64,000 nt of DNA from Sutcliffiella sp. FSL R7-0096. GTDB lineage: Bacteria; Bacillota; Bacilli; Bacillales; Bacillaceae_I. A program made the position numbers and the translations under genes. The notes under the pieces were generated by a model. The model saw only the letters and a list, made by a program, of their open reading frames with translations, was not told the DNA's origin and did no database searches. Within the stretch, counting starts at the first letter, position 1; the number at the start of each line of letters is the position of its first letter. Where the stretch lies: assembly GCF_038595065.1 (NCBI RefSeq), contig NZ_CP152003.1, forward strand, positions 1,592,001 through 1,656,000. Direction: 5' to 3'. This document shows, piece after piece, positions 1 through 64,000 of this stretch.

Positions 1-1
1 C

Positions 2-34
2 ACGGAATTCATTGATACTCAGTTCGTTGACTAG
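2..34 (+). CDS. possible C-terminal end of an upstream gene
   Basis: The frame starting at base 2 is open for ten codons and stops with TAG at 32-34, just before a terminator hairpin. This fits the tail of a gene whose body lies outside the window. Ten residues are too few to name a family, so this is inference from position only. Confidence 0.25.
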   Translation, partial: TEFIDTQFVD

Positions 35-45
35 CATTATAAAGG

Positions 46-79
46 AGTGTCGGGCTATAATGGTCTCGACGCTTTTTTT
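46..79 (+). terminator. intrinsic terminator
   Basis: A 9-bp stem (AGTGTCGGG with CTCGACGCT, two G-T pairs) and a 10-nt loop are followed by a run of seven T. It would end the transcript entering from the left edge, before the SCO1-like gene. Confidence 0.7.
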
Positions 80-99
80 ACGAGTTTGGAGGGATGAAT

Positions 100-684
100 T
101 TGAAGAAGCTTTGGCCATTGGTTGCAATTATATTTTTACTTCTTCTTGCCGGTTGTGCGAGCAATGAAGTGAACTTAGATGAAGAATTTTCAATGAAACT
201 GGAAGTTGGTGAATTGGAAGGTGTTAATCAGGATGGACAGTCTATTTCCATTTCAGAAAAAGACGGGGGATATTGGTTGGCCAATTTCATTTTTACAAAT
301 TGTGATACGGTCTGTCCTCCAATGACTGCCAATATGGCAAGGGTCCAGCGTGAAATGCAAGAATCCGGTTTGGTAGTACCGATTGTATCTTTTAGCATCG
401 ACCCTGAAAATGATACACCAGATGCATTGAAGGAATATGGTGATTTGTATAAAGCGGATTATTCGGACTGGAATTTTGTAACAGGATATGATCAAGAAAC
501 AATCGAGCGCTTTGCAAATGTATCTTTCATGGTTCCAGCTTCTAAAGAGGAAGGCTCAGATCAGTATATGCATAGTACGAGTATTTTTCTTGTAGACAAG
601 GAAGGGTTTGTACGGGAATCTTACAGTGGTTTGGATGTACCATTGGAAGAAATCATGGATGACTTAAAAAAAGTTATAGACTAA
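100..684 (+). CDS. ypmQ: SCO1/SenC-family lipoprotein, cytochrome oxidase copper assembly (YpmQ-like)
   Basis: A membrane-anchored thioredoxin-fold protein of the SCO family, which delivers copper to the CuA site of cytochrome c oxidase. The N-terminus is a lipoprotein signal ending in the lipobox LLAGC. The metal/redox motif is CDTVCPP, and a later histidine lies in the MHSTS segment, as in other SCO proteins. The length of about 194 aa is normal. An ATG at 94 directly touches the GGAGGG Shine-Dalgarno (88-93), leaving no spacer. The TTG at 100 is spaced 6 nt and yields a typical MKKLW signal start, so I prefer it. A shared hairpin separates it from the convergent HD gene. Confidence 0.9.
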   Translation: MKKLWPLVAIIFLLLLAGCASNEVNLDEEFSMKLEVGELEGVNQDGQSISISEKDGGYWLANFIFTNCDTVCPPMTANMARVQREMQESGLVVPIVSFSIDPENDTPDALKEYGDLYKADYSDWNFVTGYDQETIERFANVSFMVPASKEEGSDQYMHSTSIFLVDKEGFVRESYSGLDVPLEEIMDDLKKVID

Positions 685-722
685 AGTAATAGCAAGTAAG
701 GGTTTTCAATAGGGTGTAAAGG

Positions 723-754
723 AAGAGGTGGCAGCAATCGGCTACCTCTTTGTT
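723..754. terminator. terminator between convergent genes
   Basis: AAGAGGTGGC pairs with GCTACCTCTT (one mismatch) across a short loop, followed by TTGTTGTT. It lies between the SCO1-like gene and the minus-strand HD gene and could serve both. Confidence 0.55.
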
Positions 755-755
755 G

Positions 756-1307
756 TTAGATGGATTGTTCGTGCGAGTGGGAAGATAGTTGTTGTTTTGG
801 TAGATAGTGATCGACGAGTTGGTCCAGGTAGTTAATTTTTTCAAGCGCTGTGGCTTTATCTACTTGTTTGTAGTGGTGGTTGCCTCCCGTTTCCTCGTCC
901 ATTTCATCTGCAAGTTTCACGACCTTTTGCAAGGGGCTCCTCTTTACGTCGATCTCAGGGAGGTAGGAATCGGTGTGCAGAAGAATGGCAACAGAGATCT
1001 GTTTGGCTTTTTGTGGGTTTTCTCCTAAACGAATCAATAGCTTGTGTGCACGCTCCGCACCTTTTATCGCGTGAATGTCATTTTCTCTGTATAGCTCATA
1101 ATCCCATTTTCCTTGCCTGTACCATTCATAATGTCCAATGTCATGAAGTAGAGCAGCTTTTGTAGCCAAGTCGACACTTACATTATATTTAAATGCCAGA
1201 TGGAAGGCATGGTTGGCCACTTCAAGGGCATGAGCAATCCCGGATCGTTTTAAATACTTTTGTGTAATTGGGTGTGTAAAAATATCTGTTAATGTCACTT
1301 CTCTCAT
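756..1307 (-). CDS. HD-domain metal-dependent phosphohydrolase
   Basis: The 183-residue protein has the HD superfamily signature: early histidines near residues 26 and 33, the HD doublet at 55-56 in LLHDIGHYEW, and a later conserved Asp in KLADEMDEE. HD enzymes hydrolyse phosphoesters, often nucleotides; the substrate here cannot be read from sequence. The ATG at 1307 follows AGGAGGGAG by 6 nt, so the upstream in-frame extension is rejected. It resembles small YpgQ-like enzymes only in domain type. It is a single gene convergent with the SCO1-like gene. Confidence 0.8.
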   Translation of the reverse strand: MREVTLTDIFTHPITQKYLKRSGIAHALEVANHAFHLAFKYNVSVDLATKAALLHDIGHYEWYRQGKWDYELYRENDIHAIKGAERAHKLLIRLGENPQKAKQISVAILLHTDSYLPEIDVKRSPLQKVVKLADEMDEETGGNHHYKQVDKATALEKINYLDQLVDHYLPKQQLSSHSHEQSI

Positions 1308-1385
1308 GAAAGTCTCCCTCCTGTAAAAATGTGTTTCTTTATAGAATATCATAATTATTAGCAAATGTGCAAGAAATATAAGTAA

Positions 1386-1610
1386 TTAGATGACTTCGTC
1401 CACATATTTTTTCTTCATTGGACGAAAGGAAAGCATATTTTGTAGAAGAAAGGTCCTTTTCATTTGACGAAGGTAACAAAAAGCGACGATGGACTGTTCC
1501 TTGATCTCTAAGACCATGATGTTCCTTTGCGTGATAGCTCCGTTCTTAGCCATATAAATCATTTCAATGGGGGTTCTGGAAACTTTGTACTGCTCAAGCA
1601 ATCGATGCAT
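1386..1610 (-). CDS. small WYL-like domain protein under a LexA-type promoter
   Basis: A 74-aa protein consisting of little more than a WYL/SH3-like barrel: IEMIYMAKNGAITQR, then VLEIKEQSIVAFCYLR and a final KRTFLLQNMLSF strand. Similar stand-alone domains are known in Bacillus, some in SOS-linked contexts; the function is unknown. The ATG at 1610 is preceded by AAAGGAG with an 8-nt spacer, so the longer frame running through the promoter is rejected. Its promoter carries a near-consensus LexA box, so I infer DNA-damage induction. Confidence 0.7.
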   Translation of the reverse strand: MHRLLEQYKVSRTPIEMIYMAKNGAITQRNIMVLEIKEQSIVAFCYLRQMKRTFLLQNMLSFRPMKKKYVDEVI

Positions 1611-1631
1611 ATTATCATCTCCTTTACTCTT

Positions 1632-1661
1632 ATTATATACGAACGTACGTTTTGTATACAA
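1632..1661 (-). promoter_or_regulatory. SigA-type promoter with internal LexA (SOS) box
   Basis: Reading the minus strand: TTGTAT (-35, 1656-1661), an 18-nt spacer, TATAAT (-10, 1632-1637). The spacer contains CGAACGTACGTTTT (1640-1653 on the plus strand), which fits the Bacillus LexA consensus CGAAC-N4-GTTC in all but the last base. This is a classical place for LexA repression. Confidence 0.65.
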
Positions 1662-1670
1662 GAAAAAACA

Positions 1671-1684
1671 CGAACGTATATTCT
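1671..1684 (+). promoter_or_regulatory. second, weaker LexA-like box
   Basis: CGAACGTATATTCT lies 18 bp from the first box. It keeps CGAAC but has ATTC instead of GTTC. It sits upstream of a possible plus-strand promoter (TTGTTT, 16 nt, TATACT) for the membrane protein gene at 1745. Confidence 0.35.
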
Positions 1685-1744
1685 GGTTGTTTTCTGTCGT
1701 GTAAGGAATATACTAGAAATATAAAAAGGGGCAGGTGGTATATT

Positions 1745-2056
1745 GTGAAAGCATCTACAACATTAAAATGGGTGACTGGAGGAATGGAGGCATTTTTGGC
1801 AATCCCGTTTCTTGGGGGCTTAACGGTTATGGGATTCGGGTATTCCCCGTTAACGCTTATGCTAATTCTACATATCATCACATTGGTGTTTAGTGTAAAA
1901 GAAGGTCAAAAATTTCATGGTAGTATTTGGGGGATTGTCGCATCCTGTTTAGGCTGGGTCTTTTTGCTTGGTTGGTTCCTCCACACCATAACGGCTATAA
2001 TCCTGATGATTGATGCTTTTGCTTCAGGCAGAATTGAAAAAAGAAGGCAGGTATAA
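1745..2056 (+). CDS. small three-helix membrane protein of unknown function
   Basis: A 103-aa protein with three hydrophobic helices (about residues 14-36, 38-55 and 63-90) and a basic tail RIEKRRQV. I do not recognise a family. The GTG at 1745 follows AGGTGG at 5 nt and is taken as the start; the track to the left has no initiation signal. The gene is divergent from the WYL-like gene and shares its promoter region, so it might share SOS control through the second LexA-like box. Confidence 0.6.
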   Translation: MKASTTLKWVTGGMEAFLAIPFLGGLTVMGFGYSPLTLMLILHIITLVFSVKEGQKFHGSIWGIVASCLGWVFLLGWFLHTITAIILMIDAFASGRIEKRRQV

Positions 2057-2086
2057 CCGTTCCCTATTGGGCGGTTATTTCTTTTT
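2055..2086 (+). terminator. intrinsic terminator
   Basis: AACCG-tt-CCC pairs with GGGCGGTT around TATT, followed by ATTTCTTTTT. It overlaps the stop codon of the membrane protein gene. Confidence 0.65.
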
Positions 2087-2095
2087 AAAATCTTC

Positions 2096-2124
2096 TTTAC
2101 AAACAAGAATGAACTATCTATAAT
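2096..2124 (+). promoter_or_regulatory. promoter of the tRNA gene
   Basis: TTTACA (2096-2101), a 17-bp spacer and a perfect TATAAT (2119-2124) lie about 20 bp before the tRNA 5' end. Confidence 0.75.
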
Positions 2125-2145
2125 AATATATACAGTCGCATACAC

Positions 2146-2217
2146 GATCTGATAGTTCAGTGGGAGAACACTACCTTGACAGGGTAGGGGTCGGGGGTTC
2201 GAATCCCTCTCAGATCA
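2146..2217 (+). tRNA. tRNA-Val (anticodon GAC)
   Basis: A full cloverleaf can be drawn. Acceptor GATCTGA pairs with TCAGATC, D-stem GTTC with GAAC, and the anticodon stem CTACC/GGTAG carries the loop TTGACAG with GAC at its centre. The T-arm has GGGGG, TTCGAAT and CCCTC. The discriminator is A and no CCA is encoded. It is a single-gene unit with its own promoter and terminator, outside any rRNA operon. Confidence 0.93.
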
Positions 2218-2223
2218 TCTTAT

Positions 2224-2268
2224 AAAAAGCTGCAATCCTCCAATAATAAAAGGGATTTCAGCTTTTTG
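2224..2268 (+). terminator. terminator after tRNA-Val
   Basis: AAAAAGCTG-c-AATCC pairs with GGATT-t-CAGCTTTTT around an A/T-rich loop. It starts 7 nt after the tRNA. Confidence 0.75.
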
Positions 2269-2270
2269 TT

Positions 2271-2570
2271 CGTTCTATACCATTGCCTACCTGCAACCTA
2301 ACTATTAACAATTTAATTGGGATAAAATAATTATCCTTGCATCTAGCCACCTTGAAAAAATATAAGTGTCCGTTTTTTTAAGAAAAAAGGTATTGAAGTG
2401 GTTGGATTTAGGGTTTTGGGAAACAGCTGTAAGTACCCAAATTTAGATATGGTATGAATTTTTAACCACAGTCTTGAGTAATTAAGGAACTGTGGTTTTT
2501 TATAGGGAAATAAAGGATAAAAGTAACGCATTATCGAAATAAGGAATAGGAGAGAAAAGGAGGATGCAGT
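2271..2570. other. 300-bp gap without a recognisable gene, holding an orphan terminator
   Basis: The only clear structure is the hairpin at 2464-2501: AACCACAG pairs with CTGTGGTT, then six T. It faces the plus strand, but no plus-strand gene precedes it after the tRNA terminator. A short untranslated RNA starting in the A/T-rich stretch near 2300-2400 is possible, but I see no convincing promoter or open frame. Confidence 0.4.
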
Positions 2571-2894
2571 ATGGATGTAAAAAGTACATTTCAGGAGCTA
2601 CAAATGAAAATGAATGAAGAGCCTGAAGGGATTAAGGATTTAAATGCAATTTTTCAATTTAATTTAAGCGAAGGAAAAGTATATCAATTTTCATTTCATG
2701 AAGGGGTGGTGGAGATGTCTGCTGAGGAAGCGCATTCACCAGATTGTATACTACAGTTATCCGACGAAAATGTTTTGAAAATGATGAAAGGTGACTTCAA
2801 TACGACGATGGCCTATATGACCGGTAAGTTGAAGGTGAAAGGTGACCTTGGATTGGCATTGAAGCTTCAATCAGCATTGGAAAGGTATAAATAG
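2571..2894 (+). CDS. SCP2 sterol-binding-domain protein
   Basis: The 107-residue protein is one SCP2 domain, a small alpha/beta fold with a hydrophobic lipid-binding tunnel. Typical features are the IFQFNLSEGKVYQFSF strands, the PDCILQLSDENVLKMMKG segment and the C-terminal GKLKVKGDLGLALKLQ motif. Bacterial stand-alone SCP2 proteins are thought to bind acyl-CoA or other lipids; the ligand here is unknown. The start has AAAAGGAGG with a 7-nt spacer. It is followed directly by a strong terminator, so it is probably monocistronic. Confidence 0.85.
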   Translation: MDVKSTFQELQMKMNEEPEGIKDLNAIFQFNLSEGKVYQFSFHEGVVEMSAEEAHSPDCILQLSDENVLKMMKGDFNTTMAYMTGKLKVKGDLGLALKLQSALERYK

Positions 2895-2908
2895 CTCGAA
2901 AAATGAAA

Positions 2909-2940
2909 GACAGGCGGCTTCCTCGCCTGTCTATTTTTTT
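2909..2940 (+). terminator. intrinsic terminator
   Basis: GACAGGCG pairs with CGCCTGTC around a 7-nt loop, then TATTTTTTT. Confidence 0.8.
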
Positions 2941-3017
2941 GGTTTTAATGATACCGTACAGGCAATTTCTAGTGATTTGAATATACTTTTAATAGATTAA
3001 TAGAGGAGGTGAAAATA

Positions 3018-3194
3018 TTGGGAGTAGTATTTGTTGAATGCAAAAAATGCTGTAAGAAGAAATGTAAATGTCCTCACCACTGCAGACCTTTTCCTCCAGC
3101 AAACAACGCTGTGAGGGGAGCAATGGAAAGCCGCCGCCATCATGGTTGTGGATGTAGGGTCGGTGCTTCTCGTTTTTACAAATATGCCGACTAG
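3018..3194 (+). CDS. cysteine-rich miniprotein, possible spore-coat or metal-binding protein
   Basis: A 58-aa protein with seven cysteines. The first five are packed in CKKCCKKKCKCPHHC and two more lie in HHGCGCR; it is also rich in Lys, His and Arg. A GTG at 3009 overlaps the GGAGG signal, so the TTG at 3018 with an 8-nt spacer is the better start. No named family is recognised. The composition suggests disulphide cross-linking, as in spore coats, or metal binding. It is monocistronic between two terminators. Confidence 0.6.
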   Translation: MGVVFVECKKCCKKKCKCPHHCRPFPPANNAVRGAMESRRHHGCGCRVGASRFYKYAD

Positions 3195-3201
3195 TAGAAA
3201 T

Positions 3202-3240
3202 AAAAAATAGATGAGCGAAAATCGCTTGTCTATTTTTTAT
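3202..3240 (+). terminator. intrinsic terminator
   Basis: AAAAATAGAtgAGCGA pairs with TCGCTtgTCTATTTTT around AAA and ends in a T-run. Confidence 0.75.
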
Positions 3241-3360
3241 TATGCTAGAAAAGTACAAGCAACATCTATCATTTTTCGTACTATCTGCTATGAATAGCTA
3301 AATTACTTTTGAACCAAACTAATAGTAATTTTTTATTTCGAAAGGCAGGTCCGCCATCAA

Positions 3361-4365
3361 ATGGAGAATTCTCATGATAATATCCGCCTCACATCAGCAG
3401 AAATCGGCCACCTATGGAGTAGTTACTTGTTTGAAACGTCTGTTCACCATATGTTCCGATATTTTTTGATACATGTGGATGATCAGGATATTGCAAAATA
3501 TATTGAACATTGCCTTGGTGTCTCCAAACGACATGTTCATCATTATATGGATATTTTCAAAAGAGAAGATTTTCCAATCCCAAGGGGGATTACTTCGGAA
3601 GATATCAATACGAAAGCGCCGCGATTATTTTCCGATGTATTCTATCTCCATTATATAGACGGGATGGCCAAGTTTGCACTTAATGGCTTTGCGCTTGCGG
3701 TTACAGAGGTATCACGCAAAGATATTAGAAAATTATTTCATCTTCATATTGATGCACTTCAACAAGTAACAGAAATGGGAAAGAGGTTATTGCTAGAGAA
3801 AGGAATCTACTCAAGACCTCCTTATATCTCCACGCCAGCAAGTATTGAGTTTGTGAAAAACGGTCATTTTTTTGCAGGTTTTACGAATGAAAAACGACCA
3901 TTGACAGTTTTGGAGATGAACCAGCTTTTTCAGAATGTGCGCTCTAATGCTTTGGGTAAGGCCTTGTTGAAAGGCTTTATGCAGGTGACGCATAATAAAA
4001 AGTTGTGTGCGTACTTTGAGAGAGGAAAACTATTGTCCAACAAATATGTGACGATGTTTTCTACCATCCTCTTGAAGGAAGATTGCAATGTTCCTTCCAC
4101 GTATGGTAGTGAAGTAATGGATGCAACCATTTCCCCTTTTTCGGACCGTTTTATGTTGAATCATGTGACGCACTTGATTACTTACGGAACGGCAAACTAC
4201 GGTTTATCTTTGTCTTTGAGTCCTAGGAAAGATCTTGCTTTGATGTATGTGAGGTTAATGGGGGAAGTGATGACGTATGCAGGTGATGGTGCAAAGCTAT
4301 TGGTAAAGCATGGATGGTTGGAGCAGCCTCCGACAAAGGTAGACCACAAGCTTTGTGAGGAATGA
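3361..4365 (+). CDS. DUF3231 protein, duplicated four-helix (ferritin-like) fold
   Basis: A 334-aa helical protein made of two related halves (about 10-165 and 180-325). Each begins with a similar LTSAEIGHLW or LTVLEMNQLF motif and holds His/Glu-rich helices such as YIEHCLGVSKRHVHHYMDIF. This is the layout of DUF3231 proteins, common in spore-forming Bacillales and of unknown biochemical role. No complete di-iron site is obvious. The ribosome binding site AAAGGCAGG is weak and about 10 nt away, but no better start exists. It ends in a hairpin shared with the convergent CHY gene. Confidence 0.8.
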   Translation: MENSHDNIRLTSAEIGHLWSSYLFETSVHHMFRYFLIHVDDQDIAKYIEHCLGVSKRHVHHYMDIFKREDFPIPRGITSEDINTKAPRLFSDVFYLHYIDGMAKFALNGFALAVTEVSRKDIRKLFHLHIDALQQVTEMGKRLLLEKGIYSRPPYISTPASIEFVKNGHFFAGFTNEKRPLTVLEMNQLFQNVRSNALGKALLKGFMQVTHNKKLCAYFERGKLLSNKYVTMFSTILLKEDCNVPSTYGSEVMDATISPFSDRFMLNHVTHLITYGTANYGLSLSLSPRKDLALMYVRLMGEVMTYAGDGAKLLVKHGWLEQPPTKVDHKLCEE

Positions 4366-4405
4366 AAAAATAGAGGTTCCGCAGACGGGGAAACCTCTAT
4401 TTTTC
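4366..4405. terminator. bidirectional terminator
   Basis: AAAAATAGAGGTTcC and its partner GgAAACCTCTATTTTT form a long stem with A-runs and T-runs at both ends. It serves the DUF3231 gene and overlaps the stop of the convergent zinc-finger gene. Confidence 0.8.
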
Positions 4406-4717
4406 AAAATATAGATGATAATGTAGTTGGCAACCTGGATTGAAGCTGGATTGGCACGCTGGACAAATGGAATGGCTGTTCAAATACTCGTGAATCGTCA
4501 TTTCGGTTTTACAGTTCCCACAGAGAATAGCTTTAGTGTGAAACCCGTCTTTTGGCCATACGCTGATAGAGTGATTTGCGTGTTCTTTGTGACATTGAAA
4601 ACAAGGGTAATACTCCCCACAACAATGAAACTTGATGGCGATGATATCATTTTCAGAATGATAGTGGGTGCAACGGGTGAAACTGTCCACTATGGAGCCG
4701 AGTACTTTAACAGTCAT
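4397..4717 (-). CDS. CHY-type zinc finger protein
   Basis: A 106-residue protein formed almost entirely by a CHY zinc finger: TRCTHYHSENDIIAIKFHCC, then YYPCFQCHKEHANH, LCGNCKTEM and CPACQSSFNPGC. The Cys and His ligands for several zinc ions are all present. The ATG at 4717 is spaced 9 nt from AAGGAG (4727-4732); the ATG at 4726 touches the signal and is rejected. Bacterial stand-alone CHY proteins have no firmly known role. It shares orientation with the GNAT-like gene upstream. Confidence 0.85.
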   Translation of the reverse strand: MTVKVLGSIVDSFTRCTHYHSENDIIAIKFHCCGEYYPCFQCHKEHANHSISVWPKDGFHTKAILCGNCKTEMTIHEYLNSHSICPACQSSFNPGCQLHYHLYFEK

Positions 4718-4749
4718 GGTATTCATCTCCTTATCAAATGATTTTATTT

Positions 4750-5271
4750 TTAATTAGGTTGCCAAACAATTTCACCAGACCTATTTTCTTCATCTATTTC
4801 TACTTGGAAATCATGTTTTTCATAGAAATGAACTAGGCGATCTACATGATCCCAATCGCGCTTAGCGATGTCCCCGGTAATACAATGGATATTTTGATTT
4901 TTGGCCACATCCTTAAGGTAATTCATGCAGATAGAGCCGTATCCTTTGTTTTCTGGACCCTTTATATCCCCAATGAAAATGGTGTCGTCCTTTTTGTAAG
5001 TTGCCTGGATGGAGAAATCCCACTGGCCACGATACGCCGACTCGCAATCGTTAAGCATGATCTTGCAGGAGTTATTGTCGTAATTTGTGTAAACGACCAC
5101 CCAGTTATCGTCTTTCGTTTGATCAATGCCGATCACTTGCCATTTTTTAGCGATTTCTTTCATGTTTTCTTTCATGCGGAACATTTGGAATTCCAAATCG
5201 TCTAGTTCCTGTTTGATTTCTTCTTTATCTCTTGTCTCTTCTTCGGCCATAAATAAGCTTGTGAAAGACAT
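4750..5271 (-). CDS. GNAT-like acetyltransferase with N-terminal coiled coil
   Basis: A 173-aa protein. Residues about 8-45 form a charged coiled coil (EETRDKEEIKQELDDLEFQM). The rest resembles a GNAT fold, with the acetyl-CoA loop around GPENKGYGSICMNYLK and a C-terminal RLVHFYEKHDFQVE segment typical of the last GNAT helix. Substrate is unknown. The start follows GGGGGAA. A promoter at 5426-5454 leaves a leader of about 150 nt containing hairpins with T-runs, so attenuation is conceivable. Confidence 0.6.
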   Translation of the reverse strand: MSFTSLFMAEEETRDKEEIKQELDDLEFQMFRMKENMKEIAKKWQVIGIDQTKDDNWVVVYTNYDNNSCKIMLNDCESAYRGQWDFSIQATYKKDDTIFIGDIKGPENKGYGSICMNYLKDVAKNQNIHCITGDIAKRDWDHVDRLVHFYEKHDFQVEIDEENRSGEIVWQPN

Positions 5272-5425
5272 CCAATTCCCCCTTTTATTTATAGGTTTTA
5301 TTTGATTTCCGCAAATGCCTTCGCTCTCCAGTTAAAAAAGACGCAATCTCATTTTCGAAAATGCGAATCTATAAAAAATCTTCAAAGATGGTTATTTTCC
5401 GAGCAAAATTGACAATCAGCATATT

Positions 5426-5454
5426 ATTATACAGGTGCTTTACAAAAGTTTCAA
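5426..5454 (-). promoter_or_regulatory. SigA-type promoter of the GNAT-like gene
   Basis: On the minus strand, TTGAAA (5449-5454), a 17-nt spacer and TATAAT (5426-5431). It starts just after the terminator of the predicted RNA gene. Downstream leader hairpins near 5335-5395 are followed by TCTTTTTT and could act as attenuators. Confidence 0.65.
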
Positions 5455-5461
5455 TTTACAG

Positions 5462-5861
5462 AATGAAAAGATAAAAGCAAGTCATCACAAAGGACAACTT
5501 GCTTCTATCTTTTTATTCGAATAAAGGCGCTAATAAATGATGTATAGCGCAATTAGTAACTTGCTTCATCACAAGCATTATAAGATGTCCAGCTACATGG
5601 ACATGATTTATAAATGACATAAAAGTATTATATTCGTTTGCCGCGGTATAATTCCATGGTAGTTTCCCTTACTTAAACAACGTAAGCCCTACCTCTCATA
5701 CGTCCTTACGGCTCCTAGGCCGTGCCAGATCGATTAAGCCTCTGTGAAAAAACTATATGGAACGCCAGTGCATCCTTGTGACACGTTGGTATTGCTTAAG
5801 AATGTCATAACGTTCTTCCTTTCTATATCAAGTTACTAATATGAGTGGGCTTGCACCCAAT
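5462..5861 (-). ncRNA. predicted large structured RNA (about 400 nt), family unknown
   Basis: A promoter at 5867-5894 and a minus-strand terminator at 5466-5513 bound 400 nt with no long frame. The strand between them is rich in pairing. A perfect 12-bp long-range helix joins 5829-5840 to 5552-5563. Hairpins lie at 5847-5858, 5708-5723, 5658-5693 (nested), 5585-5604, 5563-5576 and 5527-5550. I compared it by memory with RNase P, tmRNA, SRP RNA, 6S RNA and the ydaO riboswitch; none of their conserved motifs is present. It could be a known class I fail to recognise. A 24-codon frame with a good ribosome binding site lies inside it (5734-5808). Confidence 0.55.
5734..5808 (-). CDS. 24-codon small frame inside the predicted RNA
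   Basis: AAGGAAG precedes an ATG (5806-5808) by 6 nt. The frame reads MTFLSNTNVSQG, then CTGVPYSFFTEA, and stops with TAA. A single central Cys with an aromatic tail is reminiscent in a loose way of small signalling peptides, but there is no partner gene nearby. It may be a coincidence within a structured RNA. Confidence 0.25.
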   Translation of the reverse strand: MTFLSNTNVSQGCTGVPYSFFTEA

Positions 5862-5866
5862 CTCTT

Positions 5867-5894
5867 ATTATACATCATAGGAATTGAAAGTCAA
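5867..5894 (-). promoter_or_regulatory. promoter of the predicted structured RNA
   Basis: On the minus strand, TTGACT (5889-5894), a 16-nt spacer and a perfect TATAAT (5867-5872). No minus-strand gene of normal size follows before the terminator at 5466-5513. Confidence 0.7.
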
Positions 5895-5932
5895 CTGTAT
5901 AAAATAAAACTCGATTTTTGTAGGAATTTTTT

Positions 5933-5963
5933 TTGACAGAAAACTTCAGAAATTTGTTAAAAT
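5933..5963 (+). promoter_or_regulatory. candidate promoter of the CheR-like gene
   Basis: A perfect TTGACA (5933-5938) is followed after 19 bp by TAAAAT (5958-5963). The spacing is long but tolerable. It is divergent from the RNA promoter. Confidence 0.5.
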
Positions 5964-6010
5964 AGAAAAAAGACAGAGAACAAGATGAACAATTTATAGG
6001 GAGACTATAT

Positions 6011-6997
6011 ATGTTAAGTCAAAACTTAAAAGAGTTAAATCAATCTTCAATTAGTGTAGAAGAGTTCCTGAGAAACAATGAATTGACTGATTTTATCCAG
6101 AACACTATATTCGCAGGCATTTTGAAAAAGAAATTAGAACTATGTGAAAGCGAAATGCGGCTTTGGATTGCAGGCTGTTCAACAGGACAAGAAGTTTATT
6201 CCCTGGCCATTCTTTTGAAAGAGCATATTGCATCCTTGAATATGGAACAGGAAATGGATTTCAAGATCTATGCCACTGATTTGGATTATGATTCAGTAAA
6301 GATTGCTGGTGCGGGAGTGTATCCTGACTACGCGTTTAAAAGTGTATTACCCAACATATTGAATAGGTATTTTGATAAGAAACAGGAATTCTATGTGGTG
6401 AAAAAAGAAATAAGAAAGCATATCATTTTTGCACCACACAACATTGCAAAAGATCCAGGGTTCCATCACCTTGATTTTATCAGTTGCAGGAATGTACTGA
6501 ATTATTTTCAGCCGACACAGCAGCAAAAAATTATTTCATCCTTCCATCACTCTTTGAATGAGGATGGTTATTTGTTTCTTGGACAGTTTGAAACAGTAGG
6601 TGAGTTCAAAGAACTTTTTCACTCAGAAAATAAAAGATGGAAAATATATAAGAAACAAATAATCGCTGAACGAAATCGCAGCCAGGATGCAGGCCTCCAT
6701 GCTATACAAGACAGAAGTGCAGAGGATATGGAAAAACAAGATCTGAAAGATAAGTTAATGGAAGCTAACGAACGTATTTACAACCTCCAAACCAAGTTAG
6801 AGCGGATACACATGGATTACGAAGGGAAATACGAATTACTTAAAATCGATTCCTACCATCCTATTCTCTTTATAAAAGGACTATTGCAGATTATCAAAAA
6901 GCAGGAGTTATATAAAGAAGAATATGCCGGTGCCATGCTTGTAGAATTGAGAAAACTCGAACACACCATTGATAATTTTATGGTAGATGGGCATTAG
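6011..6997 (+). CDS. CheR-like methyltransferase with C-terminal coiled coil and degenerate DHp-like helices
   Basis: Residues about 30-215 match the SAM-dependent catalytic domain of CheR: WIAGCSTGQEVYSLAI (SAM loop, near 52-67), YATDLDYDSVKIA and the ISCRNVLNYF motif. The usual CheR N-terminal helical domain is very short. Residues 235-275 form a coiled coil. The last 50 residues (SYHPILFIKGLLQIIKK, then LVELRKLEHTIDNFM) resemble the dimerisation and phosphoacceptor helices of PAS-type histidine kinases, with an HP doublet but no ATPase domain. CheR enzymes methylate receptor glutamates, but no receptor is nearby. The two convergent genes across the repeat also look like signalling proteins, so I infer a sensory role rather than classical chemotaxis. 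Confidence 0.75.
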   Translation: MLSQNLKELNQSSISVEEFLRNNELTDFIQNTIFAGILKKKLELCESEMRLWIAGCSTGQEVYSLAILLKEHIASLNMEQEMDFKIYATDLDYDSVKIAGAGVYPDYAFKSVLPNILNRYFDKKQEFYVVKKEIRKHIIFAPHNIAKDPGFHHLDFISCRNVLNYFQPTQQQKIISSFHHSLNEDGYLFLGQFETVGEFKELFHSENKRWKIYKKQIIAERNRSQDAGLHAIQDRSAEDMEKQDLKDKLMEANERIYNLQTKLERIHMDYEGKYELLKIDSYHPILFIKGLLQIIKKQELYKEEYAGAMLVELRKLEHTIDNFMVDGH

Positions 6998-7017
6998 AAG
7001 TATAAGATTGAAAAAAA

Positions 7018-7045
7018 AGCTTGGGCATGTGAAATGTCCAAGTTT
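7018..7045 (+). terminator. terminator hairpin, copy 1, left of family A repeat
   Basis: AGCTTGGGCATgtgaAATGTCCAAGTTTT folds into a G-T-containing stem with a T-run, 20 nt after the CheR-like gene. Almost the same hairpin recurs at 7257-7290 beyond the repeat. Confidence 0.7.
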
Positions 7046-7046
7046 T

Positions 7047-7256
7047 CAGACTGTTGACAAACTATAAATTAGTTAGGTTATCGATTGGAAGAGTTGATCT
7101 GCGTTGCAGGAGCTTCGCTTTCCGCGGGCAGTCCGGAAGCCTCCTCGGGCTACGCCCTGCGGGGTCTTCCATGTCCTTTCTTCCCGCAGGAGTCTTCGCT
7201 CCTTCCACTTCGATCAACTAGAGAATTTTATTATTTTTAGCTTCGTCTACACACTG
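7047..7256 (-). repeat. family A repeat, copy 1 (210 bp), inserted in a terminator
   Basis: The element runs from CAGACTGTTGACAAACTATA to a matching inverted end CGTCTACACACTG. Its GC-rich core holds GCAGGAGCTTCGCTTTCCG, GCCTCCTCGGGC and CCCGCAGGAGTCTTCGCTCC, and an inner GTTGATC/GATCAAC pair. It is inverted relative to the copies at 37549 and 51450. Spurious frames cross it, but none has a start signal. Confidence 0.85.
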
Positions 7257-7290
7257 AAAGCTTGGGCATGCGAAATGTCCAAGCTTTTTT
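7257..7290. terminator. terminator hairpin, copy 2, right of family A repeat
   Basis: AAAGCTTGGGCATgcgaAATGTCCAAGCTTTTTT is a nearly perfect stem, A-rich on the left and T-rich on the right. It can work for the CheR-like gene and for the convergent PAS-like gene ending at 7308. It differs from copy 1 by only a few bases. Confidence 0.8.
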
Positions 7291-7307
7291 TCTTTGTCAT
7301 ATTTTAT

Positions 7308-7850
7308 TTAAGAACGAAGGATGCCTTTTATATCTTCAAGTTCGGATTGGATCAACTTAATATACTCGAGCTTTCCTGCTTCTGAAAGATCTTCCTCAAT
7401 TATACCAAGCAAGTCGTTTATAGTGTTGATTTTCCGTTCCGCCTGCTTCCGATTAAAATCTGTCAACTCAGGCTCAAGTTCAGTCGGATTTGGTACCACA
7501 TCATTCCAATCACGCGTCTGAATTTGCTGACGCCATTGTTGGTACTCCATTTGTACATTATTATAGGAAGAGGTTTCGTCCAAACAAACAAGGTGGATCA
7601 ACTTTTCCTTCTTTTGATAATTGAAGTACACCGTAAACAGGGAGGTGGGAGAGTCCGTCGTTTTCAGATTCAACTCCATCTTTCCTGGAGAAGGTATACT
7701 CAAAATTCGTTTTATTTTTGATTTGCTATCTAAATCTACCAGGTCCAGAAAAGAGGACACTGGATGAAAAAGGTGAGTGACCGGTTTGGATACATTCACA
7801 ATTTGAAAGTCCTCGGTCAGCTTCAGATAGGGTACGGGAATCCGGTACAT
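7308..7850 (-). CDS. PAS-like sensor protein with C-terminal helical dimerisation region
   Basis: A 180-aa protein. Residues 1-100 look like a diverged PAS domain (LKLTEDFQIVNVSKPVTHLF, then strands LFTVYFNYQKKEKLIHLVCL). A linker follows, then two helices (ERKINTINDLLGIIEED and KLEYIKLIQSELEDIKGIL) that resemble a histidine-kinase dimerisation region without the phosphoacceptor His. There is no catalytic domain. The start codon overlaps the stop of the cobalamin-binding gene (TAATG), implying translational coupling. I do not recognise a named family; the PAS call is by pattern only. Confidence 0.55.
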   Translation of the reverse strand: MYRIPVPYLKLTEDFQIVNVSKPVTHLFHPVSSFLDLVDLDSKSKIKRILSIPSPGKMELNLKTTDSPTSLFTVYFNYQKKEKLIHLVCLDETSSYNNVQMEYQQWRQQIQTRDWNDVVPNPTELEPELTDFNRKQAERKINTINDLLGIIEEDLSEAGKLEYIKLIQSELEDIKGILRS

Positions 7851-8530
7851 TACATTAGCACTCCTTTATCAACGGCTCCGGCTTCTTTCTGATTATCTTC
7901 CAGCCATTGGAAAAGGAACGATGTATCCTTAGCAATGAGTGTGTCCGCCATGCAGCATGATTGAAAGGCAGATTCAGCATGCAAGCGGCTGCCAACTATA
8001 AAAGTAGTGCCAGGACGTTTTTGCTTTAGTCTTTTGATCGTCTCTTTTAACGTGGGAAGGTGATGTCTGATGGAAATAGAAATACATACAACTTCCGGCT
8101 TCCATTTTTCCAAACTATATTCTGCATAGTCCAATGGAAGATTGGACCCTAGGTCGTACACATCCCAACCATACTCTTCAAAAAGAGAGGAGGCCATTTT
8201 TAATCCCAAATCATGCTCTTCTCCCTCCACGCAAAAAAACATAGCACGTGGAGCAGGGGGTTTATTTTCTATCAACTTATTACTTAATTTCTCTAAGTGA
8301 TATTTGGACAATATCAACTCACATGTACCTGTGGCAAGATGCTCATGGGCCACTGTAATTTGATTCTGCTCCCACATCTCGCCAATGCGGTACATGGCAT
8401 CGCGTAGGATGAAATCGTATATAAAGGAACTATTATATCCTTGATTCATGGATTCTTTAACACTGTTCCAACCTTTCAATAAATCTTTCTCAAGCAAGTA
8501 TTCGGATAGTTTCTTGGAGATTTCATTCAT
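7850..8530 (-). CDS. cobalamin-binding (MetH cap plus B12-binding) sensor protein
   Basis: A 226-residue soluble protein. Residues 1-85 form the helical B12 cap and include W53-x9-E63-H64, the W-x9-EH motif known from CarH-type adenosylcobalamin photoreceptors. Residues about 95-210 form the Rossmann-like B12 domain with EEHDLG (His106 as lower axial ligand; the usual Asp is Glu) and later SISIRHHLPTLKETI and GSRLHAES segments. It lacks the MerR DNA-binding domain of CarH, so output must pass through a partner, plausibly the coupled PAS-like protein. The ribosome binding site is AGGAGGAG with 4-5 nt to the ATG. A role in light or cobalamin sensing is inference. Confidence 0.8.
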   Translation of the reverse strand: MNEISKKLSEYLLEKDLLKGWNSVKESMNQGYNSSFIYDFILRDAMYRIGEMWEQNQITVAHEHLATGTCELILSKYHLEKLSNKLIENKPPAPRAMFFCVEGEEHDLGLKMASSLFEEYGWDVYDLGSNLPLDYAEYSLEKWKPEVVCISISIRHHLPTLKETIKRLKQKRPGTTFIVGSRLHAESAFQSCCMADTLIAKDTSFLFQWLEDNQKEAGAVDKGVLM

Positions 8531-8660
8531 TAGACTCCTCCTATCAACAATAGTAATTGTAAACAGTATACTATACTTTCTTTAAAATCAAATGCTTCTT
8601 CCTTGAAATGCATCTTTTAGAATCTGAAGTGTGAAGATGGTCCTTTTAAAACACCTTGAC

Positions 8661-8690
8661 AACAGGCTATGCAAGACCTGTTTTTTTTAT
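8661..8690 (+). terminator. orphan intrinsic terminator
   Basis: AACAGG pairs with CCTGTT around a 10-nt loop and is followed by TTTTTTTTATT. It points along the plus strand in the divergent gap between the B12 gene and the M42 gene, where no plus-strand gene ends. It may stop readthrough or a short leader RNA. Confidence 0.5.
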
Positions 8691-8734
8691 TATGCTAGTA
8701 GTAGGTAAATATTAGTAGCAAAGGAAGTGTCCAT

Positions 8735-9790
8735 ATGACCTATCAACCAACTGTACAGGAAACTTTTTCGTTAATCAAAGAACTTGTTTCCATACCGAGT
8801 CCTTCCGGAAACACGGAAAAAGTAATCGGCTTTGTCGAAAAATATCTTGTAGAATGTGGCGTGGAGACGTCACGAAATAGAAAGGGAGGATTAATTGCAT
8901 CCTTAAAAGGAAGCAACGATCAAGAGCATCGTATGCTGACAGCACATGTGGATACACTTGGTGCCATGGTCAAAGAGGTGAAATCCAATGGAAGGTTGAA
9001 ACTTACTACCATTGGCGGGTTTCGCTGGAATTCTGTGGAAGGGGAATATTGCCAAATAGAAACTTCTTCAGGCAAAAACTATTCTGGAACAATCCTGATG
9101 CACCAGACCTCCGTCCATGTCTATAAAAATGCCGGGGATGCCCCAAGAAATGATGAGAACATTGAAGTGCGTATCGATGAAAAAGTGTCAAATGCAGAAG
9201 AGGTAAGAGCCCTTGGAATTGAAGTAGGGGACTTCGTTTCCTTTGATCCCCGCGTACAAATCACAGACAGTGGCTATATCAAATCTAGGCATCTCGACGA
9301 CAAAGCGAGCGTCGCAATCCTGCTCAAGCTAATCAAGTACATACAAACGGAAAAAATAACCCTACCATACACCACACATTTCTTGATTTCCAATAATGAA
9401 GAGATCGGTTATGGTGGAAATTCCAACATCACCCCTGAAACAGTGGAATATCTAGCAGTTGATATGGGAGCACTGGGAGATGGACAATCCTCGGATGAAT
9501 ACACGGTATCCATCTGCGTGAAAGATTCAAGCGGGCCTTATCATTATGGTTTAAGAAAACATCTGGTCGATCTGGCAAAAAAAAATGGCGTGGATTATAA
9601 AGTCGATATATATCCATTTTACGGCTCTGATGCTTCCGCAGCCATCCGTTCAGGACATGATATTATCCATGGTTTGATTGGCCCTGGTATTGAATCTTCC
9701 CACGCGTTTGAACGTACACATGAGAGTTCTGTTCAAAATACAGAGAAGTTGATTTATCATTATTTGTTGTCTGAAATGGTGAAGTACTGA
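8735..9790 (+). CDS. M42-family zinc aminopeptidase
   Basis: A 351-aa peptidase of the M42 family (YhfE/YsdC/PepA-like), cytoplasmic enzymes that form tetrahedral oligomers and remove N-terminal residues from peptides. Metal and catalytic motifs are in order: TAHVDTLG, SRHLDDKASVAILL, SNNEEIGYGGN (general base Glu), AVDMGAL and SSHAFERTHES (last His ligand). The length is normal. AAAGGAAG precedes the ATG. It is a single gene ending in a terminator shared with the convergent splB. Confidence 0.92.
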   Translation: MTYQPTVQETFSLIKELVSIPSPSGNTEKVIGFVEKYLVECGVETSRNRKGGLIASLKGSNDQEHRMLTAHVDTLGAMVKEVKSNGRLKLTTIGGFRWNSVEGEYCQIETSSGKNYSGTILMHQTSVHVYKNAGDAPRNDENIEVRIDEKVSNAEEVRALGIEVGDFVSFDPRVQITDSGYIKSRHLDDKASVAILLKLIKYIQTEKITLPYTTHFLISNNEEIGYGGNSNITPETVEYLAVDMGALGDGQSSDEYTVSICVKDSSGPYHYGLRKHLVDLAKKNGVDYKVDIYPFYGSDASAAIRSGHDIIHGLIGPGIESSHAFERTHESSVQNTEKLIYHYLLSEMVKY

Positions 9791-9800
9791 CGAAATTACG

Positions 9801-9831
9801 AAAAGCATCCCAATGTAAGGGATGCTTTTTT
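9801..9831. terminator. bidirectional terminator
   Basis: AAAAGCATCCC pairs with GGGATGCTTTTTT around a 7-nt loop, between convergent M42 peptidase and splB genes. Confidence 0.85.
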
Positions 9832-9841
9832 AGGTTGGTGC

Positions 9842-10867
9842 TCATGTGAAATACTCAATACGCGCCTGTGGAAAATACGAGTGGATATAGTCAGATAACG
9901 TTTCTTTAATTTCGGTTGCTTCATCCTTTGTATAAACATATTTTCCGATGCCATAACGTCCCCATTTATACTGGCGCTTTGCTTCATCAAGCTCCAATTT
10001 TGTCATAGGATAGTTCTGTTGAATGACCCTTTTGGCAGGCTTGGTAAATCTGTGCTGTATAAGTTCAAAGGTCAGGTCTTCGGTCGCCTTTGCAGGAAGC
10101 TTATCATACAGCTTCTGGAACAACGTCTTATATCCTTCTTCCCATCCTTCATGTAAATAGATTGGTGCTACGATGAAGCCTAGAGGGTAATCCGCACCTG
10201 CGACCTTAGCTGCCGCTTCAATTCTAAGGTCAAGCGATGAGGTTCCAGGCTCAAAGTTCTTGATGACGTAATCAGCATTTACGCTGAAACGGAACCTAGT
10301 TTTGCCCCGATGATCGGCATCTAATAGGTGGTCAACATGGTGGAACTTTGTGACAAAGCGTAGAAGGCCATGTTCTGATTTACCGAAATATTCGATTGCT
10401 TTCTTTAAGGAATGAGTCAGGTGATCAATCCCTACAATATCGGACGTACAGGAGGCCTCAAATCTCGTAATTTCTGGTGCCCGCTCCTGCATATATTTAT
10501 CTGCCGCCTCAAATATTTCATCCAAATTGACATATGTCCGGATGTACGGCTTGCTCCCCATGGTCGTTTGCAGGTAACAATAGTGGCAATGCCCCATACA
10601 GCCTGTGGCAAAAGGAATGGCGTACTCCGCAGATGGTTTAGAGGAATCAAATTTCAATGTTTTTCTTACCCCGACAACAAGCGTCGATTTGGCCGTTCTG
10701 TATTTTTGAAAATCATTGTCACCAGGGAGGTTTCTTATTTGGTTATGGGATGTGGTTTCACGGATCTCCAATCCCATGGACTCAAACTTATTTTTGAGTT
10801 CCATCCCAAGGGGATAATCAAGGGCGCGTGGCTCAATATATACGAGTTGCGGAACAAACGGCTTCAA
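9842..10867 (-). CDS. splB: spore photoproduct lyase
   Basis: A radical-SAM enzyme that directly reverses spore photoproduct (5-thyminyl-5,6-dihydrothymine) in DNA during germination. The 4Fe-4S motif is CMGHCHYC with Cys90, Cys94 and Cys97. Cys140 in FEASCTSD corresponds to the conserved hydrogen-donor cysteine of B. subtilis SplB. The length of 341 aa is normal. The gene follows splA by 15 bp, as in other Bacillus, so the two are cotranscribed. It confirms a spore-forming host. Confidence 0.97.
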   Translation of the reverse strand: MKPFVPQLVYIEPRALDYPLGMELKNKFESMGLEIRETTSHNQIRNLPGDNDFQKYRTAKSTLVVGVRKTLKFDSSKPSAEYAIPFATGCMGHCHYCYLQTTMGSKPYIRTYVNLDEIFEAADKYMQERAPEITRFEASCTSDIVGIDHLTHSLKKAIEYFGKSEHGLLRFVTKFHHVDHLLDADHRGKTRFRFSVNADYVIKNFEPGTSSLDLRIEAAAKVAGADYPLGFIVAPIYLHEGWEEGYKTLFQKLYDKLPAKATEDLTFELIQHRFTKPAKRVIQQNYPMTKLELDEAKRQYKWGRYGIGKYVYTKDEATEIKETLSDYIHSYFPQARIEYFT

Positions 10868-10882
10868 TTAAATCCCCTCCTT

Positions 10883-11140
10883 TTATTCATAAGATGGTCC
10901 GAAATAATCATTATAGAGAGCTTCCGCTTCTTCCAAAGATGTGAAAAAAACAAACTCGTCCGATAAAGGGTAGTACGTATCATATAAAAAAATGGAAAGT
11001 TGACCGTCTTCATACGGATTTGCCACAATATTAGCCTGCTGGACAGTGGCAACATTCTGTGTGTGGGGGTTACGATAAAAGAGATAGATTGTATCGCCCT
11101 CCTTCAGGGAGGATGTTTGTCCTTGCTCAAACAAATTCAT
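10883..11140 (-). CDS. splA: SplA, regulator of spore photoproduct lyase
   Basis: An 85-residue homologue of SplA, a small TRAP-like protein that limits splB expression. The family core YLFYRNPHTQNVATVQQA and the middle GQLSIFLYDTYYPL match the B. subtilis protein closely. The ATG at 11140 is preferred over the GTG at 11149, because GCAGGTG, which includes that GTG, is the likely ribosome binding site. SigG control is expected from B. subtilis, but I could not place a good SigG promoter upstream. Confidence 0.88.
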   Translation of the reverse strand: MNLFEQGQTSSLKEGDTIYLFYRNPHTQNVATVQQANIVANPYEDGQLSIFLYDTYYPLSDEFVFFTSLEEAEALYNDYFGPSYE

Positions 11141-11335
11141 AATGTTCACCTGCTTTAACTTCTTTAATTTCCCATATTAGTTTTATGTAAAAGGAAAAAT
11201 TTATCCGTGAGAAAATCTGTAAATGGAAATAGTGCGACTATGATCGTAAATGGTGTAATCTTTTAAATAGTATGAAACTTTCAATCAAAAACTAACGTCT
11301 AATTTATGGGTGTACGAAGGGAAGGGAATATAAGG

Positions 11336-12169
11336 ATGAATCATGTGGATCTAAGGCCGAAAAAAAGGTCAGCATTACGAATTTGGTTGGGAACGCAATA
11401 TTACATATTGAAGCGCTGGTTGGAATGGACTTCAGGAAATAAGACTTATGCGACAGAGTTAACAAGCGAAATGCTTCCATATAAAGCCTTCTCACACAAG
11501 ACTCCTACATTGAGGAAGCTAAAGGATGTGGATATGTGGTATCAGCATAACAAAGTAATCAATTTGCGCCTGGCTGTAAAAAAGCTGAATGGTCTTGTCA
11601 TCAGGCAGGGAGAGACCTTTTCCTATTGGAAATTGATTGGGAAACCTACTAGAAAAAAGGGATATGTAGATGGTATGGTTCTATTTTATGGTAGGTTCAA
11701 ACCTGGGCTTGGAGGAGGATTGTGTCAGCTTTCCAATTTAATTTACTGGATGGCATTGCATACTCCGCTAACCGTTACAGAACGCTATCGTCACAGCTTT
11801 GATGTATTTCCCGACAGCAGAAGGACGCAGCCATTTGGAAGTGGAGCCACCTGCTCGTATAATTATTTGGATCTACAGCTTAGAAATGATACCGACCAGG
11901 CCTTACAGCTATCTGTGAGGCTGGAAGGGGACAACTTGGTGGGAGAGTGGAGATTGGAAAAGCCGCCACTTCATCAATACAAGGTGTATGAAAAAGAACA
12001 TAGTATCACTTCAGCCTATTGGGGAGGCTATCTTCGGCACAATATCATCCACCGTAAAGTAATTAATTTGAACGGTAAAGAAGTTGATGACCAATACGTA
12101 ACGGAAAATCATGCTATTATGATGTATGAGCCACTATTGACGGCATCGGAGCAGGAACAAAGTGGCTAA
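11336..12169 (+). CDS. VanW-family protein
   Basis: A 277-aa VanW-like protein. The conserved core includes RQGETFSYWKLIGKPT, the glycine-rich PGLGGGLCQLSNLIYW, YRHSFDVFPDSRRTQPFG and GATCSYNYLDLQ. VanW accompanies some vancomycin-resistance clusters but is widespread in Bacillales without them, and its biochemical role is unknown. No other van genes are nearby, so resistance should not be inferred. The ATG at 11336 follows GAAGGGAATATAAGG; the upstream in-frame ATG lacks a ribosome binding site. It precedes the DUF2164 gene by 28 bp, likely in one operon. Confidence 0.85.
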   Translation: MNHVDLRPKKRSALRIWLGTQYYILKRWLEWTSGNKTYATELTSEMLPYKAFSHKTPTLRKLKDVDMWYQHNKVINLRLAVKKLNGLVIRQGETFSYWKLIGKPTRKKGYVDGMVLFYGRFKPGLGGGLCQLSNLIYWMALHTPLTVTERYRHSFDVFPDSRRTQPFGSGATCSYNYLDLQLRNDTDQALQLSVRLEGDNLVGEWRLEKPPLHQYKVYEKEHSITSAYWGGYLRHNIIHRKVINLNGKEVDDQYVTENHAIMMYEPLLTASEQEQSG

Positions 12170-12197
12170 TTCATTCGCATAAAGGTGTGTGTATTAA

Positions 12198-12452
12198 ATG
12201 ATTTCCATTCCGAAAGAAATGAAAGACCAGATGATTGGCAAGATTCAAGCCTATTTTGAAGAAGAGCGTGACGAGGAGATAGGCGACCTTGGAGCGGACC
12301 TGCTGTTGGACGTTTTCATGAAAGAGCTCGGCCCCTACTATTATAATCAAGGAATTGCAGATGCTAAGGCACTGATGGAAGAGCGATGGGGATCGGTGGA
12401 AGAGGACATGGAAGCTTTAAAACGCTCTACTGCTGGCAGCAGGTACAGGTAA
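12198..12452 (+). CDS. DUF2164 small protein
   Basis: An 84-aa protein of the DUF2164 family. It has an N-terminal helix (PKEMKDQMIGKIQAYFEEER), the conserved EEIGDLGADLLLDVFMKELG segment and YYNQGIADAK, followed by an acidic helix. No biochemical function is known. It starts 28 bp after the VanW-like gene with AAAGGTG and ends at a strong terminator, so the two probably form one transcript. Confidence 0.8.
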   Translation: MISIPKEMKDQMIGKIQAYFEEERDEEIGDLGADLLLDVFMKELGPYYYNQGIADAKALMEERWGSVEEDMEALKRSTAGSRYR

Positions 12453-12497
12453 GTTGTTTGACGAGTTTCTACTATAATAATATGGTTTGCTTTTTGT

Positions 12498-12542
12498 GAA
12501 ACAACCTTTTTGGCTTTTGGGGCCGGAGAGGTTGTTTTTTTT
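12498..12542 (+). terminator. intrinsic terminator
   Basis: AAACAACCT pairs with AGGTTGTTT, with an inner GGC/GCC pair, then a T-run. It ends the VanW-DUF2164 unit. Confidence 0.75.
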
Positions 12543-12612
12543 GAATTTGGAACTCAGAGTGGGGATTAGATTTTATGTATTGGGCTTTTGCAATTTCATA
12601 AGATTTAGCGAA

Positions 12613-12672
12613 TCGCCCGTAAATCCAAAAAGTCGAACGTAAATCATGAAAATCGCCCGAACACTCCTCAAG
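12613..12672. repeat. three degenerate 20-bp tandem units
   Basis: TCGCCCGTAAATCCAAAAAG, TCGAACGTAAATCATGAAAA and TCGCCCGAACACTCCTCAAG follow each other without gaps. The first two agree at most positions and the third is degraded. There is no gene and no spacer variation, so this is not a CRISPR array. Confidence 0.55.
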
Positions 12673-12815
12673 GTACCTTTCAGCGAGTCCTCTCGAGACG
12701 TCGACACTAGTGCCGAAAATCCTGCCGGGGTCTGACCCCAAATTTATAGATTTTTTAAGAGAGTTTCTAAGTTTTGCTTTTGCGGTTTAGTGGAATGAAT
12801 TGAGTAGAGGTGGTG
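12673..12815. other. gene-free stretch with GGGGTCTGACCCC hairpin
   Basis: The sequence GCCGAAAATCCTGCC, followed by the palindrome GGGGTCTGACCCC (12727-12739), recurs after the sugar ABC operon at 44430-44463 as GCCGAAAATCCTTTGG plus the same palindrome, where it forms a terminator. This copy has a weaker stem and no long T-run. Nothing else is recognisable before the monooxygenase gene. Confidence 0.45.
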
Positions 12816-14138
12816 ATGGTGTTGAAGGCGAATGTGTTGGTGATTGGGGGCGGTGTTGGCGGATTGACGGTAGCGCTGAAGCTTGCGAAGTGCGGTGTTG
12901 GGGTTACGGTTGTGGAGCAGGTCAAAGGGAGTCCTCATATGTACAAGGGGGAACTGGTGCAGCCGAAGACGTTGCAGATTTTCGAGAAGATTGGAATCCT
13001 TGAAAATGTATTGCATCATGGCCATACGATTAACAAAATAGAGCTGATAGAAAAGAACAAGCTCGACAAGAAACCCAACTTACCGATTCAATCCATGAGC
13101 TATAACATACTACCGGAGCCATATAACTATGCATTGATGATCCCGCATGAAACCTTGAAAAAAATTCTCTTGGAGGAAGCGGAAAAATACCCTTCCTTCA
13201 AATATATACAGCCTGGTCGGTTTATGGGCTTTGAAGGAAAAAAAGCGAAGGTGAGAATTGAAAAGGAAGAAGTGTTGCTTGAAGCAGATTACTACATTAG
13301 TGCAGAAGGGCGGAAATCAAAGGTCAGAGAAACGATGGGTGTCCCCAAAAAGGAAAAAAAATATGATCATCATTTTCTGACAGTTACATTTCCACGTCCC
13401 GAAACGTTGACAGAGGGAAAAATCATCTCCACAGATGATACGTTCCTGGGGCTTTTTCCTTTGCCTGATAATCTTGTGCGTACAGTGTATTTGATTCCAA
13501 AAGGCAGCTATAAAAAAATGATTGAGGAAGGGTTGGAAGCTTTTTATAAAAGATATTTGGATCTTTATCCAGAATTGGATGGGTACGTGCAGCAAATAGA
13601 TTCATGGAAAAAAATACAGCTCATGATTCCGGTACATTATCATGTTTCCAATTACGTAAAAGGGAATGTGGCATTGCTTGGAGATGCGGCGCACAGCGTT
13701 CACCCCATGGCAGGAGAGGGGATGAACCTTGCCATACAGGATGGGGATGTGCTCGGAGAACTTCTATGCTGGATGTACGATAAGGATCAGCATGGGATGG
13801 AGGACCTTACTAATTACGAAAAAGTGAGAAAGCCGAGGGTTCAGCATGTGCTGAAATTAAGTCATCTCTCGGCCCTTGCCTATTCCAAGCCGCTAAAATC
13901 CTTGGTGACGTGGAGAAGCAAGGTGATGGATCAGCTCACCAATGACCCTGTTCTTCATATCAAGCATATGTTGAATATTTCAGGACTTGGCATCTGGAAG
14001 GAATCTCTGATGGACCGGGTGATCCAGACCGGGGTGGCCCCGAAAAGGAAGGAACGCGACATTCATGAGATAGATCGGAGTCACCTATTTACAGAAGAGG
14101 AAGATTACCCGTGGAGGGACCATAAGGAGGAAGCATAG
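12816..14138 (+). CDS. FAD-dependent monooxygenase (aromatic hydroxylase / UbiH-like family)
   Basis: A 440-aa class A flavoprotein monooxygenase. The N-terminal FAD motif is VLVIGGGVGGLTVALKLA, and the second FAD/ribityl motif is GNVALLGDAAHSVHPMAGEG, followed by MNLAIQDGDVLGELL. Such enzymes hydroxylate aromatic rings, quinones or polyketides using NAD(P)H and oxygen; the substrate is not readable. Several in-frame starts exist (GTG 12810, ATG 12816, TTG 12822). The ATG has about 5 nt from AGAGG. The methyltransferase gene starts 3 nt after its stop, which strongly suggests joint action on one small molecule. Confidence 0.85.
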   Translation: MVLKANVLVIGGGVGGLTVALKLAKCGVGVTVVEQVKGSPHMYKGELVQPKTLQIFEKIGILENVLHHGHTINKIELIEKNKLDKKPNLPIQSMSYNILPEPYNYALMIPHETLKKILLEEAEKYPSFKYIQPGRFMGFEGKKAKVRIEKEEVLLEADYYISAEGRKSKVRETMGVPKKEKKYDHHFLTVTFPRPETLTEGKIISTDDTFLGLFPLPDNLVRTVYLIPKGSYKKMIEEGLEAFYKRYLDLYPELDGYVQQIDSWKKIQLMIPVHYHVSNYVKGNVALLGDAAHSVHPMAGEGMNLAIQDGDVLGELLCWMYDKDQHGMEDLTNYEKVRKPRVQHVLKLSHLSALAYSKPLKSLVTWRSKVMDQLTNDPVLHIKHMLNISGLGIWKESLMDRVIQTGVAPKRKERDIHEIDRSHLFTEEEDYPWRDHKEEA

Positions 14139-14140
14139 GG

Positions 14141-15133
14141 ATGATAAGTGAATATGTAAGACTTTATAAAGCGCGGGGGTATATGAAGAGAAATTTGCCC
14201 TTCCTATATAGTTGGCATGCCTATGTTGGGTATGAGTTGGATTTATATGAGGCTTTCAAGAAACCAAAGACCATCATGGAAGTGGCTCAGGAACGAGAGT
14301 TGAAGGAAGACCTTTTAAAAAGATGGGTGGAGGTTGGTGGTGTCATTGGTTATTTGAAAAAGAAATCTAAAGAACGCTACCAGACGGTCCAAAAGTTCAT
14401 GGTGCCATCAAGTAAGCATAACCCCCGGTCAACTGGAGTACTTTTGAAAGAGATGATGGAGCTTCATATACCTACACTCATAAAATATCCAAAAATGATG
14501 AAAACCGACAAGAAGGAGCAGTTTAATCAAAAAGAACATGGTATGGTGGTCGCTCAGACATCCTCCCTCTTGGAACAATTGGCGATTCCTCGGGTGATGA
14601 AGGTCATGAAGAAAGCCAAACCGAAGAAGGTAGTGGATGTCGGGTGCGGCAGTGGTGGGTACTTGGTGAAGCTCTCGCAAAAGTTTCCGAAAGCGAAGAT
14701 GCTCGGAATTGAGCTAAATGAAGATGTGGCAGAAGAAGCGAGCAAAAATTGTAAAAACCAAGAGCAGGTGGAGATCGTCTGTAAAGATGTTCATCAGTGG
14801 TCACCTGACGAAAAAGTGGATTTTGTCATGTTGAACAATATCCTACATTATATATCTCCGGATGACCGGATTGAATTGTTCAAGAAAATAAGCGAGTGGC
14901 TCCCACCAAAAGGGACATTATCAGTGGTCTCACCTATTCACAATTCAAAGCACGGCGGCCAGTTTTCGAGTGTATTTAACAGCTTCTTTACCGCCTTTGA
15001 TAATTTGTACCCACTTCCTTCTGAGAAGGATCTCAATGATCTGGCAGGTGCCGCGGGGCTGAAAGTGGAAAAATTGCAACCGGTCATCAAAGAAGGTGGC
15101 TGGTATCAAATCACCCTTACCAAACAAAAATAA
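14141..15133 (+). CDS. SAM-dependent O-methyltransferase with N-terminal winged helix
   Basis: A 330-residue class I methyltransferase. Residues 30-100 form a dimerisation/winged-helix region as in small-molecule O-methyltransferases (KTIMEVAQERELKEDLLKRW). SAM motif I is VVDVGCGSGGYLVKLS (about 165-180), motif II MLGIELNEDVAEEA, and the acidic/ILHYIS segment follows. It is cotranscribed with the FAD monooxygenase (spacing 2 nt), giving a hydroxylase-methylase pair reminiscent of quinone or natural-product tailoring. No scaffold-forming gene lies next to it, so the substrate must come from elsewhere. Confidence 0.85.
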   Translation: MISEYVRLYKARGYMKRNLPFLYSWHAYVGYELDLYEAFKKPKTIMEVAQERELKEDLLKRWVEVGGVIGYLKKKSKERYQTVQKFMVPSSKHNPRSTGVLLKEMMELHIPTLIKYPKMMKTDKKEQFNQKEHGMVVAQTSSLLEQLAIPRVMKVMKKAKPKKVVDVGCGSGGYLVKLSQKFPKAKMLGIELNEDVAEEASKNCKNQEQVEIVCKDVHQWSPDEKVDFVMLNNILHYISPDDRIELFKKISEWLPPKGTLSVVSPIHNSKHGGQFSSVFNSFFTAFDNLYPLPSEKDLNDLAGAAGLKVEKLQPVIKEGGWYQITLTKQK

Positions 15134-15141
15134 TTAATAGA

Positions 15142-15186
15142 AGAGCTCAACGCTGGAAGGGAAAATCCGGGCTGAGCTCTATTTTT
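15142..15186 (+). terminator. intrinsic terminator
   Basis: AGAGCTCA pairs with TGAGCTCT around an imperfect inner stem, followed by ATTTTT. It ends the monooxygenase-methyltransferase operon. Confidence 0.75.
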
Positions 15187-15287
15187 ATGGTTCAATAATC
15201 CTCTACTAGAATAGTTTTCCTTATCCTTCTAGAATAAGGAAAGCTCGTAATAATCCCTTAATATACCCGTTATGTACGTAACTAAAA

Positions 15288-15304
15288 TGTTATTCTACTG
15301 TTCT
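15288..15304 (+). promoter_or_regulatory. WalR-type binding site upstream of the LysM/3D gene
   Basis: TGTTAT-N5-TGTTCT matches the direct-repeat WalR (YycF) consensus TGTWAH-N5-TGTWAH with one mismatch. A -10 TATGAT lies at 15326-15331 with no good -35 at the usual place, as expected for an activated promoter. The YocH autolysin gene of B. subtilis, with the same domain type, is a known WalR target. Confidence 0.6.
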
Positions 15305-15367
15305 TTAAAACTATTAAAACCATGTTATGATGGTAACACTGAGTCAAATACATAGGAGGTATTTAGT

Positions 15368-16282
15368 ATGAAAAAGACCATGGTTTCCTTGGTAACAGCA
15401 GCGGCCCTTGCAGGCACGTTTAGTTTAGGTGCGAATGCCTCTGCTGCAGAAGTAACGGTAAAAAAAGGCGATACTCTTTGGGACATCGCTAAAGCAAATA
15501 ACATATCAGTAGAAGAAATCAAAGATTGGAATGGACTTTCCAGTGACGTTATCCATCCGCAAGATCAATTGAAAGTAGCATTATCTGAACGCTACAAAAT
15601 TGAAAAGGGAGATACGTTATGGGGGATATCTCAAAACTATGAAGGTGTAACTTATCAGAAGCTAGCAGAATGGAATTCCATTGCTAACCCTGATTTAATC
15701 TACGCAGGGGACGAACTGGTAATCTATGTGGATGGAAAGCCTGTTCCTGTCGAAGCACCAGTAAAAGAAAAAGCACCAGCTGAAGAGCCTGTTACAGAGA
15801 CTCCGGCAGAAGAAGCACCGGCTGAAGAGCCTGTTACAGAAGAACCAGCAGAAGAAGCACCAGCTGAAGAACCTGTAACAGAAGAACCAGCAGAAGAAAC
15901 ACCAGCCGAAGAGCCTGTAACGGAAGAACCAGCTGAAGAGCCTGCAGAAGAACCTGCTCAAGAAGAAGAAACAGCGGCTGATCCAGAAGTAGCACAGGAG
16001 TTAACAATGACAGCAACTGCTTACACGGCTACTTGTGAAGGTTGCTCTGGTATCACTGCAACTGGAATCAACCTATTGGAAAACCCTGATATGAAAGTGA
16101 TTTCTGTTGATCCGGACGTCATTCCTTTAGGATCTAAAGTTTGGGTAGAAGGCTATGGCGAAGCAATTGCTGGAGATACTGGTGGAGCAATCAAAGGAAA
16201 TAAAATTGATATCTTCATCCCAGAATACGAAGATGCTGTGAACTATGGTGTACAAGAAGTTCAAGTAAAAGTTTATAAGTAA
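15368..16282 (+). CDS. secreted LysM-3D cell-wall protein (YocH-like)
   Basis: A 304-aa exported protein. The signal peptide ends near ANASA (residue 26). Two LysM peptidoglycan-binding repeats follow (VKKGDTLWDIAKANNIS at about 29-72, IEKGDTLWGISQNYEG at about 76-120). A Pro/Glu linker carries tandem units EEPVTEEPAEEAPA (about 135-205). The C-terminal 3D domain starts at MTATAYTATCEGCSG and includes the three Asp residues in VISVDPDVIPLG, GDTGGAIKG and NKIDIF. 3D proteins are predicted lytic transglycosylase-like autolysins. AGGAGG precedes the ATG. The WalR-type site upstream supports a cell-wall homeostasis role. Confidence 0.9.
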   Translation: MKKTMVSLVTAAALAGTFSLGANASAAEVTVKKGDTLWDIAKANNISVEEIKDWNGLSSDVIHPQDQLKVALSERYKIEKGDTLWGISQNYEGVTYQKLAEWNSIANPDLIYAGDELVIYVDGKPVPVEAPVKEKAPAEEPVTETPAEEAPAEEPVTEEPAEEAPAEEPVTEEPAEETPAEEPVTEEPAEEPAEEPAQEEETAADPEVAQELTMTATAYTATCEGCSGITATGINLLENPDMKVISVDPDVIPLGSKVWVEGYGEAIAGDTGGAIKGNKIDIFIPEYEDAVNYGVQEVQVKVYK

Positions 16283-16290
16283 TAGATAGG

Positions 16291-16327
16291 AAGGGGCTGC
16301 TCGGAGTAATCGGGTAGCCTCTTTTCC
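16291..16327 (+). terminator. probable terminator
   Basis: AAGGGGCT and AGCCTCTTTT form an imperfect stem with an inner CGG pair; the T-run is short. Confidence 0.45.
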
Positions 16328-16442
16328 TATACAGAAAATCATTTTATTAACTGTAAAAACAAAAAATCACCTTTCCTATTATTATTTTTTTCGTTAAAAT
16401 ATGAGAATATTTCTAACTATCTAACAGGGAGAGGGGATTATT

Positions 16443-17249
16443 ATGATTAGAAGACTGACAGAAGAGGACCACGAAGTATGCTTTACTTTTCTGGGGGATC
16501 AACCGGCCGAAAACTTGTTTATCATCGGGGACATCGAGGCTTACGGTTACGAAAAGGATTTTCAGAAGCTATGGGGAGAATTTAATGCATGCGGTCAGCT
16601 AATCGCCGTCTTGCTTAAATATGAAGATAATTATATTCCTTATGCTAAAGGAAGCTTTGACGCAGAGGGCTTTGCAAACATCATGCTGAATGATCCTAAA
16701 TTTAATATGATGTCAGGATTGAAAGGGGTTACGGCTCAGATTGAACCTTTTGTGACACATCTTCTAAAGAGAAAAAGACAGACCTATTATGCGAAATGCA
16801 CTGCCCTTACAAAGGATTTGCGAGCAACTGTGGATACTTCTCTTGTCCAACAGGCCACTCCACAAGATGCCGAAGGACTTGTCGATTTATTGAATTCCAT
16901 TCCTGAGTTCAGTGAATCAAAGATCACGGTGGAAAGAAAGAGGCGTGGACTTGAGGATGGTGTTTCCCGCTCCTTTTTTATAGAGGAAGAAGGGAGAATG
17001 GCTTCTACTGCTTCAACTACAGCAGAAAATTCACTTTCTGCCATGGTAGTTGGCGTTGCGACCTTGGAAGGATTCAAGAAGAAAGGATATGCGACTCAAT
17101 GTATGATCAAACTATGTGACCAACTTCTTGGAGAGGGAAAAGAATTGTGTCTTTTCTATGATAATCCAAACGCAGGTGCAATCTATAAGAGAATTGGATT
17201 TCAAGATATCGGATTTTGGATGATGTATTCATTTATTGAACAAGGGTAG
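16443..17249 (+). CDS. GNAT-family N-acetyltransferase
   Basis: A 268-aa protein with a C-terminal GNAT domain (about residues 135-265). The acetyl-CoA loop is VATLEGFKKKGYATQCMIKL, and the closing motif is LFYDNPNAGAIYKRIGF. The N-terminal half (about 1-120) is a diverged GNAT-like repeat seen in other two-domain family members. Substrate is unknown. AGGGAGAGGGG lies upstream of the ATG. It stands alone between the LysM gene terminator and the PAP2 gene. Confidence 0.82.
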   Translation: MIRRLTEEDHEVCFTFLGDQPAENLFIIGDIEAYGYEKDFQKLWGEFNACGQLIAVLLKYEDNYIPYAKGSFDAEGFANIMLNDPKFNMMSGLKGVTAQIEPFVTHLLKRKRQTYYAKCTALTKDLRATVDTSLVQQATPQDAEGLVDLLNSIPEFSESKITVERKRRGLEDGVSRSFFIEEEGRMASTASTTAENSLSAMVVGVATLEGFKKKGYATQCMIKLCDQLLGEGKELCLFYDNPNAGAIYKRIGFQDIGFWMMYSFIEQG

Positions 17250-17368
17250 AAGTTTAAAGTCCCGTACACTAACAGGTGGTCCTATCGCATGCCAACCAAA
17301 TAGTTTTAGCATGTTGCTAAAGTGGAATAAACTAATAGGCAACTTATAAAATAAAACGGGGCGATAGG

Positions 17369-18109
17369 ATGAATCTAAAAGAGGAAGCACGCTACTGGAA
17401 GGAACAGATAGATATCAAAAAGATATGGGGACCGGGGCTGCTTATCCTTGCTGGGGTTGGATTAATGATCACGGCAACGGTTTTGTTCCTTGAACTGGCC
17501 GAGGATGTGTGGGAGCAAGAAAAATTCACATTTGACTCTGTCATCATGGACTATTTTCAATCCGTAGAAAGTGTGACATTAACCAATGTATTCAAAATGA
17601 TCACGGAAACTGGCTCAATCTGGTGGATAACGGTTACTAGCTGTTTTACTGTGTTATTCCTGTGGCTAAAAAAGAGGGATGTGCTTGGTGTCCTCTTTTT
17701 CATTTTGGCCGTTGCTGGTGGTGGTATTTTTATCTTTGTATTTAAATACTTCTTTCAGCGGGAGCGCCCCTCCTTGGCTCCGGAATATGATGGGAATGGT
17801 TATAGTTTTCCGAGTGGGCATGCGTTGGGTAGTTTTATCTTATACGGGTTTATCATCTATTTGATTGGAAGGGAAAAACGCTATTTCAAAGTGAGGGTGC
17901 TAGCAATAGCTTTGTTGTCCCTCCTGATCATTAGTGTAGGCCTTAGTAGGGTCTATCTCCAAGTCCATTTTCCAAGTGACATATTGGCAGGCTATGCGGT
18001 CGGGTTGATATGGCTAATATGTTGCATATTCTCGATGGAAATGATGAAAGTATATCGGGACAAGGATAAACGTGGATATCTTTCAGACCTTATTCATCAT
18101 AGGAAATAA
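17369..18109 (+). CDS. PAP2-family membrane phosphatase
   Basis: A 246-aa integral membrane protein with about six helices. It carries the three catalytic motifs of PAP2 acid phosphatases: KYFFQRERP (C1), YSFPSGHALGS (C2, with the active-site His) and SRVYLQVHFPSDILAGY (C3). The family dephosphorylates undecaprenyl pyrophosphate, phosphatidylglycerol phosphate or phosphatidic acid; which one is unclear. An extra-cytoplasmic insertion separates helix 1 and helix 2. GGGGCGATAGG precedes the ATG. Confidence 0.9.
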   Translation: MNLKEEARYWKEQIDIKKIWGPGLLILAGVGLMITATVLFLELAEDVWEQEKFTFDSVIMDYFQSVESVTLTNVFKMITETGSIWWITVTSCFTVLFLWLKKRDVLGVLFFILAVAGGGIFIFVFKYFFQRERPSLAPEYDGNGYSFPSGHALGSFILYGFIIYLIGREKRYFKVRVLAIALLSLLIISVGLSRVYLQVHFPSDILAGYAVGLIWLICCIFSMEMMKVYRDKDKRGYLSDLIHHRK

Positions 18110-18112
18110 AAA

Positions 18113-18138
18113 AGAACGGTCCCAAAAGGGGCCGTTCT
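18113..18138. terminator. terminator between convergent genes
   Basis: AGAACGGTCCC pairs with GGGGCCGTTCT around AAAA. The T-run is stronger on the minus strand (TTTTTTATTT), so it mainly serves the lipoprotein gene, whose stop it overlaps. Confidence 0.75.
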
Positions 18139-18736
18139 ATCTCATTTTATCCTCAACTTCCTCATGGAATCTATCTCTAACCTCTTCCACATCAGATGTA
18201 TCGTACTCCTCATGTAATACAAGTTGTAGTTTCTCCATCACCATTGTTTGTTGATATAAATCCCTATCATACTCATGGTTTAATTTCTCTACTGTTAAAT
18301 TTAGTGCTTCAGCGTACGCTTTTTGCTGAGGGAACTCACTTTGATCTGGTCCTACTTCTATCCATGCATCCAGATCCTCTTCCGAAATGGATATATTGTA
18401 TTTATTTTCTGCTATCGCCATAAATGTTTCGTAATACTTGAGGTTATACTCTGCTTTTTCCAATGCTTCTTCTTTGGTTAAATCTCTTTTATTCATAAGT
18501 CTTTCATCGCCTACTGCACGAATCACCCATTTTTCCAGAAGAGGGTTGTCAATGTTCATATTTTGGACGCGATCTACGATATATTCCATGATAGGTTTGT
18601 ATTCTTCGTAGGAGAGCTCGGTGCCGGCAAATAATCCATCCAAGGGTCCTGGCTCATTTGTCTCTTTTTGTTCCCCGCAGGCTGTTAAGATTATGCATGA
18701 ACAGACGATAATAGAGATAACTAGTTGTTTTTTCAT
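18137..18736 (-). CDS. lipoprotein with SurA N-like helical domain
   Basis: A 199-residue lipoprotein. The signal peptide MKKQLVISIIVCSCIILTAC contains a lipobox ending at Cys20. The rest is acidic and helical, with LTKEEALEKAEYNLKYYETFMAIAEN and a late HEYDRDLYQQTMVMEKLQL helix. This recalls the SurA N-terminal region of peptidyl-prolyl isomerase-like lipoproteins, but no isomerase domain is present. Function is unknown; the location would be the outer face of the membrane. It ends in the hairpin shared with PAP2. Confidence 0.65.
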   Translation of the reverse strand: MKKQLVISIIVCSCIILTACGEQKETNEPGPLDGLFAGTELSYEEYKPIMEYIVDRVQNMNIDNPLLEKWVIRAVGDERLMNKRDLTKEEALEKAEYNLKYYETFMAIAENKYNISISEEDLDAWIEVGPDQSEFPQQKAYAEALNLTVEKLNHEYDRDLYQQTMVMEKLQLVLHEEYDTSDVEEVRDRFHEEVEDKMR

Positions 18737-18836
18737 GGATTCTCACCTATTGGTTTTTCTTTTATCCTACCAATAAACACGGTGGAGGGCAAAGCTTATA
18801 GTAAGAGGGCATGACATATTGGGAGTGAGGACTTTG

Positions 18837-19400
18837 TTGAAATTTATCTCTGCATGTATGATGGTTTCTATCATTGGGGTCATCGGCTATCATTATTATG
18901 ATTATATGGATGGGGGATCGTTATTTTCTTCGACCACATTAGCAAGTGTTCAGGAGATTGATCATCAGGAATATGAGGATGATATTATATATCAGGAAAA
19001 CAGGGAGAAAACTACTTTAGAAGTAATTTCAGCCCATCATAAATATTTGAACAATGTGACAGGATGGGGAGGAGCTGACACGGTCAACCTTCGTAACCTA
19101 AAAACGTCTGATGAATGGAAAGAATTGAAGGCGGCAGTCAATTGGCTGAAAGCGGAGGGCTTTGCTCCATCCAAAGTATGGAATGACATGGAAAACGCCA
19201 ATGGGCTTATTACCCTTGTTGAAAGAAACGATGATAGAACAGCTCTGAAATATCTACACCGCATCTTTCATGATTTGGATGTAACACTCAACGAAATCAC
19301 CGAAGAACAAGGAGAAACGAACATCTGGGGCGTCACACACGCCTTTGGTAACAACCGTGAAATCCGAAGAGTCAATAACTACCTTAAGCAAAATTTTTAG
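18837..19400 (+). CDS. membrane-anchored protein of unknown function (DUF6241-like)
   Basis: A 187-aa protein with one N-terminal transmembrane helix (about residues 2-22) and an extracellular domain ending in HRIFHDLDVTLNEIT and WGVTHAFGNNREIRRVNNYL. The general layout resembles DUF6241, but this is a weak match by memory. A TTG at 18819 lies before the GGAGTGAGG ribosome binding site, so the TTG at 18837 (6-nt spacing) is the likely start. It is divergent from the lipoprotein gene, and a nested repeat region follows. Confidence 0.55.
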   Translation: MKFISACMMVSIIGVIGYHYYDYMDGGSLFSSTTLASVQEIDHQEYEDDIIYQENREKTTLEVISAHHKYLNNVTGWGGADTVNLRNLKTSDEWKELKAAVNWLKAEGFAPSKVWNDMENANGLITLVERNDDRTALKYLHRIFHDLDVTLNEITEEQGETNIWGVTHAFGNNREIRRVNNYLKQNF

Positions 19401-19454
19401 GGGATAATCTTTTGTGTCAGAGTGTAGCAACATTTCAATCTAGTGCAAAAACCC

Positions 19455-19790
19455 AGTTGTTCGTAGTGGAAGACGCGCAGACTCCTCGAAAATGCTGCGC
19501 ATTTCCTTCGTGCGATAAATCGCTGATGTAGCCTTCCTTGTCCAGCGTTAGGAAAGGACAGGAAAACCCCGCGACGAAGGAGGCCACTGAAAAACACAAT
19601 TGCTTATCTTTTTTATGAATTTCTAGCTGTTGATTGTCGCCCTCTGGATAAGCGAAGCCGTTTGCGAAAATCAACAGCGGTGTTAAACAGAGTATCTGAA
19701 TTATGTACTGTATCAGTGGCCTTCAACGAAGTGAGGAGGCTCCCGGACCGCCCGCAGGAAAGCCAAGCGCTTGGAACGAAGAACAATGGT
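19455..19790. repeat. degenerate repeat split by a nested family B repeat
   Basis: The left part (GTTCGTAGTGGAAGACGCGC, then AACCCCGCGACGAAGGAGG) and right part (CGAAGTGAGGAGGCTCC, CCGCCCGCAGGAAAGC) resemble the two halves of a family A/B element. Between them GAAGGAGGCCACTGA and TCAGTGGCCTTC form an inverted pair. A complete short family B element sits in the middle at 19620-19690. Confidence 0.6.
19620..19690 (+). repeat. family B repeat, short form, nested
   Basis: It begins TTTCTAGCTGTTGATTGTCG and ends GAAAATCAACAGCGGTGTT, the same ends as other family B copies, with most of the GC-rich core deleted. Confidence 0.75.
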
Positions 19791-19819
19791 TATATTATAT
19801 TAATAGTTTTTCAACACCC

Positions 19820-19850
19820 AAAAGCGGAAACGACAACCGCTTTTTCTTTT
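19820..19850 (+). terminator. intrinsic terminator
   Basis: AAAAGCGG pairs with CCGCTTTTT around a 9-nt loop, then CTTTT. It may end the transcript from 18837 after readthrough of the repeats. Confidence 0.7.
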
Positions 19851-19948
19851 TGCAAAAAATTCAAATAATTTGTTAAATAAACAAAGGTTTTTGTCCATAT
19901 CTGTAGAATTAGTAAATGAATGTGAAAGGAGAGAAGGAGGAATCCGTC

Positions 19949-20176
19949 GTGAAAATCACAGAATTTATGTGCAATAAAGTATGCACACTTATTATGGAAT
20001 CAGAAGGACATAAAGTGAAAATTGAGTTTATGTATTCCGAAATGCATCCAGAAATTCTTGACTATAGTTTCCGAATCAATGGTAATCCTTCCTTGCAAAT
20101 TAGAAATAAAATGAATGATCTTGCAGAAAAGAAAATGCAGGACCTGTTTATCCAACTAACTCATAATGTACTTTAA
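19949..20176 (+). CDS. small protein of unknown function
   Basis: A 75-aa mixed alpha/beta protein. It contains CNKVCTLIMESEGHKVKIEF and a C-terminal helix NDLAEKKMQDLFIQL. I do not recognise the family. The upstream frame from 19916 is in-frame, but the AAGGAGG signal lies after it, so the GTG at 19949 (8-nt spacing) is chosen. It is isolated between two terminators and a family C repeat. Confidence 0.6.
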   Translation: MKITEFMCNKVCTLIMESEGHKVKIEFMYSEMHPEILDYSFRINGNPSLQIRNKMNDLAEKKMQDLFIQLTHNVL

Positions 20177-20177
20177 A

Positions 20178-20207
20178 GGACTCTTTATGGGAGTTCTTTT
20201 TTTTTTT
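20178..20207 (+). terminator. intrinsic terminator
   Basis: GGACTC pairs with GAGTTC (one G-T) around a short loop, followed by twelve or more T. Confidence 0.7.
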
Positions 20208-20208
20208 G

Positions 20209-20427
20209 AAAGGCGGTTTTCGTATACTTTGTTGCTTTTTCGTATTTATAAACCAACCGTTATATTCCTTGCTGTCGTGCTCTTTTCCTTGTTAAACAAA
20301 ATGCATGCATGTCTATTTTAGAGATTCTAAGCTATGAAATGTTCAAGTGCCGACTTTTCTTGTAAAAAATCCAAGTGCCGACTTTTCACTAGTGAATAGC
20401 AACAATCTTTGAGAAAACAGCCTTTTT
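20209..20427 (+). repeat. family C repeat, copy 1 (MITE-like)
   Basis: It starts AAAGGCGGTTTTCGTATACT followed by TTGTTGC, and ends with the imperfect inverse (GCAACAATCTTTGAGAAAAC then AGCCTTT). A middle motif, CGTTATATTCCTTGCTGTCG followed by TGCTCTTTTCC, is shared with copies at 47269 and 54319. It has terminal inverted repeats but no coding capacity. Confidence 0.8.
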
Positions 20428-20496
20428 AAGAAAATCCTATGTCAAACTTTATAGAAAAATGAGATAATACGCTTGAAGGCAAAGGGGGAATACATA

Positions 20497-21768
20497 ATGA
20501 CAATATTAATGGAAGAGATCCAAAAATGGGATGAAGAGGATACCTTAAAGGGATATCGTAGTGAATTTTATATAAAAGAAGGCTCCATCTATATGGACGG
20601 AAACTCCCTGGGATTATTATCGAAAAGAGCGGAGGCTTCGTTATTGAGCCTGTTGGATTCGTGGAAGAATCTTGGGATTGATGGTTGGACAAGCGGGGAA
20701 GAGCCTTGGTTCTATTTTGCTGAAAAGCTTGGGGAGTTAAGTGCACCATTGGTTGGAGCGAAAAATGGAGAGGTGATGGTGACTGGTTCCACAACCAGTA
20801 ACCTGCATCAGCTACTGGCAACGTTTTTTCAACCGGAAGGGAAAAGGACGAAAATTGTTGCGGATGAATTGAACTTTCCATCTGATATCTATGCCATCCA
20901 GAGTATCCTGAAGTTGAAAGGCCTAGATCCACAAGAACATCTCATAAGAGTGAAAAGTAGAGATGGTCATACCATCGACGAGGAGGATATCATCCAATCC
21001 TTGAATGAAGAGGTTGCTGTGCTCGTGTTACCGACAGTGCTATACCGGAGTGGACAGCTTTTCAATATAAAAAAAATTACGAAGGCAGCCCAAGACAAAG
21101 GGATTCTCGTCGGTTGGGATGGTTGCCACTCCGTTGGTGCCATACCGCATGAGTTCCACAAATGGGGAGTGGATTTCGCCTATTGGTGCAATTATAAATA
21201 CCTCAATGCCGGCCCTGGTGGAGTTGGTGCCTTGTTTGTTCATGAAAAGCATTTTGACAGAACTCCGGGTTTAACAGGCTGGTTTGGGTCGGATAAACAG
21301 AAGCAGTTTGATATGGAACACACATTTACCGCTGCAGCTACGAGCGGGGCATATCAGATTGGAACACCTCATATTTTCAGCATGGCACCATTGCTCGGGT
21401 CATTACAAATGTTTGGAGAGATAGGAATGGAGAAAATCCGTCAAAAATCCCTGCACCAGACAAGAGTTTTGATGGAACTGATTGGTCAGGAGCTACCCGG
21501 TTTTGGTTTCCTACTTACTAATCCAAAAGAGGATGCTTGTCGTGGAGGTCATGTCAGCCTCGAGCATCCTGAGGCCGCCCGAATCTGTAAGTCTTTGAAG
21601 GAGCTGGGAGTTGTGCCGGATTTCCGTAAACCGAATATTATTCGACTTGCACCCGTGGCACTCTACACAACTTACAAAGATGTCTATGAAACGGTCCAAA
21701 TAATAAAGCAGATCATGCAAGATAAGCATTATGAAAAGCACTCGAATGAACGGGAAGTAGTGGCATAA
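20497..21768 (+). CDS. kynU: kynureninase
   Basis: A PLP enzyme that cleaves kynurenine to anthranilate and alanine. Family motifs: [14 protein letters not shown] near the N-terminus, [14 protein letters not shown], and the PLP lysine Lys234 in [14 protein letters not shown]. The C-terminal [20 protein letters not shown] motif is also typical. The 423-aa length is normal. The ATG at 20497 has AAAGGGGG at 8 nt; the ATG-less upstream extension is rejected. kynB follows 15 bp downstream in one operon. The first enzyme, tryptophan 2,3-dioxygenase (kynA), is not in the window. Confidence 0.95.
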
Positions 21769-21783
21769 GGGGGATGGAAAGCA

Positions 21784-22407
21784 ATGAAAGTATTTGATAT
21801 ATCAAGACCACTTGGTGAGAGCACCCCTACATGGCCAGGAGATACTCCCTTCAGCTACAATGTTAACTGGTCAAAGCAACACACAGGCTCTGTTAATGTC
21901 GGAAGTGTCAAGATGAGTGTCCATACGGCAACACATGTGGATGCTCCCTTTCATTTTGATGATAACGGAAAAAGGATGGATGAGTTGGATCTATCCATCT
22001 TCATGGGTCAAGCCATTGTAGTGGATGTAAGTCAATACGAGACAGTGGAGTTTAGCCATGTAGTGGAGGTCATATCACAACATCCGGCAAAGCGGATCCT
22101 ATTCAAAACCAATGCATGGGTAAAGAAAGAGGAGTTTCCCACTGAAATACCAACTCTATCTGTCGAGGTGGTAAAGTTACTGGAAAAAATGCAAATACCT
22201 CTCATTGGTGTCGATCTCCCAAGTGTTGATATTCTCGAAAGCAAAGAATTGCCGATTCATCACGCCTTGCATCAAGCAAACATTTGCATTCTTGAAGGGT
22301 TAGATTTGACAGAAGTGGAAGAAGGGGAATACGAACTGATTGCGCTACCATTAAAGCTCACAGGCACAGATGGCAGCCCCGTAAGAGCGATACTAAAAAA
22401 GAATTAG
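21784..22407 (+). CDS. kynB: kynurenine formamidase (arylformamidase, cyclase family)
   Basis: A 207-aa cyclase-fold metal-dependent hydrolase that converts N-formylkynurenine to kynurenine. Signatures are DISRPLGESTPTWPGDTPF and the metal site HTATHVDAPFHF (the HxGTHxDxPxH motif with Ala for Gly). The C-terminus LPLKLTGTDGSPVRAIL is also conserved. It follows kynU in the same operon, giving two of the three steps from tryptophan to anthranilate. Confidence 0.93.
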   Translation: MKVFDISRPLGESTPTWPGDTPFSYNVNWSKQHTGSVNVGSVKMSVHTATHVDAPFHFDDNGKRMDELDLSIFMGQAIVVDVSQYETVEFSHVVEVISQHPAKRILFKTNAWVKKEEFPTEIPTLSVEVVKLLEKMQIPLIGVDLPSVDILESKELPIHHALHQANICILEGLDLTEVEEGEYELIALPLKLTGTDGSPVRAILKKN

Positions 22408-22438
22408 TTGCTAAATAGATATTGTTATTAAAGGAGGC

Positions 22439-22555
22439 TTCTAGCTGTTGATTGTAGCAAATTGCGTAGATTCCTCAGGTAAAGCCGAAAAGGCTCCGCA
22501 AGCGCCCTGTGGAGTTCGAAGCCTGTTGCGGAAATCTACAGCGGTGTTTAACAGG
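22439..22555 (+). repeat. family B repeat
   Basis: From TCTAGCTGTTGATTGTAGC to GGAAATCTACAGCGGTGTTT. The core is partly diverged (GTAGATTCCTCAGG, GGCTCCGCAAGCGCCC). It fills most of the gap between kynB and the hydrolase gene and lies on the same strand. Confidence 0.8.
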
Positions 22556-22642
22556 TGCCTAATGAACCAACAACTACCAAAATTTGCTTTCCCCTGCATG
22601 TTTTCATACAATAGACCTAATCTATTTAGGTGAGGGTCAAAC

Positions 22643-23365
22643 ATGAAAAAATGGCAAAAAAACACATTGGTTACCTTAGGTATCATTGTTAGTGTAGTAG
22701 CGGCAGCCTGTATATACCTGCTTGCTACACCTTATAAATTAGTCGATCAAGAAAGTATGGAGTCCACAGAAAAAGTGGTGGTGAAGGAAGATAGTGGTTG
22801 GATCAGTTTTTTTCCGACAAAAGAGAATGATGAAATAGGGGTCATTTTTTACCCTGGAGGTAGAGTGGAGGCGGCAGCATATGCACCAATTGCCAAAATG
22901 GCCGCTGAAGAAGGTGTACCATTTATTATTGCTAAAATGCCTCTTCATCTCGCAGTGTTAAATCCTAATAAAGCTGATAAAGTAATAAAGAGATTTGGTG
23001 ACAGAGAATGGGTTATTGCTGGTCATTCCCTTGGTGGCGCAATGGCAGCGAGATATGTAAAAAATAATCCTGATAAGGTGACGGGCCTTATTCTGATGGC
23101 TGCCTACCCTTCTGAAGCAGATGACCTATCTTCCTTTAAGGGAGACGTTATCACGATGGAAGGTCAGCTCGATGGTGTGATTGATGAGATCGCCTTGACA
23201 GAAGGGGATGCACGATTGCCATCACAAACCTATACCATTATCATACAGGGGGGCAATCATTCACAGTTTGGTGATTATGGATTGCAAACAGGGGATAATG
23301 AGGCGGAAATTCCGAAAGAGGAACAATGGAAGCGAGTGGTCCAAGGGGTTGTAAGGAGCTTTTGA
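22643..23365 (+). CDS. membrane-anchored alpha/beta hydrolase
   Basis: A 240-aa alpha/beta hydrolase with one N-terminal transmembrane helix (about residues 9-28). The nucleophile elbow is AGHSLGGAMAARY, and the catalytic His is probably in IQGGNHSQFGDYG. An oxyanion-type segment FYPGGRVEAAAY precedes it. Substrate is unknown. AGGTGAGGG precedes the ATG. It is preceded by a family B repeat, whose right end may carry part of its promoter, and ends at a strong terminator. Confidence 0.85.
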   Translation: MKKWQKNTLVTLGIIVSVVAAACIYLLATPYKLVDQESMESTEKVVVKEDSGWISFFPTKENDEIGVIFYPGGRVEAAAYAPIAKMAAEEGVPFIIAKMPLHLAVLNPNKADKVIKRFGDREWVIAGHSLGGAMAARYVKNNPDKVTGLILMAAYPSEADDLSSFKGDVITMEGQLDGVIDEIALTEGDARLPSQTYTIIIQGGNHSQFGDYGLQTGDNEAEIPKEEQWKRVVQGVVRSF

Positions 23366-23394
23366 TACTCGTTTTATGTTCCATGCATTTAAAA

Positions 23395-23437
23395 AAGAGT
23401 TGGAAAGGGGAAAACCTGTTCCAACTCTTCTTTTTTA
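23395..23437 (+). terminator. intrinsic terminator
   Basis: AAGAGTTGGAA pairs with TTCCAACTCTT, then CTTTTTT. Confidence 0.85.
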
Positions 23438-23563
23438 GTTGTTGGCCAATTTTCAGTATGTCACTGTTTGTTTCTTGCAATGTCTTTATTACTACTTTTG
23501 CGCATGTATGTTGTACTTCTTTTGTTATACTTAAGAACAATAGATATTAACCGGGAGTTTTTG

Positions 23564-25855
23564 ATGATGAAGAAATTATCCGTTTCAGTTAGAAAGCTTG
23601 TAGAGTTTGTAATGATGGGTGGAAGCATAGACAATAGATTTGCAGGGGCTAATGTCATGCAGGAAGGGACGAAAACCCACCAACGTTTGCAGGGGAGTAG
23701 AGGGGGAAACTATCAAAAGGAAGTTTTCCTTTCCATTGAAATCCCAGTTGGTGAATACGAGTTGCAAATCGAAGGTAGATGTGACGGAATATACCGGGAT
23801 ACCGAACAAGTGACCATAGAAGAAATTAAGACAACTGCAAGGGATTTGAATGCTCTTACTGAACAGGATTTTCCTACCTATTGGGCCCAACTGAAGGTGT
23901 ACGCGTATATTTATTGTCTGCAGCACGAATTTACAACCATTACTGTGCATATGGTATATGCCAAAAGAACAAGCACCGAGGAAAGGACCTTTCAAAAGAC
24001 ATATGACATGATGGAGCTGACTTCCTTTATGCAGGAAGTGACGGTAGGATACATGGAGTTTCATAAGAGTTTACTGTCACTTAAGGAAGCGAGAAGGGAT
24101 AGTATCAAAAATCTTACATTCCCATATGCTTCTTATCGGACTGGACAGAGGGACCTTGCCAAAGCGGTATATAAAACGATTAAGGAAGAAAAACGCCTTT
24201 TTGCAATGGCGGCTACAGGGATAGGAAAAACGATCGCAACTGTTTTTCCTTCTGTTATGTCCCTTCAAGAGGGAAAGCAGGAGAGAATCATGTATTTGAC
24301 TGCCAAAACCATCACAAGGCAGGTAGCGGAAGAAGCATTTAGACTGTTAACTGAAAAAGGACTAGCCATAAAAGTGGTGACAATTACGGCAAAGGAAAAA
24401 ACCTGTTTTCAAGAGGAAACGTTATGTCAAAAAGAATTCTGTCCTTTTGCAAATGGTCATTATGATAGATTGAAGAATGGTCTTAGTGATATTTTGCAGC
24501 ATGAAAACTTGATGAATCGGGGGACGATAGAATCATATGCAAAAAAACATATGCTTTGCCCGTTTGAGTTTGCATTAGATCTGGCTATGTATGCGGACGT
24601 TGTCATCTGTGACTACAATTACTTTTTTGATCCGAAAGTTAAATTGCAGAGATGGGGGGACTTTCATAAGGAAACCATCCTTCTTATTGATGAGGCGCAT
24701 AATCTCGTGGACCGCTCAAGAGAGATGCTTTCTGCAACGTTGACAAAATCACTCTTCCTTCAGGCGAGCAGAGAAGTGAAAGAAGTAGATAGAGAGCTCT
24801 ATGTGAAGCTTAAAGGGGTAAATGATACCCTACTCAAGTGGAAAAAAGAAATGATAGCCTTAAATGAGTTTGTGTTTGAAGAAAAGCCGGGTGAGGTTAT
24901 CGAGGTTCTCCAGCAGGCGGTGGAAGCTTGTGAGAAGTGGCTGATGAACAATCCATCTGGTATGGCTCATCAGGAAGTACTCACAGCTTATTTTGAGGGA
25001 CAGGACTTTTTGCGGATTGCTAAAGAATTTGATGCGAGATACAAAACCATCGTCACCGTATTTAAGAGTGAAGTGCTGGTAAAGCTTGCATGCTTGGATT
25101 CATCTGCGGCAATTAGAAGAATGACGGGCAGAACTGTATCGACCATTTTCTTTTCAGCCACTTTACATCCACTGGGATACTTCCAAACTGTACTTGGAGG
25201 GGAGGAAAAAGATTATCATCTTTCCATCCCTACACCATTTAAGCAGGAGCAAACCGAAGTCTTTGCTAGGAAAATATCGACAAAATATAAGGATAGAGAA
25301 TCGTCCATCGCCCCGATCATTCACGCTATACAAGAAACGTTTCATTCCAAGCAAGGGAATTTTCTCATATTCTTCCCTTCCTATGAATATCTGTCACAGG
25401 TCTTTGAAATGTATAAGGACTATACCACGAAGGACACCATTGAAACAGCCGTACAGTCGCCTGTTATGACGGAAGAGGAAAGGGAGCGGTTTTTGCTGAA
25501 GTTTTCCTCTGACAGGAAAGGGACCTTTATAGCTTTTGCTGTGCTAGGAGGGATTTTTTCTGAGGGAATTGATTTAAAGGGAGACCGTTTAAATGGGGTG
25601 GGAATCGTCGGGGTTGGATTGCCCAAAATCACACATGAAAGGAACGTCATGAAGGATTACTTTCAAAAACAGGGTCAAAATGGCTTTGATTTTGCGTATG
25701 TTTACCCGGGGATGAACAAAGTGCAACAAGCAGGGGGAAGGCTGATCCGAAGCGAGGAAGATACTGGCTTTATTCTGTTATTGGATGACCGTTATTTTCA
25801 ACAAAAATATAGAAACCTGCTACCGCCTGAATGGCAACACTTCCATCAAGTGTGA
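23564..25855 (+). CDS. DinG/XPD-type DNA helicase with N-terminal PD-(D/E)XK-like domain
   Basis: A 763-residue superfamily 2 helicase. The N-terminal 180 residues look like a Cas4/RecB-type nuclease domain: LQIEGRCDGIYRDTEQ and VTIEEIKTTARD give the D...ExK pattern. Helicase motifs follow: Walker A AATGIGKTIATVFP, four cysteines of an XPD-type iron-sulphur site (CFQEETLCQKEFCPF and a later MLCPFE), the DEAH box LLIDEAHNLVDRS and the C-terminal QAGGRLIRSEEDTG. It probably unwinds DNA 5' to 3' in repair. A long hydrophobic N-terminal extension in the same frame lacks a ribosome binding site; GGGAG with 6 nt supports the ATG at 23564. Confidence 0.88.
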   Translation: MMKKLSVSVRKLVEFVMMGGSIDNRFAGANVMQEGTKTHQRLQGSRGGNYQKEVFLSIEIPVGEYELQIEGRCDGIYRDTEQVTIEEIKTTARDLNALTEQDFPTYWAQLKVYAYIYCLQHEFTTITVHMVYAKRTSTEERTFQKTYDMMELTSFMQEVTVGYMEFHKSLLSLKEARRDSIKNLTFPYASYRTGQRDLAKAVYKTIKEEKRLFAMAATGIGKTIATVFPSVMSLQEGKQERIMYLTAKTITRQVAEEAFRLLTEKGLAIKVVTITAKEKTCFQEETLCQKEFCPFANGHYDRLKNGLSDILQHENLMNRGTIESYAKKHMLCPFEFALDLAMYADVVICDYNYFFDPKVKLQRWGDFHKETILLIDEAHNLVDRSREMLSATLTKSLFLQASREVKEVDRELYVKLKGVNDTLLKWKKEMIALNEFVFEEKPGEVIEVLQQAVEACEKWLMNNPSGMAHQEVLTAYFEGQDFLRIAKEFDARYKTIVTVFKSEVLVKLACLDSSAAIRRMTGRTVSTIFFSATLHPLGYFQTVLGGEEKDYHLSIPTPFKQEQTEVFARKISTKYKDRESSIAPIIHAIQETFHSKQGNFLIFFPSYEYLSQVFEMYKDYTTKDTIETAVQSPVMTEEERERFLLKFSSDRKGTFIAFAVLGGIFSEGIDLKGDRLNGVGIVGVGLPKITHERNVMKDYFQKQGQNGFDFAYVYPGMNKVQQAGGRLIRSEEDTGFILLLDDRYFQQKYRNLLPPEWQHFHQV

Positions 25856-25950
25856 CTGTTAATTTAATAAACATTTACAGTGGCTTCATCCTATTTCAAT
25901 ATTTGTTGGGTAAAATGCTTAATAAGTATTGAATTTGGGGAGTGGATGTT

Positions 25951-26136
25951 ATGAGCAAGAAGCTTCAAAAGGCTCTAGAGCAACAACGAGAGTATTATAT
26001 TAACAAGCTTCTTTTAATAGGTGTGTATGATTCACTAGTTCTCGATGGAATGACTACAACAGAATTAAAGACAGAATATAATTATTTCTTTTGTGACGTC
26101 CCGAGCAAAAAAGTGAAGCCAGTAAAAAAGGCATGA
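25951..26136 (+). CDS. FbpA-like small basic protein (Fur-regulated basic protein family)
   Basis: A 61-aa basic protein with the FbpA-family pattern LQKALEQQREYYINKLLLIG, then TTTELKTEYNYFF and a lysine-rich tail. In B. subtilis, FbpA-C act with the iron-sparing response under Fur. I see no convincing Fur box upstream here, so iron control cannot be assumed. GGGGAGTGG with 5 nt supports the ATG at 25951 over the GTG three codons earlier. Confidence 0.65.
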   Translation: MSKKLQKALEQQREYYINKLLLIGVYDSLVLDGMTTTELKTEYNYFFCDVPSKKVKPVKKA

Positions 26137-26163
26137 CCCAGGTGCCACCGGGTTATGCCTTTT
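26126..26163. terminator. bidirectional terminator
   Basis: AAGGCATgaCCC pairs with GGGttATGCCTT, A-run and T-run on the two sides. It overlaps the ends of both convergent genes. Confidence 0.75.
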
Positions 26164-27292
26164 CGCCTCTCATGCTATATTCTTTTACTGCTTTCTCTTC
26201 CTGAGTGCCTTTTTCAAAATGTAAAGTTCTCGTTGGGAAGGCAACTACTACATCTTCTTCCTCAAGGATTTCCATGATTTTAAAGTTGATATCCTCTTTT
26301 ACCTGAAGATATTCTCCCCACATGACGGACTTGGTGAAGAAGTAGGTGAAAATGTCCAAGCTGCTTGCACCAAAGCTATCAAAGCGGACCAGAATCGTCT
26401 CTTGATCAATGTCCTCATGATGGCGGAGCATGTTCTCAATTCGACGGACCACTCTTTCCAGACTAGTTCTGGAGGTATCGTATTGAACCCCCAATTTGAA
26501 GGTGATTTGTCGTTTCCCCATTTTTGACCAGTTTGTAATGGGTTCATTCGATAAGGTAGCATTCGGGACGGTAACCACCGCTTGTGCGAATGTTCTGATC
26601 TGCGTACTGCGGAAGGAGATATCCTCGACCACACCTTCCACGCTTGGAGTCTTGATCCAATCCCCCATTGTAAAAGGCTTTTCGGTTACGATGATGAATC
26701 CGCCTAAAAGGTTTTTCAGGGATTCTTGTGCTGCCAATGCAAAAGCAAGGCCACCGAGTCCAAGACCTGCCACAATTCCGCCAACATCATATCCCCAAAC
26801 ATCGAGGACAATGCTGAATGTCAAAGCAAGTAGAATGAAACGCAATACCTTAGTGACAAAAGGCATGACAATTTTATCAACCTCAAATTCTAGTCGATGA
26901 GTGAGATTGGTGAAAAGATTGGATGAATAAGGGATGAAGTTGAAAATCCCCCAAGAAAATAATCCGATAACCGACGAACGCATCAGCTTGGAAAGGGTAT
27001 CTGGTTCCATCACAGTAAATGGAGCTGTTTTCAATGCGAAAAATATCCCTAAGATGACGAAAAACATCCTGACAGGCTTATCAAAGGCCAAGACTATATA
27101 AGTAAATAGGTCGGTCGGTGTTTTTCTGGAGACAGCAAGGATCCCTTTAAAGAAATACTTCGTAAACAGCTTGCGCCATAAAAGGAACAGTAACAGGATG
27201 GCAAGGGAAACCCCTACATCCAACCAAAAATCAAGGTCTGTCCAATACTCTGCCGTAATGACATTGGAAAACCAATCAATTGTCTTGTTCAA
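26153..27292 (-). CDS. MscS-family mechanosensitive channel
   Basis: A 379-aa membrane protein. Five hydrophobic segments precede the MscS pore-lining helix VGGIVAGLGLGGLAFALAAQ (about residues 170-190), with its Gly/Ala packing. The cytoplasmic beta domain follows (GDWIKTPSVEGVVEDISFRS, VVTVPNATLSNEPITNWS). The family releases solutes on hypo-osmotic shock; B. subtilis relatives are YkuT and YhdY. Divergent from the YeiH gene; the 280-bp gap between them shows only A/T-rich sequence. Confidence 0.92.
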   Translation of the reverse strand: MNKTIDWFSNVITAEYWTDLDFWLDVGVSLAILLLFLLWRKLFTKYFFKGILAVSRKTPTDLFTYIVLAFDKPVRMFFVILGIFFALKTAPFTVMEPDTLSKLMRSSVIGLFSWGIFNFIPYSSNLFTNLTHRLEFEVDKIVMPFVTKVLRFILLALTFSIVLDVWGYDVGGIVAGLGLGGLAFALAAQESLKNLLGGFIIVTEKPFTMGDWIKTPSVEGVVEDISFRSTQIRTFAQAVVTVPNATLSNEPITNWSKMGKRQITFKLGVQYDTSRTSLERVVRRIENMLRHHEDIDQETILVRFDSFGASSLDIFTYFFTKSVMWGEYLQVKEDINFKIMEILEEEDVVVAFPTRTLHFEKGTQEEKAVKEYSMRGEKA

Positions 27293-27572
27293 AATATAAA
27301 GCCTCCTTGGGTGATGCTTAATGATTTATTTGTAATGTCCATATAATTCATGTGCTATAAACTCATATTTCCACTATCATAAATCACTATATTACTACGA
27401 AGTTTAATAGATTTCAACGAGTAGCCTTTAATAGAAAAGGGTTGTAATTTAATAAATAGAATGGAAGTTTCATACAATATTCTTTTGTATTCCGAAAGTT
27501 CTTCTCGACAGTCTTTTCTATATTCTTTAAAATAGGAGAAGTGTTTACTTGGAATAGTTAGGGGTTAAGAGG

Positions 27573-28550
27573 ATGAAAAGTGCAATTATGTGGCTTCCGG
27601 GGATTATTCTGGTACTGAGTATTGCGAGTATAGCGAAAATTTTTGGCCACTTTTTCCCTTCGATAGGTGGAGTGCTATTCGCTTTGTTGATTGGAATTAT
27701 CATAAGAAACAGTTTGAATATAGATGAAAAATTCACTGAAGGAATAGACCTTGTTGTAAAAAAATGGCTGAAGGTTGCGATCATTTTGCTTGGAGCAACG
27801 TTGAGCTTCAGGAGTATCTTGGATATTGGAGCGCAATCCATTCTAGTCATTATATTTGTGGTGACAGGAGGTATCTTGGTCACTTTATTGGTGGGAAAAA
27901 TCTTAAAGATTGATCACACTTTATCCTTACTGATAGGTGCGGGAACCAGTATCTGTGGTGCGACCGCCATCTCAGTCCTAAAAGGTGTCTTGCATGCAAG
28001 GGAGTCTGTGGTGGCCTATGCAATTTCTACCATCTTCTTCTTTAATATTTTAGCAACCTTTTTATATCCTGTTCTTGGACAGTGGTTGCACCTCTCAGCG
28101 CTACAAATGGGAATCTGGGCAGGTGTTTCCATTCACGATACATCATCTGTTGTAGCTGTCGGCTATCTTCTTGGAGATGACGTCGGAGAGGTTGCCACAA
28201 CAGTCAAGCTGGTGAGAACATTGTTTATCTTACCGCTAGTACTGGCCATCTCATTTATTGCCGTCCGTAGGAGTGAGGGAACAACGAGCATCAAAGCGGC
28301 TTTTCCATTATTTATCATTGGCTTTTTGATAATGAGTGGTGCCTATTCTATCGGGGTGATTCCAGAACATATAAGTGGTTATCTGGGTGCTACAGCCAAA
28401 TTCCTGATAGTGATGGTCATGGCAGGAGTGGGATTACAGGTGCAATGGAAGAACATCAGAGGATTGGGAATGCAGCCGTTCGTTGCAGGGTTTGTTGCAG
28501 CCTTATTTGTTGGTGTCTTTAGTCTATTATTCATTTTATATTTGGTATGA
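27573..28550 (+). CDS. YeiH/UPF0324 family membrane transporter
   Basis: A 325-aa protein with about ten transmembrane helices. Family hallmarks are GVLFALLIGIIIRNS, LGATLSFRSILDIG, GTSICGATAISVLKG and GVSIHDTSSVVAVGYLLG. Members are annotated as putative sulfate exporters on the basis of neighbourhood data in other bacteria; transport has not been shown for this one. The start uses AGGGG/AAGAGG. No LysR regulator or sulphur gene adjoins it. Confidence 0.85.
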   Translation: MKSAIMWLPGIILVLSIASIAKIFGHFFPSIGGVLFALLIGIIIRNSLNIDEKFTEGIDLVVKKWLKVAIILLGATLSFRSILDIGAQSILVIIFVVTGGILVTLLVGKILKIDHTLSLLIGAGTSICGATAISVLKGVLHARESVVAYAISTIFFFNILATFLYPVLGQWLHLSALQMGIWAGVSIHDTSSVVAVGYLLGDDVGEVATTVKLVRTLFILPLVLAISFIAVRRSEGTTSIKAAFPLFIIGFLIMSGAYSIGVIPEHISGYLGATAKFLIVMVMAGVGLQVQWKNIRGLGMQPFVAGFVAALFVGVFSLLFILYLV

Positions 28551-28558
28551 GAAACATA

Positions 28559-28604
28559 AAAGGGTTCTAATCGAAACAGGTTCTTCGATTAGGACCCTTT
28601 TATA
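28559..28604. terminator. bidirectional terminator
   Basis: AAAAGGGTTCTAATCGAA pairs with TTCGATTAGGACCCTTTT (one G-T), a very stable stem between convergent genes. Confidence 0.88.
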
Positions 28605-28613
28605 TACTTTTCA

Positions 28614-28892
28614 TCAAGAAATTGCATCTTTTTTATCCCTAATATCTACTGTCTGTTCAAGTAGCCTTGTTCGCAATGAAGCCAGATAGAACGAGGAAAT
28701 CATGGAAGTGATATCCTGCCAGCTTTCAAGCTTTGGGCGATAGACGATCAGCTTTATTGCTTGAAGTGTCTGCTTCTCTAAAAACAAGCGGTACCGGCGA
28801 CTATCCTCGGGTTCGGTTTCATCAAGAAATTCAATGATAAGGGTATCTTCCAATTCAACAATCGGATGGACAACGGCAAAGGCTTGCAACAT
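28614..28892 (-). CDS. small protein of unknown function
   Basis: A 92-residue protein without a recognised domain: LQAFAVVHPIVELEDTLIIEF, an acidic DETEPEDSRRYRLFLEK segment, and helices near KLESWQDITSMISSFYLASL. Start choice: ATG at 28892 after GGAAAAGGTG, rather than the GTG two codons upstream that overlaps the signal. It is convergent with YeiH and probably monocistronic. Confidence 0.6.
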   Translation of the reverse strand: MLQAFAVVHPIVELEDTLIIEFLDETEPEDSRRYRLFLEKQTLQAIKLIVYRPKLESWQDITSMISSFYLASLRTRLLEQTVDIRDKKDAIS

Positions 28893-28977
28893 ATTCACCT
28901 TTTCCTTTTTTAATCCCCATTTTCGCCATCAGCTTGTCATGTTATACATTTTATTTATTCTTTTGCTTTATTAATGG

Positions 28978-29117
28978 CCTCTGTTGAATTCCGCAATAGG
29001 CTTCGCTTATCCAGAGGGTGACCTTGAGCCTTCTCGCAACACTTGAGGGGTCTCAAGATTGTCGCTACTCTCCCGCAGGAGTCTACGCCTTTTGCTCCAA
29101 TCAACAGCAGGAAACCT
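28978..29117 (-). repeat. family B repeat, minus orientation
   Basis: Read on the minus strand it starts CTGCTGTTGATTGGAGC and ends GGAATTCAACAG, with GTAGACTCCTGCGGGAG, TTGAGACCCC and GCGAAGCC in the core. It lies in the gap between the unknown gene and ligD. Confidence 0.78.
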
Positions 29118-29138
29118 GTTCATTATCAACAGGCAACT

Positions 29139-30977
29139 TTAACTTGGACTATTCTTTAGAAAAGATAGCACCTTTTCGAATGGTTGTTTCTCCTTACATG
29201 CCGAAAACCTTTGAAAAGGATCCTTGTTTCCCTTCAGCCTTTCCACTACCGTAAATAGAGTGAATTCCTCTGGTTTCATGCTCTCCTTGACCTCTTTCCA
29301 ATGGAGAGGGGTAGCTACTGTCGGAAGGTTGTTGCCCCTCAAAGAATAGGGAGCAATTATCGTTTTTCCTTCTCCGTGCTGAACATAATCAATATACACT
29401 TTTTCACCTCTATGTTTTTTTAGGCGTTCCACAGTAAAAAGAGTCGGTTCTTTTGTTACGAGATAGGTAGCGATGAATTCCGTAAACATTCGGGTATCCT
29501 CATAGGTGTAACTTGATTCAGGGAGTGGAATGTACACTTGAAGCCCTTTTCGGCCGGAAGTTTTGATGAAAGCCTCTAATTCAAGCTGATCAAATATTTC
29601 CTTCATCATTAACGCTCCGATAACAGCACCTGAAAAATGTTCCTTGGATGGAGGGTCAAGGTCAAAAACTATCTCGCTTGGTTGAAAAGTATGGATGGTT
29701 TGAAATGGAACATGGAATTCCAGGGCCAATTGATTTCCAAGCCATATCAAAGTTTCCAAATTGTTGCACATCATATAATTGATATCCTGATTTGTGATTG
29801 TCTCAACAAAATCAGGGGCATAATCCGGGCAGTTTTTCTGATAGAAACTTTCTCCATACATGCCATGTGGATAACGGATCACCGTGAGCAGCCTGTTTTT
29901 AAGAAACGGAAGTACTGTTGGAGCACACTTGGAAAGATAGTCAAGATAATCCTGTTTTGTGACCAGGGGCTCCTCCCAAAGTGGTTTGTCAGGGTGAGTG
30001 ATGGAAACGGTATTAGGGAGTCGGACGTTGTACAATTGATTCATGGTACATTCCCTCACATCCATATCAAAACGAAATTGCTTGAATTCAGGATGCCGGA
30101 GCTGATTTTGGTACAACTCCAAATAATAAATATCGAGGCAAATCCCTGGTTGTACATAAAGGTAGTCTTTATCTTCCTTAAAACTATTTTGCTTAATGAC
30201 AGCAATAAGGGCTGACTTTTCTTCAGATGAAATACCATGTGTGAACAGACCAAGCTCCATCACTTGCTCGCCATCAAATACTCCAATATGGAAATACCCG
30301 TTTTCTTTTTGATAGGAGGTGATAAAACATGTCACCGTTTTAAAATTTTTCACCTTTATCCAATCTGTAGATCTTTTTCCTTTCATGTATGTACTGCTGA
30401 GTTTTTTGGCAATAATACCCTCTCCATCTTCTAGCTGAACCTGCGACCATAGTTCATTCATTATGGTAAAAAATGGAACCATCTGAAGTTTGTCCTCTTT
30501 TGAATCGTCGGGGGTAAGTGGTAAGTGAAATTGTACGAAAAGTTGATGAAGCATTTCTTTCCGTTCCCTATAGGTTTTATCAGAGAGGTCTTTTCCTTTT
30601 AGTGTAAGTAAATCAAATGCCAAAAGAGTTGCAGGGAGATCCTTAGAAAGAAGGTCTACCTTGTCTTTCGACTTTGTTCTGCCTCGCTTCTGGATACCAC
30701 TAAAGTTTGCCTTGTAAGGAGAGGTGAGGACAGCAAGTTCGCAATCCAATGTCAAAGGAAGCATTTCTTGAAAATCTTTATCTCCCGACCATCCTTTTAT
30801 ATAGGTTATTATATCTGGGAACGACGCGTTAAGTCCTTTTCCATTTCTGCTTTGTAGCATGATAGAGCCCTGTTCCATTATCACAAGACAACGAAAACCG
30901 TCGTATTTGACTTCATATACCCATTCCTCCCCAATTGGCGCATCCCGGTGAAGAGTGGGTAACATAGGTTTAATCAT
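29139..30977 (-). CDS. ligD: bacterial NHEJ DNA ligase D (ligase plus polymerase domains)
   Basis: A 612-aa LigD with the B. subtilis YkoU layout. It has an N-terminal ATP-dependent ligase (Lys24 in EVKYDGFRC is the adenylated residue, with later DGEGIIAKKL and DWIKVKN motifs). The C-terminal primase-polymerase domain spans about residue 320 onward (EIVFDLDPPSKEHF, FIKTSGRKGLQVYIPL). No phosphoesterase domain is present. With Ku it seals double-strand breaks, chiefly in spores. GAGGTGG precedes the ATG. A family B repeat lies in the 221-bp gap to ku. Confidence 0.95.
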   Translation of the reverse strand: MIKPMLPTLHRDAPIGEEWVYEVKYDGFRCLVIMEQGSIMLQSRNGKGLNASFPDIITYIKGWSGDKDFQEMLPLTLDCELAVLTSPYKANFSGIQKRGRTKSKDKVDLLSKDLPATLLAFDLLTLKGKDLSDKTYRERKEMLHQLFVQFHLPLTPDDSKEDKLQMVPFFTIMNELWSQVQLEDGEGIIAKKLSSTYMKGKRSTDWIKVKNFKTVTCFITSYQKENGYFHIGVFDGEQVMELGLFTHGISSEEKSALIAVIKQNSFKEDKDYLYVQPGICLDIYYLELYQNQLRHPEFKQFRFDMDVRECTMNQLYNVRLPNTVSITHPDKPLWEEPLVTKQDYLDYLSKCAPTVLPFLKNRLLTVIRYPHGMYGESFYQKNCPDYAPDFVETITNQDINYMMCNNLETLIWLGNQLALEFHVPFQTIHTFQPSEIVFDLDPPSKEHFSGAVIGALMMKEIFDQLELEAFIKTSGRKGLQVYIPLPESSYTYEDTRMFTEFIATYLVTKEPTLFTVERLKKHRGEKVYIDYVQHGEGKTIIAPYSLRGNNLPTVATPLHWKEVKESMKPEEFTLFTVVERLKGNKDPFQRFSACKEKQPFEKVLSFLKNSPS

Positions 30978-31019
30978 TTGGAGCCACCTCTTGTAGTAAT
31001 TTGTGATAAAATAAAGAGA

Positions 31020-31160
31020 TTTCTAGCTGGTGATTGTAGCGAAAGGCGAAGACTCCGGCGGGAGGTAGCGGTAGACTTGAGACGCCGCAATGAAATGAGG
31101 AGGCTCAAGCACCGCCCCGCGGAAAGCGAAGTCTGGCGCGGAAATCAACAGCGGTGAATA
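31020..31160 (+). repeat. family B repeat between ku and ligD
   Basis: Runs from TTTCTAGCTGGTGATTGTAG to GGAAATCAACAGCGGTGAAT. The core has GGCGAAGACTCCGGCGGGAG, TGAGGAGGCTCAAGC and CGCCCCGCGGAAAGCGAAG. It opposes the direction of the surrounding genes. Confidence 0.85.
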
Positions 31161-31198
31161 ACCGGATACCTATTGGAAAGAAGAAAACATCTAACCTA

Positions 31199-32089
31199 TC
31201 AGCTAGATGCCTTCTTCTTTCTAGTTGTCCGTTTCTTCGGTTTCGTATCCTTCGCCTTAGTCTCTCCGGATGAAGCTTTTGCATCCGTTTTCTTCTTGAC
31301 CGGTTTTTCCCCTTGATCCTTTGTCCGTTCGATGCTAGCTTGCAGGGCACTCATCAAGTCCACCACATTGGATTTATCAGTATCTGCTGTTGTGGTGGTT
31401 CCTTCCTCTTTATTGATCTTTTCCTGAACGAGGCGGAGTACAGCCTCCCGATAATCATCATGATACTTTTCAGGATCAAATTCTGTCGTTAACTGATCGA
31501 TCAAAGTGATGGCCGTATCCAGTTCTTTCTTGTCAACAGCTTTTCTCTCTGGTACGCTTGGCACCTCTGAAACGTTCCGTACTTCATCGGGATAATGAAC
31601 CGTTTCCATTACAAGGCAATCCTTATATACGCGTACGATAGCGAGTTGCTGCTTGGAGCGGATGGTGATTTCTGCAACACCAATCTTTTTCGTATCTGCC
31701 AATGCTTCTCGTAATAAGGAATAGGCCTTGCTTCCGTTTTCTCCAGGGCCAAGAAAATAGGACCGGTTGAAGTAAATGGGATCGATATCTTCTAGTTTGA
31801 CAAAATCAATGATCTTTACACTTTTATCTTCATGCTCTTCTTTTAATTGCTTTAGCTCATCGTCGGATAAAATGACATATTTTCCTTTGACATACTCATA
31901 TCCTTTTACTAGGTCATTTTGTTCCACTTCTTTTTCGCAGTTTGGACAAACTTTCTCATATTTGATGGGGCTGTGACATTCCTTATGCAAAGTCCTGAGT
32001 TTGATGTCTTTATCTTCCGTTGCAGAAAACATTTTGATTGGAATATTGACTAACCCGAAACTGATGGAGCCTTTCCACATTGTGTGCAT
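31199..32089 (-). CDS. ku: Ku protein, non-homologous end joining
   Basis: A 296-residue bacterial Ku (B. subtilis YkoV). The core starts MWKGSISFGLVNIPIKMFSA and contains the conserved YVKGKYVILSDDELKQL and YFLGPGENGSKAYSLL regions. The C-terminal tail after about residue 250 is Lys-rich (KKRTTRKKKASS), as in spore-former Ku, and may bind DNA. It forms a homodimeric ring on DNA ends and recruits LigD. AAGGTGG with 6 nt supports the ATG. ligD follows on the same strand after a repeat. Confidence 0.95.
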   Translation of the reverse strand: MHTMWKGSISFGLVNIPIKMFSATEDKDIKLRTLHKECHSPIKYEKVCPNCEKEVEQNDLVKGYEYVKGKYVILSDDELKQLKEEHEDKSVKIIDFVKLEDIDPIYFNRSYFLGPGENGSKAYSLLREALADTKKIGVAEITIRSKQQLAIVRVYKDCLVMETVHYPDEVRNVSEVPSVPERKAVDKKELDTAITLIDQLTTEFDPEKYHDDYREAVLRLVQEKINKEEGTTTTADTDKSNVVDLMSALQASIERTKDQGEKPVKKKTDAKASSGETKAKDTKPKKRTTRKKKASS

Positions 32090-32205
32090 GCTTTACCACC
32101 TTAATGATCTTAAGATTTTGACAAAAGCACTATTCACGTGCTCTGTTGTAGTTTATCCTTATTGTAAAAGATAAGTAATATAAATAATGGAAAGGGATGA
32201 AAGCG

Positions 32206-33294
32206 TTGAGTGGGTATTTTTTCACTGGGTTTCCTGGTTTCATCTGTCAAGAGTTGGTTCGTGAGCTTTTAGCAACAAAAAAAGATATATCAGATGTTTT
32301 TCTGTTAGTTCTTCCCACCCAAAAAAGTATGTCGCTTCCAGTCATCCAATCTTATCAACGCATGTATCCACAGACGGCTTTTCACCTTATAGAAGGAGAT
32401 ATCACACAGCCCGATTTAATGATGAAAGATGACGACCAGCAAAGGGTCAGTGAGCGAACACACTATGTTTTTCATTTGGCAGCCATATATGATTTGGCAG
32501 TCAAAAAAGAAATAGCTTTTGAAGTGAATGTTAATGGTACGAGAGAAGTGCTGAGATGGCTCAAAAGTGTACCGGGTCTGAAACGCTTTATGTATTTCAG
32601 TACTGCCTATGTAGCGGGGAGAAGGGATGGGAAGATCTTGGAGAGAGAACTTGTTCATAAGTTCCCTTTCAAAAATCATTATGAAGAAACAAAATATTTA
32701 GCTGAGGTCTTGGTAGAGAAAGAAAAGATAAATCTACCTATTACCATCATTCGTCCCGGGATAGTCAAAGGGCACAGTCAAACAGGTGAAACCAGTAAAT
32801 TTGATGGTCCCTATATGATGTTGAATTTTCTTTATTCCCTTCGCTTCCTACCTTTAATTCCACATTTGGGGAAGGGCGATGCAGAATTCAATGTGGTGCC
32901 AATTGATTATATAGTTAAAAGTACATGTTTCCTTACCCATTCCGGGCGTGCGCTAGGAAGGACGTTCCATCTAACAAATCCTGAGCCCATAACGATAAGA
33001 GAGGCTTATAGAGTATTGATGGATAAATTATTAAAAAAGGAACCAAAAGGGTCCATTCCACTTCCTTTCGCAAAAACCTTCCTTCGTGTTCCAACGGCAA
33101 GAAAGTGGTTGAAAGTGGAACGTGAAGCATTGGATTACTTTACATGGAAAGGAAGTTTCGACTGCACAGAGGCCAGGACGATCTTAGGAGATGCTGGGAT
33201 CATTTGTCCTCCATTCCACTTAACTGCAGACACCATGGTGAAGTATTATAACGAGCATAGGAGCGACACAATGAAGCACATTCATATTTCCTAA
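32206..33294 (+). CDS. NAD(P)-dependent SDR / thioester-reductase-like protein
   Basis: A 362-aa extended SDR protein. The nucleotide loop is FFTGFPGFICQELV, followed by EGDITQPDL, VFHLAAIYDLAV and the active site STAYVAGRR with YEETKYLAE (Tyr-x3-Lys). It resembles the male-sterility/thioester-reductase branch, which acts on acyl groups or lipids. ATG at 32197 touches the AAAGGG signal, so TTG at 32206 (about 8 nt) is the likely start. Divergent from ku; substrate unknown. Confidence 0.8.
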   Translation: MSGYFFTGFPGFICQELVRELLATKKDISDVFLLVLPTQKSMSLPVIQSYQRMYPQTAFHLIEGDITQPDLMMKDDDQQRVSERTHYVFHLAAIYDLAVKKEIAFEVNVNGTREVLRWLKSVPGLKRFMYFSTAYVAGRRDGKILERELVHKFPFKNHYEETKYLAEVLVEKEKINLPITIIRPGIVKGHSQTGETSKFDGPYMMLNFLYSLRFLPLIPHLGKGDAEFNVVPIDYIVKSTCFLTHSGRALGRTFHLTNPEPITIREAYRVLMDKLLKKEPKGSIPLPFAKTFLRVPTARKWLKVEREALDYFTWKGSFDCTEARTILGDAGIICPPFHLTADTMVKYYNEHRSDTMKHIHIS

Positions 33295-33405
33295 CGAGAA
33301 GCCAATTTGGCTTCTTTTTGAGTTTATGGAATATTAAATTACTGAACAAAAGAACTAGATGAGCATTTTTATTAGGTATTTCGAAGTATTATAAAAATAT
33401 TTTTT

Positions 33406-33439
33406 GACTCTCCCCCGAAAAGATTGAAACATTCACGTA
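33406..33439 (+). promoter_or_regulatory. candidate SigI-type promoter
   Basis: GACTCTCCCCC (33406-33416) resembles the C-rich -35 of SigI promoters. A CGTA (33436-33439) could act as the -10, but the 19-nt gap is longer than I would expect. It lies about 330 bp before sigI, and sigI autoregulation is known in B. subtilis. Confidence 0.3.
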
Positions 33440-33465
33440 ACATTTAAGTGACTAGGCGGTGATAA

Positions 33466-33555
33466 ATGAGCAAAGAAGCAAAAGAGATAGAAGAAAAAGC
33501 TGTTAAACCACTACAATCTTTATATTTAAGGGTAATTTGTAATGCAAAACAATAA
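33466..33555 (+). CDS. 29-codon small frame in the sigI leader
   Basis: It reads MSKEAKEIEEKAVKPLQSLY, then LRVICNAKQ, with a weak AGGCGGTGA before the ATG. Its first 20 nt are identical to a segment inside rsgI at about 35325. It could be a leader peptide or a duplicated scrap. A terminator-like hairpin follows at 33653-33690. Confidence 0.25.
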   Translation: MSKEAKEIEEKAVKPLQSLYLRVICNAKQ

Positions 33556-33652
33556 TCTCTGAATTTATTGCAATGGAATCATATTACTTATTTTCCCTTT
33601 ATATTACATCGAGAGAGTTCTTAACAGGTTTTTACATTGACATTTTATAGAT

Positions 33653-33690
33653 AAAAGTACACCTTTATATATAGGACAGGTGACTTTTTC
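33653..33690 (+). terminator. terminator or attenuator in the sigI leader
   Basis: AAAAGTaCACCT pairs with AGGTGACTTTT around an A/T loop, followed by TC and more T. It lies 83 bp before sigI and after the candidate SigI promoter, so it would attenuate that transcript. Confidence 0.55.
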
Positions 33691-33772
33691 TATAAATGAA
33701 AAAGCCTCCTTCTTAATACATGCTTATAAATTTTAACTTGAAATAACGACATTTATATAAGCAGGGGGAGAG

Positions 33773-34555
33773 GTGAAGCCAGTGCTGAGCCTACTTTTTA
33801 AAATTGGCAAACGACGCACAAAGACTCTTGAAGATGAAGTGCTGGAAATACAAGCTGGCAACATTCAACTACAAAATAATCTTATTGATAAATATAAACC
33901 TTTTATCGCAAAGTCAGTGTCATCCGTGTGCAAAAGGTATATAAGTGAAACGGATGACGAATTTAGTATCGGGTTAATCGCTTTCAATGAAGCTATCGAG
34001 AAATATTCAAAAGAAAAAGGGAGCTCTTTGATTTCTTTTGCAGACCTGATCATCAAGAGAAGAGTCATTGACTATATAAGAAAAGAAAGCAAAAATGCTA
34101 CCGTTACGATGTCTGAGCAGGAAGTGGAACAGGATGACTATGCGTCCAACAAAATAGAAGCGACGCTGTCCGTGGAGGAGTTCAACAAACAGATTGACCA
34201 AGAGCATCGAAGAGAAGAGATAAACTATTATCAAACGGTGCTAAAGGAATTCGGCCTGAGTTTTGCCGATCTTCTGGAATGCTCTCCTAAACATGCTGAT
34301 GCCAGACAGAATGCCATTGAGGTTGCGAAAACACTTGTACAGAATCAGGAACTGAAGGCACATCTATTTGAAAAGAAGATGTTGCCAATGAAACAGTTGG
34401 AAGACCTGGTAGATGTGAGCAGAAAAACAATAGAACGCAACCGGAAATACATCATTGCAGTTTCCATTATATTATCGGGGGATTATATATATTTGAAAGA
34501 TTATTTAAAAGGGGCGATTACGAGTGAAAAAAGGGATTGTGCTCGAAGTTCATGA
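33773..34555 (+). CDS. sigI: RNA polymerase sigma factor SigI
   Basis: A 260-aa group-4-like sigma factor specific to spore formers, tied to heat and cell-wall stress in B. subtilis. The region-2 signature is IAKSVSSVCKRYISETDDEF, then SIGLIAFNEAIEKYS, SLISFADLIIKRRVIDYIRKE. The C-terminal DNA-binding helix is LVDVSRKTIERNRKYII. The first GTG (33773) gives MKPVLSLLFK, the same N-terminus I recall for B. subtilis SigI, so it is kept although a second GTG follows. rsgI overlaps its 3' end by 32 bp. Confidence 0.95.
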   Translation: MKPVLSLLFKIGKRRTKTLEDEVLEIQAGNIQLQNNLIDKYKPFIAKSVSSVCKRYISETDDEFSIGLIAFNEAIEKYSKEKGSSLISFADLIIKRRVIDYIRKESKNATVTMSEQEVEQDDYASNKIEATLSVEEFNKQIDQEHRREEINYYQTVLKEFGLSFADLLECSPKHADARQNAIEVAKTLVQNQELKAHLFEKKMLPMKQLEDLVDVSRKTIERNRKYIIAVSIILSGDYIYLKDYLKGAITSEKRDCARSS

Positions 34556-35654
34556 TGAACATGTCACTATTCTGACCCCTGAGGGCGAATTTTTAAAGTC
34601 AAGAAAACAAAAGGGGCAAGTAGATTTAGGGGAAGAAATCGTTTTTTTTCCTTTACATAGGGCAGAGAAGGAAAGAAAAGGGAAATTAAGTTCCATTTTT
34701 CGTGCGAAATGGGCTGTCATCAGTGTATTGACAGCCATCATTCTGGCATTCTCTCTTTATCCTAAGTATACAAGTAACCAAGTATATGCGTACGTTTCCG
34801 TTGACGTAAACCCAAGTGTTGAATTAGGGGTAAACAAGGACATGAAGGTAATCTCCATAGAGGCCTACAATGAGGAAGGCAAGGATATTATCAAGCAACT
34901 GGTGGAATGGGAGAATAAGGACCTTACAAAAGTTTCTTCCCAAATGTTTGATATCTTCCGGGAAAAAGGGTATCTTACCGAAAACAGCGAGGTGCTGATC
35001 GCATCTGTTTTGACTCATGAAAAGAATGAAGGATGGAATTCATTGATGCAGTCAAAGATTACGTCCATCTCTGAGAAAATTCAACAGGATAAGGTCAGTA
35101 TCACTACACTGGAAACCACGACACAGGAACGTTCTGATGCTATAAAAGAGGGGTTATCCCCAGGAAAATACATTCAGAAGGAACAAAAAACGGATCTTGT
35201 GGATAGTGAGGACACCTCCCAAACGGAAATAGTACCTTCCATACCAATGAACCATAAACCGCACAATATTAAGCAGGTCAATTCGAAAGAAAACTTTGCA
35301 GATGAGCTTCAGGTGGAGAAAAATATGAGCAAAGAAGCAAAAGAACTAAAAGAACTAAAAGAAGTGCGTAAAGAAGAGCGAAAAGAACATAAAGAGCACC
35401 GAAAGCAAGAGCAAAAGGAAATAAGAGAGCAACAGAAGCAAGAACATAAAGAATTAAAAGAGCATCAGAAACAAGAGAAGAAAGAGCAACACAACCAGCA
35501 GAAACAAGAGAAGCAAGACACTGTAAAGCAACAAAGAAATGAGCCCCAAAAAGGCCACCATGCAAAAGATAAGAAGAACGATGCTCGGGGAGATTCAAAC
35601 GGTAAAAACAAGCGGGATGAAAAGAAAAACGAAAATAAAAGAGGCAACAACTAA
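34524..35654 (+). CDS. rsgI: anti-sigma-I factor RsgI
   Basis: A 376-aa single-pass membrane protein. Residues 1-55 are the cytoplasmic RsgI_N domain that binds SigI (KKGIVLEVHDEHVTILTPEG). A transmembrane helix spans about 66-83. The extracellular domain has the conserved VSVDVNPSVELGVN, whose Asn-Pro is the autocleavage site reported for RsgI proteins. The last 110 residues are a low-complexity Lys/Glu/Gln/His tail (KELKEVRKEERKEHKEHRK). GTG start with AAAGGGGCG. Translation is coupled to sigI through the overlap. The tail may contact the wall. Confidence 0.93.
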   Translation: MKKGIVLEVHDEHVTILTPEGEFLKSRKQKGQVDLGEEIVFFPLHRAEKERKGKLSSIFRAKWAVISVLTAIILAFSLYPKYTSNQVYAYVSVDVNPSVELGVNKDMKVISIEAYNEEGKDIIKQLVEWENKDLTKVSSQMFDIFREKGYLTENSEVLIASVLTHEKNEGWNSLMQSKITSISEKIQQDKVSITTLETTTQERSDAIKEGLSPGKYIQKEQKTDLVDSEDTSQTEIVPSIPMNHKPHNIKQVNSKENFADELQVEKNMSKEAKELKELKEVRKEERKEHKEHRKQEQKEIREQQKQEHKELKEHQKQEKKEQHNQQKQEKQDTVKQQRNEPQKGHHAKDKKNDARGDSNGKNKRDEKKNENKRGNN

Positions 35655-35703
35655 AATAAAGCAATTATTTATTCATAACTTCTCAACAAGATCATACATA
35701 AGA

Positions 35704-35731
35704 GGAACCCAGAGTATAGATGCTCTGGGTT
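35704..35731. terminator. hairpin terminator between convergent genes
   Basis: GAACCCAGAG pairs perfectly with CTCTGGGTTC around an 8-nt loop. The flanking T-runs are weak, but its place between rsgI and the SASP gene fits a bidirectional terminator. Confidence 0.55.
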
Positions 35732-35749
35732 CTATCCATTCATATTGAA

Positions 35750-35938
35750 TTATTTTCCGTGTAATTGAGATTGAGCTTGAGCTACTAGACGCTTTGTGAT
35801 TTCTCCACCAACAGAACCATTGGAGCGTGCAGCAGTATCAGAACCAAGAGATACACCGAACTCTTGTGCAATCTCATATTTGATTTGATCAAGAGCCTGC
35901 TCGATTCCAGGTACAAGCAATTTATTGCTACGTGCCAT
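35750..35938 (-). CDS. sspD: alpha/beta-type small acid-soluble spore protein
   Basis: A 62-residue SASP that coats spore DNA and protects it from UV. The family signatures are [20 protein letters not shown], which holds the GPR protease site in YEIAQEFGV, and [16 protein letters not shown]. The ATG at 35938 follows AAAGGAGTG. A SigG promoter precedes it. Its position between rsgI and the Ktr gene matches B. subtilis sspD, hence the symbol. It works alongside splB and LigD/Ku in spore DNA protection and repair. Confidence 0.95.
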
Positions 35939-36007
35939 TTCTATCACTCCTTTTCTAGTTCAGCTTTTAAATAAGTTTCTTGAACTTTCTTATGAAAGCT
36001 GTATAGT

Positions 36008-36036
36008 TAGTATGAGATTTTCTTTCTAATCCATAC
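36008..36036 (-). promoter_or_regulatory. SigG promoter of the SASP gene
   Basis: On the minus strand, GTATG (36032-36036), a 17-nt spacer and CATACTA (36008-36014). Both elements fit the forespore SigG consensus (gHATR and CATWHTA). It lies 70 bp before the start codon. Confidence 0.8.
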
Positions 36037-36144
36037 TGGAAAGTATTAGACAAATACTGTAATATAAGTGGGGATTAATAAACCTTAATTTGACGCTTCT
36101 TGAGGGGAGCATTAGAAACTTTTTGGACATGTGAAAGGGCAATT

Positions 36145-37503
36145 ATGATAAAATTTAAAAATTCGTTTAGCAAGAAAGTACATAACTTATCACCTGCTCA
36201 ACTTATCGTCAGCTTTTACTTTATTGCAGTGCTGGTGGCTGTATCCTTATTGAGCCTGCCTGTGGCTAGGTTTGAAGGAGTAGATTGGAGCTTTATCAAC
36301 GCTCTTTTTACCGCTGTAAGTGCAGTTAGTGTCACAGGACTGACAGTCGTAAATACTGCAGAAACCTTTACTGTTCCGGGGGTTTTCCTCCTCGCTTTTG
36401 TGCTCCAATTCGGTGGGGTCGGTGTCATGGCGGTAGGAACCTTCATCTGGCTTCTCCTTGGAAGGAAAATCGGACTCCGTGAGAGAAGACTGATGATGCT
36501 TGACCAAAATCAGTCCACCCTCTCAGGGATTGTAAAGCTTATCAAACAGATCCTTGTATTGATCCTTACGATTGAATTGCTTGGCGCACTTATATTAGGC
36601 ACCTATTTTCTTTCCTTTTATGAAACATGGCAGGAAGCCTTCTTTCATGGTTTTTTTGCTTCTGTCAGTGCGACAACAAATGGAGGCTTTGATATTACAG
36701 GTGAATCCCTAATTCCGTTTGCAAACGATTATTTTGTGCAATTCATAGTGATGATATTGATTACAGCAGGAGCGATAGGATTTCCGGTGCTGGTCGAAGT
36801 GAAGCAATTTATCGTCCATAAGGGAGGACGTTTCCGTTTTTCTTTATTCACTAAAATTACAAGTATTACGTTTGCCTGCCTCATTACACTTGGCACTGCC
36901 GCCATCCTTTTATTGGAGTTTAACTCATATTTTAAAGGAATGACATGGCATGAATCCCTTTTTTATGCGATGTTCCAATCCGTTACAACTAGGAGTGGCG
37001 GACTGGCAACAATGGATGTGAGTGAGTTCACGATGCCAACATTACTTGTGATGTGTGGTCTCATGTTCATCGGGGCATCCCCTAGTTCGGTAGGTGGGGG
37101 GATTAGAACAACCACATTTGCTTTGAATATTCTTTTCCTCTTCCACTTTGCTAGAGGAAATAAAAACATTAAACTATTTGGCCGGGAAATCCATGAGGAA
37201 GACATCATTAAATCACTGGTCGTATTGTTATTGGCCATCCTCATTTGCTTTTCTTCCATTATCATTCTCAGTGTGACCGAGGAATTTGAGTTGATACAGA
37301 TTATTTTTGAAGTCTGTTCAGCATTTGGAACAACAGGCTTATCAATGGGGATTACACCGGATCTGTCCACTATCGGGAAATTAATAATCATTTGTTTGAT
37401 GTTTATCGGGCGAGTAGGGCTTTTGACTTTCCTATTTATTCTGGAGAGTAAACAAAAGCCGCCTAAATACCATTATCCTGTTGAGCGGGTTATCATTGGT
37501 TAG
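36145..37503 (+). CDS. ktrD: Ktr/Trk potassium uptake membrane subunit
   Basis: A 452-aa membrane protein of the KtrB/KtrD family. Four pore-loop repeats with selectivity-filter glycines can be seen: AVSAVSVTGLTVV, SVSATTNGGFDI, QSVTTRSGGLAT and EVCSAFGTTGLSMG. It imports K+ with a separate KtrA/KtrC gating subunit that is not encoded here, as for KtrD in B. subtilis. The SASP-ktrD order matches that genome. ATG at 36145 follows GAAAGGG. No c-di-AMP riboswitch was recognised in its leader. Confidence 0.92.
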   Translation: MIKFKNSFSKKVHNLSPAQLIVSFYFIAVLVAVSLLSLPVARFEGVDWSFINALFTAVSAVSVTGLTVVNTAETFTVPGVFLLAFVLQFGGVGVMAVGTFIWLLLGRKIGLRERRLMMLDQNQSTLSGIVKLIKQILVLILTIELLGALILGTYFLSFYETWQEAFFHGFFASVSATTNGGFDITGESLIPFANDYFVQFIVMILITAGAIGFPVLVEVKQFIVHKGGRFRFSLFTKITSITFACLITLGTAAILLLEFNSYFKGMTWHESLFYAMFQSVTTRSGGLATMDVSEFTMPTLLVMCGLMFIGASPSSVGGGIRTTTFALNILFLFHFARGNKNIKLFGREIHEEDIIKSLVVLLLAILICFSSIIILSVTEEFELIQIIFEVCSAFGTTGLSMGITPDLSTIGKLIIICLMFIGRVGLLTFLFILESKQKPPKYHYPVERVIIG

Positions 37504-37524
37504 ATAGATCTATATAGGTCATAA

Positions 37525-37548
37525 GGGAGAGACTCTAAGGTCTCTCTC
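37525..37548 (+). terminator. terminator hairpin, copy 1, left of family A repeat
   Basis: GGGAGAGACTCTAAGGTCTCTCTC, 22 bp after ktrD. The stem is GAGAGAC with GTCTCTC. It recurs at 37761-37783 with one loop change. Confidence 0.7.
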
Positions 37549-37760
37549 AGCTTGTAGACAAAGTAATCTGAGTAATATATATTTTCCCTGTTGATCGCAG
37601 TGAAAGGAGCGTAGACTCCTGCGGGAGGAAAGGACATGGAAGACCCCGCAGGGCGATAGCCCGAGGAGGCTTCCGGACTGCCCGCGGAAAGCGAAGCTCC
37701 TGTAACGAAGATCAACTGTCATATGCAAATCTAAAGTTAATTAGGGTTTGTCAACAGTCT
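37549..37760 (+). repeat. family A repeat, copy 2 (212 bp), inserted in a terminator
   Basis: Left end CAGCTTGTAGACAAAG, right end GGTTTGTCAACAGTCT (imperfect inverted ends). The core reads GTTGATCGCAGTGAAAGGAG, GACTCCTGCGGGAGG, GAAGACCCCGCAGGGCG, CGAGGAGGCTTCCGG and GCCCGCGGAAAGCGAAGCTC, ending AAGATCAACTG. It is nearly identical to copy 3. Confidence 0.9.
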
Positions 37761-37783
37761 AGGAGAGACTCTAGGGTCTCTCT
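37761..37783 (+). terminator. terminator hairpin, copy 2, right of family A repeat
   Basis: AGGAGAGACTCTAGGGTCTCTCT followed by ATTATTTT. It is a near-exact duplicate of the hairpin at 37525, so the repeat splits a duplicated terminator. Confidence 0.75.
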
Positions 37784-37869
37784 ATTATTTTGAATAAAAT
37801 TAAAAGAATTTTTAAGAAACATATTGCAATCGCTTCCAAACTCATGTTAATCTTCTTGTAAGAAGTTTT

Positions 37870-37883
37870 CCGAAACGTTTTGG
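37870..37883 (+). promoter_or_regulatory. LacI-type operator 1 (autoregulatory)
   Basis: CCGAAACGTTTTGG, a near-palindrome with the central CG of LacI/GalR operators. It ends next to the ribosome binding site of the regulator gene, and two more copies lie before the glucosidase gene. Confidence 0.8.
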
Positions 37884-37892
37884 GAGGATGCC

Positions 37893-38894
37893 ATGACAAC
37901 GATAAAAGATATAGCAAGGGTGGCTGGTGTTTCTGTCACAACTGTTTCAAGAGCACTAAACGGTTATTCTGATGTTAATCAAAAAACGAAGAAAAGAATT
38001 GAAGAAGTAGCAAAGGAATTGAATTACAGTCCCAACACGGTTGCTAGAAGCCTTGTGATGAAAAAGTCCAAAACGATAGGACTCCTTGTTTCTGATATGA
38101 ACAGGGAAGGCGTTAAAGATAATTTCACTTTCGAGGTTCTATGTGGAATCAATGAAGCTTCAGCGAATTCCGACTATGACCTGGTACTTTTCAGCACTAC
38201 ATCCACAAAGCAGAGTCAAAAGACATACACCCAACTTTGTAGGGAAAGGCGGGTGGATGGGGTTATTTTACAAGGAATCAAGACGAATGATCCTTATTTG
38301 CAGGAAGTAGTGGAGAGCGATATCCCTTGTGTCCTTGTAGATATTCCACAGGAGTCCGATACTGTCGGCTATGTTACGACAGATAATGTGAAAGGTGCCA
38401 AGAAAGCTGTGGCCCACTTGATAGAACGAGGACATACTAATATTGCCATGATAAACGGACATGAGAAAGCGGATGTAAGCATGAGGCGAATGCAAGGATA
38501 TCTTGAAGCGATCAATGAGCAGGATCTGCCATTCCGACAGGATTGGGTAAGAAATGGTGATTTCAAAGAAAAAGTGGCTGAGGAAGTGGCAATGGAGCTT
38601 TTAGCTGACAATCCAGAAATTACAGCCATATTCTGTGCGAGTGACCTGATGGCATTAGGTGTTCTGCGAGCAGTGAAGGCAATCGGTAGAAAAGTACCAG
38701 AAGATATTGCAGTGATAGGATATGATGACATTATGCTGGCATCTTATTCTAATCCAAGTTTGTCGACTATTCGTCAGGATAAATTTAATCTAGGGTATGA
38801 AGCGGCGATTCTTCTGATTGATATGTTGGAAGGAAAAGAAAAATCACACGCACGAATTATTGACACCAAACTCATCATAAGAGAGTCAACATAA
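37893..38894 (+). CDS. LacI/GalR-family transcriptional regulator
   Basis: A 333-residue repressor. The N-terminal helix-turn-helix and hinge are TIKDIARVAGVSVTTVSRAL, then LNYSPNTVARSLVMKKSKT. The periplasmic-binding-like effector domain runs from about 60 to 333 (RRVDGVILQGIK, IAVIGYDDIMLASYSNPSLS). It sits between identical operators, so it probably represses itself and the downstream glucosidase and sugar ABC operon until a sugar ligand binds. GGGAGG with 5 nt supports the ATG. Confidence 0.93.
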   Translation: MTTIKDIARVAGVSVTTVSRALNGYSDVNQKTKKRIEEVAKELNYSPNTVARSLVMKKSKTIGLLVSDMNREGVKDNFTFEVLCGINEASANSDYDLVLFSTTSTKQSQKTYTQLCRERRVDGVILQGIKTNDPYLQEVVESDIPCVLVDIPQESDTVGYVTTDNVKGAKKAVAHLIERGHTNIAMINGHEKADVSMRRMQGYLEAINEQDLPFRQDWVRNGDFKEKVAEEVAMELLADNPEITAIFCASDLMALGVLRAVKAIGRKVPEDIAVIGYDDIMLASYSNPSLSTIRQDKFNLGYEAAILLIDMLEGKEKSHARIIDTKLIIREST

Positions 38895-38896
38895 AT

Positions 38897-38920
38897 AAGG
38901 CACTATACGAGTGCTTTTTT
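38897..38920 (+). terminator. short terminator after the regulator gene
   Basis: GCACT pairs with AGTGC around ATACG, with AAG and a TTTTTT flank. It separates the regulator from operator 2. Confidence 0.6.
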
Positions 38921-38933
38921 ACAACCAGAATTT

Positions 38934-38947
38934 CCGAAACGTTTTGG
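38934..38947 (+). promoter_or_regulatory. LacI-type operator 2
   Basis: CCGAAACGTTTTGG, identical to operator 1. Its centre is 65 bp from that of operator 3, close to six helical turns, so looping between them is possible. Confidence 0.8.
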
Positions 38948-38998
38948 AAAGTGAAGAACATGCATATCACTTAGTGGGTTCAGAAGTTTAGCGAAAAA

Positions 38999-39012
38999 CC
39001 AAAACGTTTCGG
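38999..39012 (+). promoter_or_regulatory. LacI-type operator 3
   Basis: CCAAAACGTTTCGG, the exact reverse complement of operators 1 and 2, 27 bp before the start codon of the glucosidase gene. Confidence 0.8.
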
Positions 39013-39039
39013 ATGCATTATAACCTAGGAGGTACAACG

Positions 39040-41142
39040 ATGGATTATAGAGTGATAAAAGAAAATGATTTGTTTCTTCTTACAGATAAGAATGGGGATA
39101 TCCCCGAAAATCACCCATACGGCTTGGGGTTATATACAAAGGATACCAGGTTCTTAAGCAAACTAGATGTAAAGATCAATGGAGAAGAGCCTATTCTACT
39201 GCACTCAGATGCAGCAGATAACTATATGGCGACAATTCTCATGACAAATCCTCATATGGAAAGAAACGGAGAGCTTATTTTATGGAGGGAGTCAGTGGAA
39301 ATCAAGCGTACCCGCTTCATCTACAATGACGTTTTCTATGAAACGATGACAGTTAAGAATTATTTCCCTAAAAATGTAAGTTTTGATTTAAGTGTACACT
39401 TGGATGTGGATTTTGCGGATATGTTTATCGTCCGTGGTTTTCAGAATGGGGAGATAGGGAAAAGAACCGGCCAGACAGCGGAAGAAAAGTCGTTAACGTT
39501 CCATTACGAAGGAGCAGATAATCTTTCACGTCGGACGTACATTGAATGGGACAAGGATGAAAAATCAACAGATCCAGAATCAGGTGCTCTTCAATTCCAT
39601 TTCGAGTTGAAGCACGAAGAAGAGCAGACAATCACGTTAAAGGTACAACCACAACATGGAGAGCAAGTGGAAAATAGTATTCTATCCGCATCTGATGCTT
39701 TGGAGAAATTAAAGATGTCCTACAAAGGCTGGAATACAGATATCACAAAGGTGAAAACAGATTGTCTCCCCTTACAACGTTTGGTGGACCGAGGTTTAGG
39801 GGACTTACGCGTGTTATTAACCGATCTTGGATACGGAAAGTTCCCGGTGGCAGGATTGCCTTGGTTTGGTGTTCCTTTTGGGAGAGATAGTCTGATTGCT
39901 GCTCTTCAGATGTTATCGTTTCAACCGGAAGTGGCCAAAGGAACCCTTTACACTATGGCAAGTAAACAAGGGACAAAAGTAGATCCTTGGCGGGATGAAC
40001 AGCCAGGTAAGATTATGCACGAGATTCGCTTTGGTGAACTAGCGACTACCGAGCAAATTCCCTTCACACCCTATTACGGAACAATCGATGCCACTCCACT
40101 ATTCTTAATTCTTTTGACAGAGTATGTTAAATGGACTGGAGACATTCAAGTGGTAAAGGATTTGGAAAAAAATATTGAAGCTGCATTAATCTGGATAGAC
40201 CAGTATGGTGATAGAGATGGAGATTTATTTGTGGAATACCACCAGGAAGCGAGTAAAGGGATTGCCAATCAAGGGTGGAAGGACTCAGGAGATTCCATCG
40301 TCCATCGCAATGGAGATTATGCTACCACCCCAATTGCCCTTTCCGAAGTACAAGGCTATGTTTTCCAAGCAAAAATGGGATTGGCTTCTATCTATGACAA
40401 GCTTGGCAAAACAGATAAGGCGGAAGCATTAAGAGAACAAAGTCAAAAGCTTAAGGTTAAATTTGATGAAGAGTTCTGGATGGAAGATGTCAATTACTAT
40501 GCGATTGCCTTAGACCGTGATAAGCAGCAGGTAGGAACCATAACATCCAATCCCGGACATGTACTATTCTCGGAGATGTTGGATAAGGAGAAAGCGAAAG
40601 CGGTCATCGAAACCCTTATCTCCCCTAAAATGTTCTCAGGATTCGGAATCCGTACGATGGGAACTGGGGAAGCGGGCTATAATCCGATGAGTTATCATGA
40701 CGGAAGTATCTGGCCACATGACAACAGTATGGTATTGCTTGGAATGTCAAAAATCAAGGAGCAGGAATCTGCAAATATCGTCATTGAAGGGCTTATTGAA
40801 GCTGCAGCTCACTTCGAGTATGATCGCTTGCCTGAGCTGTTTTGTGGTTACGACCGTTCAGTAGGAAAAGCGGTCAAATATCCCGTTGCATGTTCACCGC
40901 AGGCTTGGGCCGCGGGGACACCACTTGTAATGGTTCAAACAATTTTAGGTCTTTTCCCAGATGCATTGGAAGAAAAAATAGTATTGTCCCCGGTATTTCC
41001 AAATGGGATGGATTTATTGGAAGTGGAGAAAGTTAAGATCGGGAAAGGCCATTTATCTGTTACTGCTGTAAGAAACTCGAATGGAAATGTGGAGCTTACC
41101 ATCAAGGAAAACACTACTGGGTATGAAGTGGTGCAAAATTAG
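39040..41142 (+). CDS. amylo-alpha-1,6-glucosidase / glycogen-debranching-like glycosidase
   Basis: A 700-aa cytoplasmic protein. Residues 1-230 are the N-terminal GDE_N_bis-type domain (YGLGLYTKDTRFLSKLDV). The remainder is an (alpha/alpha)6 barrel with GVPFGRDSLIAALQML, TIDATPLFLILLTEY, GNQGWKDSGDS-like and PMSYHDGSIWPHDNSM segments holding the acidic catalytic candidates. This is the GH63/GDE-like clan, acting on oligosaccharides. AGGAGG lies before the ATG at 39040; the in-frame ATG at 39013 abuts operator 3. It heads an operon with a sugar ABC transporter, implying use of an imported oligosaccharide. Confidence 0.87.
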   Translation: MDYRVIKENDLFLLTDKNGDIPENHPYGLGLYTKDTRFLSKLDVKINGEEPILLHSDAADNYMATILMTNPHMERNGELILWRESVEIKRTRFIYNDVFYETMTVKNYFPKNVSFDLSVHLDVDFADMFIVRGFQNGEIGKRTGQTAEEKSLTFHYEGADNLSRRTYIEWDKDEKSTDPESGALQFHFELKHEEEQTITLKVQPQHGEQVENSILSASDALEKLKMSYKGWNTDITKVKTDCLPLQRLVDRGLGDLRVLLTDLGYGKFPVAGLPWFGVPFGRDSLIAALQMLSFQPEVAKGTLYTMASKQGTKVDPWRDEQPGKIMHEIRFGELATTEQIPFTPYYGTIDATPLFLILLTEYVKWTGDIQVVKDLEKNIEAALIWIDQYGDRDGDLFVEYHQEASKGIANQGWKDSGDSIVHRNGDYATTPIALSEVQGYVFQAKMGLASIYDKLGKTDKAEALREQSQKLKVKFDEEFWMEDVNYYAIALDRDKQQVGTITSNPGHVLFSEMLDKEKAKAVIETLISPKMFSGFGIRTMGTGEAGYNPMSYHDGSIWPHDNSMVLLGMSKIKEQESANIVIEGLIEAAAHFEYDRLPELFCGYDRSVGKAVKYPVACSPQAWAAGTPLVMVQTILGLFPDALEEKIVLSPVFPNGMDLLEVEKVKIGKGHLSVTAVRNSNGNVELTIKENTTGYEVVQN

Positions 41143-41187
41143 TTTTTAAAAATTACTAAAATAAAGCAAGAGGAGAGGGGTATTAAG

Positions 41188-42435
41188 ATGAAAGCAAAAA
41201 AATGGTTGGCAGCATTAGGTGTCACGACAATGCTTGTTGGGGGATTATTATCAGGATGTAGCGGTGGAAGCAGCGGTTCTACTGAGGGTTCCGGTGATAC
41301 TGTGGAAATCACCCTTGCCGGATGGGGGGGGAATCCGTCCGAGACCCGTCTATTAAAAGAAGCCCTGGATGCTTTTGAAGAAAAAAATCCGACTATTAAA
41401 GTCAAGCATGAAGTCATTTCTGATCAGTATATGGATGTCATGAAAACCCGTCTTATTGGTGGAGAAGCACCAGATGTCTTCTATTTGGATGCTTTTGAAG
41501 CCCCGGCCCTGATTGAAACAGGGGTGCTTGAGCCACTTGATGATTATGTGACAGACGAATTTGATGTTGAAGATTTTGAACAACCGCTTTTGGAAGCTTT
41601 CCAAAAGGATGGCGTGACATATGGGTTCCCGAAGGACTATTCCACGCTGGCTTTATTTTACAACAAGAAAATGTTCGAAGAAGCCGGTGTAGAAGTTCCA
41701 ACTACATGGGATGAAGTCCGAGAAGTTTCCAAGGAGTTGACGAAAGATGGTGTAGTTGGCCTTGGTGTGGCACCCGAACTTGCCAGAATGTACTACATTG
41801 CAGAATCATTAGGCGGAGAAGTGGTGAAGGATGATAAAGCAAACTTTGGAGATGACAAAGTTATTGAAGCATTACAGCCGATTATCGACCAACGTAATGA
41901 AGATAAAACTGCCGCACAAGCTACCGATGTAGGTGCAAACTGGGGAGGGGAAATGTTCGGTCAAGAAAAAGCGGCAATGGTAATCGAGGGGAACTGGGCA
42001 ATTCCTTTTCTGGAGGATACATTCCCTAATGTCGATTACGGAACCGCGGAACTTCCAACAATTAATGGGGAACAAAACACCATGGCTTATACAGTTTCCT
42101 ACGTTATGAATGCAGGATCTGAGAAAAAAGAAGCGTCATGGAAGTTAATTGAGTTCCTTACTGGTCCTGAAGGGATGGAAATATGGACGTCCAAAGGGTT
42201 TGCATTGCCTACTAGGAAGTCTGTAGCAGAGAAACTTGGCTTTGACCAAGATGAAAAACGGGCAGCACTTGTTTCTGGTGCGTCCTATGCAACGGTATGG
42301 GCTAATGGAGTAAACCTACCGACAATCATGAATAATTTTAACAATCAATTTGTATCTGCCTTCCTTGGACAGCGTCCACTTGATGAGGCGTTAAAAGAAG
42401 CTGAGAAGCAAGCAAATAGAGAAATTGGCGAGTAA
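41188..42435 (+). CDS. sugar ABC transporter substrate-binding lipoprotein
   Basis: A 415-aa extracellular solute-binding protein of family 1 (MalE/MsmE-like). The lipoprotein signal ends in LVGGLLSGC. A Ser/Gly spacer follows, then ITLAGWGGNPSETRLLKEAL, YMDVMKTRLIGGEAPDVFYL and the late GAEKKEASWKLIEFLTGPEG-type segment. It captures a sugar for the two permeases downstream. AGAGGAGAGGGG precedes the ATG. Position after the glucosidase suggests an alpha-linked oligosaccharide as ligand. Confidence 0.92.
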   Translation: MKAKKWLAALGVTTMLVGGLLSGCSGGSSGSTEGSGDTVEITLAGWGGNPSETRLLKEALDAFEEKNPTIKVKHEVISDQYMDVMKTRLIGGEAPDVFYLDAFEAPALIETGVLEPLDDYVTDEFDVEDFEQPLLEAFQKDGVTYGFPKDYSTLALFYNKKMFEEAGVEVPTTWDEVREVSKELTKDGVVGLGVAPELARMYYIAESLGGEVVKDDKANFGDDKVIEALQPIIDQRNEDKTAAQATDVGANWGGEMFGQEKAAMVIEGNWAIPFLEDTFPNVDYGTAELPTINGEQNTMAYTVSYVMNAGSEKKEASWKLIEFLTGPEGMEIWTSKGFALPTRKSVAEKLGFDQDEKRAALVSGASYATVWANGVNLPTIMNNFNNQFVSAFLGQRPLDEALKEAEKQANREIGE

Positions 42436-42466
42436 TTCTTGCTTATAGATTTATCGGAATGCTATT

Positions 42467-42507
42467 GTGCCTGGCTGTCTGCTTAAGTTAAATGGACAGC
42501 CTTGCAC
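42467..42507 (+). other. intercistronic stem-loop without T-run
   Basis: GTGC-ct-GGCTGTC pairs with GACAGCC-tt-GCAC. No T-run follows. Such a stem between binding protein and permease genes typically protects the upstream mRNA and gives more binding protein than permease. Confidence 0.6.
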
Positions 42508-42623
42508 TTGATTTGTGAAGTCTCTACTGACTTCTTTGTGAAGAGGAAATGATTTGTTTTTCTTCTTTAGAAAGAGTTCATGTAGATAAATAGAACTCTT
42601 GGAAGGGAAAAGGAGTGAATAAA

Positions 42624-43529
42624 ATGAAGAAAAAACGTACCTATTCAAAGCGGTCACTACGAGAGGCTACACAGGGCTATTCTTTTATGGCTCCAACCAT
42701 ATTTGTACTTGCATTATTCATTATCGGTCCAATTATTTATGCATTTTTCTTATCTTTCCATAAGGTACAGCTATTAGGTACGGCTACATATCAATTTGTA
42801 GGATTGAGCAATTTTACAAATATAACGGATGACGGGCGGGCTTTACGGGCTCTTTGGAATACTTTTAAATATGTCATTATTGTAGTCCCGATCCAGACAC
42901 TGCTTGCACTCATTCTTGCTGCAACGCTTAACGCGGGCTTGAAAGGGCAAAGTATTTTTCGGATTGTCTACTTCCTTCCGACATTAACATCATCTGCAGT
43001 ATTAACTTTAATTTTCATGTGGATGTACAATCAGAATGGATTGGTAAATGAAATTCTATCTGCAGTCGGACTCCCTACATATAACTGGATTGGAGATCCA
43101 AGTGTAGCGTTAATAGCAATCATGATTATGAATATCTGGGCTACGGCACCGTTCTTTATGGTCATCTACCTTGCTGCCCTCCAAGACATTCCTGAATCTT
43201 TGTACGAAGCGGCAGAACTGGATGGAGCCAATGCTTTCAAAAAGTTTATATATATTACAGTACCTAACTTACGTCCGGTGACATCCTTTGTTGTCATCAT
43301 GGGCTTGATCGGGACGTTCCAGTTGTTTGATCAGTCCTTCATTTTCTCAGGGGGATCTGGCGGACCTGATAACTCTACATTGACAGTTGTATTACTAATC
43401 TATCAGTATGCCTTCAAGAGTCTGGGGACAATGGGTTATGCTGCAGCAATTGCTGTTATGCTATCCCTTGTTATTCTGGTCGCAACATTATTGCAACGTA
43501 AATTTTCCAAAGAAGAATCTCTATATTGA
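42624..43529 (+). CDS. sugar ABC transporter permease, MalF/MsmF type
   Basis: A 301-aa permease with six transmembrane helices. The cytoplasmic EAA loop that contacts the ATPase is YEAAELDGANAFKKFIYITV. AAAGGAGTG precedes the ATG at 42624, so the in-frame GTG at 42615, which is part of the signal, is rejected. It pairs with the next gene. No ATPase gene is present, so a shared MsmX-type ATPase encoded elsewhere is likely. Confidence 0.92.
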   Translation: MKKKRTYSKRSLREATQGYSFMAPTIFVLALFIIGPIIYAFFLSFHKVQLLGTATYQFVGLSNFTNITDDGRALRALWNTFKYVIIVVPIQTLLALILAATLNAGLKGQSIFRIVYFLPTLTSSAVLTLIFMWMYNQNGLVNEILSAVGLPTYNWIGDPSVALIAIMIMNIWATAPFFMVIYLAALQDIPESLYEAAELDGANAFKKFIYITVPNLRPVTSFVVIMGLIGTFQLFDQSFIFSGGSGGPDNSTLTVVLLIYQYAFKSLGTMGYAAAIAVMLSLVILVATLLQRKFSKEESLY

Positions 43530-43541
43530 GGGGGCTGCATC

Positions 43542-44369
43542 ATGAAGAAGAAGCTTAGTATCGGAAAAGCATTTTTATATGGTATTCTCGTTCTGTATGC
43601 GGTTATTACCCTTATTCCATTTATATGGGCAGTCTCTTCTTCGTTTAAAACGTTAGAAGAAATCGTTAGTGGGACGATAAATTTCATACCGAGAAATTTC
43701 ACCTTTGATAACTATAAACAGATTTTCTTAGAACAGGAGCTATTCCCTCGTTGGTTGTTGAACAGCTTGATTATCGGATTGGCTGGTACTTCCTTGAACC
43801 TGTTATTCAACTCAATGGCAGGGTATGCCCTCGCTAGACTTAGCTTTCCGGGACGGAAAACGTTGTTCATCATTGTACTTGCAGTCCTAATGATTCCTGC
43901 ACAAGTAACGATGATCCCTAACTACTTGATTCTTCGTGAATTGGGGTGGCTAAATTCCTATCAAGGCATGATTGTACCCGCAATGATCAATGCTACTTTT
44001 ATCTTTATGATGAGACAATTCTTCATTAATTTCCCAAAAGAATTGGAAGAGGCCGCAGAAATGGATGGGCTTAGTAGATTCGGTACTTTCTTTAAGATAG
44101 TGCTTCCTTTGGCGAAACCAGCCCTTGCTGCGCAGGCTATATTCGTATTTATGGGGTTCTGGAACGACTTTATGCGTCCGTTGATTATACTGTCGGATCC
44201 ATCGATGTTCACTTTACCACTAGGATTAAACACGTTCAAAGGCCAATACATCAGTTACTGGAACTATATTATGGCCGCATCCATGGTATTCACCCTTCCA
44301 GTACTGCTCATCTACGGATTCTTTAACCGTTATTTCATTAAAGGAATCTCCTTTACGGGGGGCAAGTAA
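43542..44369 (+). CDS. sugar ABC transporter permease, MalG/MsmG type
   Basis: A 275-aa permease with six helices and the EAA motif LEEAAEMDGLSRFGTFFKIV. The start of helix 1 is GKAFLYGILVLYAVITLIPF. It begins 12 bp after the first permease gene with GAGGGGG and is the last gene of the regulator-controlled operon, ending at two tandem terminators. Confidence 0.92.
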   Translation: MKKKLSIGKAFLYGILVLYAVITLIPFIWAVSSSFKTLEEIVSGTINFIPRNFTFDNYKQIFLEQELFPRWLLNSLIIGLAGTSLNLLFNSMAGYALARLSFPGRKTLFIIVLAVLMIPAQVTMIPNYLILRELGWLNSYQGMIVPAMINATFIFMMRQFFINFPKELEEAAEMDGLSRFGTFFKIVLPLAKPALAAQAIFVFMGFWNDFMRPLIILSDPSMFTLPLGLNTFKGQYISYWNYIMAASMVFTLPVLLIYGFFNRYFIKGISFTGGK

Positions 44370-44390
44370 AAAAGCAAGCTTACTACCTAA

Positions 44391-44425
44391 CGAAACCCGC
44401 CTTTGCAGAGGCGGGTTTCGACGTT
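44391..44425 (+). terminator. first terminator of the sugar operon
   Basis: AACGaAACCCGCCT pairs with AGGCGGGTTtCG around TTGCAG. It has a strong stem but no T-run, and a second hairpin follows. Confidence 0.65.
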
Positions 44426-44438
44426 AAAGCCGAAAATC

Positions 44439-44473
44439 CTTTGGGGGTCTGACCCCCAAAGGTATTTTTTTTA
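44439..44473 (+). terminator. second terminator, shared repeat motif
   Basis: CCTTTGGGGG pairs with CCCCCAAAGG around TCTGA, followed by TATTTTTTTT. The same GCCGAAAATCC plus GGGGTCTGACCCC motif is found at 12712-12739. Confidence 0.8.
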
Positions 44474-44487
44474 ATTTTTTTTATTCT

Positions 44488-44835
44488 TCAATCTCTACCA
44501 TAGCTCACATCTTTATCAGGATGTGTAAAGGGGACACCTTGAGGTTTTTTTGATTTCTCGACAAGTTCCCGGTTTTCAGATGAATTCCATCCGATATCAT
44601 TTGTTGGATGGACCCATTGGTCCCCTGCCATGACTGCGGGGTCAATGTCGTCGCTCCAATTATTTAAGGGAGATTCTTCGGAATTGTATTTGCTGTCTCC
44701 GATGACAATTCCATGTTCATTGACAAATGGTGGCTGCATTTTCATATTGGAGCCTTTGAAAGAAGGGGAGTTGATTTGGTGTGGCATCGTTTCCTCCAAA
44801 TAAGGGACTTCCAGTGATGCATCCTTTTCTTTCAT
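44488..44835 (-). CDS. DUF3905 protein
   Basis: A 115-aa acidic soluble protein with the pattern of DUF3905: VPYLEETMPHQINSPSFKG, IVIGDSKYNSEESPLNNWSD and WVHPTNDIGWNSSENREL. The family is found in endospore formers; its function is unknown. GGAGGTG with 6 nt supports the ATG at 44835. It is divergent from a trio of small hydrophilic genes, and sporulation-stage expression is plausible but not shown. Confidence 0.7.
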   Translation of the reverse strand: MKEKDASLEVPYLEETMPHQINSPSFKGSNMKMQPPFVNEHGIVIGDSKYNSEESPLNNWSDDIDPAVMAGDQWVHPTNDIGWNSSENRELVEKSKKPQGVPFTHPDKDVSYGRD

Positions 44836-44917
44836 ACTTTTCACCTCCACGGGATGTATAGTTTTAGCATTTCTTTAAAATAAATAAGTATGTACCAAGA
44901 AAAGGAGGAAGGATCAA

Positions 44918-45049
44918 ATGGCGAAGAAATTTGAGATAGCACACCTTTCAGAAGACAAGCTCGAACAGATCACTAAATATGAGCAAAAATTACGGGAGGA
45001 AATCGGGGAGGAAATTGTATTAATTGCCTATGAAGAATGTGAAAAATGA
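44918..45049 (+). CDS. 43-aa small acidic protein
   Basis: It starts with AAAGGAGG, 7 nt and ATG. It reads MAKKFEIAHLSEDKLEQITK, then a helix with EQKLREEIGEEIVLIAYEEC. It is short and strongly helical; no family is recognised. It leads two more small hydrophilic genes on the same strand. Confidence 0.6.
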   Translation: MAKKFEIAHLSEDKLEQITKYEQKLREEIGEEIVLIAYEECEK

Positions 45050-45084
45050 CATAGGGGCAACCTACTGTCATGGGGGTGATTGAA

Positions 45085-45240
45085 ATGGCAAAGAGAAAAG
45101 TTGCCCACGACGCAGCGAAAAACAATAATAAAACACCGAAGGAAAGCTTGCCGGATACGGAGTTTTCTGCTGAATATCAACAAGAGGATATGATACGTGG
45201 TGCGAATCGCAATTCCAAACATGGTCGACAAGGGAAGTAA
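45085..45240 (+). CDS. 51-aa hydrophilic protein, YfhD-like
   Basis: A GGGGGTG signal precedes the ATG. The sequence MAKRKVAHDAAKNNNK, SLPDTEFSAEYQQEDMIRGA and NRNSKHGRQGK recalls the YfhD-type small spore proteins by its EFSAE core and charged disordered ends. The assignment is weak. It is the middle gene of three small genes. Confidence 0.55.
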   Translation: MAKRKVAHDAAKNNNKTPKESLPDTEFSAEYQQEDMIRGANRNSKHGRQGK

Positions 45241-45253
45241 AGGGGGATAAGGA

Positions 45254-45439
45254 ATGGATAAAAATACAAAAAAGAAAAAACAGAAGCAAGCACACAAAGA
45301 GGATCATGCGATTTCACATGACAGCTTGAAAGAAGAGTTCGGTCCTGAATTCGGTGACCCTAATGCGGCGAAAGCTTTTGAAAATGCAATTGAATCCAAC
45401 AACAAGAAGAACAAAAAAGACAAAAAGAAAAACTGCTAG
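45254..45439 (+). CDS. 61-aa Lys-rich hydrophilic protein
   Basis: A charged, probably disordered protein: MDKNTKKKKQKQAHKEDH, an ordered-looking SHDSLKEEFGPEFGDPNAAK core, and a KNKKDKKKNC tail. It begins 13 bp after the previous gene with AGGGGGATAAGGA. No family is recognised; small basic spore proteins have similar composition. A terminator overlaps its end. Confidence 0.6.
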   Translation: MDKNTKKKKQKQAHKEDHAISHDSLKEEFGPEFGDPNAAKAFENAIESNNKKNKKDKKKNC

Positions 45440-45470
45440 CTGAAATCAGCTGGCAGTTTTTCTTTTTTCT
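45428..45470. terminator. bidirectional terminator
   Basis: AAAACTGCtAGCTG pairs with CAGCTgGCAGTTTT around AAAT. It serves the small-gene trio and the convergent radical-SAM gene, whose stop it overlaps. Confidence 0.8.
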
Positions 45471-47209
45471 GATGAGATGGGGAAGATTTCTGTTTTGTTT
45501 GTAGTCTGATTGAAGTAGACAAGAACAAAATTTTCTTCTTCCTTGATTTGTCCTTTTTCAAGGTAGAGGGACAAGTCAAAGTGGATGGTTTCGACCATAG
45601 TATGTTTATATAGTTCTTTTTCATTTAATTGCAGTTTAGTAAACGCTTCACCCATCAAATCGGGGGATTGGACGATTTGTTTATAGATGCCAGTACGTAC
45701 GTCTTTATCCAGACGATCCTGCCACCATGGTTTACGGGGCTTGAACTTCTGGTGGCGCAAGTAATCATATTTCATCAAACTTTCTACAACCCCAAGAGTT
45801 GCCACATCCTCCTCTTGTAAAAAGGCATAAAGGCGTTTGTACAGATCTTCCAATTGATGACCGATTCTGGACCAGCCTTTCTTGTCCCAATAAGAACCGA
45901 AATCTTGGAAAAAATCGAATGGCGTTTCAAATACACCTGCAACCAGGTGCTCAACGGTGGCATCCATTCTATGGTCATTCCAATATTTCTCTAGAACGTC
46001 CTCCACCTGTTTGATACGGATGATGTCATCAAAACTCAATATGTTGTTGCCGAGTATCTCATATGGGGCATGGTCCATATAAATGTAATCATGCTCTTTA
46101 GAGCGGATTCTAAGCCCTGTTCCACGTAGCATTTTCAAAAAGCCAAGTTGAAGTTCTTCAGGACGCAGTGCGAATACATCATTGAATGTTTTCTTGAATG
46201 AGTGGTAATCCTCTTCCGGCAATCCTGCAATTAAGTCAAGATGTTGATCAATCTTTCCGCCATCCTTGACCATTGTCACAGTACGGGAGAGTTTCGAGAA
46301 GTTCTGCTTACGCATGACAAGTTCATTTGTCGCATCATTGGTTGATTGTACCCCGATCTCGAAGCGGAACAAGCCGGAAGGAGCTTCCTGATTTAAGAAC
46401 TCGATGACTTCAGGTCGCATGATATCAGCGGTGATCTCAAACTGGAAGACGGTTCCCGGCAGGTGTTCATCAATCAGGAAACGGAACATCTCCATGGCAT
46501 AACTGCGACTGATGTTGAAGGTGCGGTCCACAAACTTGATGGTCTTTGCTCCGTTGTTCATCAAGAAACGAATATCCTCTTTTACTTTTTCACGGTCAAA
46601 ATAACGGACGCCTACTTCAATAGAAGATAGGCAGAACTGACAGCTAAACGGACAGCCCCTGCTCGTTTCAAAGTAGGTCACTCGTTTCCCCAGCTGTGCC
46701 ATGTCTTCTTCAAAGCGGTAAGGAGAAGGGAGTTCCTTCAGATCCACTTTGTTTCGTTGAGGGGAAATCTTTTTCTCAGTGCCCTCACGGTAAGCTAAAC
46801 CGCTGATGCCAGCGAAATTCCCTTCACCTTCTAGTTCTTGTAAAAGTTGTTTGAACGTAATTTCGCCTTCCCCTAGAACAATGAAATCTACGTCTGTCAG
46901 GCGGTCGAGCCACTCTGTCACGTCATAAGTCACTTCAGGGCCACCAAGGACAATCGTTAAATCAGGATTGATTTTCTTCAACATGCTCATAACTTTGATT
47001 GTCTCTTCTATGTTCCATATATAACAACTGAATCCTATGACATCAGGTTTTCTTTGGATCAAATCTGATACGATATTCATGACCGGGTCTTTGATGGTAT
47101 ATTCGGCTAAATCTACTTTGTACTCCGGCGCAGCATAAGCTTTCAAATAACGAATAGCAAGGTTGGTATGGATATATTTTGCATTTAAGGTTGACGCAAT
47201 TATTTTCAT
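45446..47209 (-). CDS. B12-binding radical SAM protein with DUF4080 domain
   Basis: A 587-residue enzyme. It has an N-terminal B12-binding-type Rossmann domain (about 1-140; VIGFSCYIWNIEETIKVMSM, IVLGGPEVTYDV), a radical SAM core with CPFSCQFC (three iron-sulphur Cys) near residue 188, and a C-terminal DUF4080 region. The B12 domain lacks an obvious DxHxxG. Members are widespread in Bacillus; proposed roles include methylation, but the substrate is unknown. It has no operon partner. Confidence 0.85.
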   Translation of the reverse strand: MKIIASTLNAKYIHTNLAIRYLKAYAAPEYKVDLAEYTIKDPVMNIVSDLIQRKPDVIGFSCYIWNIEETIKVMSMLKKINPDLTIVLGGPEVTYDVTEWLDRLTDVDFIVLGEGEITFKQLLQELEGEGNFAGISGLAYREGTEKKISPQRNKVDLKELPSPYRFEEDMAQLGKRVTYFETSRGCPFSCQFCLSSIEVGVRYFDREKVKEDIRFLMNNGAKTIKFVDRTFNISRSYAMEMFRFLIDEHLPGTVFQFEITADIMRPEVIEFLNQEAPSGLFRFEIGVQSTNDATNELVMRKQNFSKLSRTVTMVKDGGKIDQHLDLIAGLPEEDYHSFKKTFNDVFALRPEELQLGFLKMLRGTGLRIRSKEHDYIYMDHAPYEILGNNILSFDDIIRIKQVEDVLEKYWNDHRMDATVEHLVAGVFETPFDFFQDFGSYWDKKGWSRIGHQLEDLYKRLYAFLQEEDVATLGVVESLMKYDYLRHQKFKPRKPWWQDRLDKDVRTGIYKQIVQSPDLMGEAFTKLQLNEKELYKHTMVETIHFDLSLYLEKGQIKEEENFVLVYFNQTTNKTEIFPISSEKRKTAS

Positions 47210-47268
47210 GGTAAATCCATCATACTCCTAGTGAAAAATTCTATAACTAATACAGTTTATCATAATTT

Positions 47269-47454
47269 AAGGCTATTTTCGTAAACTTTGTTGCTTTGGC
47301 AAATTTTTAAAGTGACCGTTATATTCCTTACTGTCGTGCTCTTTTCCTTGCAATACTAAATATGCTACGTGCATATCTAGAGTAAGTAAGCAGTAAAAAG
47401 TCCAATTTCCGACTTTTTACTAGTGAATAGCTACAATTTTTTAGAAAAGAGCCT
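47269..47454 (+). repeat. family C repeat, copy 2
   Basis: Starts AAGGCTATTTTCGTAAACTT and ends ACTAGTGAATAGCTACAATT followed by TTTTAGAAAAGAGCCT. It shares CCGTTATATTCCTTACTGTC and GTGCTCTTTTCCTTG with copy 1. Confidence 0.78.
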
Positions 47455-47688
47455 AATTAAAATGTGGTAGTCATGGTTTGCAGGATATTTTGTATCTCTA
47501 GCAAAACTTTCCTCTCCTTTCCATTATCAACAGGAAAGTAGTAAATATTACAAAATGATTTCTGAAATGACTTTTTTATTGCTTTAAATGTAGAAGAAAG
47601 GATTTTAGGTGGGAAACGTAGAATTTAATCCAGAGCAGAAGTGCGTTTTTATCACACTTTACAAAACGCCTTTGAAAAAGGAACCAAA

Positions 47689-47716
47689 GTGCGGAAATCA
47701 ACAGCGGCGTTTTTCA
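47689..47716 (+). repeat. right-end remnant of a family B repeat
   Basis: Only GTGCGGAAATCAACAGCGGC and a few following bases remain. No left end is present within 200 bp. Confidence 0.5.
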
Positions 47717-47775
47717 GGAAAAAATAATTATTTTATATACGGGATGAAAAAATAAATGATAAGTGGGGGAAGGTT

Positions 47776-49986
47776 ATGATCCAACACATGGTAAGGGAAG
47801 AGACCAAAAAGTTGGAGGTAGAGATAGAGACTCTGACAAACAAGCTTCACAAGCTTGAAAAGGAAAACAGATTTCTGCAACTTACATTTGAGCATGCCAA
47901 CGATGCAATTATATTGTTCAATGAAAATATGGAATTCTTTCAGGTCAATCAGAAGGCTTGTGAGCTTTTTGAATTATCAAGGGAAGATCTATTAAAAAGA
48001 AAACTGCATGACTTTCTTGATTTGATGTCCAAAGAAGAAGTGGAGCTTCAAGAAGCACAATTAGATGAATTAGGTGAATTGAAAAATGAATTGATTGTGC
48101 GGCTAGACAATGGGACGATAAAATATGTGGAATACTCAGCAGTGCGGAACCCTGATGAGAGCGGATTGGACATATGCATCATCCGTGATATCACCACGAG
48201 GAAGAAGCTAGAGAAAGAGTCAAATAAGAGCAAGCAGATGTACCATGATGTAATAAATCGGGCGGTGGATGGCATTGTTGTATTTGATAGGGAGGGGTAT
48301 TTTATAGATGTTAATCCCGCTTTTTGTTCAAACTTTGCCATGCCGAAATTAGATCTTCTCCAGTCCAAGCTTGATGATTTTGTAGAAGAAGATTTCCAAT
48401 ACAAGATGAAAAAAATCTGGAACCTTCTTGATAATCATGGCAGGGTGAGAGGGGAATTGCCGGTCATTCTTCACACGGGGGAACGGAAAACATTTGAAGT
48501 GACAATTACTGCGAACATCTATGATGATTATTACCTTGCCATCATGAGGGATGTGACGGAAAAACGTAATATGGAGCTTCAGCTTCAGAAGAGTGAAGAG
48601 AGATTCAGGGAGATGTTCCAGCATGCCTTGGATGCGATTGTACTGGTTGATAACAGTGGAGAAATCATGCGGGCAAACCCAGCTGCAAGCAGGGCATTTG
48701 AACTTCCATTGGATGAGCTGATTCATTCCAAGCTTCACTGTTTTGTTCCAAGGCATAATAAGAGAGTGTTTTCCATCATGAAACAGTTTGTAGCCAATGG
48801 TGAAATCAGGGAAGAGCTGGAGTTTCATATGCCGAATGGTCAGAAGAAGCTCCTTGAATTTACAGCCAATAAGGGCATCATTGACGGTTTTAATATGATT
48901 ATTTTCCGTAATGTCAGTGAACGCAGGAAAATGGAAAAGGACCTGAGGGAAAGTGAACAAAAGTTCCGTAAGATATTTGATAACGCGATGGATGGTATCC
49001 TTTTGTGGGATAACAGGTGTAACATCATTGATGCAAACCCGAATGCCAGCAAAATACTGAAGCTTCCAAAAGAAGAATTGGTGGCGAACTATCTTCACTA
49101 CTATTTACAGCAAGAGCAGTTACAGGATCTGCAAAACCACTGGAAGGATTGCCCGGATAGCGAAGAGCTGAGTGGCGAAGTTTGTCTCGAAGATGAGACT
49201 GGCATGCAAATTATTGAATACTCCGCTAAGAAAAATGTCATTGAAGGATTACACATGACCATCTTCCGAAATATCACAGAAAAAAGAGAGATGGAAGATC
49301 AGCTACGAAAGTCCGACACCCTTACAGTGGTGGGAGAACTTGCTGCAGGTATCGCACATGAGATAAGAAACCCGATGACAGCATTAAAAGGCTTTATTCA
49401 ACTCCTGCAAAATAGCATGAATGAAGACCAGTATGCGATGTATTTCGATGTAATCACTTCTGAATTAAAAAGGATAGAATCCATCATTACCGAGTTTCTT
49501 GTATTGGCCAAACCACAGGCAATTTCCTATCAACGGAAGAGTGTCACGGTTACCATGAAAGAGACACTCGACCTGTTAAGTGCCCAGGCATCGTTGGACA
49601 ATGTCCAATTCGTCACATCCATTGAAGAAGGGTTACCTGATATTTATTGTGAACCGAATCAATTAAAGCAAGTTTTTATCAATATACTAAAAAATGCAAT
49701 AGAAGTGATGCCAAAAGGTGGTACAGTTTCTGTGGTGCTCTCCAAAGAGGAAGGGGAACAGGTACTCATATCCATTAGGGATGAAGGAATCGGCATACCC
49801 GAAGATAAGCTGAAGAAACTGGGTGAACCTTTCTATACCACGAAGGACCGTGGAACAGGGCTTGGGCTTATGGTAAGCTATAAGATAGTAGAAGAGCACA
49901 ATGGTACCATTGAGGTGAGCAGCGAGCTAGGAAAGGGCACGACCTTTCACATAAGATTGCCTATTGGAACACCTACAGTACATTGA
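47776..49986 (+). CDS. kinE: multi-PAS sporulation-type sensor histidine kinase (KinE-like)
   Basis: A 736-aa soluble kinase. It has an N-terminal coiled coil (about 1-35), four PAS domains (about 40-140, 150-265, 275-390, 395-510), HisKA with the H-box AAGIAHEIRNPMTALKGF (His near 527) and an HATPase with N-box NILKNAIEVMPKGG, DEGIGIPEDKLKKLG and GTGLGLMVSYKIVEE. There is no membrane segment and no response regulator beside it, as for the orphan kinases feeding the Spo0F phosphorelay. The kinase-ogt order matches B. subtilis kinE. GGGGGAAGG precedes the ATG. Confidence 0.88.
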   Translation: MIQHMVREETKKLEVEIETLTNKLHKLEKENRFLQLTFEHANDAIILFNENMEFFQVNQKACELFELSREDLLKRKLHDFLDLMSKEEVELQEAQLDELGELKNELIVRLDNGTIKYVEYSAVRNPDESGLDICIIRDITTRKKLEKESNKSKQMYHDVINRAVDGIVVFDREGYFIDVNPAFCSNFAMPKLDLLQSKLDDFVEEDFQYKMKKIWNLLDNHGRVRGELPVILHTGERKTFEVTITANIYDDYYLAIMRDVTEKRNMELQLQKSEERFREMFQHALDAIVLVDNSGEIMRANPAASRAFELPLDELIHSKLHCFVPRHNKRVFSIMKQFVANGEIREELEFHMPNGQKKLLEFTANKGIIDGFNMIIFRNVSERRKMEKDLRESEQKFRKIFDNAMDGILLWDNRCNIIDANPNASKILKLPKEELVANYLHYYLQQEQLQDLQNHWKDCPDSEELSGEVCLEDETGMQIIEYSAKKNVIEGLHMTIFRNITEKREMEDQLRKSDTLTVVGELAAGIAHEIRNPMTALKGFIQLLQNSMNEDQYAMYFDVITSELKRIESIITEFLVLAKPQAISYQRKSVTVTMKETLDLLSAQASLDNVQFVTSIEEGLPDIYCEPNQLKQVFINILKNAIEVMPKGGTVSVVLSKEEGEQVLISIRDEGIGIPEDKLKKLGEPFYTTKDRGTGLGLMVSYKIVEEHNGTIEVSSELGKGTTFHIRLPIGTPTVH

Positions 49987-50026
49987 TAAATATCTTGAAA
50001 TCAGCGGGATAAGAGAGGTAACGATT

Positions 50027-50515
50027 ATGTTTTATTATAGTAGCCTGAATACAAAAATCGGGAAAATCTTTATAATTTGCAATGAAGAGCACCTTATAAA
50101 GATTGAGTTCGATGAGGATTTTCTGAAACTGGAGTCTATTAGCCAAAGGTATGTGTTGGATTCAGATCATCCCATTTGCAAGCTTGTGACCAACCAGATG
50201 GAAGAGTACTTTCAGGGAAGGCGATCTGACTTTGATGTACCGTTCAAAATGAACGGGACGGACTTTCAGCTGGAGGTTTGGCAGGCATTAAGCAACATTT
50301 CATATGGAGAAGTGAAATGCTATCAAGACATAGCAAAAGAGATAAATAGGCCGTTGGCAGTGAGGGCTATTGGGCAGGCAAACCGCAGAAACCCTTTACC
50401 CATTGTGATTCCATGCCATCGTGTCATTGGGAAGAATAAAGCGTTGGTTGGGTATGCAGGTGATAAAATCGGTATGAAAGAAGAGCTACTAAAGCTAGAA
50501 GGTGTATTAGTATAG
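50027..50515 (+). CDS. ogt: O6-methylguanine-DNA methyltransferase
   Basis: A 162-residue suicide repair protein that transfers alkyl groups from O6-alkylguanine to Cys130 in the motif IPCHRVIG. Other hallmarks are FQLEVWQALSNISYGEV and the Arg finger region AVRAIGQANRRNPLP. The ATG at 50027 follows GAGAGGT; the longer frame overlapping the kinase lacks a signal. It may be cotranscribed with the kinase gene, since only 40 bp separate them. Confidence 0.95.
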   Translation: MFYYSSLNTKIGKIFIICNEEHLIKIEFDEDFLKLESISQRYVLDSDHPICKLVTNQMEEYFQGRRSDFDVPFKMNGTDFQLEVWQALSNISYGEVKCYQDIAKEINRPLAVRAIGQANRRNPLPIVIPCHRVIGKNKALVGYAGDKIGMKEELLKLEGVLV

Positions 50516-50521
50516 AAATTT

Positions 50522-50556
50522 GTACGGTAGATTTAAATCTACCGTATTTTTTTTTG
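50522..50556 (+). terminator. intrinsic terminator
   Basis: TACGGTAGATT pairs perfectly with AATCTACCGTA, followed by a long T-run. Confidence 0.9.
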
Positions 50557-50652
50557 TGTTCATATGGCTAATCTGTATCAACTCTTGTTTCGCTTCATAT
50601 AATTTACTAAGACAAAAAAAGTTGCTCTAGGGCAAAACAGGAGATGATAAAT

Positions 50653-50763
50653 ATGGGGAGAGCGAACAAACTCATTTTTTACACAGAGGTATTAACAAAG
50701 TTAAATGTCATCAGTGAACAAGATAAAGAGGCCATTTTAAAAAAAGAGAAGAAAAAGGGTTGA
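50653..50763 (+). CDS. 36-aa small basic protein
   Basis: AGGAGATGATAA precedes the ATG. It reads MGRANKLIFYTEVLTKLNVI, then SEQDKEAILKKEKKKG. No family is recognised. It lies just before the ArsR-type operator and may be expressed from its own promoter. Confidence 0.5.
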   Translation: MGRANKLIFYTEVLTKLNVISEQDKEAILKKEKKKG

Positions 50764-50770
50764 AAAGAAT

Positions 50771-50800
50771 CATCTAATTAGATTACAATCTAATTAGATG
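50771..50800 (+). promoter_or_regulatory. palindromic operator of the ArsR-type regulator
   Basis: A near-perfect 30-bp inverted repeat: CATCTAATTAGATT on the left, AATCTAATTAGATG on the right, with a two-base centre. Each half is itself built on ATCTAATTAGAT. Its position 23 bp before the regulator gene suggests autorepression. Confidence 0.7.
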
Positions 50801-50822
50801 CTCATAAAACTAGTCTAAGGGG

Positions 50823-51413
50823 GTGGAAGTTCTGCAACTGGATAAACTTGTGAATTTCTATAAGGTGATGGGGGATAAGACAAGAATCAAGCTGTTGGTA
50901 CTATTGGCTTCGGAGGAGGAACCTCTTAGTGGACAAGAGTTAGCAGAGAGGCTAGGTGTAAAACCACCAACTGTTTCCCATCACATATCGAAGCTGAAAG
51001 AGATAAGTGCGGTTTACGAAAGAAGAGAGAAAAATACGGTCTATTACTATTTAAATAAGAAGGCTTTGGAGATACACCATGAAGGCTTATTTCTTGTTTT
51101 AAGTAGAAGTGGCAAGGGGGAGAAAACAATGGAAGAACAGAAGGAAAGGGAGCAGATCTTGCAAAACTTTCTAACGAAAGATGGTACGTTAAAAACCATC
51201 CCAGCACAAAGGAAAAAGAAATTGATTATTTTTGAGCACATTGTGAAAGGTTTGGAGATTGGGAAAAAGTATAGTGAAAAGGAAATAAATGAGCATATCA
51301 AACAGTTTCATGGGGATTATGCGACGATTCGAAGGGAATTTATCATTAATCATTATATGTATCGGGAAGCGGGAATTTACGAATTGAATCCTAGGGAAAT
51401 GTGGGCAAAATAA
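50823..51413 (+). CDS. ArsR-family regulator with C-terminal DUF2087 domain
   Basis: A 196-aa regulator. Residues 8-75 form a winged helix (DKTRIKLLVLLASEEEPLSG, then LGVKPPTVSHHISKLKEISA) of the ArsR type without an evident metal site. Residues about 110-190 are DUF2087 (FLTKDGTLKTIPAQRKKKLI, FHGDYATIRREFIINHYM). The pairing is common in Firmicutes; the ligand is unknown. The GTG at 50823 sits inside the AAGGGGGTGG signal. A CTG at 50832 has better spacing, so the true start is uncertain. Confidence 0.82.
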   Translation: MEVLQLDKLVNFYKVMGDKTRIKLLVLLASEEEPLSGQELAERLGVKPPTVSHHISKLKEISAVYERREKNTVYYYLNKKALEIHHEGLFLVLSRSGKGEKTMEEQKEREQILQNFLTKDGTLKTIPAQRKKKLIIFEHIVKGLEIGKKYSEKEINEHIKQFHGDYATIRREFIINHYMYREAGIYELNPREMWAK

Positions 51414-51415
51414 TA

Positions 51416-51449
51416 AAGGATCCATTGTACACATATGTATAATGGATCC
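51416..51449 (+). terminator. terminator hairpin, copy 1, left of family A repeat
   Basis: GGATCCATTgTAC pairs with GTAtAATGGATCC around the loop. It lies directly after the ArsR-type gene and recurs at 51660-51695 with one base changed. Confidence 0.75.
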
Positions 51450-51658
51450 CAGTTTGTAGACAAAGCTTAAAATAATGAAATTCTCTAGTTGATCGCAGTG
51501 GAAGGAGCGAAGACTCCTGCGGGAGGAAAGGACATGGAAGACCCCGCAGGGCGTAGCCTGAGGAGGCTTCCGGACTGCCCGCGGAAAGCGAAGCTCCTGC
51601 AACGAAGATCAACTCTTCCAACAGATATCCTAACTAGTTTATAGTTTGTCAACAGTCT
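51450..51658 (+). repeat. family A repeat, copy 3 (209 bp), inserted in a terminator
   Basis: Left end CAGTTTGTAGACAAAGC, right end AGTTTGTCAACAGTCTG. The core GATCGCAGTGGAAGGAGCGA to GCTCCTGCAACGAAGATCAA differs from copy 2 at only a few positions. Confidence 0.9.
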
Positions 51659-51659
51659 G

Positions 51660-51695
51660 AGATCCATTGTACTCATATGTATAATGGATCCTTTT
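51660..51695. terminator. terminator hairpin, copy 2, right of family A repeat
   Basis: GATCCATTGTAC and GTATAATGGATC with a TTTTG tail, a near-exact duplicate of 51416-51449. It also stands at the end of the convergent mtnA gene. Confidence 0.75.
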
Positions 51696-51701
51696 GTTGT
51701 G

Positions 51702-52751
51702 TTAATTTTCGAATAAGGCTGGGATGGCTTCGGTGTAGTTGCCTTTGATGATTCCTTTTTCTGTTATGATGGCGGTAATCAGTTCATTTGGTGTAACATC
51801 AAACGCCGGATTGAAGACGGATATACCCTCTGGGGCAATCGATTGATCTCCAAGGTGGGTAATTTCCCTTGGATCTCTTTCTTCAATCTCAATTTCTTCG
51901 CCTGTATTTTTCGAGAGATCAAAGGTGGATAATGGAGCTGCCACATAAAAAGGGATACCAAAAGATTTTGCTAGAATCGCAAGGCTGTAGGTCCCGATTT
52001 TATTAGCCGTATCGCCGTTAGCTGTAATTCGATCTGCGCCAACAATGATGGCATTGATTCCTTTGGTTTTGATTGTATGGGCAGCCATGTTATCCGTAAT
52101 TAGAGTGACATCCACACCGGATTGTTGTAGCTCCCATGCAGTTAAGCGAGCTCCTTGGAGAACAGGCCTTGTTTCACTTGCAAATACACTGATCGGGAAA
52201 CTCTTTACCTTTGCAAGGTGGAAAGGAGCCAATGCAGTACCATACCTTGCTGTTGCAATAGACCCAGCATTGCATATCGTAAGGACCTTATTATTTTTTT
52301 GAAAAAGTGAAAGGGCATGTTCCCCGATAAGTCGGCAAGTGGTTTCATCTTCTAATTGAATCTGAATGGCTTCATGAACAAGATTCGTTTTCGCTTCATT
52401 TACTGAAGAGGCTTTTAAGGAAACTTCTACCAACCTGTTAATTGCCCAAAATAAATTGACTGCAGTTGGGCGCGAGGAAGCTAGGTAGTCTCGATCCTTT
52501 TTCAAAAGTGTGTGAAAATCATCAAGGCTTTCCGTCTCATAAGAATTTGCAGCAAGTGCAAGTCCGTAAGCTGCTGTTATCCCAATGGCCGGTGCACCCC
52601 TAACTTTTAAAGTGACAATCGCATCATAAACATCATAAAGGGTCTTCAGGTCAAGGAACACGGTTTCATGTGGCAGTTTCTGTTGATCTAATAAACGGAT
52701 AGATGTATCCATCCATTCGACAGATAGTGGAAGGCCAGTTGTAACAGTCAT
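51702..52751 (-). CDS. mtnA: methylthioribose-1-phosphate isomerase
   Basis: A 349-residue eIF2B-like isomerase converting methylthioribose-1-phosphate to methylthioribulose-1-phosphate, the second step after MtnK. Motifs: [14 protein letters not shown], catalytic Cys in [25 protein letters not shown] and the catalytic Asp in [20 protein letters not shown]. The ATG is 3 nt after the mtnK stop, so the genes are cotranscribed behind an S-box riboswitch. Its end faces a family A repeat. Confidence 0.96.
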
Positions 52752-52754
52752 AAG

Positions 52755-53951
52755 TCATTTAATCTCCTTTAAAACATTTTCAAATAAAGATTCTATCTCT
52801 TTCGTGTTCTTGAAATTTCCTGCCTCCAAGACTAGTAATCTTCCAAGCTCCAGCGACTTTTGCTTGATTAGAATACGCTTGGCGAAAGGTTGGACGGTGT
52901 CGAGGTCTGCTACATGGGCCAATCCGATGGTGCGTCTGATAACTTCACATCCTGCAAAACCGATCGCCTCCGCATAAACTTTTTTTAGTACATAATCCAG
53001 ATACCCTGGAGTTGTGGTGAACTGCTCCACGCTGGACGTTTTCCACAGGTCGGAGAAAATAGAGGTGAAAGTCTCCCAAACTTGGTGTAGATGAGCCGTA
53101 ATATCGCCTCTCTCTTCGTCTGTTCTAGTGATGGCTTGCAGTAAAATGTTCGCAAAGAATTGACCAACATCAAAGCCGATAGGTCCAAAATAAGCAAACT
53201 CCGGATCAATTACCTTAGTATCGATTTCGTTGGCGAAAATGCTTCCGGTATGAAGGTCTCCATGAAGAAGCGCTTCCCCATTCGTTAGAAATTTGAATTT
53301 CAGTTTCGCGACTTCAAGTTTCAGGGTTTCATCCTTCCAAATTTCTTCCACTGCACCTAGAAGTTCCGGCTCATAACTGTTTGTCTCACTATCAAAGAAA
53401 GGATCTGTGAACACAAGGTCTTCAGTAATCTTACAAAGTTCCGGGTTGGAAAATTGCTGTTGCAGAGTCTTTTTTTCCTGTTGGTTCAAACCGAAATCTG
53501 AAGTATAGAATAACGTTTTAGCCAAGTATTCCCCAATGTGTTTGGAAATGAGGGGATAGTCCTTGCCATGAATAAAACCGTTTCTTGCGATGTCTAGATG
53601 CGAAAGGTCTTCCATGATCGTAATGGCCAATGCTTCGTTTGTATAATACACTTTCGGAACAAGGTTAGGGACAAGTGTCGCAGCATTCTTCAAGTAGTTC
53701 CCTTCGATTGTGGCACGATGCAAGGTGAGAGGCCAGCTTTCTCCAACAACTTTGGCATAAGGTAGTGCCTGTTTGATAATAATCCCTGTATTGTTTTCAT
53801 CTCTGATATGAAAAACAAGGTTCAAGTTCCCATCACCTATCTCTTGACAGTGAAGAAGTGCTCCTTCCTTGAAAAATTCAAGGTCCTTTGCCAACGACAC
53901 GGCTGTAGCTTCAGTTAATGGTTCATAGTTTGTAGTTGCAGTAATCGTCAT
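52755..53951 (-). CDS. mtnK: methylthioribose kinase
   Basis: A 398-aa kinase with the aminoglycoside/choline kinase fold. It phosphorylates methylthioribose at C1 and so starts the salvage branch. Motifs are IGDGNLNLVFHI (nucleotide loop), the catalytic GEALLHGDLHTGSIFANE and VIDPEFAYFGPIGFDVG (metal-binding Asp). GGGGGT lies 7 nt before the ATG. Leader 54007-54221 is a SAM riboswitch, so expression should rise when SAM is low. Confidence 0.96.
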   Translation of the reverse strand: MTITATTNYEPLTEATAVSLAKDLEFFKEGALLHCQEIGDGNLNLVFHIRDENNTGIIIKQALPYAKVVGESWPLTLHRATIEGNYLKNAATLVPNLVPKVYYTNEALAITIMEDLSHLDIARNGFIHGKDYPLISKHIGEYLAKTLFYTSDFGLNQQEKKTLQQQFSNPELCKITEDLVFTDPFFDSETNSYEPELLGAVEEIWKDETLKLEVAKLKFKFLTNGEALLHGDLHTGSIFANEIDTKVIDPEFAYFGPIGFDVGQFFANILLQAITRTDEERGDITAHLHQVWETFTSIFSDLWKTSSVEQFTTTPGYLDYVLKKVYAEAIGFAGCEVIRRTIGLAHVADLDTVQPFAKRILIKQKSLELGRLLVLEAGNFKNTKEIESLFENVLKEIK

Positions 53952-54006
53952 ATTTTTTACCCCCGAGTCATCATTTATCGTAAAATTTAGATCGGGGCGT
54001 TTATTT

Positions 54007-54221
54007 CAAAAATAAAAGCCCCTTTCCATAAGAAAGAGGCTTGAAGCATCAACTTCTCCCCTCTTATCTGCCAGAAGTCACTTCTGCTGGAATTAGCACC
54101 GTGCCTTATGAACGATTACGTTCGGCGTCAATTAAATGTAACGCCCTGTCTCACAACAGTATTACGGTCGGTTGCTGGGTTTCATCGGGCCAAATCCCTC
54201 CACCTGCTCTTGATAAGAGAT
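54007..54221 (-). promoter_or_regulatory. S-box (SAM-I) riboswitch before mtnKA
   Basis: On the minus strand the aptamer begins CTTATCAAGAGCAGGTGGAG and contains GGCCCGATGAAACCCAGCAA, CACGGTGCTAATTCC and the closing GATAAGAGG (54060-54221). The expression platform is AAGCCTCTTTC paired with GAAAGGGGCTT plus a T-run (54007-54042). SAM binding should favour termination. Confidence 0.95.
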
Positions 54222-54318
54222 CGCAACAATATATATTGCGAATGTATTTAATTGTGTGAAAATTATTGCTTGTTGAAAATAATAACAAGGTGTTTAGATG
54301 GATGTCAACCATTTTTTT

Positions 54319-54496
54319 AAAAAGGCTTTTTCTCAATTTGTTGCTTTTTATTAGCAAAAGTCTGCAAATGGACTTTGTAGCGTTTCTTAATCTGTATATG
54401 CATGTAGTATTACAGCAGGGAAAAGAGCACGACAATAAGGAATATTATTGTTGGTTAAAATATACAAAAAGCAACAAAGTTACGAGAAAAGGCTTT
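54319..54496 (-). repeat. family C repeat, copy 3, inverted
   Basis: It starts AAAAAGGCTTTTTCTCAATT followed by TGTTGC and ends AAAAAGCAACAAAGTTACGA then GAAAAGGCTTT. It is the reverse orientation of copies 1 and 2, with GGAAAAGAGCACGACAATAA in the middle. An 89-codon frame crossing it is not credible as a gene. Confidence 0.78.
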
Positions 54497-54561
54497 AACA
54501 AACAGGAATCTGATTATTTTGAAGAATTAAGTTGAATTGTATGAATTGTTTGGTTAAAACC

Positions 54562-54590
54562 TTGAAAAAATGATGGGCACCTGCTATTAT
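54562..54590 (+). promoter_or_regulatory. promoter of the cold-shock gene
   Basis: TTGAAA (54562-54567), a 17-bp spacer and TATTAT (54585-54590) with an extended TGC before it. It gives a leader of about 110 nt, as usual for csp genes. Confidence 0.7.
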
Positions 54591-54655
54591 TAAACTATTA
54601 TTTTTGTTCGTGAATATGGAAAGTCAGAAACAAGTTTTCGTCTTGAAATGTTTGA

Positions 54656-54904
<249 letters not shown>

Positions 54905-54919
54905 TGCTAGCCAAATAGA

Positions 54920-54948
54920 AAAGGACTCCATCCCGGAGTCCTTTTTGT
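54920..54948 (+). terminator. intrinsic terminator
   Basis: AAAGGACTCC pairs with GGAGTCCTTT around ATCCC, followed by more T. Confidence 0.88.
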
Positions 54949-54981
54949 TTTGAAAGAATAAGAGAATTTTATAATACAGAT

Positions 54982-55104
54982 GATTTCCGTTCCAGGCGCT
55001 TCGCTTCCCTGCGGGCGGTCCGTGAGCCTCCTCACAACGCTTCAGGGTTCTAACCTGTCCCTTCCTCCCGCGGGCGTCTGCGCGCCTTCCACTCCAATCA
55101 ACAT
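54982..55104 (-). repeat. family A/B repeat core, minus orientation
   Basis: On the minus strand: GTTGATTGGAGTGGAAGGCG, GACGCCCGCGGGAGG, GAGGAGGCTCACGG, CCGCCCGCAGGGAAGCGAAG, ending CCTGGAACGGAAATC. It keeps the inner stem but not the family A TIRs. No duplicated terminator is seen beside it. Confidence 0.75.
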
Positions 55105-55188
55105 AATGACTTCATTTACTTAAGGCTGTGTAAAAAAAACTCTAACTGAGCTATTTGAAAAAGTTCTAACATTACGTTTTGTAATTTT

Positions 55189-55260
55189 CAGCTATGGATT
55201 GGAGCTAATGGCGAAGACTCCAGCACCGTCCCGCGGAAAGGAACAGCGGTGTATTATTAA
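55189..55260 (+). repeat. family B repeat, internally deleted
   Basis: CAGCTATGGATTGGAGC, GGCGAAGACTCCAGC and CGTCCCGCGGAAAGGAACAG, then GCGGTGTATTATTAA. The central 70 bp of full copies are missing. It touches the 3' end of mtnU. Confidence 0.7.
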
Positions 55261-55269
55261 ACCGCTAAA

Positions 55270-56052
55270 TTAATAGTATTGTGGTCTTCTATCTTCAAAG
55301 ATCGGGATTCTTTTCCTTACTTCCTCCACTTTAGCCAAATCAATTTCAGCAGTAATAATCTCTTCTCTTTCTCCTGCTTCTGCCAAAACTTCCCCCCAAG
55401 GATCAATAATCATGGAGTGTCCTGCAAAAGCATTCTTCGGATCTGCGCCTGAACGGTTACAAGCGATTACATAACACTGGTTCTCAATGGCCCGGGCGAT
55501 AAGAAGGGTACGCCAATGGTCAACCCTTGCCAAAGGCCATTCTGCAACAACAAAGATTGCTTTTGCATCTTTTGTAGTATGGGCACGGATCCACTCAGGA
55601 AACCGTATATCATAGCAAATGAAGCCAGCACATGTTTCTCCGTCAAGCTCAAACATTCCATCTGTCTTTCCTGGCTGGAGGAAGTGATGCTCGTCCATCA
55701 ATCGAAAAAGGTGCAATTTGCTATATTCTCCGGCAACTTCTCCATCTTTGTTGACCGTAATCATCGTGTTATAAATCCCTTTGTTTGTTTTTTTGGCGAC
55801 AGAACCACCCACAATGTGAGCGTTCAGCTCTTTTGCCGCAGATTTAAGGAACTTGGTTGTAACAAAACCGCCAGAATCTGCAATCTTATCAAGGCGTCCG
55901 AGATCATAGCCTGTAGACCAAAGTTCAGGTAATACGATGATATCAGGTCGATCATTGCCTGCCACTGTCAACAGTTCACAAGCTTTTTCTATATTTGCTT
56001 CGGGATCTCCGAAGGCTATATCAAATTGAATACAAGCTATTTTCCATTTCAT
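55270..56052 (-). CDS. mtnU: carbon-nitrogen hydrolase, omega-amidase-like (MtnU)
   Basis: A 260-aa nitrilase-superfamily amidase with the Glu43-Lys111-Cys145 triad: LPELWSTGYD, EYSKLHLF and FICYDIRFPEW. In B. subtilis the gene (ykrU) adjoins mtnE, and the enzyme is thought to hydrolyse the alpha-ketoglutaramate made when MtnE uses glutamine as amino donor. The ATG at 56052 follows GGGGGGA; the N-terminal extension in the same frame is rejected. Divergent from mtnE, with no S-box. Confidence 0.92.
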   Translation of the reverse strand: MKWKIACIQFDIAFGDPEANIEKACELLTVAGNDRPDIIVLPELWSTGYDLGRLDKIADSGGFVTTKFLKSAAKELNAHIVGGSVAKKTNKGIYNTMITVNKDGEVAGEYSKLHLFRLMDEHHFLQPGKTDGMFELDGETCAGFICYDIRFPEWIRAHTTKDAKAIFVVAEWPLARVDHWRTLLIARAIENQCYVIACNRSGADPKNAFAGHSMIIDPWGEVLAEAGEREEIITAEIDLAKVEEVRKRIPIFEDRRPQYY

Positions 56053-56150
56053 AAGTTTATCCCCCCGTTGAAAAAATACTTTACAAGTTGAATCTAACAA
56101 TATATGATTTGTGACTAGGATTTCAAGAATTTTCTAAGTAGGTGAAAAAG

Positions 56151-57323
56151 GTGAAACACTTTCAACAATCTGAATTATTAAATACACTGCCTAAACAGTT
56201 CTTTGCATCATTGGTTGAAAAAGTGGGGAAAGTGGTCGCACAAGGTCATGATGTGATCAATCTAGGACAAGGAAACCCGGATCAGCCCACACCTGAACAT
56301 ATTGTAAGCTCGTTACAGGATGCAGTTGAAAAACCAGATCATCATAAATATTCCCCATTTCGGGGGCATCAATTTCTCAAAGAAGCTATTGCCACTTTCT
56401 ATAAAAGGGAATACGATGTGGACATAAATCCAGATACTGAAGTAGCCATACTCTTTGGTGGCAAGGCTGGACTAGTGGAAATTCCCCAGTGTTTATTGAA
56501 TGAAGGGGATACCGTCCTTGTCCCAGACCCGGGCTATCCAGATTATTGGTCTGGAGTGGCATTGGCCAAAGCTAAAATGGAATATATGCCATTAAAAGAA
56601 GTATATCATTTTTTACCAAACTATGAAGATATCAATTCAGAAGTCTTGGAAGCTGCTAAGCTCATGTTCCTCAATTATCCCAATAATCCGACAGGAGCTG
56701 TGGCGAATTCAGCATTTTTTAAGGAAACTGTAAAACTTGCAAATGAACACGATATTTGCGTTGTACATGACTTTGCCTATGGTGCCATCGGTTTTGATGG
56801 AAAAAAACCACTTAGCTTCATGCAGACCCCAGGTGCGAAGGATGTCGGAATTGAAATCTATACTTTGTCGAAAACTTTTAATATGGCTGGATGGCGTGTA
56901 GGGTTTGCAGTGGGGAATGAAAGTGTGATCAAAGCTATCAATCTTTTGCAGGATCATATGTATGTTAGTATTTTTGGCGCGATCCAAGAGGCAGCTGCCA
57001 CAGCATTGTTAGATAAACAAACATGTGTCCAGGAGCTTGTAGATTTGTATGAGGATAGAAGGAATGTCCTTATTCAAGGGTTGCGGGAAATTGGATGGGA
57101 AGTAAAGGCACCGAAAGGATCCTTTTTTGCATGGTTAAAAGTTCCTGAAGGGTATACTTCCAAGGAGTTTGCAGACAAGCTTCTTGAGGAAGCACATGTT
57201 GTCGTAGCGCCTGGTATAGGCTTTGGATCCTTTGGCGAAGGCTATGTACGCGTCGGTTTATTAACCAGTACGGAAAGGTTGCAAGAAGCAGTTCAACGAA
57301 TCAGAGAGTTGAAGATTTTCTGA
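56151..57323 (+). CDS. mtnE: methionine aminotransferase of the salvage pathway
   Basis: A 390-aa class I aminotransferase that transaminates 4-methylthio-2-oxobutanoate to methionine, the last salvage step. PLP motifs: INLGQGNPDQPTPEHI, YPNNPTGAVAN, DFAYGAIGFDG, and the Schiff-base Lys in YTLSKTFNMAGWRVGF. It is close throughout to B. subtilis MtnE (YkrV). A GTG at 56142 lies inside the AGTAGGTG signal, so the GTG at 56151 is preferred. No riboswitch fits in the 98-bp gap to mtnU. Confidence 0.95.
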   Translation: MKHFQQSELLNTLPKQFFASLVEKVGKVVAQGHDVINLGQGNPDQPTPEHIVSSLQDAVEKPDHHKYSPFRGHQFLKEAIATFYKREYDVDINPDTEVAILFGGKAGLVEIPQCLLNEGDTVLVPDPGYPDYWSGVALAKAKMEYMPLKEVYHFLPNYEDINSEVLEAAKLMFLNYPNNPTGAVANSAFFKETVKLANEHDICVVHDFAYGAIGFDGKKPLSFMQTPGAKDVGIEIYTLSKTFNMAGWRVGFAVGNESVIKAINLLQDHMYVSIFGAIQEAAATALLDKQTCVQELVDLYEDRRNVLIQGLREIGWEVKAPKGSFFAWLKVPEGYTSKEFADKLLEEAHVVVAPGIGFGSFGEGYVRVGLLTSTERLQEAVQRIRELKIF

Positions 57324-57383
57324 ATAGTCTGTTGACATAAAGGCAGAATGATGGCATAATCTCAACTAGAATTCAGTTAAATT

Positions 57384-57525
57384 ACTAGCTGTTGATTGAG
57401 CAAATGGCGAAGACTCCAGTGGGGGAATAGCGACAATGTTGAGACCCCGCAGGCGAAAACGAGGAGGCTCAAGGTCGCCCCACGGAAAGCGAAGCCATAT
57501 GAGGAAATTAACAGCGGTGAATAAT
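57384..57525 (+). repeat. family B repeat directly before the mtnW riboswitch
   Basis: From ACTAGCTGTTGATTGAGC to GGAAATTAACAGCGGTGAAT. The core has GGCGAAGACTCCAGTGGGGG, GAGACCCCGCAGGCG and CGAGGAGGCTCAAGG. Its terminal TTAACA stands 17 bp before TATATT and could serve as the -35 of the mtnW promoter. Confidence 0.85.
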
Positions 57526-57542
57526 AAATTTATATTATCCAA

Positions 57543-57697
57543 TCTTATCAAGAGCAGGTGGAGGGACTGGCCCGATGAAACCCGGCAACCGACTTAATTT
57601 TATTAAGCACGGTGCTAAATCTTGCAGCATGAAGCTGATAGATAAGAGGACGTTAGATAGACGAACCTCTTCTTATCGAAGAGGTTTTTTGTTTTTT
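57543..57697 (+). promoter_or_regulatory. S-box (SAM-I) riboswitch before mtnWXBD
   Basis: The aptamer runs CTTATCAAGAGCAGGTGGAG, GGCCCGATGAAACCCGGCAA, GCACGGTGCTAAATC to GATAAGAGG (57543-57650). The terminator is ACCTCTTC with GAAGAGGT plus T-run (57665-57697). It places the operon under SAM control. Confidence 0.95.
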
Positions 57698-57723
57698 TAA
57701 GATCGATGGAAAGGGTGTACATA

Positions 57724-58968
57724 ATGTCAGAAATTCTAGCAACCTATCTGGTTCATGATCATAAAGGGAATCTTGAAAAAAAAGCGGAAGGTATCGCACT
57801 CGGACTTACAATCGGGTCCTGGACTGACCTCCCACAACTTGAACAGGAGCAGCTGAAAAAGCATAAAGGCAGAGTGGTAAGCGTCAAAAAGCTTTCGTCA
57901 AGTGACAGGGTGGATGCTTATTTGGGGAACACCATAACACGCGGCATCATCCAAATTGCGTATCCTAGTTTCAATTACAGCAACGACCTTCCAGCCATTT
58001 TAACCACTGTATTCGGCAAGCTTTCGCTTGATGGGGAGATAAAGTTAATCGATCTTGAGTTCAGTAATGACTTGAAGCGGGCATATCCTGGACCGAAATT
58101 TGGAATCGAGGGGCTTCGCACCACTACAGGCGTTCATAATAGACCATTCGTCATGAGCATTTTCAAAGGGGTGATCGGCAGGGACCTTGCTTATCTTACT
58201 GATCAGTTGAAGGAGCAGGCTCTCGGGGGAGTGGATTTCATCAAGGATGACGAAATATTGTTTGAAAACGAACTTACCCCTTTTGAAAAAAGGATTACCG
58301 AAGGCAGAAGAATCTTAGAGGAAGTGAAAGAGGAGACAGGTCATCGTGCAAGATATGCGGTAAACCTGACAGGCCGTTCGTTAGAGCTTAAGGATAAAGC
58401 AAAAAGGGCTGTAGAATTAGGTGCTGATTTTCTGCTATTTAATGTTTTTGCTTATGGGCTTGATACACTTCAAAGTTTGGCAGAAGACAAGGAAGTATCC
58501 ATTCCGATCATGGCACATCCGGCGGTTAGCGGAGCGGTGACCCCGTCAGAATTTTATGGCATTTCCAATGAATTACTGTTAGGTAAACTTTTACGCTATG
58601 CAGGAGCTGACTTTTCCTTATTTCCGTCACCTTATGGAAGTGTAGCGTTGCCGAAGGAACAAGCGCTCGGAATCCGGGATGCCCTGACGGTAGCTGACAA
58701 TCAGTTGAAAACGACTTTGCCTGTACCATCAGCTGGGATACACCCAGGACTCGTACCGCTACTTTATCAGGATTTTGGGAACGATGCGGTCATCAACGCA
58801 GGAGGAGGGGTCCACGGACATGAGCTTGGTGGGGCAGCCGGAGCAAAAGCTTTCCGTCAGGCAGTAGATGCGGTGAAGGCTGGGGAATCGCTGACAGTTT
58901 ACGCCCAAAAGCACCCTGAGCTTGAGGTTGCCATTAAGCAATGGGGAAGTGTGGAGGTTACATCATGA
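57724..58968 (+). CDS. mtnW: 2,3-diketo-5-methylthiopentyl-1-phosphate enolase (RuBisCO-like)
   Basis: A 414-residue RuBisCO-like protein that enolises diketomethylthiopentyl phosphate. Family motifs: the [10 protein letters not shown] segment with the carbamylated Lys and metal-binding Asp/Glu, [10 protein letters not shown] and [14 protein letters not shown] phosphate-binding loop. It lacks carboxylase-specific residues, as expected. GGAAAGGGTG with 6 nt supports the ATG at 57724. It is the first gene of the mtnWXBD unit and overlaps mtnX by 4 bp. Confidence 0.96.
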
Positions 58969-59630
58969 CAGTCAATAAGCAGATGATTTTTTGTGACTTT
59001 GATGGAACCATCACCAATAGTGACAATATCATTGCCATCATGAAGAAATACGCCCCAGAAGAATGGGACGAAATTAAAAACCAGGTACTATCCCAAGAAA
59101 TCTCCATCAAGGAAGGGGTTGGGAAGATGTTTGCCCTTCTTCCTTCTGAGAAAAAAGAGGCTATTACGGAATATATATTAGCTTACGCTGAGATACGGGA
59201 TGGCTTCAAAGAGTTTGTGGCATTTACAAAAGAAGAGGGAATTCCATTCTATATTGTTTCTGGTGGTATTGATTTCTTTGTGAAACCACTTTTAGAAGGG
59301 TTGGTAGATGAAACGAACATCTATTGTAATCACTCCGATTTTTCTGGAGAAACAATAAACATCCTCTGGCCGCATTCGTGTGATGAGGACTGTAACAACG
59401 AATGTGGGTGCTGCAAGCCCTCCATTATCAGAAAGCTTGCCGAATCCGACACCGAAAAAATAGTGATTGGCGATTCCATTACTGATTTAGAAGCGGCAAA
59501 GCTTGCTGACCAAGTAATTGCGAGGGACTTTCTGATTAAAAAGTGTGAGGAGCACTCCATCGACTTTTCACCGTTCGAAACGTTTTATGATGTGATGGAC
59601 ATTCTGAAAAAACGGGAGGTGACTGCATGA
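58965..59630 (+). CDS. mtnX: 2-hydroxy-3-keto-5-methylthiopentenyl-1-phosphate phosphatase
   Basis: A 221-aa HAD-family phosphatase. The nucleophile motif is [14 protein letters not shown], motif II Ser in [10 protein letters not shown] and motif IV in [12 protein letters not shown]. It removes the phosphate from the MtnW product to give acireductone. Start and stop overlap both neighbours by 4 bp (ATGA), so translation is coupled through mtnW-mtnX-mtnB. Confidence 0.95.
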
Positions 59631-60265
59631 GTCAGTTTTTAAAGAAATGGACCGAACTTTCTGAGGTTAAGGAAGAATTGGCTTTGCGTGATTGGTTTTT
59701 TGGCACAAGTGGAAACCTTTCCATCAAAGTGTCAGATACACCGCTTCAATTCTTGGTTTCTTCAAGCGGCAAGGACAAGAGAAAGATAACTTCAGAAGAT
59801 TTCCTGCTTGTGGATGAATTGGGAAAAGCTGTCGAAAGCACTGTGTTGAAGCCTTCAGCAGAGACATTACTACACCTCGAAGTTTACCGGAAGACAAAAG
59901 CTGGTTGTTCCTTGCATGTCCATACTGTAGATAATAATGTCATATCTGAGTTATATGGTGATCACGGCGAGATTGTTTTCAAAGGACAAGAAATCATTAA
60001 AGCCTTCGGCATCTGGGAGGAAGATGCAGAAGTAAGGATACCAATCATAAGAAACAATGCGGATATCCCAGCATTGGCAAATGAATTTTCTCAATTTATA
60101 GATGGAGATGCTGGAGCTGTCCTTATCAGGAATCATGGAATCACCGTTTGGGGGAAAACAGCCTTTGAAGCGAAAAAATACCTAGAGGCCTGGGAGTTTC
60201 TATTCTCCTATCATTTGAAATTATTAAGTGTAAAAAATTTGGTCCAACCAAAAATATCTATTTAA
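59627..60265 (+). CDS. mtnB: methylthioribulose-1-phosphate dehydratase
   Basis: A 212-residue class II aldolase-fold zinc enzyme that dehydrates methylthioribulose-1-phosphate to the MtnW substrate. Motifs: [22 protein letters not shown], the zinc ligands in LHVHTVDNN and [11 protein letters not shown]. The length is normal. It overlaps mtnX by 4 bp. A family B repeat of about 140 bp separates it from mtnD. Confidence 0.95.
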
Positions 60266-60298
60266 ATCTTATATAGAAAGTAAGTTCAAAGGTTTCCC

Positions 60299-60437
60299 TA
60301 GCTGTTGATTGGAGGAACGGGCGAAGACTCCGGCGGGAGGTAACGGTAGCTTGAGACCCCACAGCGGAGCGAGGAGGCTCGAGCACACGCCCCGCGGAAA
60401 GCGAAGCCCGGTACGGAAATCAACAGCGGAGTTTAAT
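60299..60437 (+). repeat. family B repeat between mtnB and mtnD
   Basis: From TAGCTGTTGATTGGAGGAAC to GGAAATCAACAGCGGAGTTT. The core has GCGAAGACTCCGGCGGGAGG, TTGAGACCCCACAGCGG and GAGGAGGCTCGAGCAC. Its terminal TCAACA is 17 bp before TATAAA, upstream of mtnD. Confidence 0.88.
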
Positions 60438-60465
60438 AATGATATAAAATAAGGAGGAATTTAAC

Positions 60466-60999
60466 ATGGCAGAAATCAGATTACACGAAACAGATGAAAG
60501 AATCAGTGGGAAAGAAAAGGTGGAAAGCTTCCTAAATGATAATGAAGTAATCTACGAAAACTGGGACATTGCGAAACTCCCTCAACACTTGCAGGAAAAC
60601 TTTTCTTTAACAGATGAAAACAAAGAAGAAATCCTAACAGTTTTCAAAGATGAGATTGCTGCGATTTCCTTAAAAAGAGGGTACAAGGCACAAGATGTTA
60701 TCTCTTTATCTGATACAACACCTAACTTGGAGCAACTTCTTCAAAACTTCAATAAAGAGCACCATCATACAGATGATGAAGTTCGATTCATTGTCAGTGG
60801 CCATGGTATATTCGTTATTCAAGGAAAGGATGGCTCTTTCTTTGATGTAGAATTGGAGCCTGGCGATTTAATCTCTGTCCCGCCAAATGTCCGCCACTAC
60901 TTCACCTTAATGGAGGATCGTAAAGTAGTCGCAGTTCGAATCTTCGTAACCACAGAAGGTTGGGTACCGATTTATGAAAAAGAAGAAGTGAATAACTAA
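60466..60999 (+). CDS. mtnD: acireductone dioxygenase
   Basis: A 177-aa cupin dioxygenase that oxidises acireductone to 4-methylthio-2-oxobutanoate and formate (Fe form). The metal site is HHHTDDEVRF (His, His, Glu) with the last His in PPNVRHYFT. AAGGAGG with 8 nt supports the ATG. In many Bacillus it directly follows mtnB; here the repeat lies between them, so a separate weak promoter at the repeat edge is possible. Confidence 0.95.
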   Translation: MAEIRLHETDERISGKEKVESFLNDNEVIYENWDIAKLPQHLQENFSLTDENKEEILTVFKDEIAAISLKRGYKAQDVISLSDTTPNLEQLLQNFNKEHHHTDDEVRFIVSGHGIFVIQGKDGSFFDVELEPGDLISVPPNVRHYFTLMEDRKVVAVRIFVTTEGWVPIYEKEEVNN

Positions 61000-61002
61000 T
61001 AA

Positions 61003-61046
61003 AAAAACAGATGACCTTGCGTTGGCAGCAGGGTCATCTGTTTTTA
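61003..61046 (+). terminator. terminator of the mtn operon
   Basis: AAAAACAGATGACC pairs with GGTCATCTGTTTTT around an inner TGC/GCA pair. Confidence 0.88.
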
Positions 61047-61122
61047 CTTTTCATGACTACTTTATCTGTCTGGAGGGAATATAATGGTATTAAAACAGAG
61101 ATAGATTAAGGAGGAAGGCACT

Positions 61123-62466
61123 ATGGAACATGTTGTCATAATAGGAGGAATAGCAGGTGGAATGAGCGCCGCCTCCAAACTTAGAAGATTGGATGAAAAG
61201 GTGAAAATCAGCGTATTTGAAAAAGATTCACATATATCCTACGGTGCCTGTGGCCTACCTTACTACATATCAGGAATAACAAAATCCCATGAAGACCTGC
61301 TGGCAAGGACTGTGGAAGACTTTGAAAAACGCAACATTCAAGTACACATTCACCATGAGGCAATAAGTGTCGATCCTGAACATCAAAGAGTAAATGTGAA
61401 GAACCTTATTACAGGAGATGAAACATGGATCGACTACGATAAATTACTCATTGCAACAGGATCAAAACCGATTGTTCCGCCGTTCGTACCAAAAGGGGCA
61501 ACAAATGTTCACACATTGAAAACCTTAAATGATGGTATCAGGATGAGAGAGTACTTTTGCAATAAGGCTATAAAAAAGGTAGGCATCATAGGTGGAGGTT
61601 ACATTGGAATGGAGCTCGTGGAGAGCATGTTGGAGCTTGGGAAAGAAGTTGTGGTCATCGAGCTACAGGACCAGATTTTGCCCAATTATGATGCGGAAAT
61701 GGCCAATATTGTTTCGGATTCGATAAATTCGATACAAGGTGCTTCCATTCGAACTGGAGAAGAAGTGAAGGAACTTAAAGTATCAGGGGATAAAGTGTCA
61801 CATATAGTGACGGACAAGGCCACAATTGAAGTGGATACAGTAATCGTCAACATCGGAAATAAACCGAACACGGAGTTTGTTGAAAACCTAGGCCTGGAAA
61901 TGCTGGAAAACGGGGCAATTATCGTAGACACCCAACAAAAGACTAGCCTCCCATCCATTTATGCTGCTGGTGATTGTGCAACAAGTAATCACCTTCTATT
62001 GAACAGACCTGTCAATATCGGTCTAGGCACAACGGCGAACAAACATGGAAGAGTGGCTGCAGATAACCTGGCTGGCATACCATCCACTTTTGAAGGGATA
62101 CTTGGAACAAATGTTGTGAAAGTGATGGAATGGACCGCTGCTATGACTGGGCTGACCGAAAAAGAGGCGAAAAAAGAAGAACTCGACATTGAATGTGTAG
62201 TCATTGAAACAAATAACCACGCCTCCTACTACCCGGATGCCGAAACCATTCATATCAAGCTTGTGTATGAAAAGGGCTCACAAAAGCTGCTTGGTGCACA
62301 AATGGTTGGTAAGGATATATCGATTGCCAAAAGATTGGATGTCTATGCAACGGCTATAACCTGCGGATTGTCTACCAAGCAAATCGGTATGCTAGATCTC
62401 TGTTATGCCCCACCCTATGCTACAGTTTGGGACGCAGTTCAAGTGGCAGCAAATGCAGCAAAATAA
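61123..62466 (+). CDS. cdr: CoA-disulfide reductase (FAD-dependent)
   Basis: A 447-residue flavoprotein disulphide reductase of the single-cysteine type. The FAD loop is VVIIGGIAGGMSAASKLR, the active-site Cys43 is in SYGACGLPYYISG, the NADPH loop is KVGIIGGGYIGMELVE, and the second FAD motif is SIYAAGDCATSNH. The C-terminal domain ends with LCYAPPYATVWDAVQVAAN. It reduces CoA disulphide with NAD(P)H. It lacks a C-terminal rhodanese. AAGGAGG precedes the ATG. It is a single gene downstream of mtnD. Confidence 0.9.
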   Translation: MEHVVIIGGIAGGMSAASKLRRLDEKVKISVFEKDSHISYGACGLPYYISGITKSHEDLLARTVEDFEKRNIQVHIHHEAISVDPEHQRVNVKNLITGDETWIDYDKLLIATGSKPIVPPFVPKGATNVHTLKTLNDGIRMREYFCNKAIKKVGIIGGGYIGMELVESMLELGKEVVVIELQDQILPNYDAEMANIVSDSINSIQGASIRTGEEVKELKVSGDKVSHIVTDKATIEVDTVIVNIGNKPNTEFVENLGLEMLENGAIIVDTQQKTSLPSIYAAGDCATSNHLLLNRPVNIGLGTTANKHGRVAADNLAGIPSTFEGILGTNVVKVMEWTAAMTGLTEKEAKKEELDIECVVIETNNHASYYPDAETIHIKLVYEKGSQKLLGAQMVGKDISIAKRLDVYATAITCGLSTKQIGMLDLCYAPPYATVWDAVQVAANAAK

Positions 62467-62574
62467 GAAACTAGATAAGTTGTTAAAATATTGTGAATTT
62501 TCTTTACCACTAAAGTCAAATATGCTAATGTAATAGTAGCTCTATACATATATTTTGACAGAGGAGTGAGAGAG

Positions 62575-63213
62575 ATGAAGGTCCGCTACAATTTCGTGCC
62601 AAAGCATGATGTTCAGTATTGTGAACCAACTTATACCATCAAACAGGCATATGAGAAAATAAAGGATACTGGTTATCGGTGCATTCCGATCCTTTCCAAT
62701 GATGGCCATAACTTTCTTGGCCTTGTCTACAAAGTTCATCTGCTTGATTATCTATATGAAGAAAAGGGTAGTGAAGAAGATTCCATCGAGGTACTGATAA
62801 AAAGTCAAGACGCATTCATCTTTGAAGAAGACTCCTTTTTCAAGGCATTCTTCACAATCAAGCGTTTGCCATTCATCGCAGTGCTGAATGAAGACAATGA
62901 ATTTCTGGGGATATTAACCCACGCGAATGTCATGGATGTGCTTGCCGATTCTTTTGGCATGAAAACGGGGGGATATACTCTCACCATTGCAACAATCGAA
63001 CATAAAGGGGCCATCAAGGATCTCGTATCAATGTTAAAGGATATCAATATCGACGGCATGCTCACTCTTGATAACGGCGAAAAATACTTAAGACGTATCA
63101 TAGTGAATCTTCCTGCTGAATTACCAGAGGAAAAACTGAACAAACTGGTCAAAAAGCTTGGAGAAAAAGAATTCAGAGTTACACACGTTGATCAAATTGA
63201 TGTGCAAAAATAA
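62575..63213 (+). CDS. CBS-pair plus ACT-like domain protein (CbpA-like)
   Basis: A 212-aa cytoplasmic protein. Two CBS motifs span about residues 8-130 (YTIKQAYEKIKDTGYRCIPI, LGLVYKVHLLDYL; RLPFIAVLNEDNEFLGILTH). An ACT-like domain spans about 140-208 (TLTIATIEHKGAIKDLVSML). The same order occurs in CbpA, a c-di-AMP-binding protein of Listeria; nucleotide binding here is not shown. GAGGAG with 8 nt supports the ATG at 62575 over the GTG at 62566. Confidence 0.82.
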   Translation: MKVRYNFVPKHDVQYCEPTYTIKQAYEKIKDTGYRCIPILSNDGHNFLGLVYKVHLLDYLYEEKGSEEDSIEVLIKSQDAFIFEEDSFFKAFFTIKRLPFIAVLNEDNEFLGILTHANVMDVLADSFGMKTGGYTLTIATIEHKGAIKDLVSMLKDINIDGMLTLDNGEKYLRRIIVNLPAELPEEKLNKLVKKLGEKEFRVTHVDQIDVQK

Positions 63214-63234
63214 AAATAAACATCTAAAAGTAAC

Positions 63235-63270
63235 GAGCGGTCTCCACTTTTATGGGACCGCTCATTCTTT
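63235..63270. terminator. terminator between convergent genes
   Basis: GAGCGGTC pairs with GACCGCTC around an A/T-rich loop, then ATTCTTT. It overlaps the stop of the deacetylase gene. Confidence 0.72.
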
Positions 63271-64000
63271 AGTGCAATAAAATTTCTTTATCAATTAATA
63301 TATTGGATAGGGTGACAATTTCGGCTTTATCTTCTAACTTGGGGATGTATTGCTTGAGTACACTTGCGGTCTTCTCGCCCACTACCCCAACATGACCGAT
63401 TGCAATAATGGAATCATCTACTTCTGTTTTTTTGATCAGCTGAGTAGTCTGCTTCACAATATGATTGGTGGTAAAAACTTCGTCAAAAAACAACTCATTT
63501 TCTAAAAATGGCACACCCATCTTAGTGGCCAATTCAGCGACAACACTCTTTTTGGTTGTTTTACTGTCGAGATAGTAAAGGTTTCTCTCTTTGCAGATAC
63601 CAAGTATCACGCTCATGATACGTTCATCAGCTGTTATTTTGGAACCCATATGATTATTTATTCCGACTGCATAGGGAACGGAATCGATGGCATCATTTAC
63701 CCTTTTGTATACTTCCTCGTCGGATAGATTGGATGTGATGGCCCCGGGACCTAGCCAACTTCTTTTCCCTTTTAAAGGTTCCATGGGGAGGTGAAGGATC
63801 ACTTCATGACCCAAACGATGTGCCATTTCAGCATCCTTTTTGGTAGTGGATAGGAATGGCATGACCGCGACTGTCAGGGAGACAGGTAATTGAAGGATCT
63901 CCTCTGTTCCTTTCATATTATTCCCAAAGTCATCAATGACAATGGCTACCTTATTGCTTGTATGTTCTTCTGCTGAAGCCTTTTGACTTGAGAGGTTGAA
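63269..64000 (-). CDS. divergent polysaccharide deacetylase (YibQ family), truncated at the window edge
   Basis: The frame continues without a stop to base 64000, so the true start lies outside. The edge sequence SQKASAEEHTSNK looks like the end of a signal peptide. It is followed by the family signature VAIVIDDFGNNMKGTEEIL and later VILHLPMEPL, GINNHMGSKITADERIM and YLDSKTTKKSVV. YibQ-like proteins are predicted exported carbohydrate esterases; activity is not established. An internal ATG at 63916 is not the start, because the IDDFG motif precedes it. Confidence 0.88.
   Translation of the reverse strand, partial: FNLSSQKASAEEHTSNKVAIVIDDFGNNMKGTEEILQLPVSLTVAVMPFLSTTKKDAEMAHRLGHEVILHLPMEPLKGKRSWLGPGAITSNLSDEEVYKRVNDAIDSVPYAVGINNHMGSKITADERIMSVILGICKERNLYYLDSKTTKKSVVAELATKMGVPFLENELFFDEVFTTNHIVKQTTQLIKKTEVDDSIIAIGHVGVVGEKTASVLKQYIPKLEDKAEIVTLSNILIDKEILLH

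What the first reader, a model, noticed from the sequence alone, without database searches (positions are those of the whole stretch)
51416..51695. A 209-bp repeat splits a duplicated intrinsic terminator (family A, copy 3)
The repeat is bracketed by two near-identical copies of a BamHI-type hairpin (GGATCC...GGATCC, one base different). The same thing happens at 7018-7290 and 37525-37783, but with quite different hairpin sequences at each site, so the hairpins come from the target and not the element. This looks like insertion with duplication of a whole 24-34 bp terminator. Each side keeps a working terminator, which would make insertions harmless. I do not know of a described element with this target. 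The element has imperfect terminal inverted repeats (TTTGTAGACAAA versus TTTGTCAACAG ends) and no gene, so it would need a transposase in trans.
Basis: partly seen in the sequence, partly recalled or inferred. Interest (0 to 1): 0.82.

Follow-up and report, generated by a model that had tools for sequence, protein, structure and literature searches.

The report
Mobile element that duplicates whole terminators
A short mobile DNA element without a transposase gene, in a relative of Bacillus, inserts into the hairpins that end transcription and leaves a copy of the whole hairpin on each side, as its transposase-coding cousins do, so that the shape of the target seems to set how much DNA is duplicated.

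Summary
The finding is real and general. The three window copies belong to a 210-bp element (MITE) with inverted ends (CAG-N2-TGT-N-GACAAA). Of the host-genome copies held, 41 of 41 full-length ones, picked by BLAST alone, have duplicated flanks. The duplicated unit is the palindrome of an intrinsic terminator, 15-34 bp; its centre is exactly the dyad centre in 46 of 54 copies. A relative has single-hairpin empty sites at all three window positions. No matching transposase was found in the host genome. Same-genus and wider relatives carry IS1182-family insertion sequences with such ends and the same behaviour: 71 of 80 loci picked by protein have a 19-42-bp duplication, 69 of them dyad-centred. 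It also occurs in nine further Bacillota genomes, ISEfa7 of Enterococcus and one Rhizobium. Best explanation: the transposase attacks the two strands at the 5' feet of an extruded hairpin (cruciform), so hairpin length sets duplication length. Wan et al. 2017 drew this as a hypothetical pathway for IS1272, which itself loses the hairpin. One correction: the T-tail stays on one side only, so the terminator is split by direction. New variant of a known kind.

The parts
51418..51449 (.). left copy of the duplicated terminator hairpin (target site duplication)
   Evidence: single hairpin in the G009 empty site
51450..51659 (+). MITE copy 3, 210 bp, ends CAGTTTGTAGACAAAG / CAGACTGTTGACAAAC (rc)
51661..51691 (.). 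right copy of the hairpin, followed by the T-tract
7016..7046 (.). left hairpin copy at MITE copy 1
7047..7256 (-). MITE copy 1 (reverse orientation)
7257..7287 (.). right hairpin copy at MITE copy 1
37526..37547 (.). left hairpin copy at MITE copy 2
37548..37761 (+). MITE copy 2; first 16 bases identical to the left end of the same-genus IS (CAGCTTGTAGACAAAG)
37762..37783 (.). right hairpin copy at MITE copy 2

Best explanation
The 210-bp repeat is a non-autonomous element (MITE) moved by a transposase of one IS1182-family clade. [quoted passage not shown] Shown: the duplication, its coincidence with the palindrome, empty sites, and same-ended transposase-coding elements with the same behaviour. 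Inferred: the palindrome is extruded as a cruciform; [quoted passage not shown] gap repair then copies the hairpin on both sides. The length of the duplication is thus set by the target (15-42 bp here) and not by the enzyme. Insertion splits a terminator: the rightward tail stays with the right copy, the leftward tail with the left copy, so neighbouring transcripts would cross the element but still end, which would make insertions nearly neutral (inferred). In this genome the elements look stranded, as no partner transposase was found.
For: Host genome: 41 of 41 full-length copies held have duplicated flanks; dyad centre equals duplication centre in 46 of 54 MITEs and 68 of 71 ISs, within one base in 53 and 69, together 114 of 125 against a mean of 0.8 (maximum 3) in shuffled sites. 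Empty sites with one hairpin: all three window sites and a fourth in G009 (91-95% identity), and two more sites in other relatives, 10 of 10 loci aligned. Partner: IS1182-family ISs with the same kind of ends in same-genus and same-family genomes, 7 of 7 with duplicated hairpins (these are the 7 of 30 PF13751 loci with both ends); NCBIfam NF033551 483 bits against cut-off 270. 71 of 80 loci chosen by protein have a duplication of 12 bp or more at the ends, the two copies identical in 68. No transposase match in the host genome. Terminator context: of 45 scorable sites 22 are convergent, 23 tandem, 0 divergent, median 8 bp from a gene's 3' end. Duplication lengths take every value from 19 to 35 bp in the IS set, against a fixed stagger.
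Against: No transposition was observed and cruciform extrusion was not tested. In 32 of 54 MITE and 55 of 71 IS sites one or more further base pairs could form outside the duplication, so the cut is often inside the A/T-rich lower stem and not at the foot of the longest possible stem. The outer pair is mostly A..T (44 of 54, 53 of 71) and never T..A, so some base preference, or simply terminator composition, is possible. One IS locus of 80 (L209) has both ends but unlike flanks. In the host genome one decayed copy (near 1834495) shows no duplication and one nested copy is doubtful. In the phylum-wide set 10 of 25 scanned loci, the two best-scoring ones among them, showed no clear palindromic duplication by an exact-match scan. 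The scan calls no leftward terminator at window copy 3.
Confidence: 0.87

Rival explanations
1. A transposase dimer binds the two arms of the palindrome as ordinary linear double-stranded DNA and cuts at both outer edges; no cruciform forms.
For: Cuts are symmetric about the dyad; the outer pairs are biased to A..T and purine-first.
Against: By eye no shared arm sequence beyond the outer pairs (no formal motif test was run); duplication lengths run from 15 to 42 bp and fill every value from 19 to 34 (MITE) or 35 (IS), which a rigid dimer on linear DNA would not easily allow.
Confidence: 0.2
2. The target hairpin is recognised as single-stranded DNA (behind a replication fork or in a transcription bubble at the terminator) and not as a cruciform.
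For: The sites are terminators by position, where RNA polymerase pauses and strands may be open (established knowledge).
Against: DDE-type transposase (Pfam PF01609/PF13751); both strands must be attacked to give the duplication; no clear orientation bias of the element relative to the T-tract (one-sided cases 13 against 13 for the MITE, 17 against 14 for the IS).
Confidence: 0.15
3. The two terminators were there before the element (tandem terminators), or the hairpins belong to the element's ends.
Against: Empty sites carry one hairpin (10 of 10 aligned); hairpins differ from site to site while the ends CAG...CTG stay nearly constant; matched flanks are alike, mismatched flanks are not.
Confidence: 0.01
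4. Insertion with hairpin replacement (the IS1272 mode) followed by some repair that restores two hairpins.
For: Same transposase family and same kind of target (PMC5678879, PMC4923244).
Against: Both hairpin copies are identical in 68 of 71 IS loci; of the 80 IS loci only L209 has both ends and clearly unlike flanks.
Confidence: 0.04

Closest known systems
IS1272 / TnSha1 (IS1182 family, staphylococci; PMC4923244 passages, PMC5678879 abstract and sections)
   Same: IS1182-family transposase; target is an inverted-repeat or terminator hairpin without sequence consensus; proposed cruciform-based strand transfer
   Different: IS1272 replaces or partly deletes the hairpin and gives no target duplication; here the whole hairpin is kept and duplicated. 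Wan et al. drew whole-hairpin duplication only as a hypothetical pathway b of their Fig. 13
ISEfa7 (IS1182-like, Enterococcus faecium, NZ_CP025427.1)
   Same: 59% identical transposase, end CAGACTGTAGACAAAG, flanked by two identical copies of a 23-bp palindrome followed by a T-run
   Different: autonomous; one copy examined. I saw no paper on its target and ran no search by its name
MITEs in general (review PMC10969869, passages only)
   Same: short, inverted ends, moved in trans by an IS
   Different: the passages read speak of flanking direct repeats in general and do not mention terminator duplication
SPRITE/BOX/RUP repeats of pneumococcus (PMC10969869 passages)
   Same: small intergenic repeats, one of them terminator-like
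   Different: SPRITE itself is terminator-like; here the terminator belongs to the target

Membership tests
IS1182 insertion sequence family (the partner IS) | IS1182-type DDE transposase | tested here: met
   NF033551 483 bits over cut-off 270 for the first of two proteins, both match; PF13751, PF05598, PF01609 in both
IS1182 insertion sequence family (the partner IS) | one transposase gene, about 1.3-2 kb, inverted ends (sizes recalled) | tested here: met
   1498-1563 bp elements with CAG-N2-TGT-type inverted ends, though the G003 copy is decayed and the G012 copies are frame-split; 1523-1843 bp in the wider set
MITE of that IS clade | same terminal inverted repeats as an autonomous IS | tested here: met
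   first 16 bases of window copy 2 identical to the same-genus IS left end
MITE of that IS clade | multi-copy, no transposase gene, target duplication | tested here: met
   210 bp, at least 41 full-length copies, duplication in 41 of 41; no transposase match anywhere in the host genome; longest ORF wholly inside window copy 3 is 51 aa, mechanical
MITE of that IS clade | mobilised in trans by that transposase | not testable with these tools
   needs a transposition assay
IS1272-type hairpin-replacing insertion | hairpin lost, no target duplication | tested here: not met
   hairpin kept and duplicated
Whole-hairpin-duplicating pathway (pathway b of Wan et al. 2017) | duplication equals the stem-loop, length follows the target | tested here: met
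Whole-hairpin-duplicating pathway (pathway b of Wan et al. 2017) | attack at the 5' feet of a cruciform | not testable with these tools
   inferred from anatomy only

The most novel reading that the evidence does not exclude
A large clade of IS1182-family transposons, from Bacillaceae through other Bacillota to Rhizobium, with their MITEs, targets the four-way junction of extruded terminator palindromes and makes target duplications whose length is dictated by the DNA structure and not by the enzyme; whole-terminator duplication keeps each insertion nearly neutral and lets the elements fill a genome's terminators.
Probability: 0.65. Interest if true: 0.82.

Novelty: new variant of a known kind. 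Interest (0 to 1): 0.74.

Why it matters
The size of a target duplication is normally a near-fixed signature of a transposase (established knowledge). Here it follows the target's hairpin at unrelated sequences, which is strong natural evidence for structure-directed DDE transposition and for a pathway that I found in print only as a hypothesis. It also suggests a safe-haven strategy (terminators) by which dozens of copies can settle in one genome without breaking genes, and it gives a simple sequence test for cruciform targeting in other IS families. IS and MITE finders that expect short direct repeats could miss or mis-size such ends (inference).

Tried and rejected
Tandem pre-existing terminators: rejected by empty sites. 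Hairpin as part of the element: rejected, hairpins differ per site. An RNA family in the element: Rfam lists nothing there at gathering level; the only match with E up to 1 is tsr24, 14 bits against a gathering score of 50, E 0.61. Phage origin: no match in the phage collection. All IS1182-like transposases behave this way: not so; by eye the PF13751 group with ends GAGGCCACTGAAAAA shows no whole-hairpin duplication; the other groups were not resolved. A first pattern search used a wrong spacer and found nothing, repeated correctly. The single strand of window copy 3 folds modestly better than shuffles (z -2.18); not followed up. Literature: ten searches of the held open-access library turned up no report of natural whole-hairpin duplication; most listed papers were seen only as listings. 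Siguier et al. 2015 was not read (Wan et al. say it reports palindromic targets for some IS1182 members without detailed data). That ISfinder lists direct repeats of up to about 60 bp for IS1182 is my recollection, from no call.

Limits of the counts. The 54 MITEs were selected for a duplication of at least 12 bp; the 55 of 55 flank test is therefore partly circular, and one search is the unselected count. One search scored 40 of 251 first-look candidates, so more copies may exist. One search scored eleven further copies before an error stopped it: nine duplications, one doubtful, one none; copies at 2715160 and 4074704 were not scored there (the latter is). In one search the pair of ends giving the longest duplication was kept. 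Its nine failures: two (L179, L180) have matched hairpins outside my scan range, six (L172, L184, L210, L221, L225, L228) have a hairpin at the one end that could be read, one (L209) has unlike flanks. Of 28 MITE-hit loci in relatives, 12 had both ends and 9 of these a duplication; two of the three misses have diverged duplicate hairpins by eye. In one search, 25 of 30 fetched loci were scanned (one of 26 tried was too short); 15 show a palindromic duplication by my reading, two of them shifted by a base; the rest had none, 11-base chance repeats, or in L314 an unclear 17-base repeat. In one search many more matches were listed than the 14 stretches I fetched.

Full report
What is there. The window lies in a 4.9-Mb chromosome. 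A same-genus genome, G008, has a 167,860-base contig with the transposase gene at the same coordinates as plasmid pBH-BAT-167 of Sutcliffiella horikoshii, so the genus is most likely Sutcliffiella (inference). Copy 3 of the repeat is 51450-51659, bracketed by two copies of one hairpin (51418-51449 and 51661-51691) that align over 31 bases with one mismatch. Copies 1 and 2 have other hairpins. The ends are inverted repeats CAG-N2-TGT-N-GACAAA; elements with other interiors but these ends occur too.

Among the full-length copies held, defined by BLAST with no regard to flanks, 41 of 41 have matching left and right flanks above the 99% point of 1640 mismatched pairs, 40 of 41 above the highest mismatched pair; a cruder self-complementarity score of the left flank passes the 99% point of shuffles in 19 of 41. 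In 54 copies with a duplication of 12 bp or more (selected so) the duplicated unit is 15-34 bp long, identical in both copies in 30, and 81% of mirrored positions are complementary, against 27% in shuffles. Its centre is exactly the dyad centre in 46 of 54 and within one base in 53; over MITEs and ISs together 114 of 125 are exact, against a mean of 0.8 and a maximum of 3 in twenty rounds of shuffled sites.

Empty sites. I joined the flanks of six insertion sites with one hairpin and searched 16 genus genomes. G009 matches the joined sequence end to end at all three window sites and a fourth (91-95% identity). Of 14 stretches fetched, ten, from G003, G004, G005, G007, G008 and G009, were aligned and all show a single hairpin. 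The other four were read by eye. At the copy-3 terminator G003 has its own hairpin-MITE-hairpin arrangement beside a remnant of another end, so this terminator seems to have been hit independently. G004 at the copy-2 and copy-3 sites has a single hairpin followed by other repeats. G009 at one further site has a single hairpin and an unlike right flank.

The targets are terminators. Of 45 copies that could be scored (10 of 55 dropped for short flanks or no ORF), 22 lie between convergent and 23 between tandem genes, none between divergent ones; the hairpin lies a median 8 bp from the nearest gene 3' end (mechanical ORF calls). After insertion the tails are split: 5 or more T among the 8 bases after the left copy in 1 of 54 and after the right copy in 32 of 54; 5 or more A before the left copy in 30 and before the right copy in 1. 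At the window site a consensus scan calls only the right copy, 51661-51690, rightward, and no leftward terminator. That each direction keeps one tailed hairpin on the far side of the element is thus an inference from the counts, not shown at this site.

The partner. The host genome has no PF13751 match at E 0.001 and none to the two-protein model at E 1e-5; 7 of 16 genus genomes match that model, some through other subgroups. Of 30 PF13751 loci from the family search, 7 have both ends of this type, in G003, G008 and G012 (same genus; G012 with four copies of one IS) and G016 (same family); all 7 are flanked by an identical or near-identical hairpin pair. The transposase is IS1182 family. A scan of genome contigs with these proteins kept 80 loci, in Bacillus, Neobacillus, Cytobacillus, Mesobacillus, Peribacillus, Lysinibacillus, Ureibacillus, Sporosarcina, Saccharibacillus and others; 71 of 80 have a duplication of 19-42 bp directly at the ends, identical in 68, 69 centred within a base on a dyad, with 89% of mirrored positions complementary against 27% shuffled. 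The nine others are described; only L209 has both ends and clearly unlike flanks. In 398 Bacillota genomes 24 match at E 1e-60; 15 of 25 scanned loci, from nine genomes of nine families, have the palindromic duplication by my reading, and the two best-scoring loci (L303, L304) do not by this exact-match scan. ISEfa7 of Enterococcus faecium (59% identical) and an IS of Rhizobium (45%), one copy each, show it too. Another PF13751 group (ends GAGGCCACTGAAAAA) does not, by eye.

Mechanism. A DDE transposase normally joins the two 3' ends of the element at a near-fixed stagger (established knowledge). Here the stagger equals the target palindrome, whatever its length. The simplest geometry is a cruciform, whose two 5' feet are adjacent in space (inference). 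Wan et al. (PMC5678879; outline and abstract, passages, the first of two parts of the Discussion, and two Results sections) drew exactly this as pathway b of a model for IS1272, whose observed new insertions follow pathway a and lose the hairpin. Furi et al. (PMC4923244; passages) found hairpin targets and partial deletion for IS1272/TnSha1. The present data supply natural evidence on a genome scale for the duplicating pathway. Against a naive version: cuts often lie inside the A/T-rich lower stem, since more pairs could form outside in 32 of 54 and 55 of 71 sites. Branch migration at the junction could explain this, but it is untested.

Novelty. The family is known and hairpin targeting in it is known. 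The whole-hairpin duplication as an observed fact, its MITE, its exactness and its breadth did not turn up in ten full-text searches of the held library. Most subscription papers and ISfinder itself were out of reach, so a record there cannot be excluded.

Noticed in passing
G000:1879783-1880224, 2003091-2003530, 4006771-4007100 (outside the window); repeats with a similar interior in the window at 19639-19697, 22503-22561, 31113-31171, 57476-57534, 60388-60446: A second repeat with GCCACTGAAAAA-type ends is nested in the MITE at about the same place of its GC-rich core; at 2003091 the two halves overlap by 9 bp (element positions 101-109). Same-genus PF13751 ISs with GAGGCCACTGAAAAA ends (G006) may be its partner and sit in similar repeats. 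The ends of the window copies were not checked.
   Followed up: partly
G000:4549957-4551022 and 1668466-1669321: Longer elements (1066 and 856 bp) with the same ends and duplicated hairpins but different interiors; the first seems to carry a tandem array of about 50-bp units.
   Followed up: no
20210-20302, 47269-47361, 54416-54470: An unrelated dispersed repeat (AAGGCGGTTTTCGTATACTTTGTTGC...) in three places, two direct and one inverted.
   Followed up: no
15766-15975: 42-bp tandem repeat; reading frame not checked.
   Followed up: no
54631-54949, 57542-57648, 54061-54219, 5668-5753: Rfam matches: cspA thermoregulator, two SAM riboswitches, BsrC sRNA.
   Followed up: no
L300 (G003), about 390-740: The copy-3 terminator in a relative carries its own MITE insertion next to a remnant of a further one: a repeatedly hit terminator.
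   Followed up: partly
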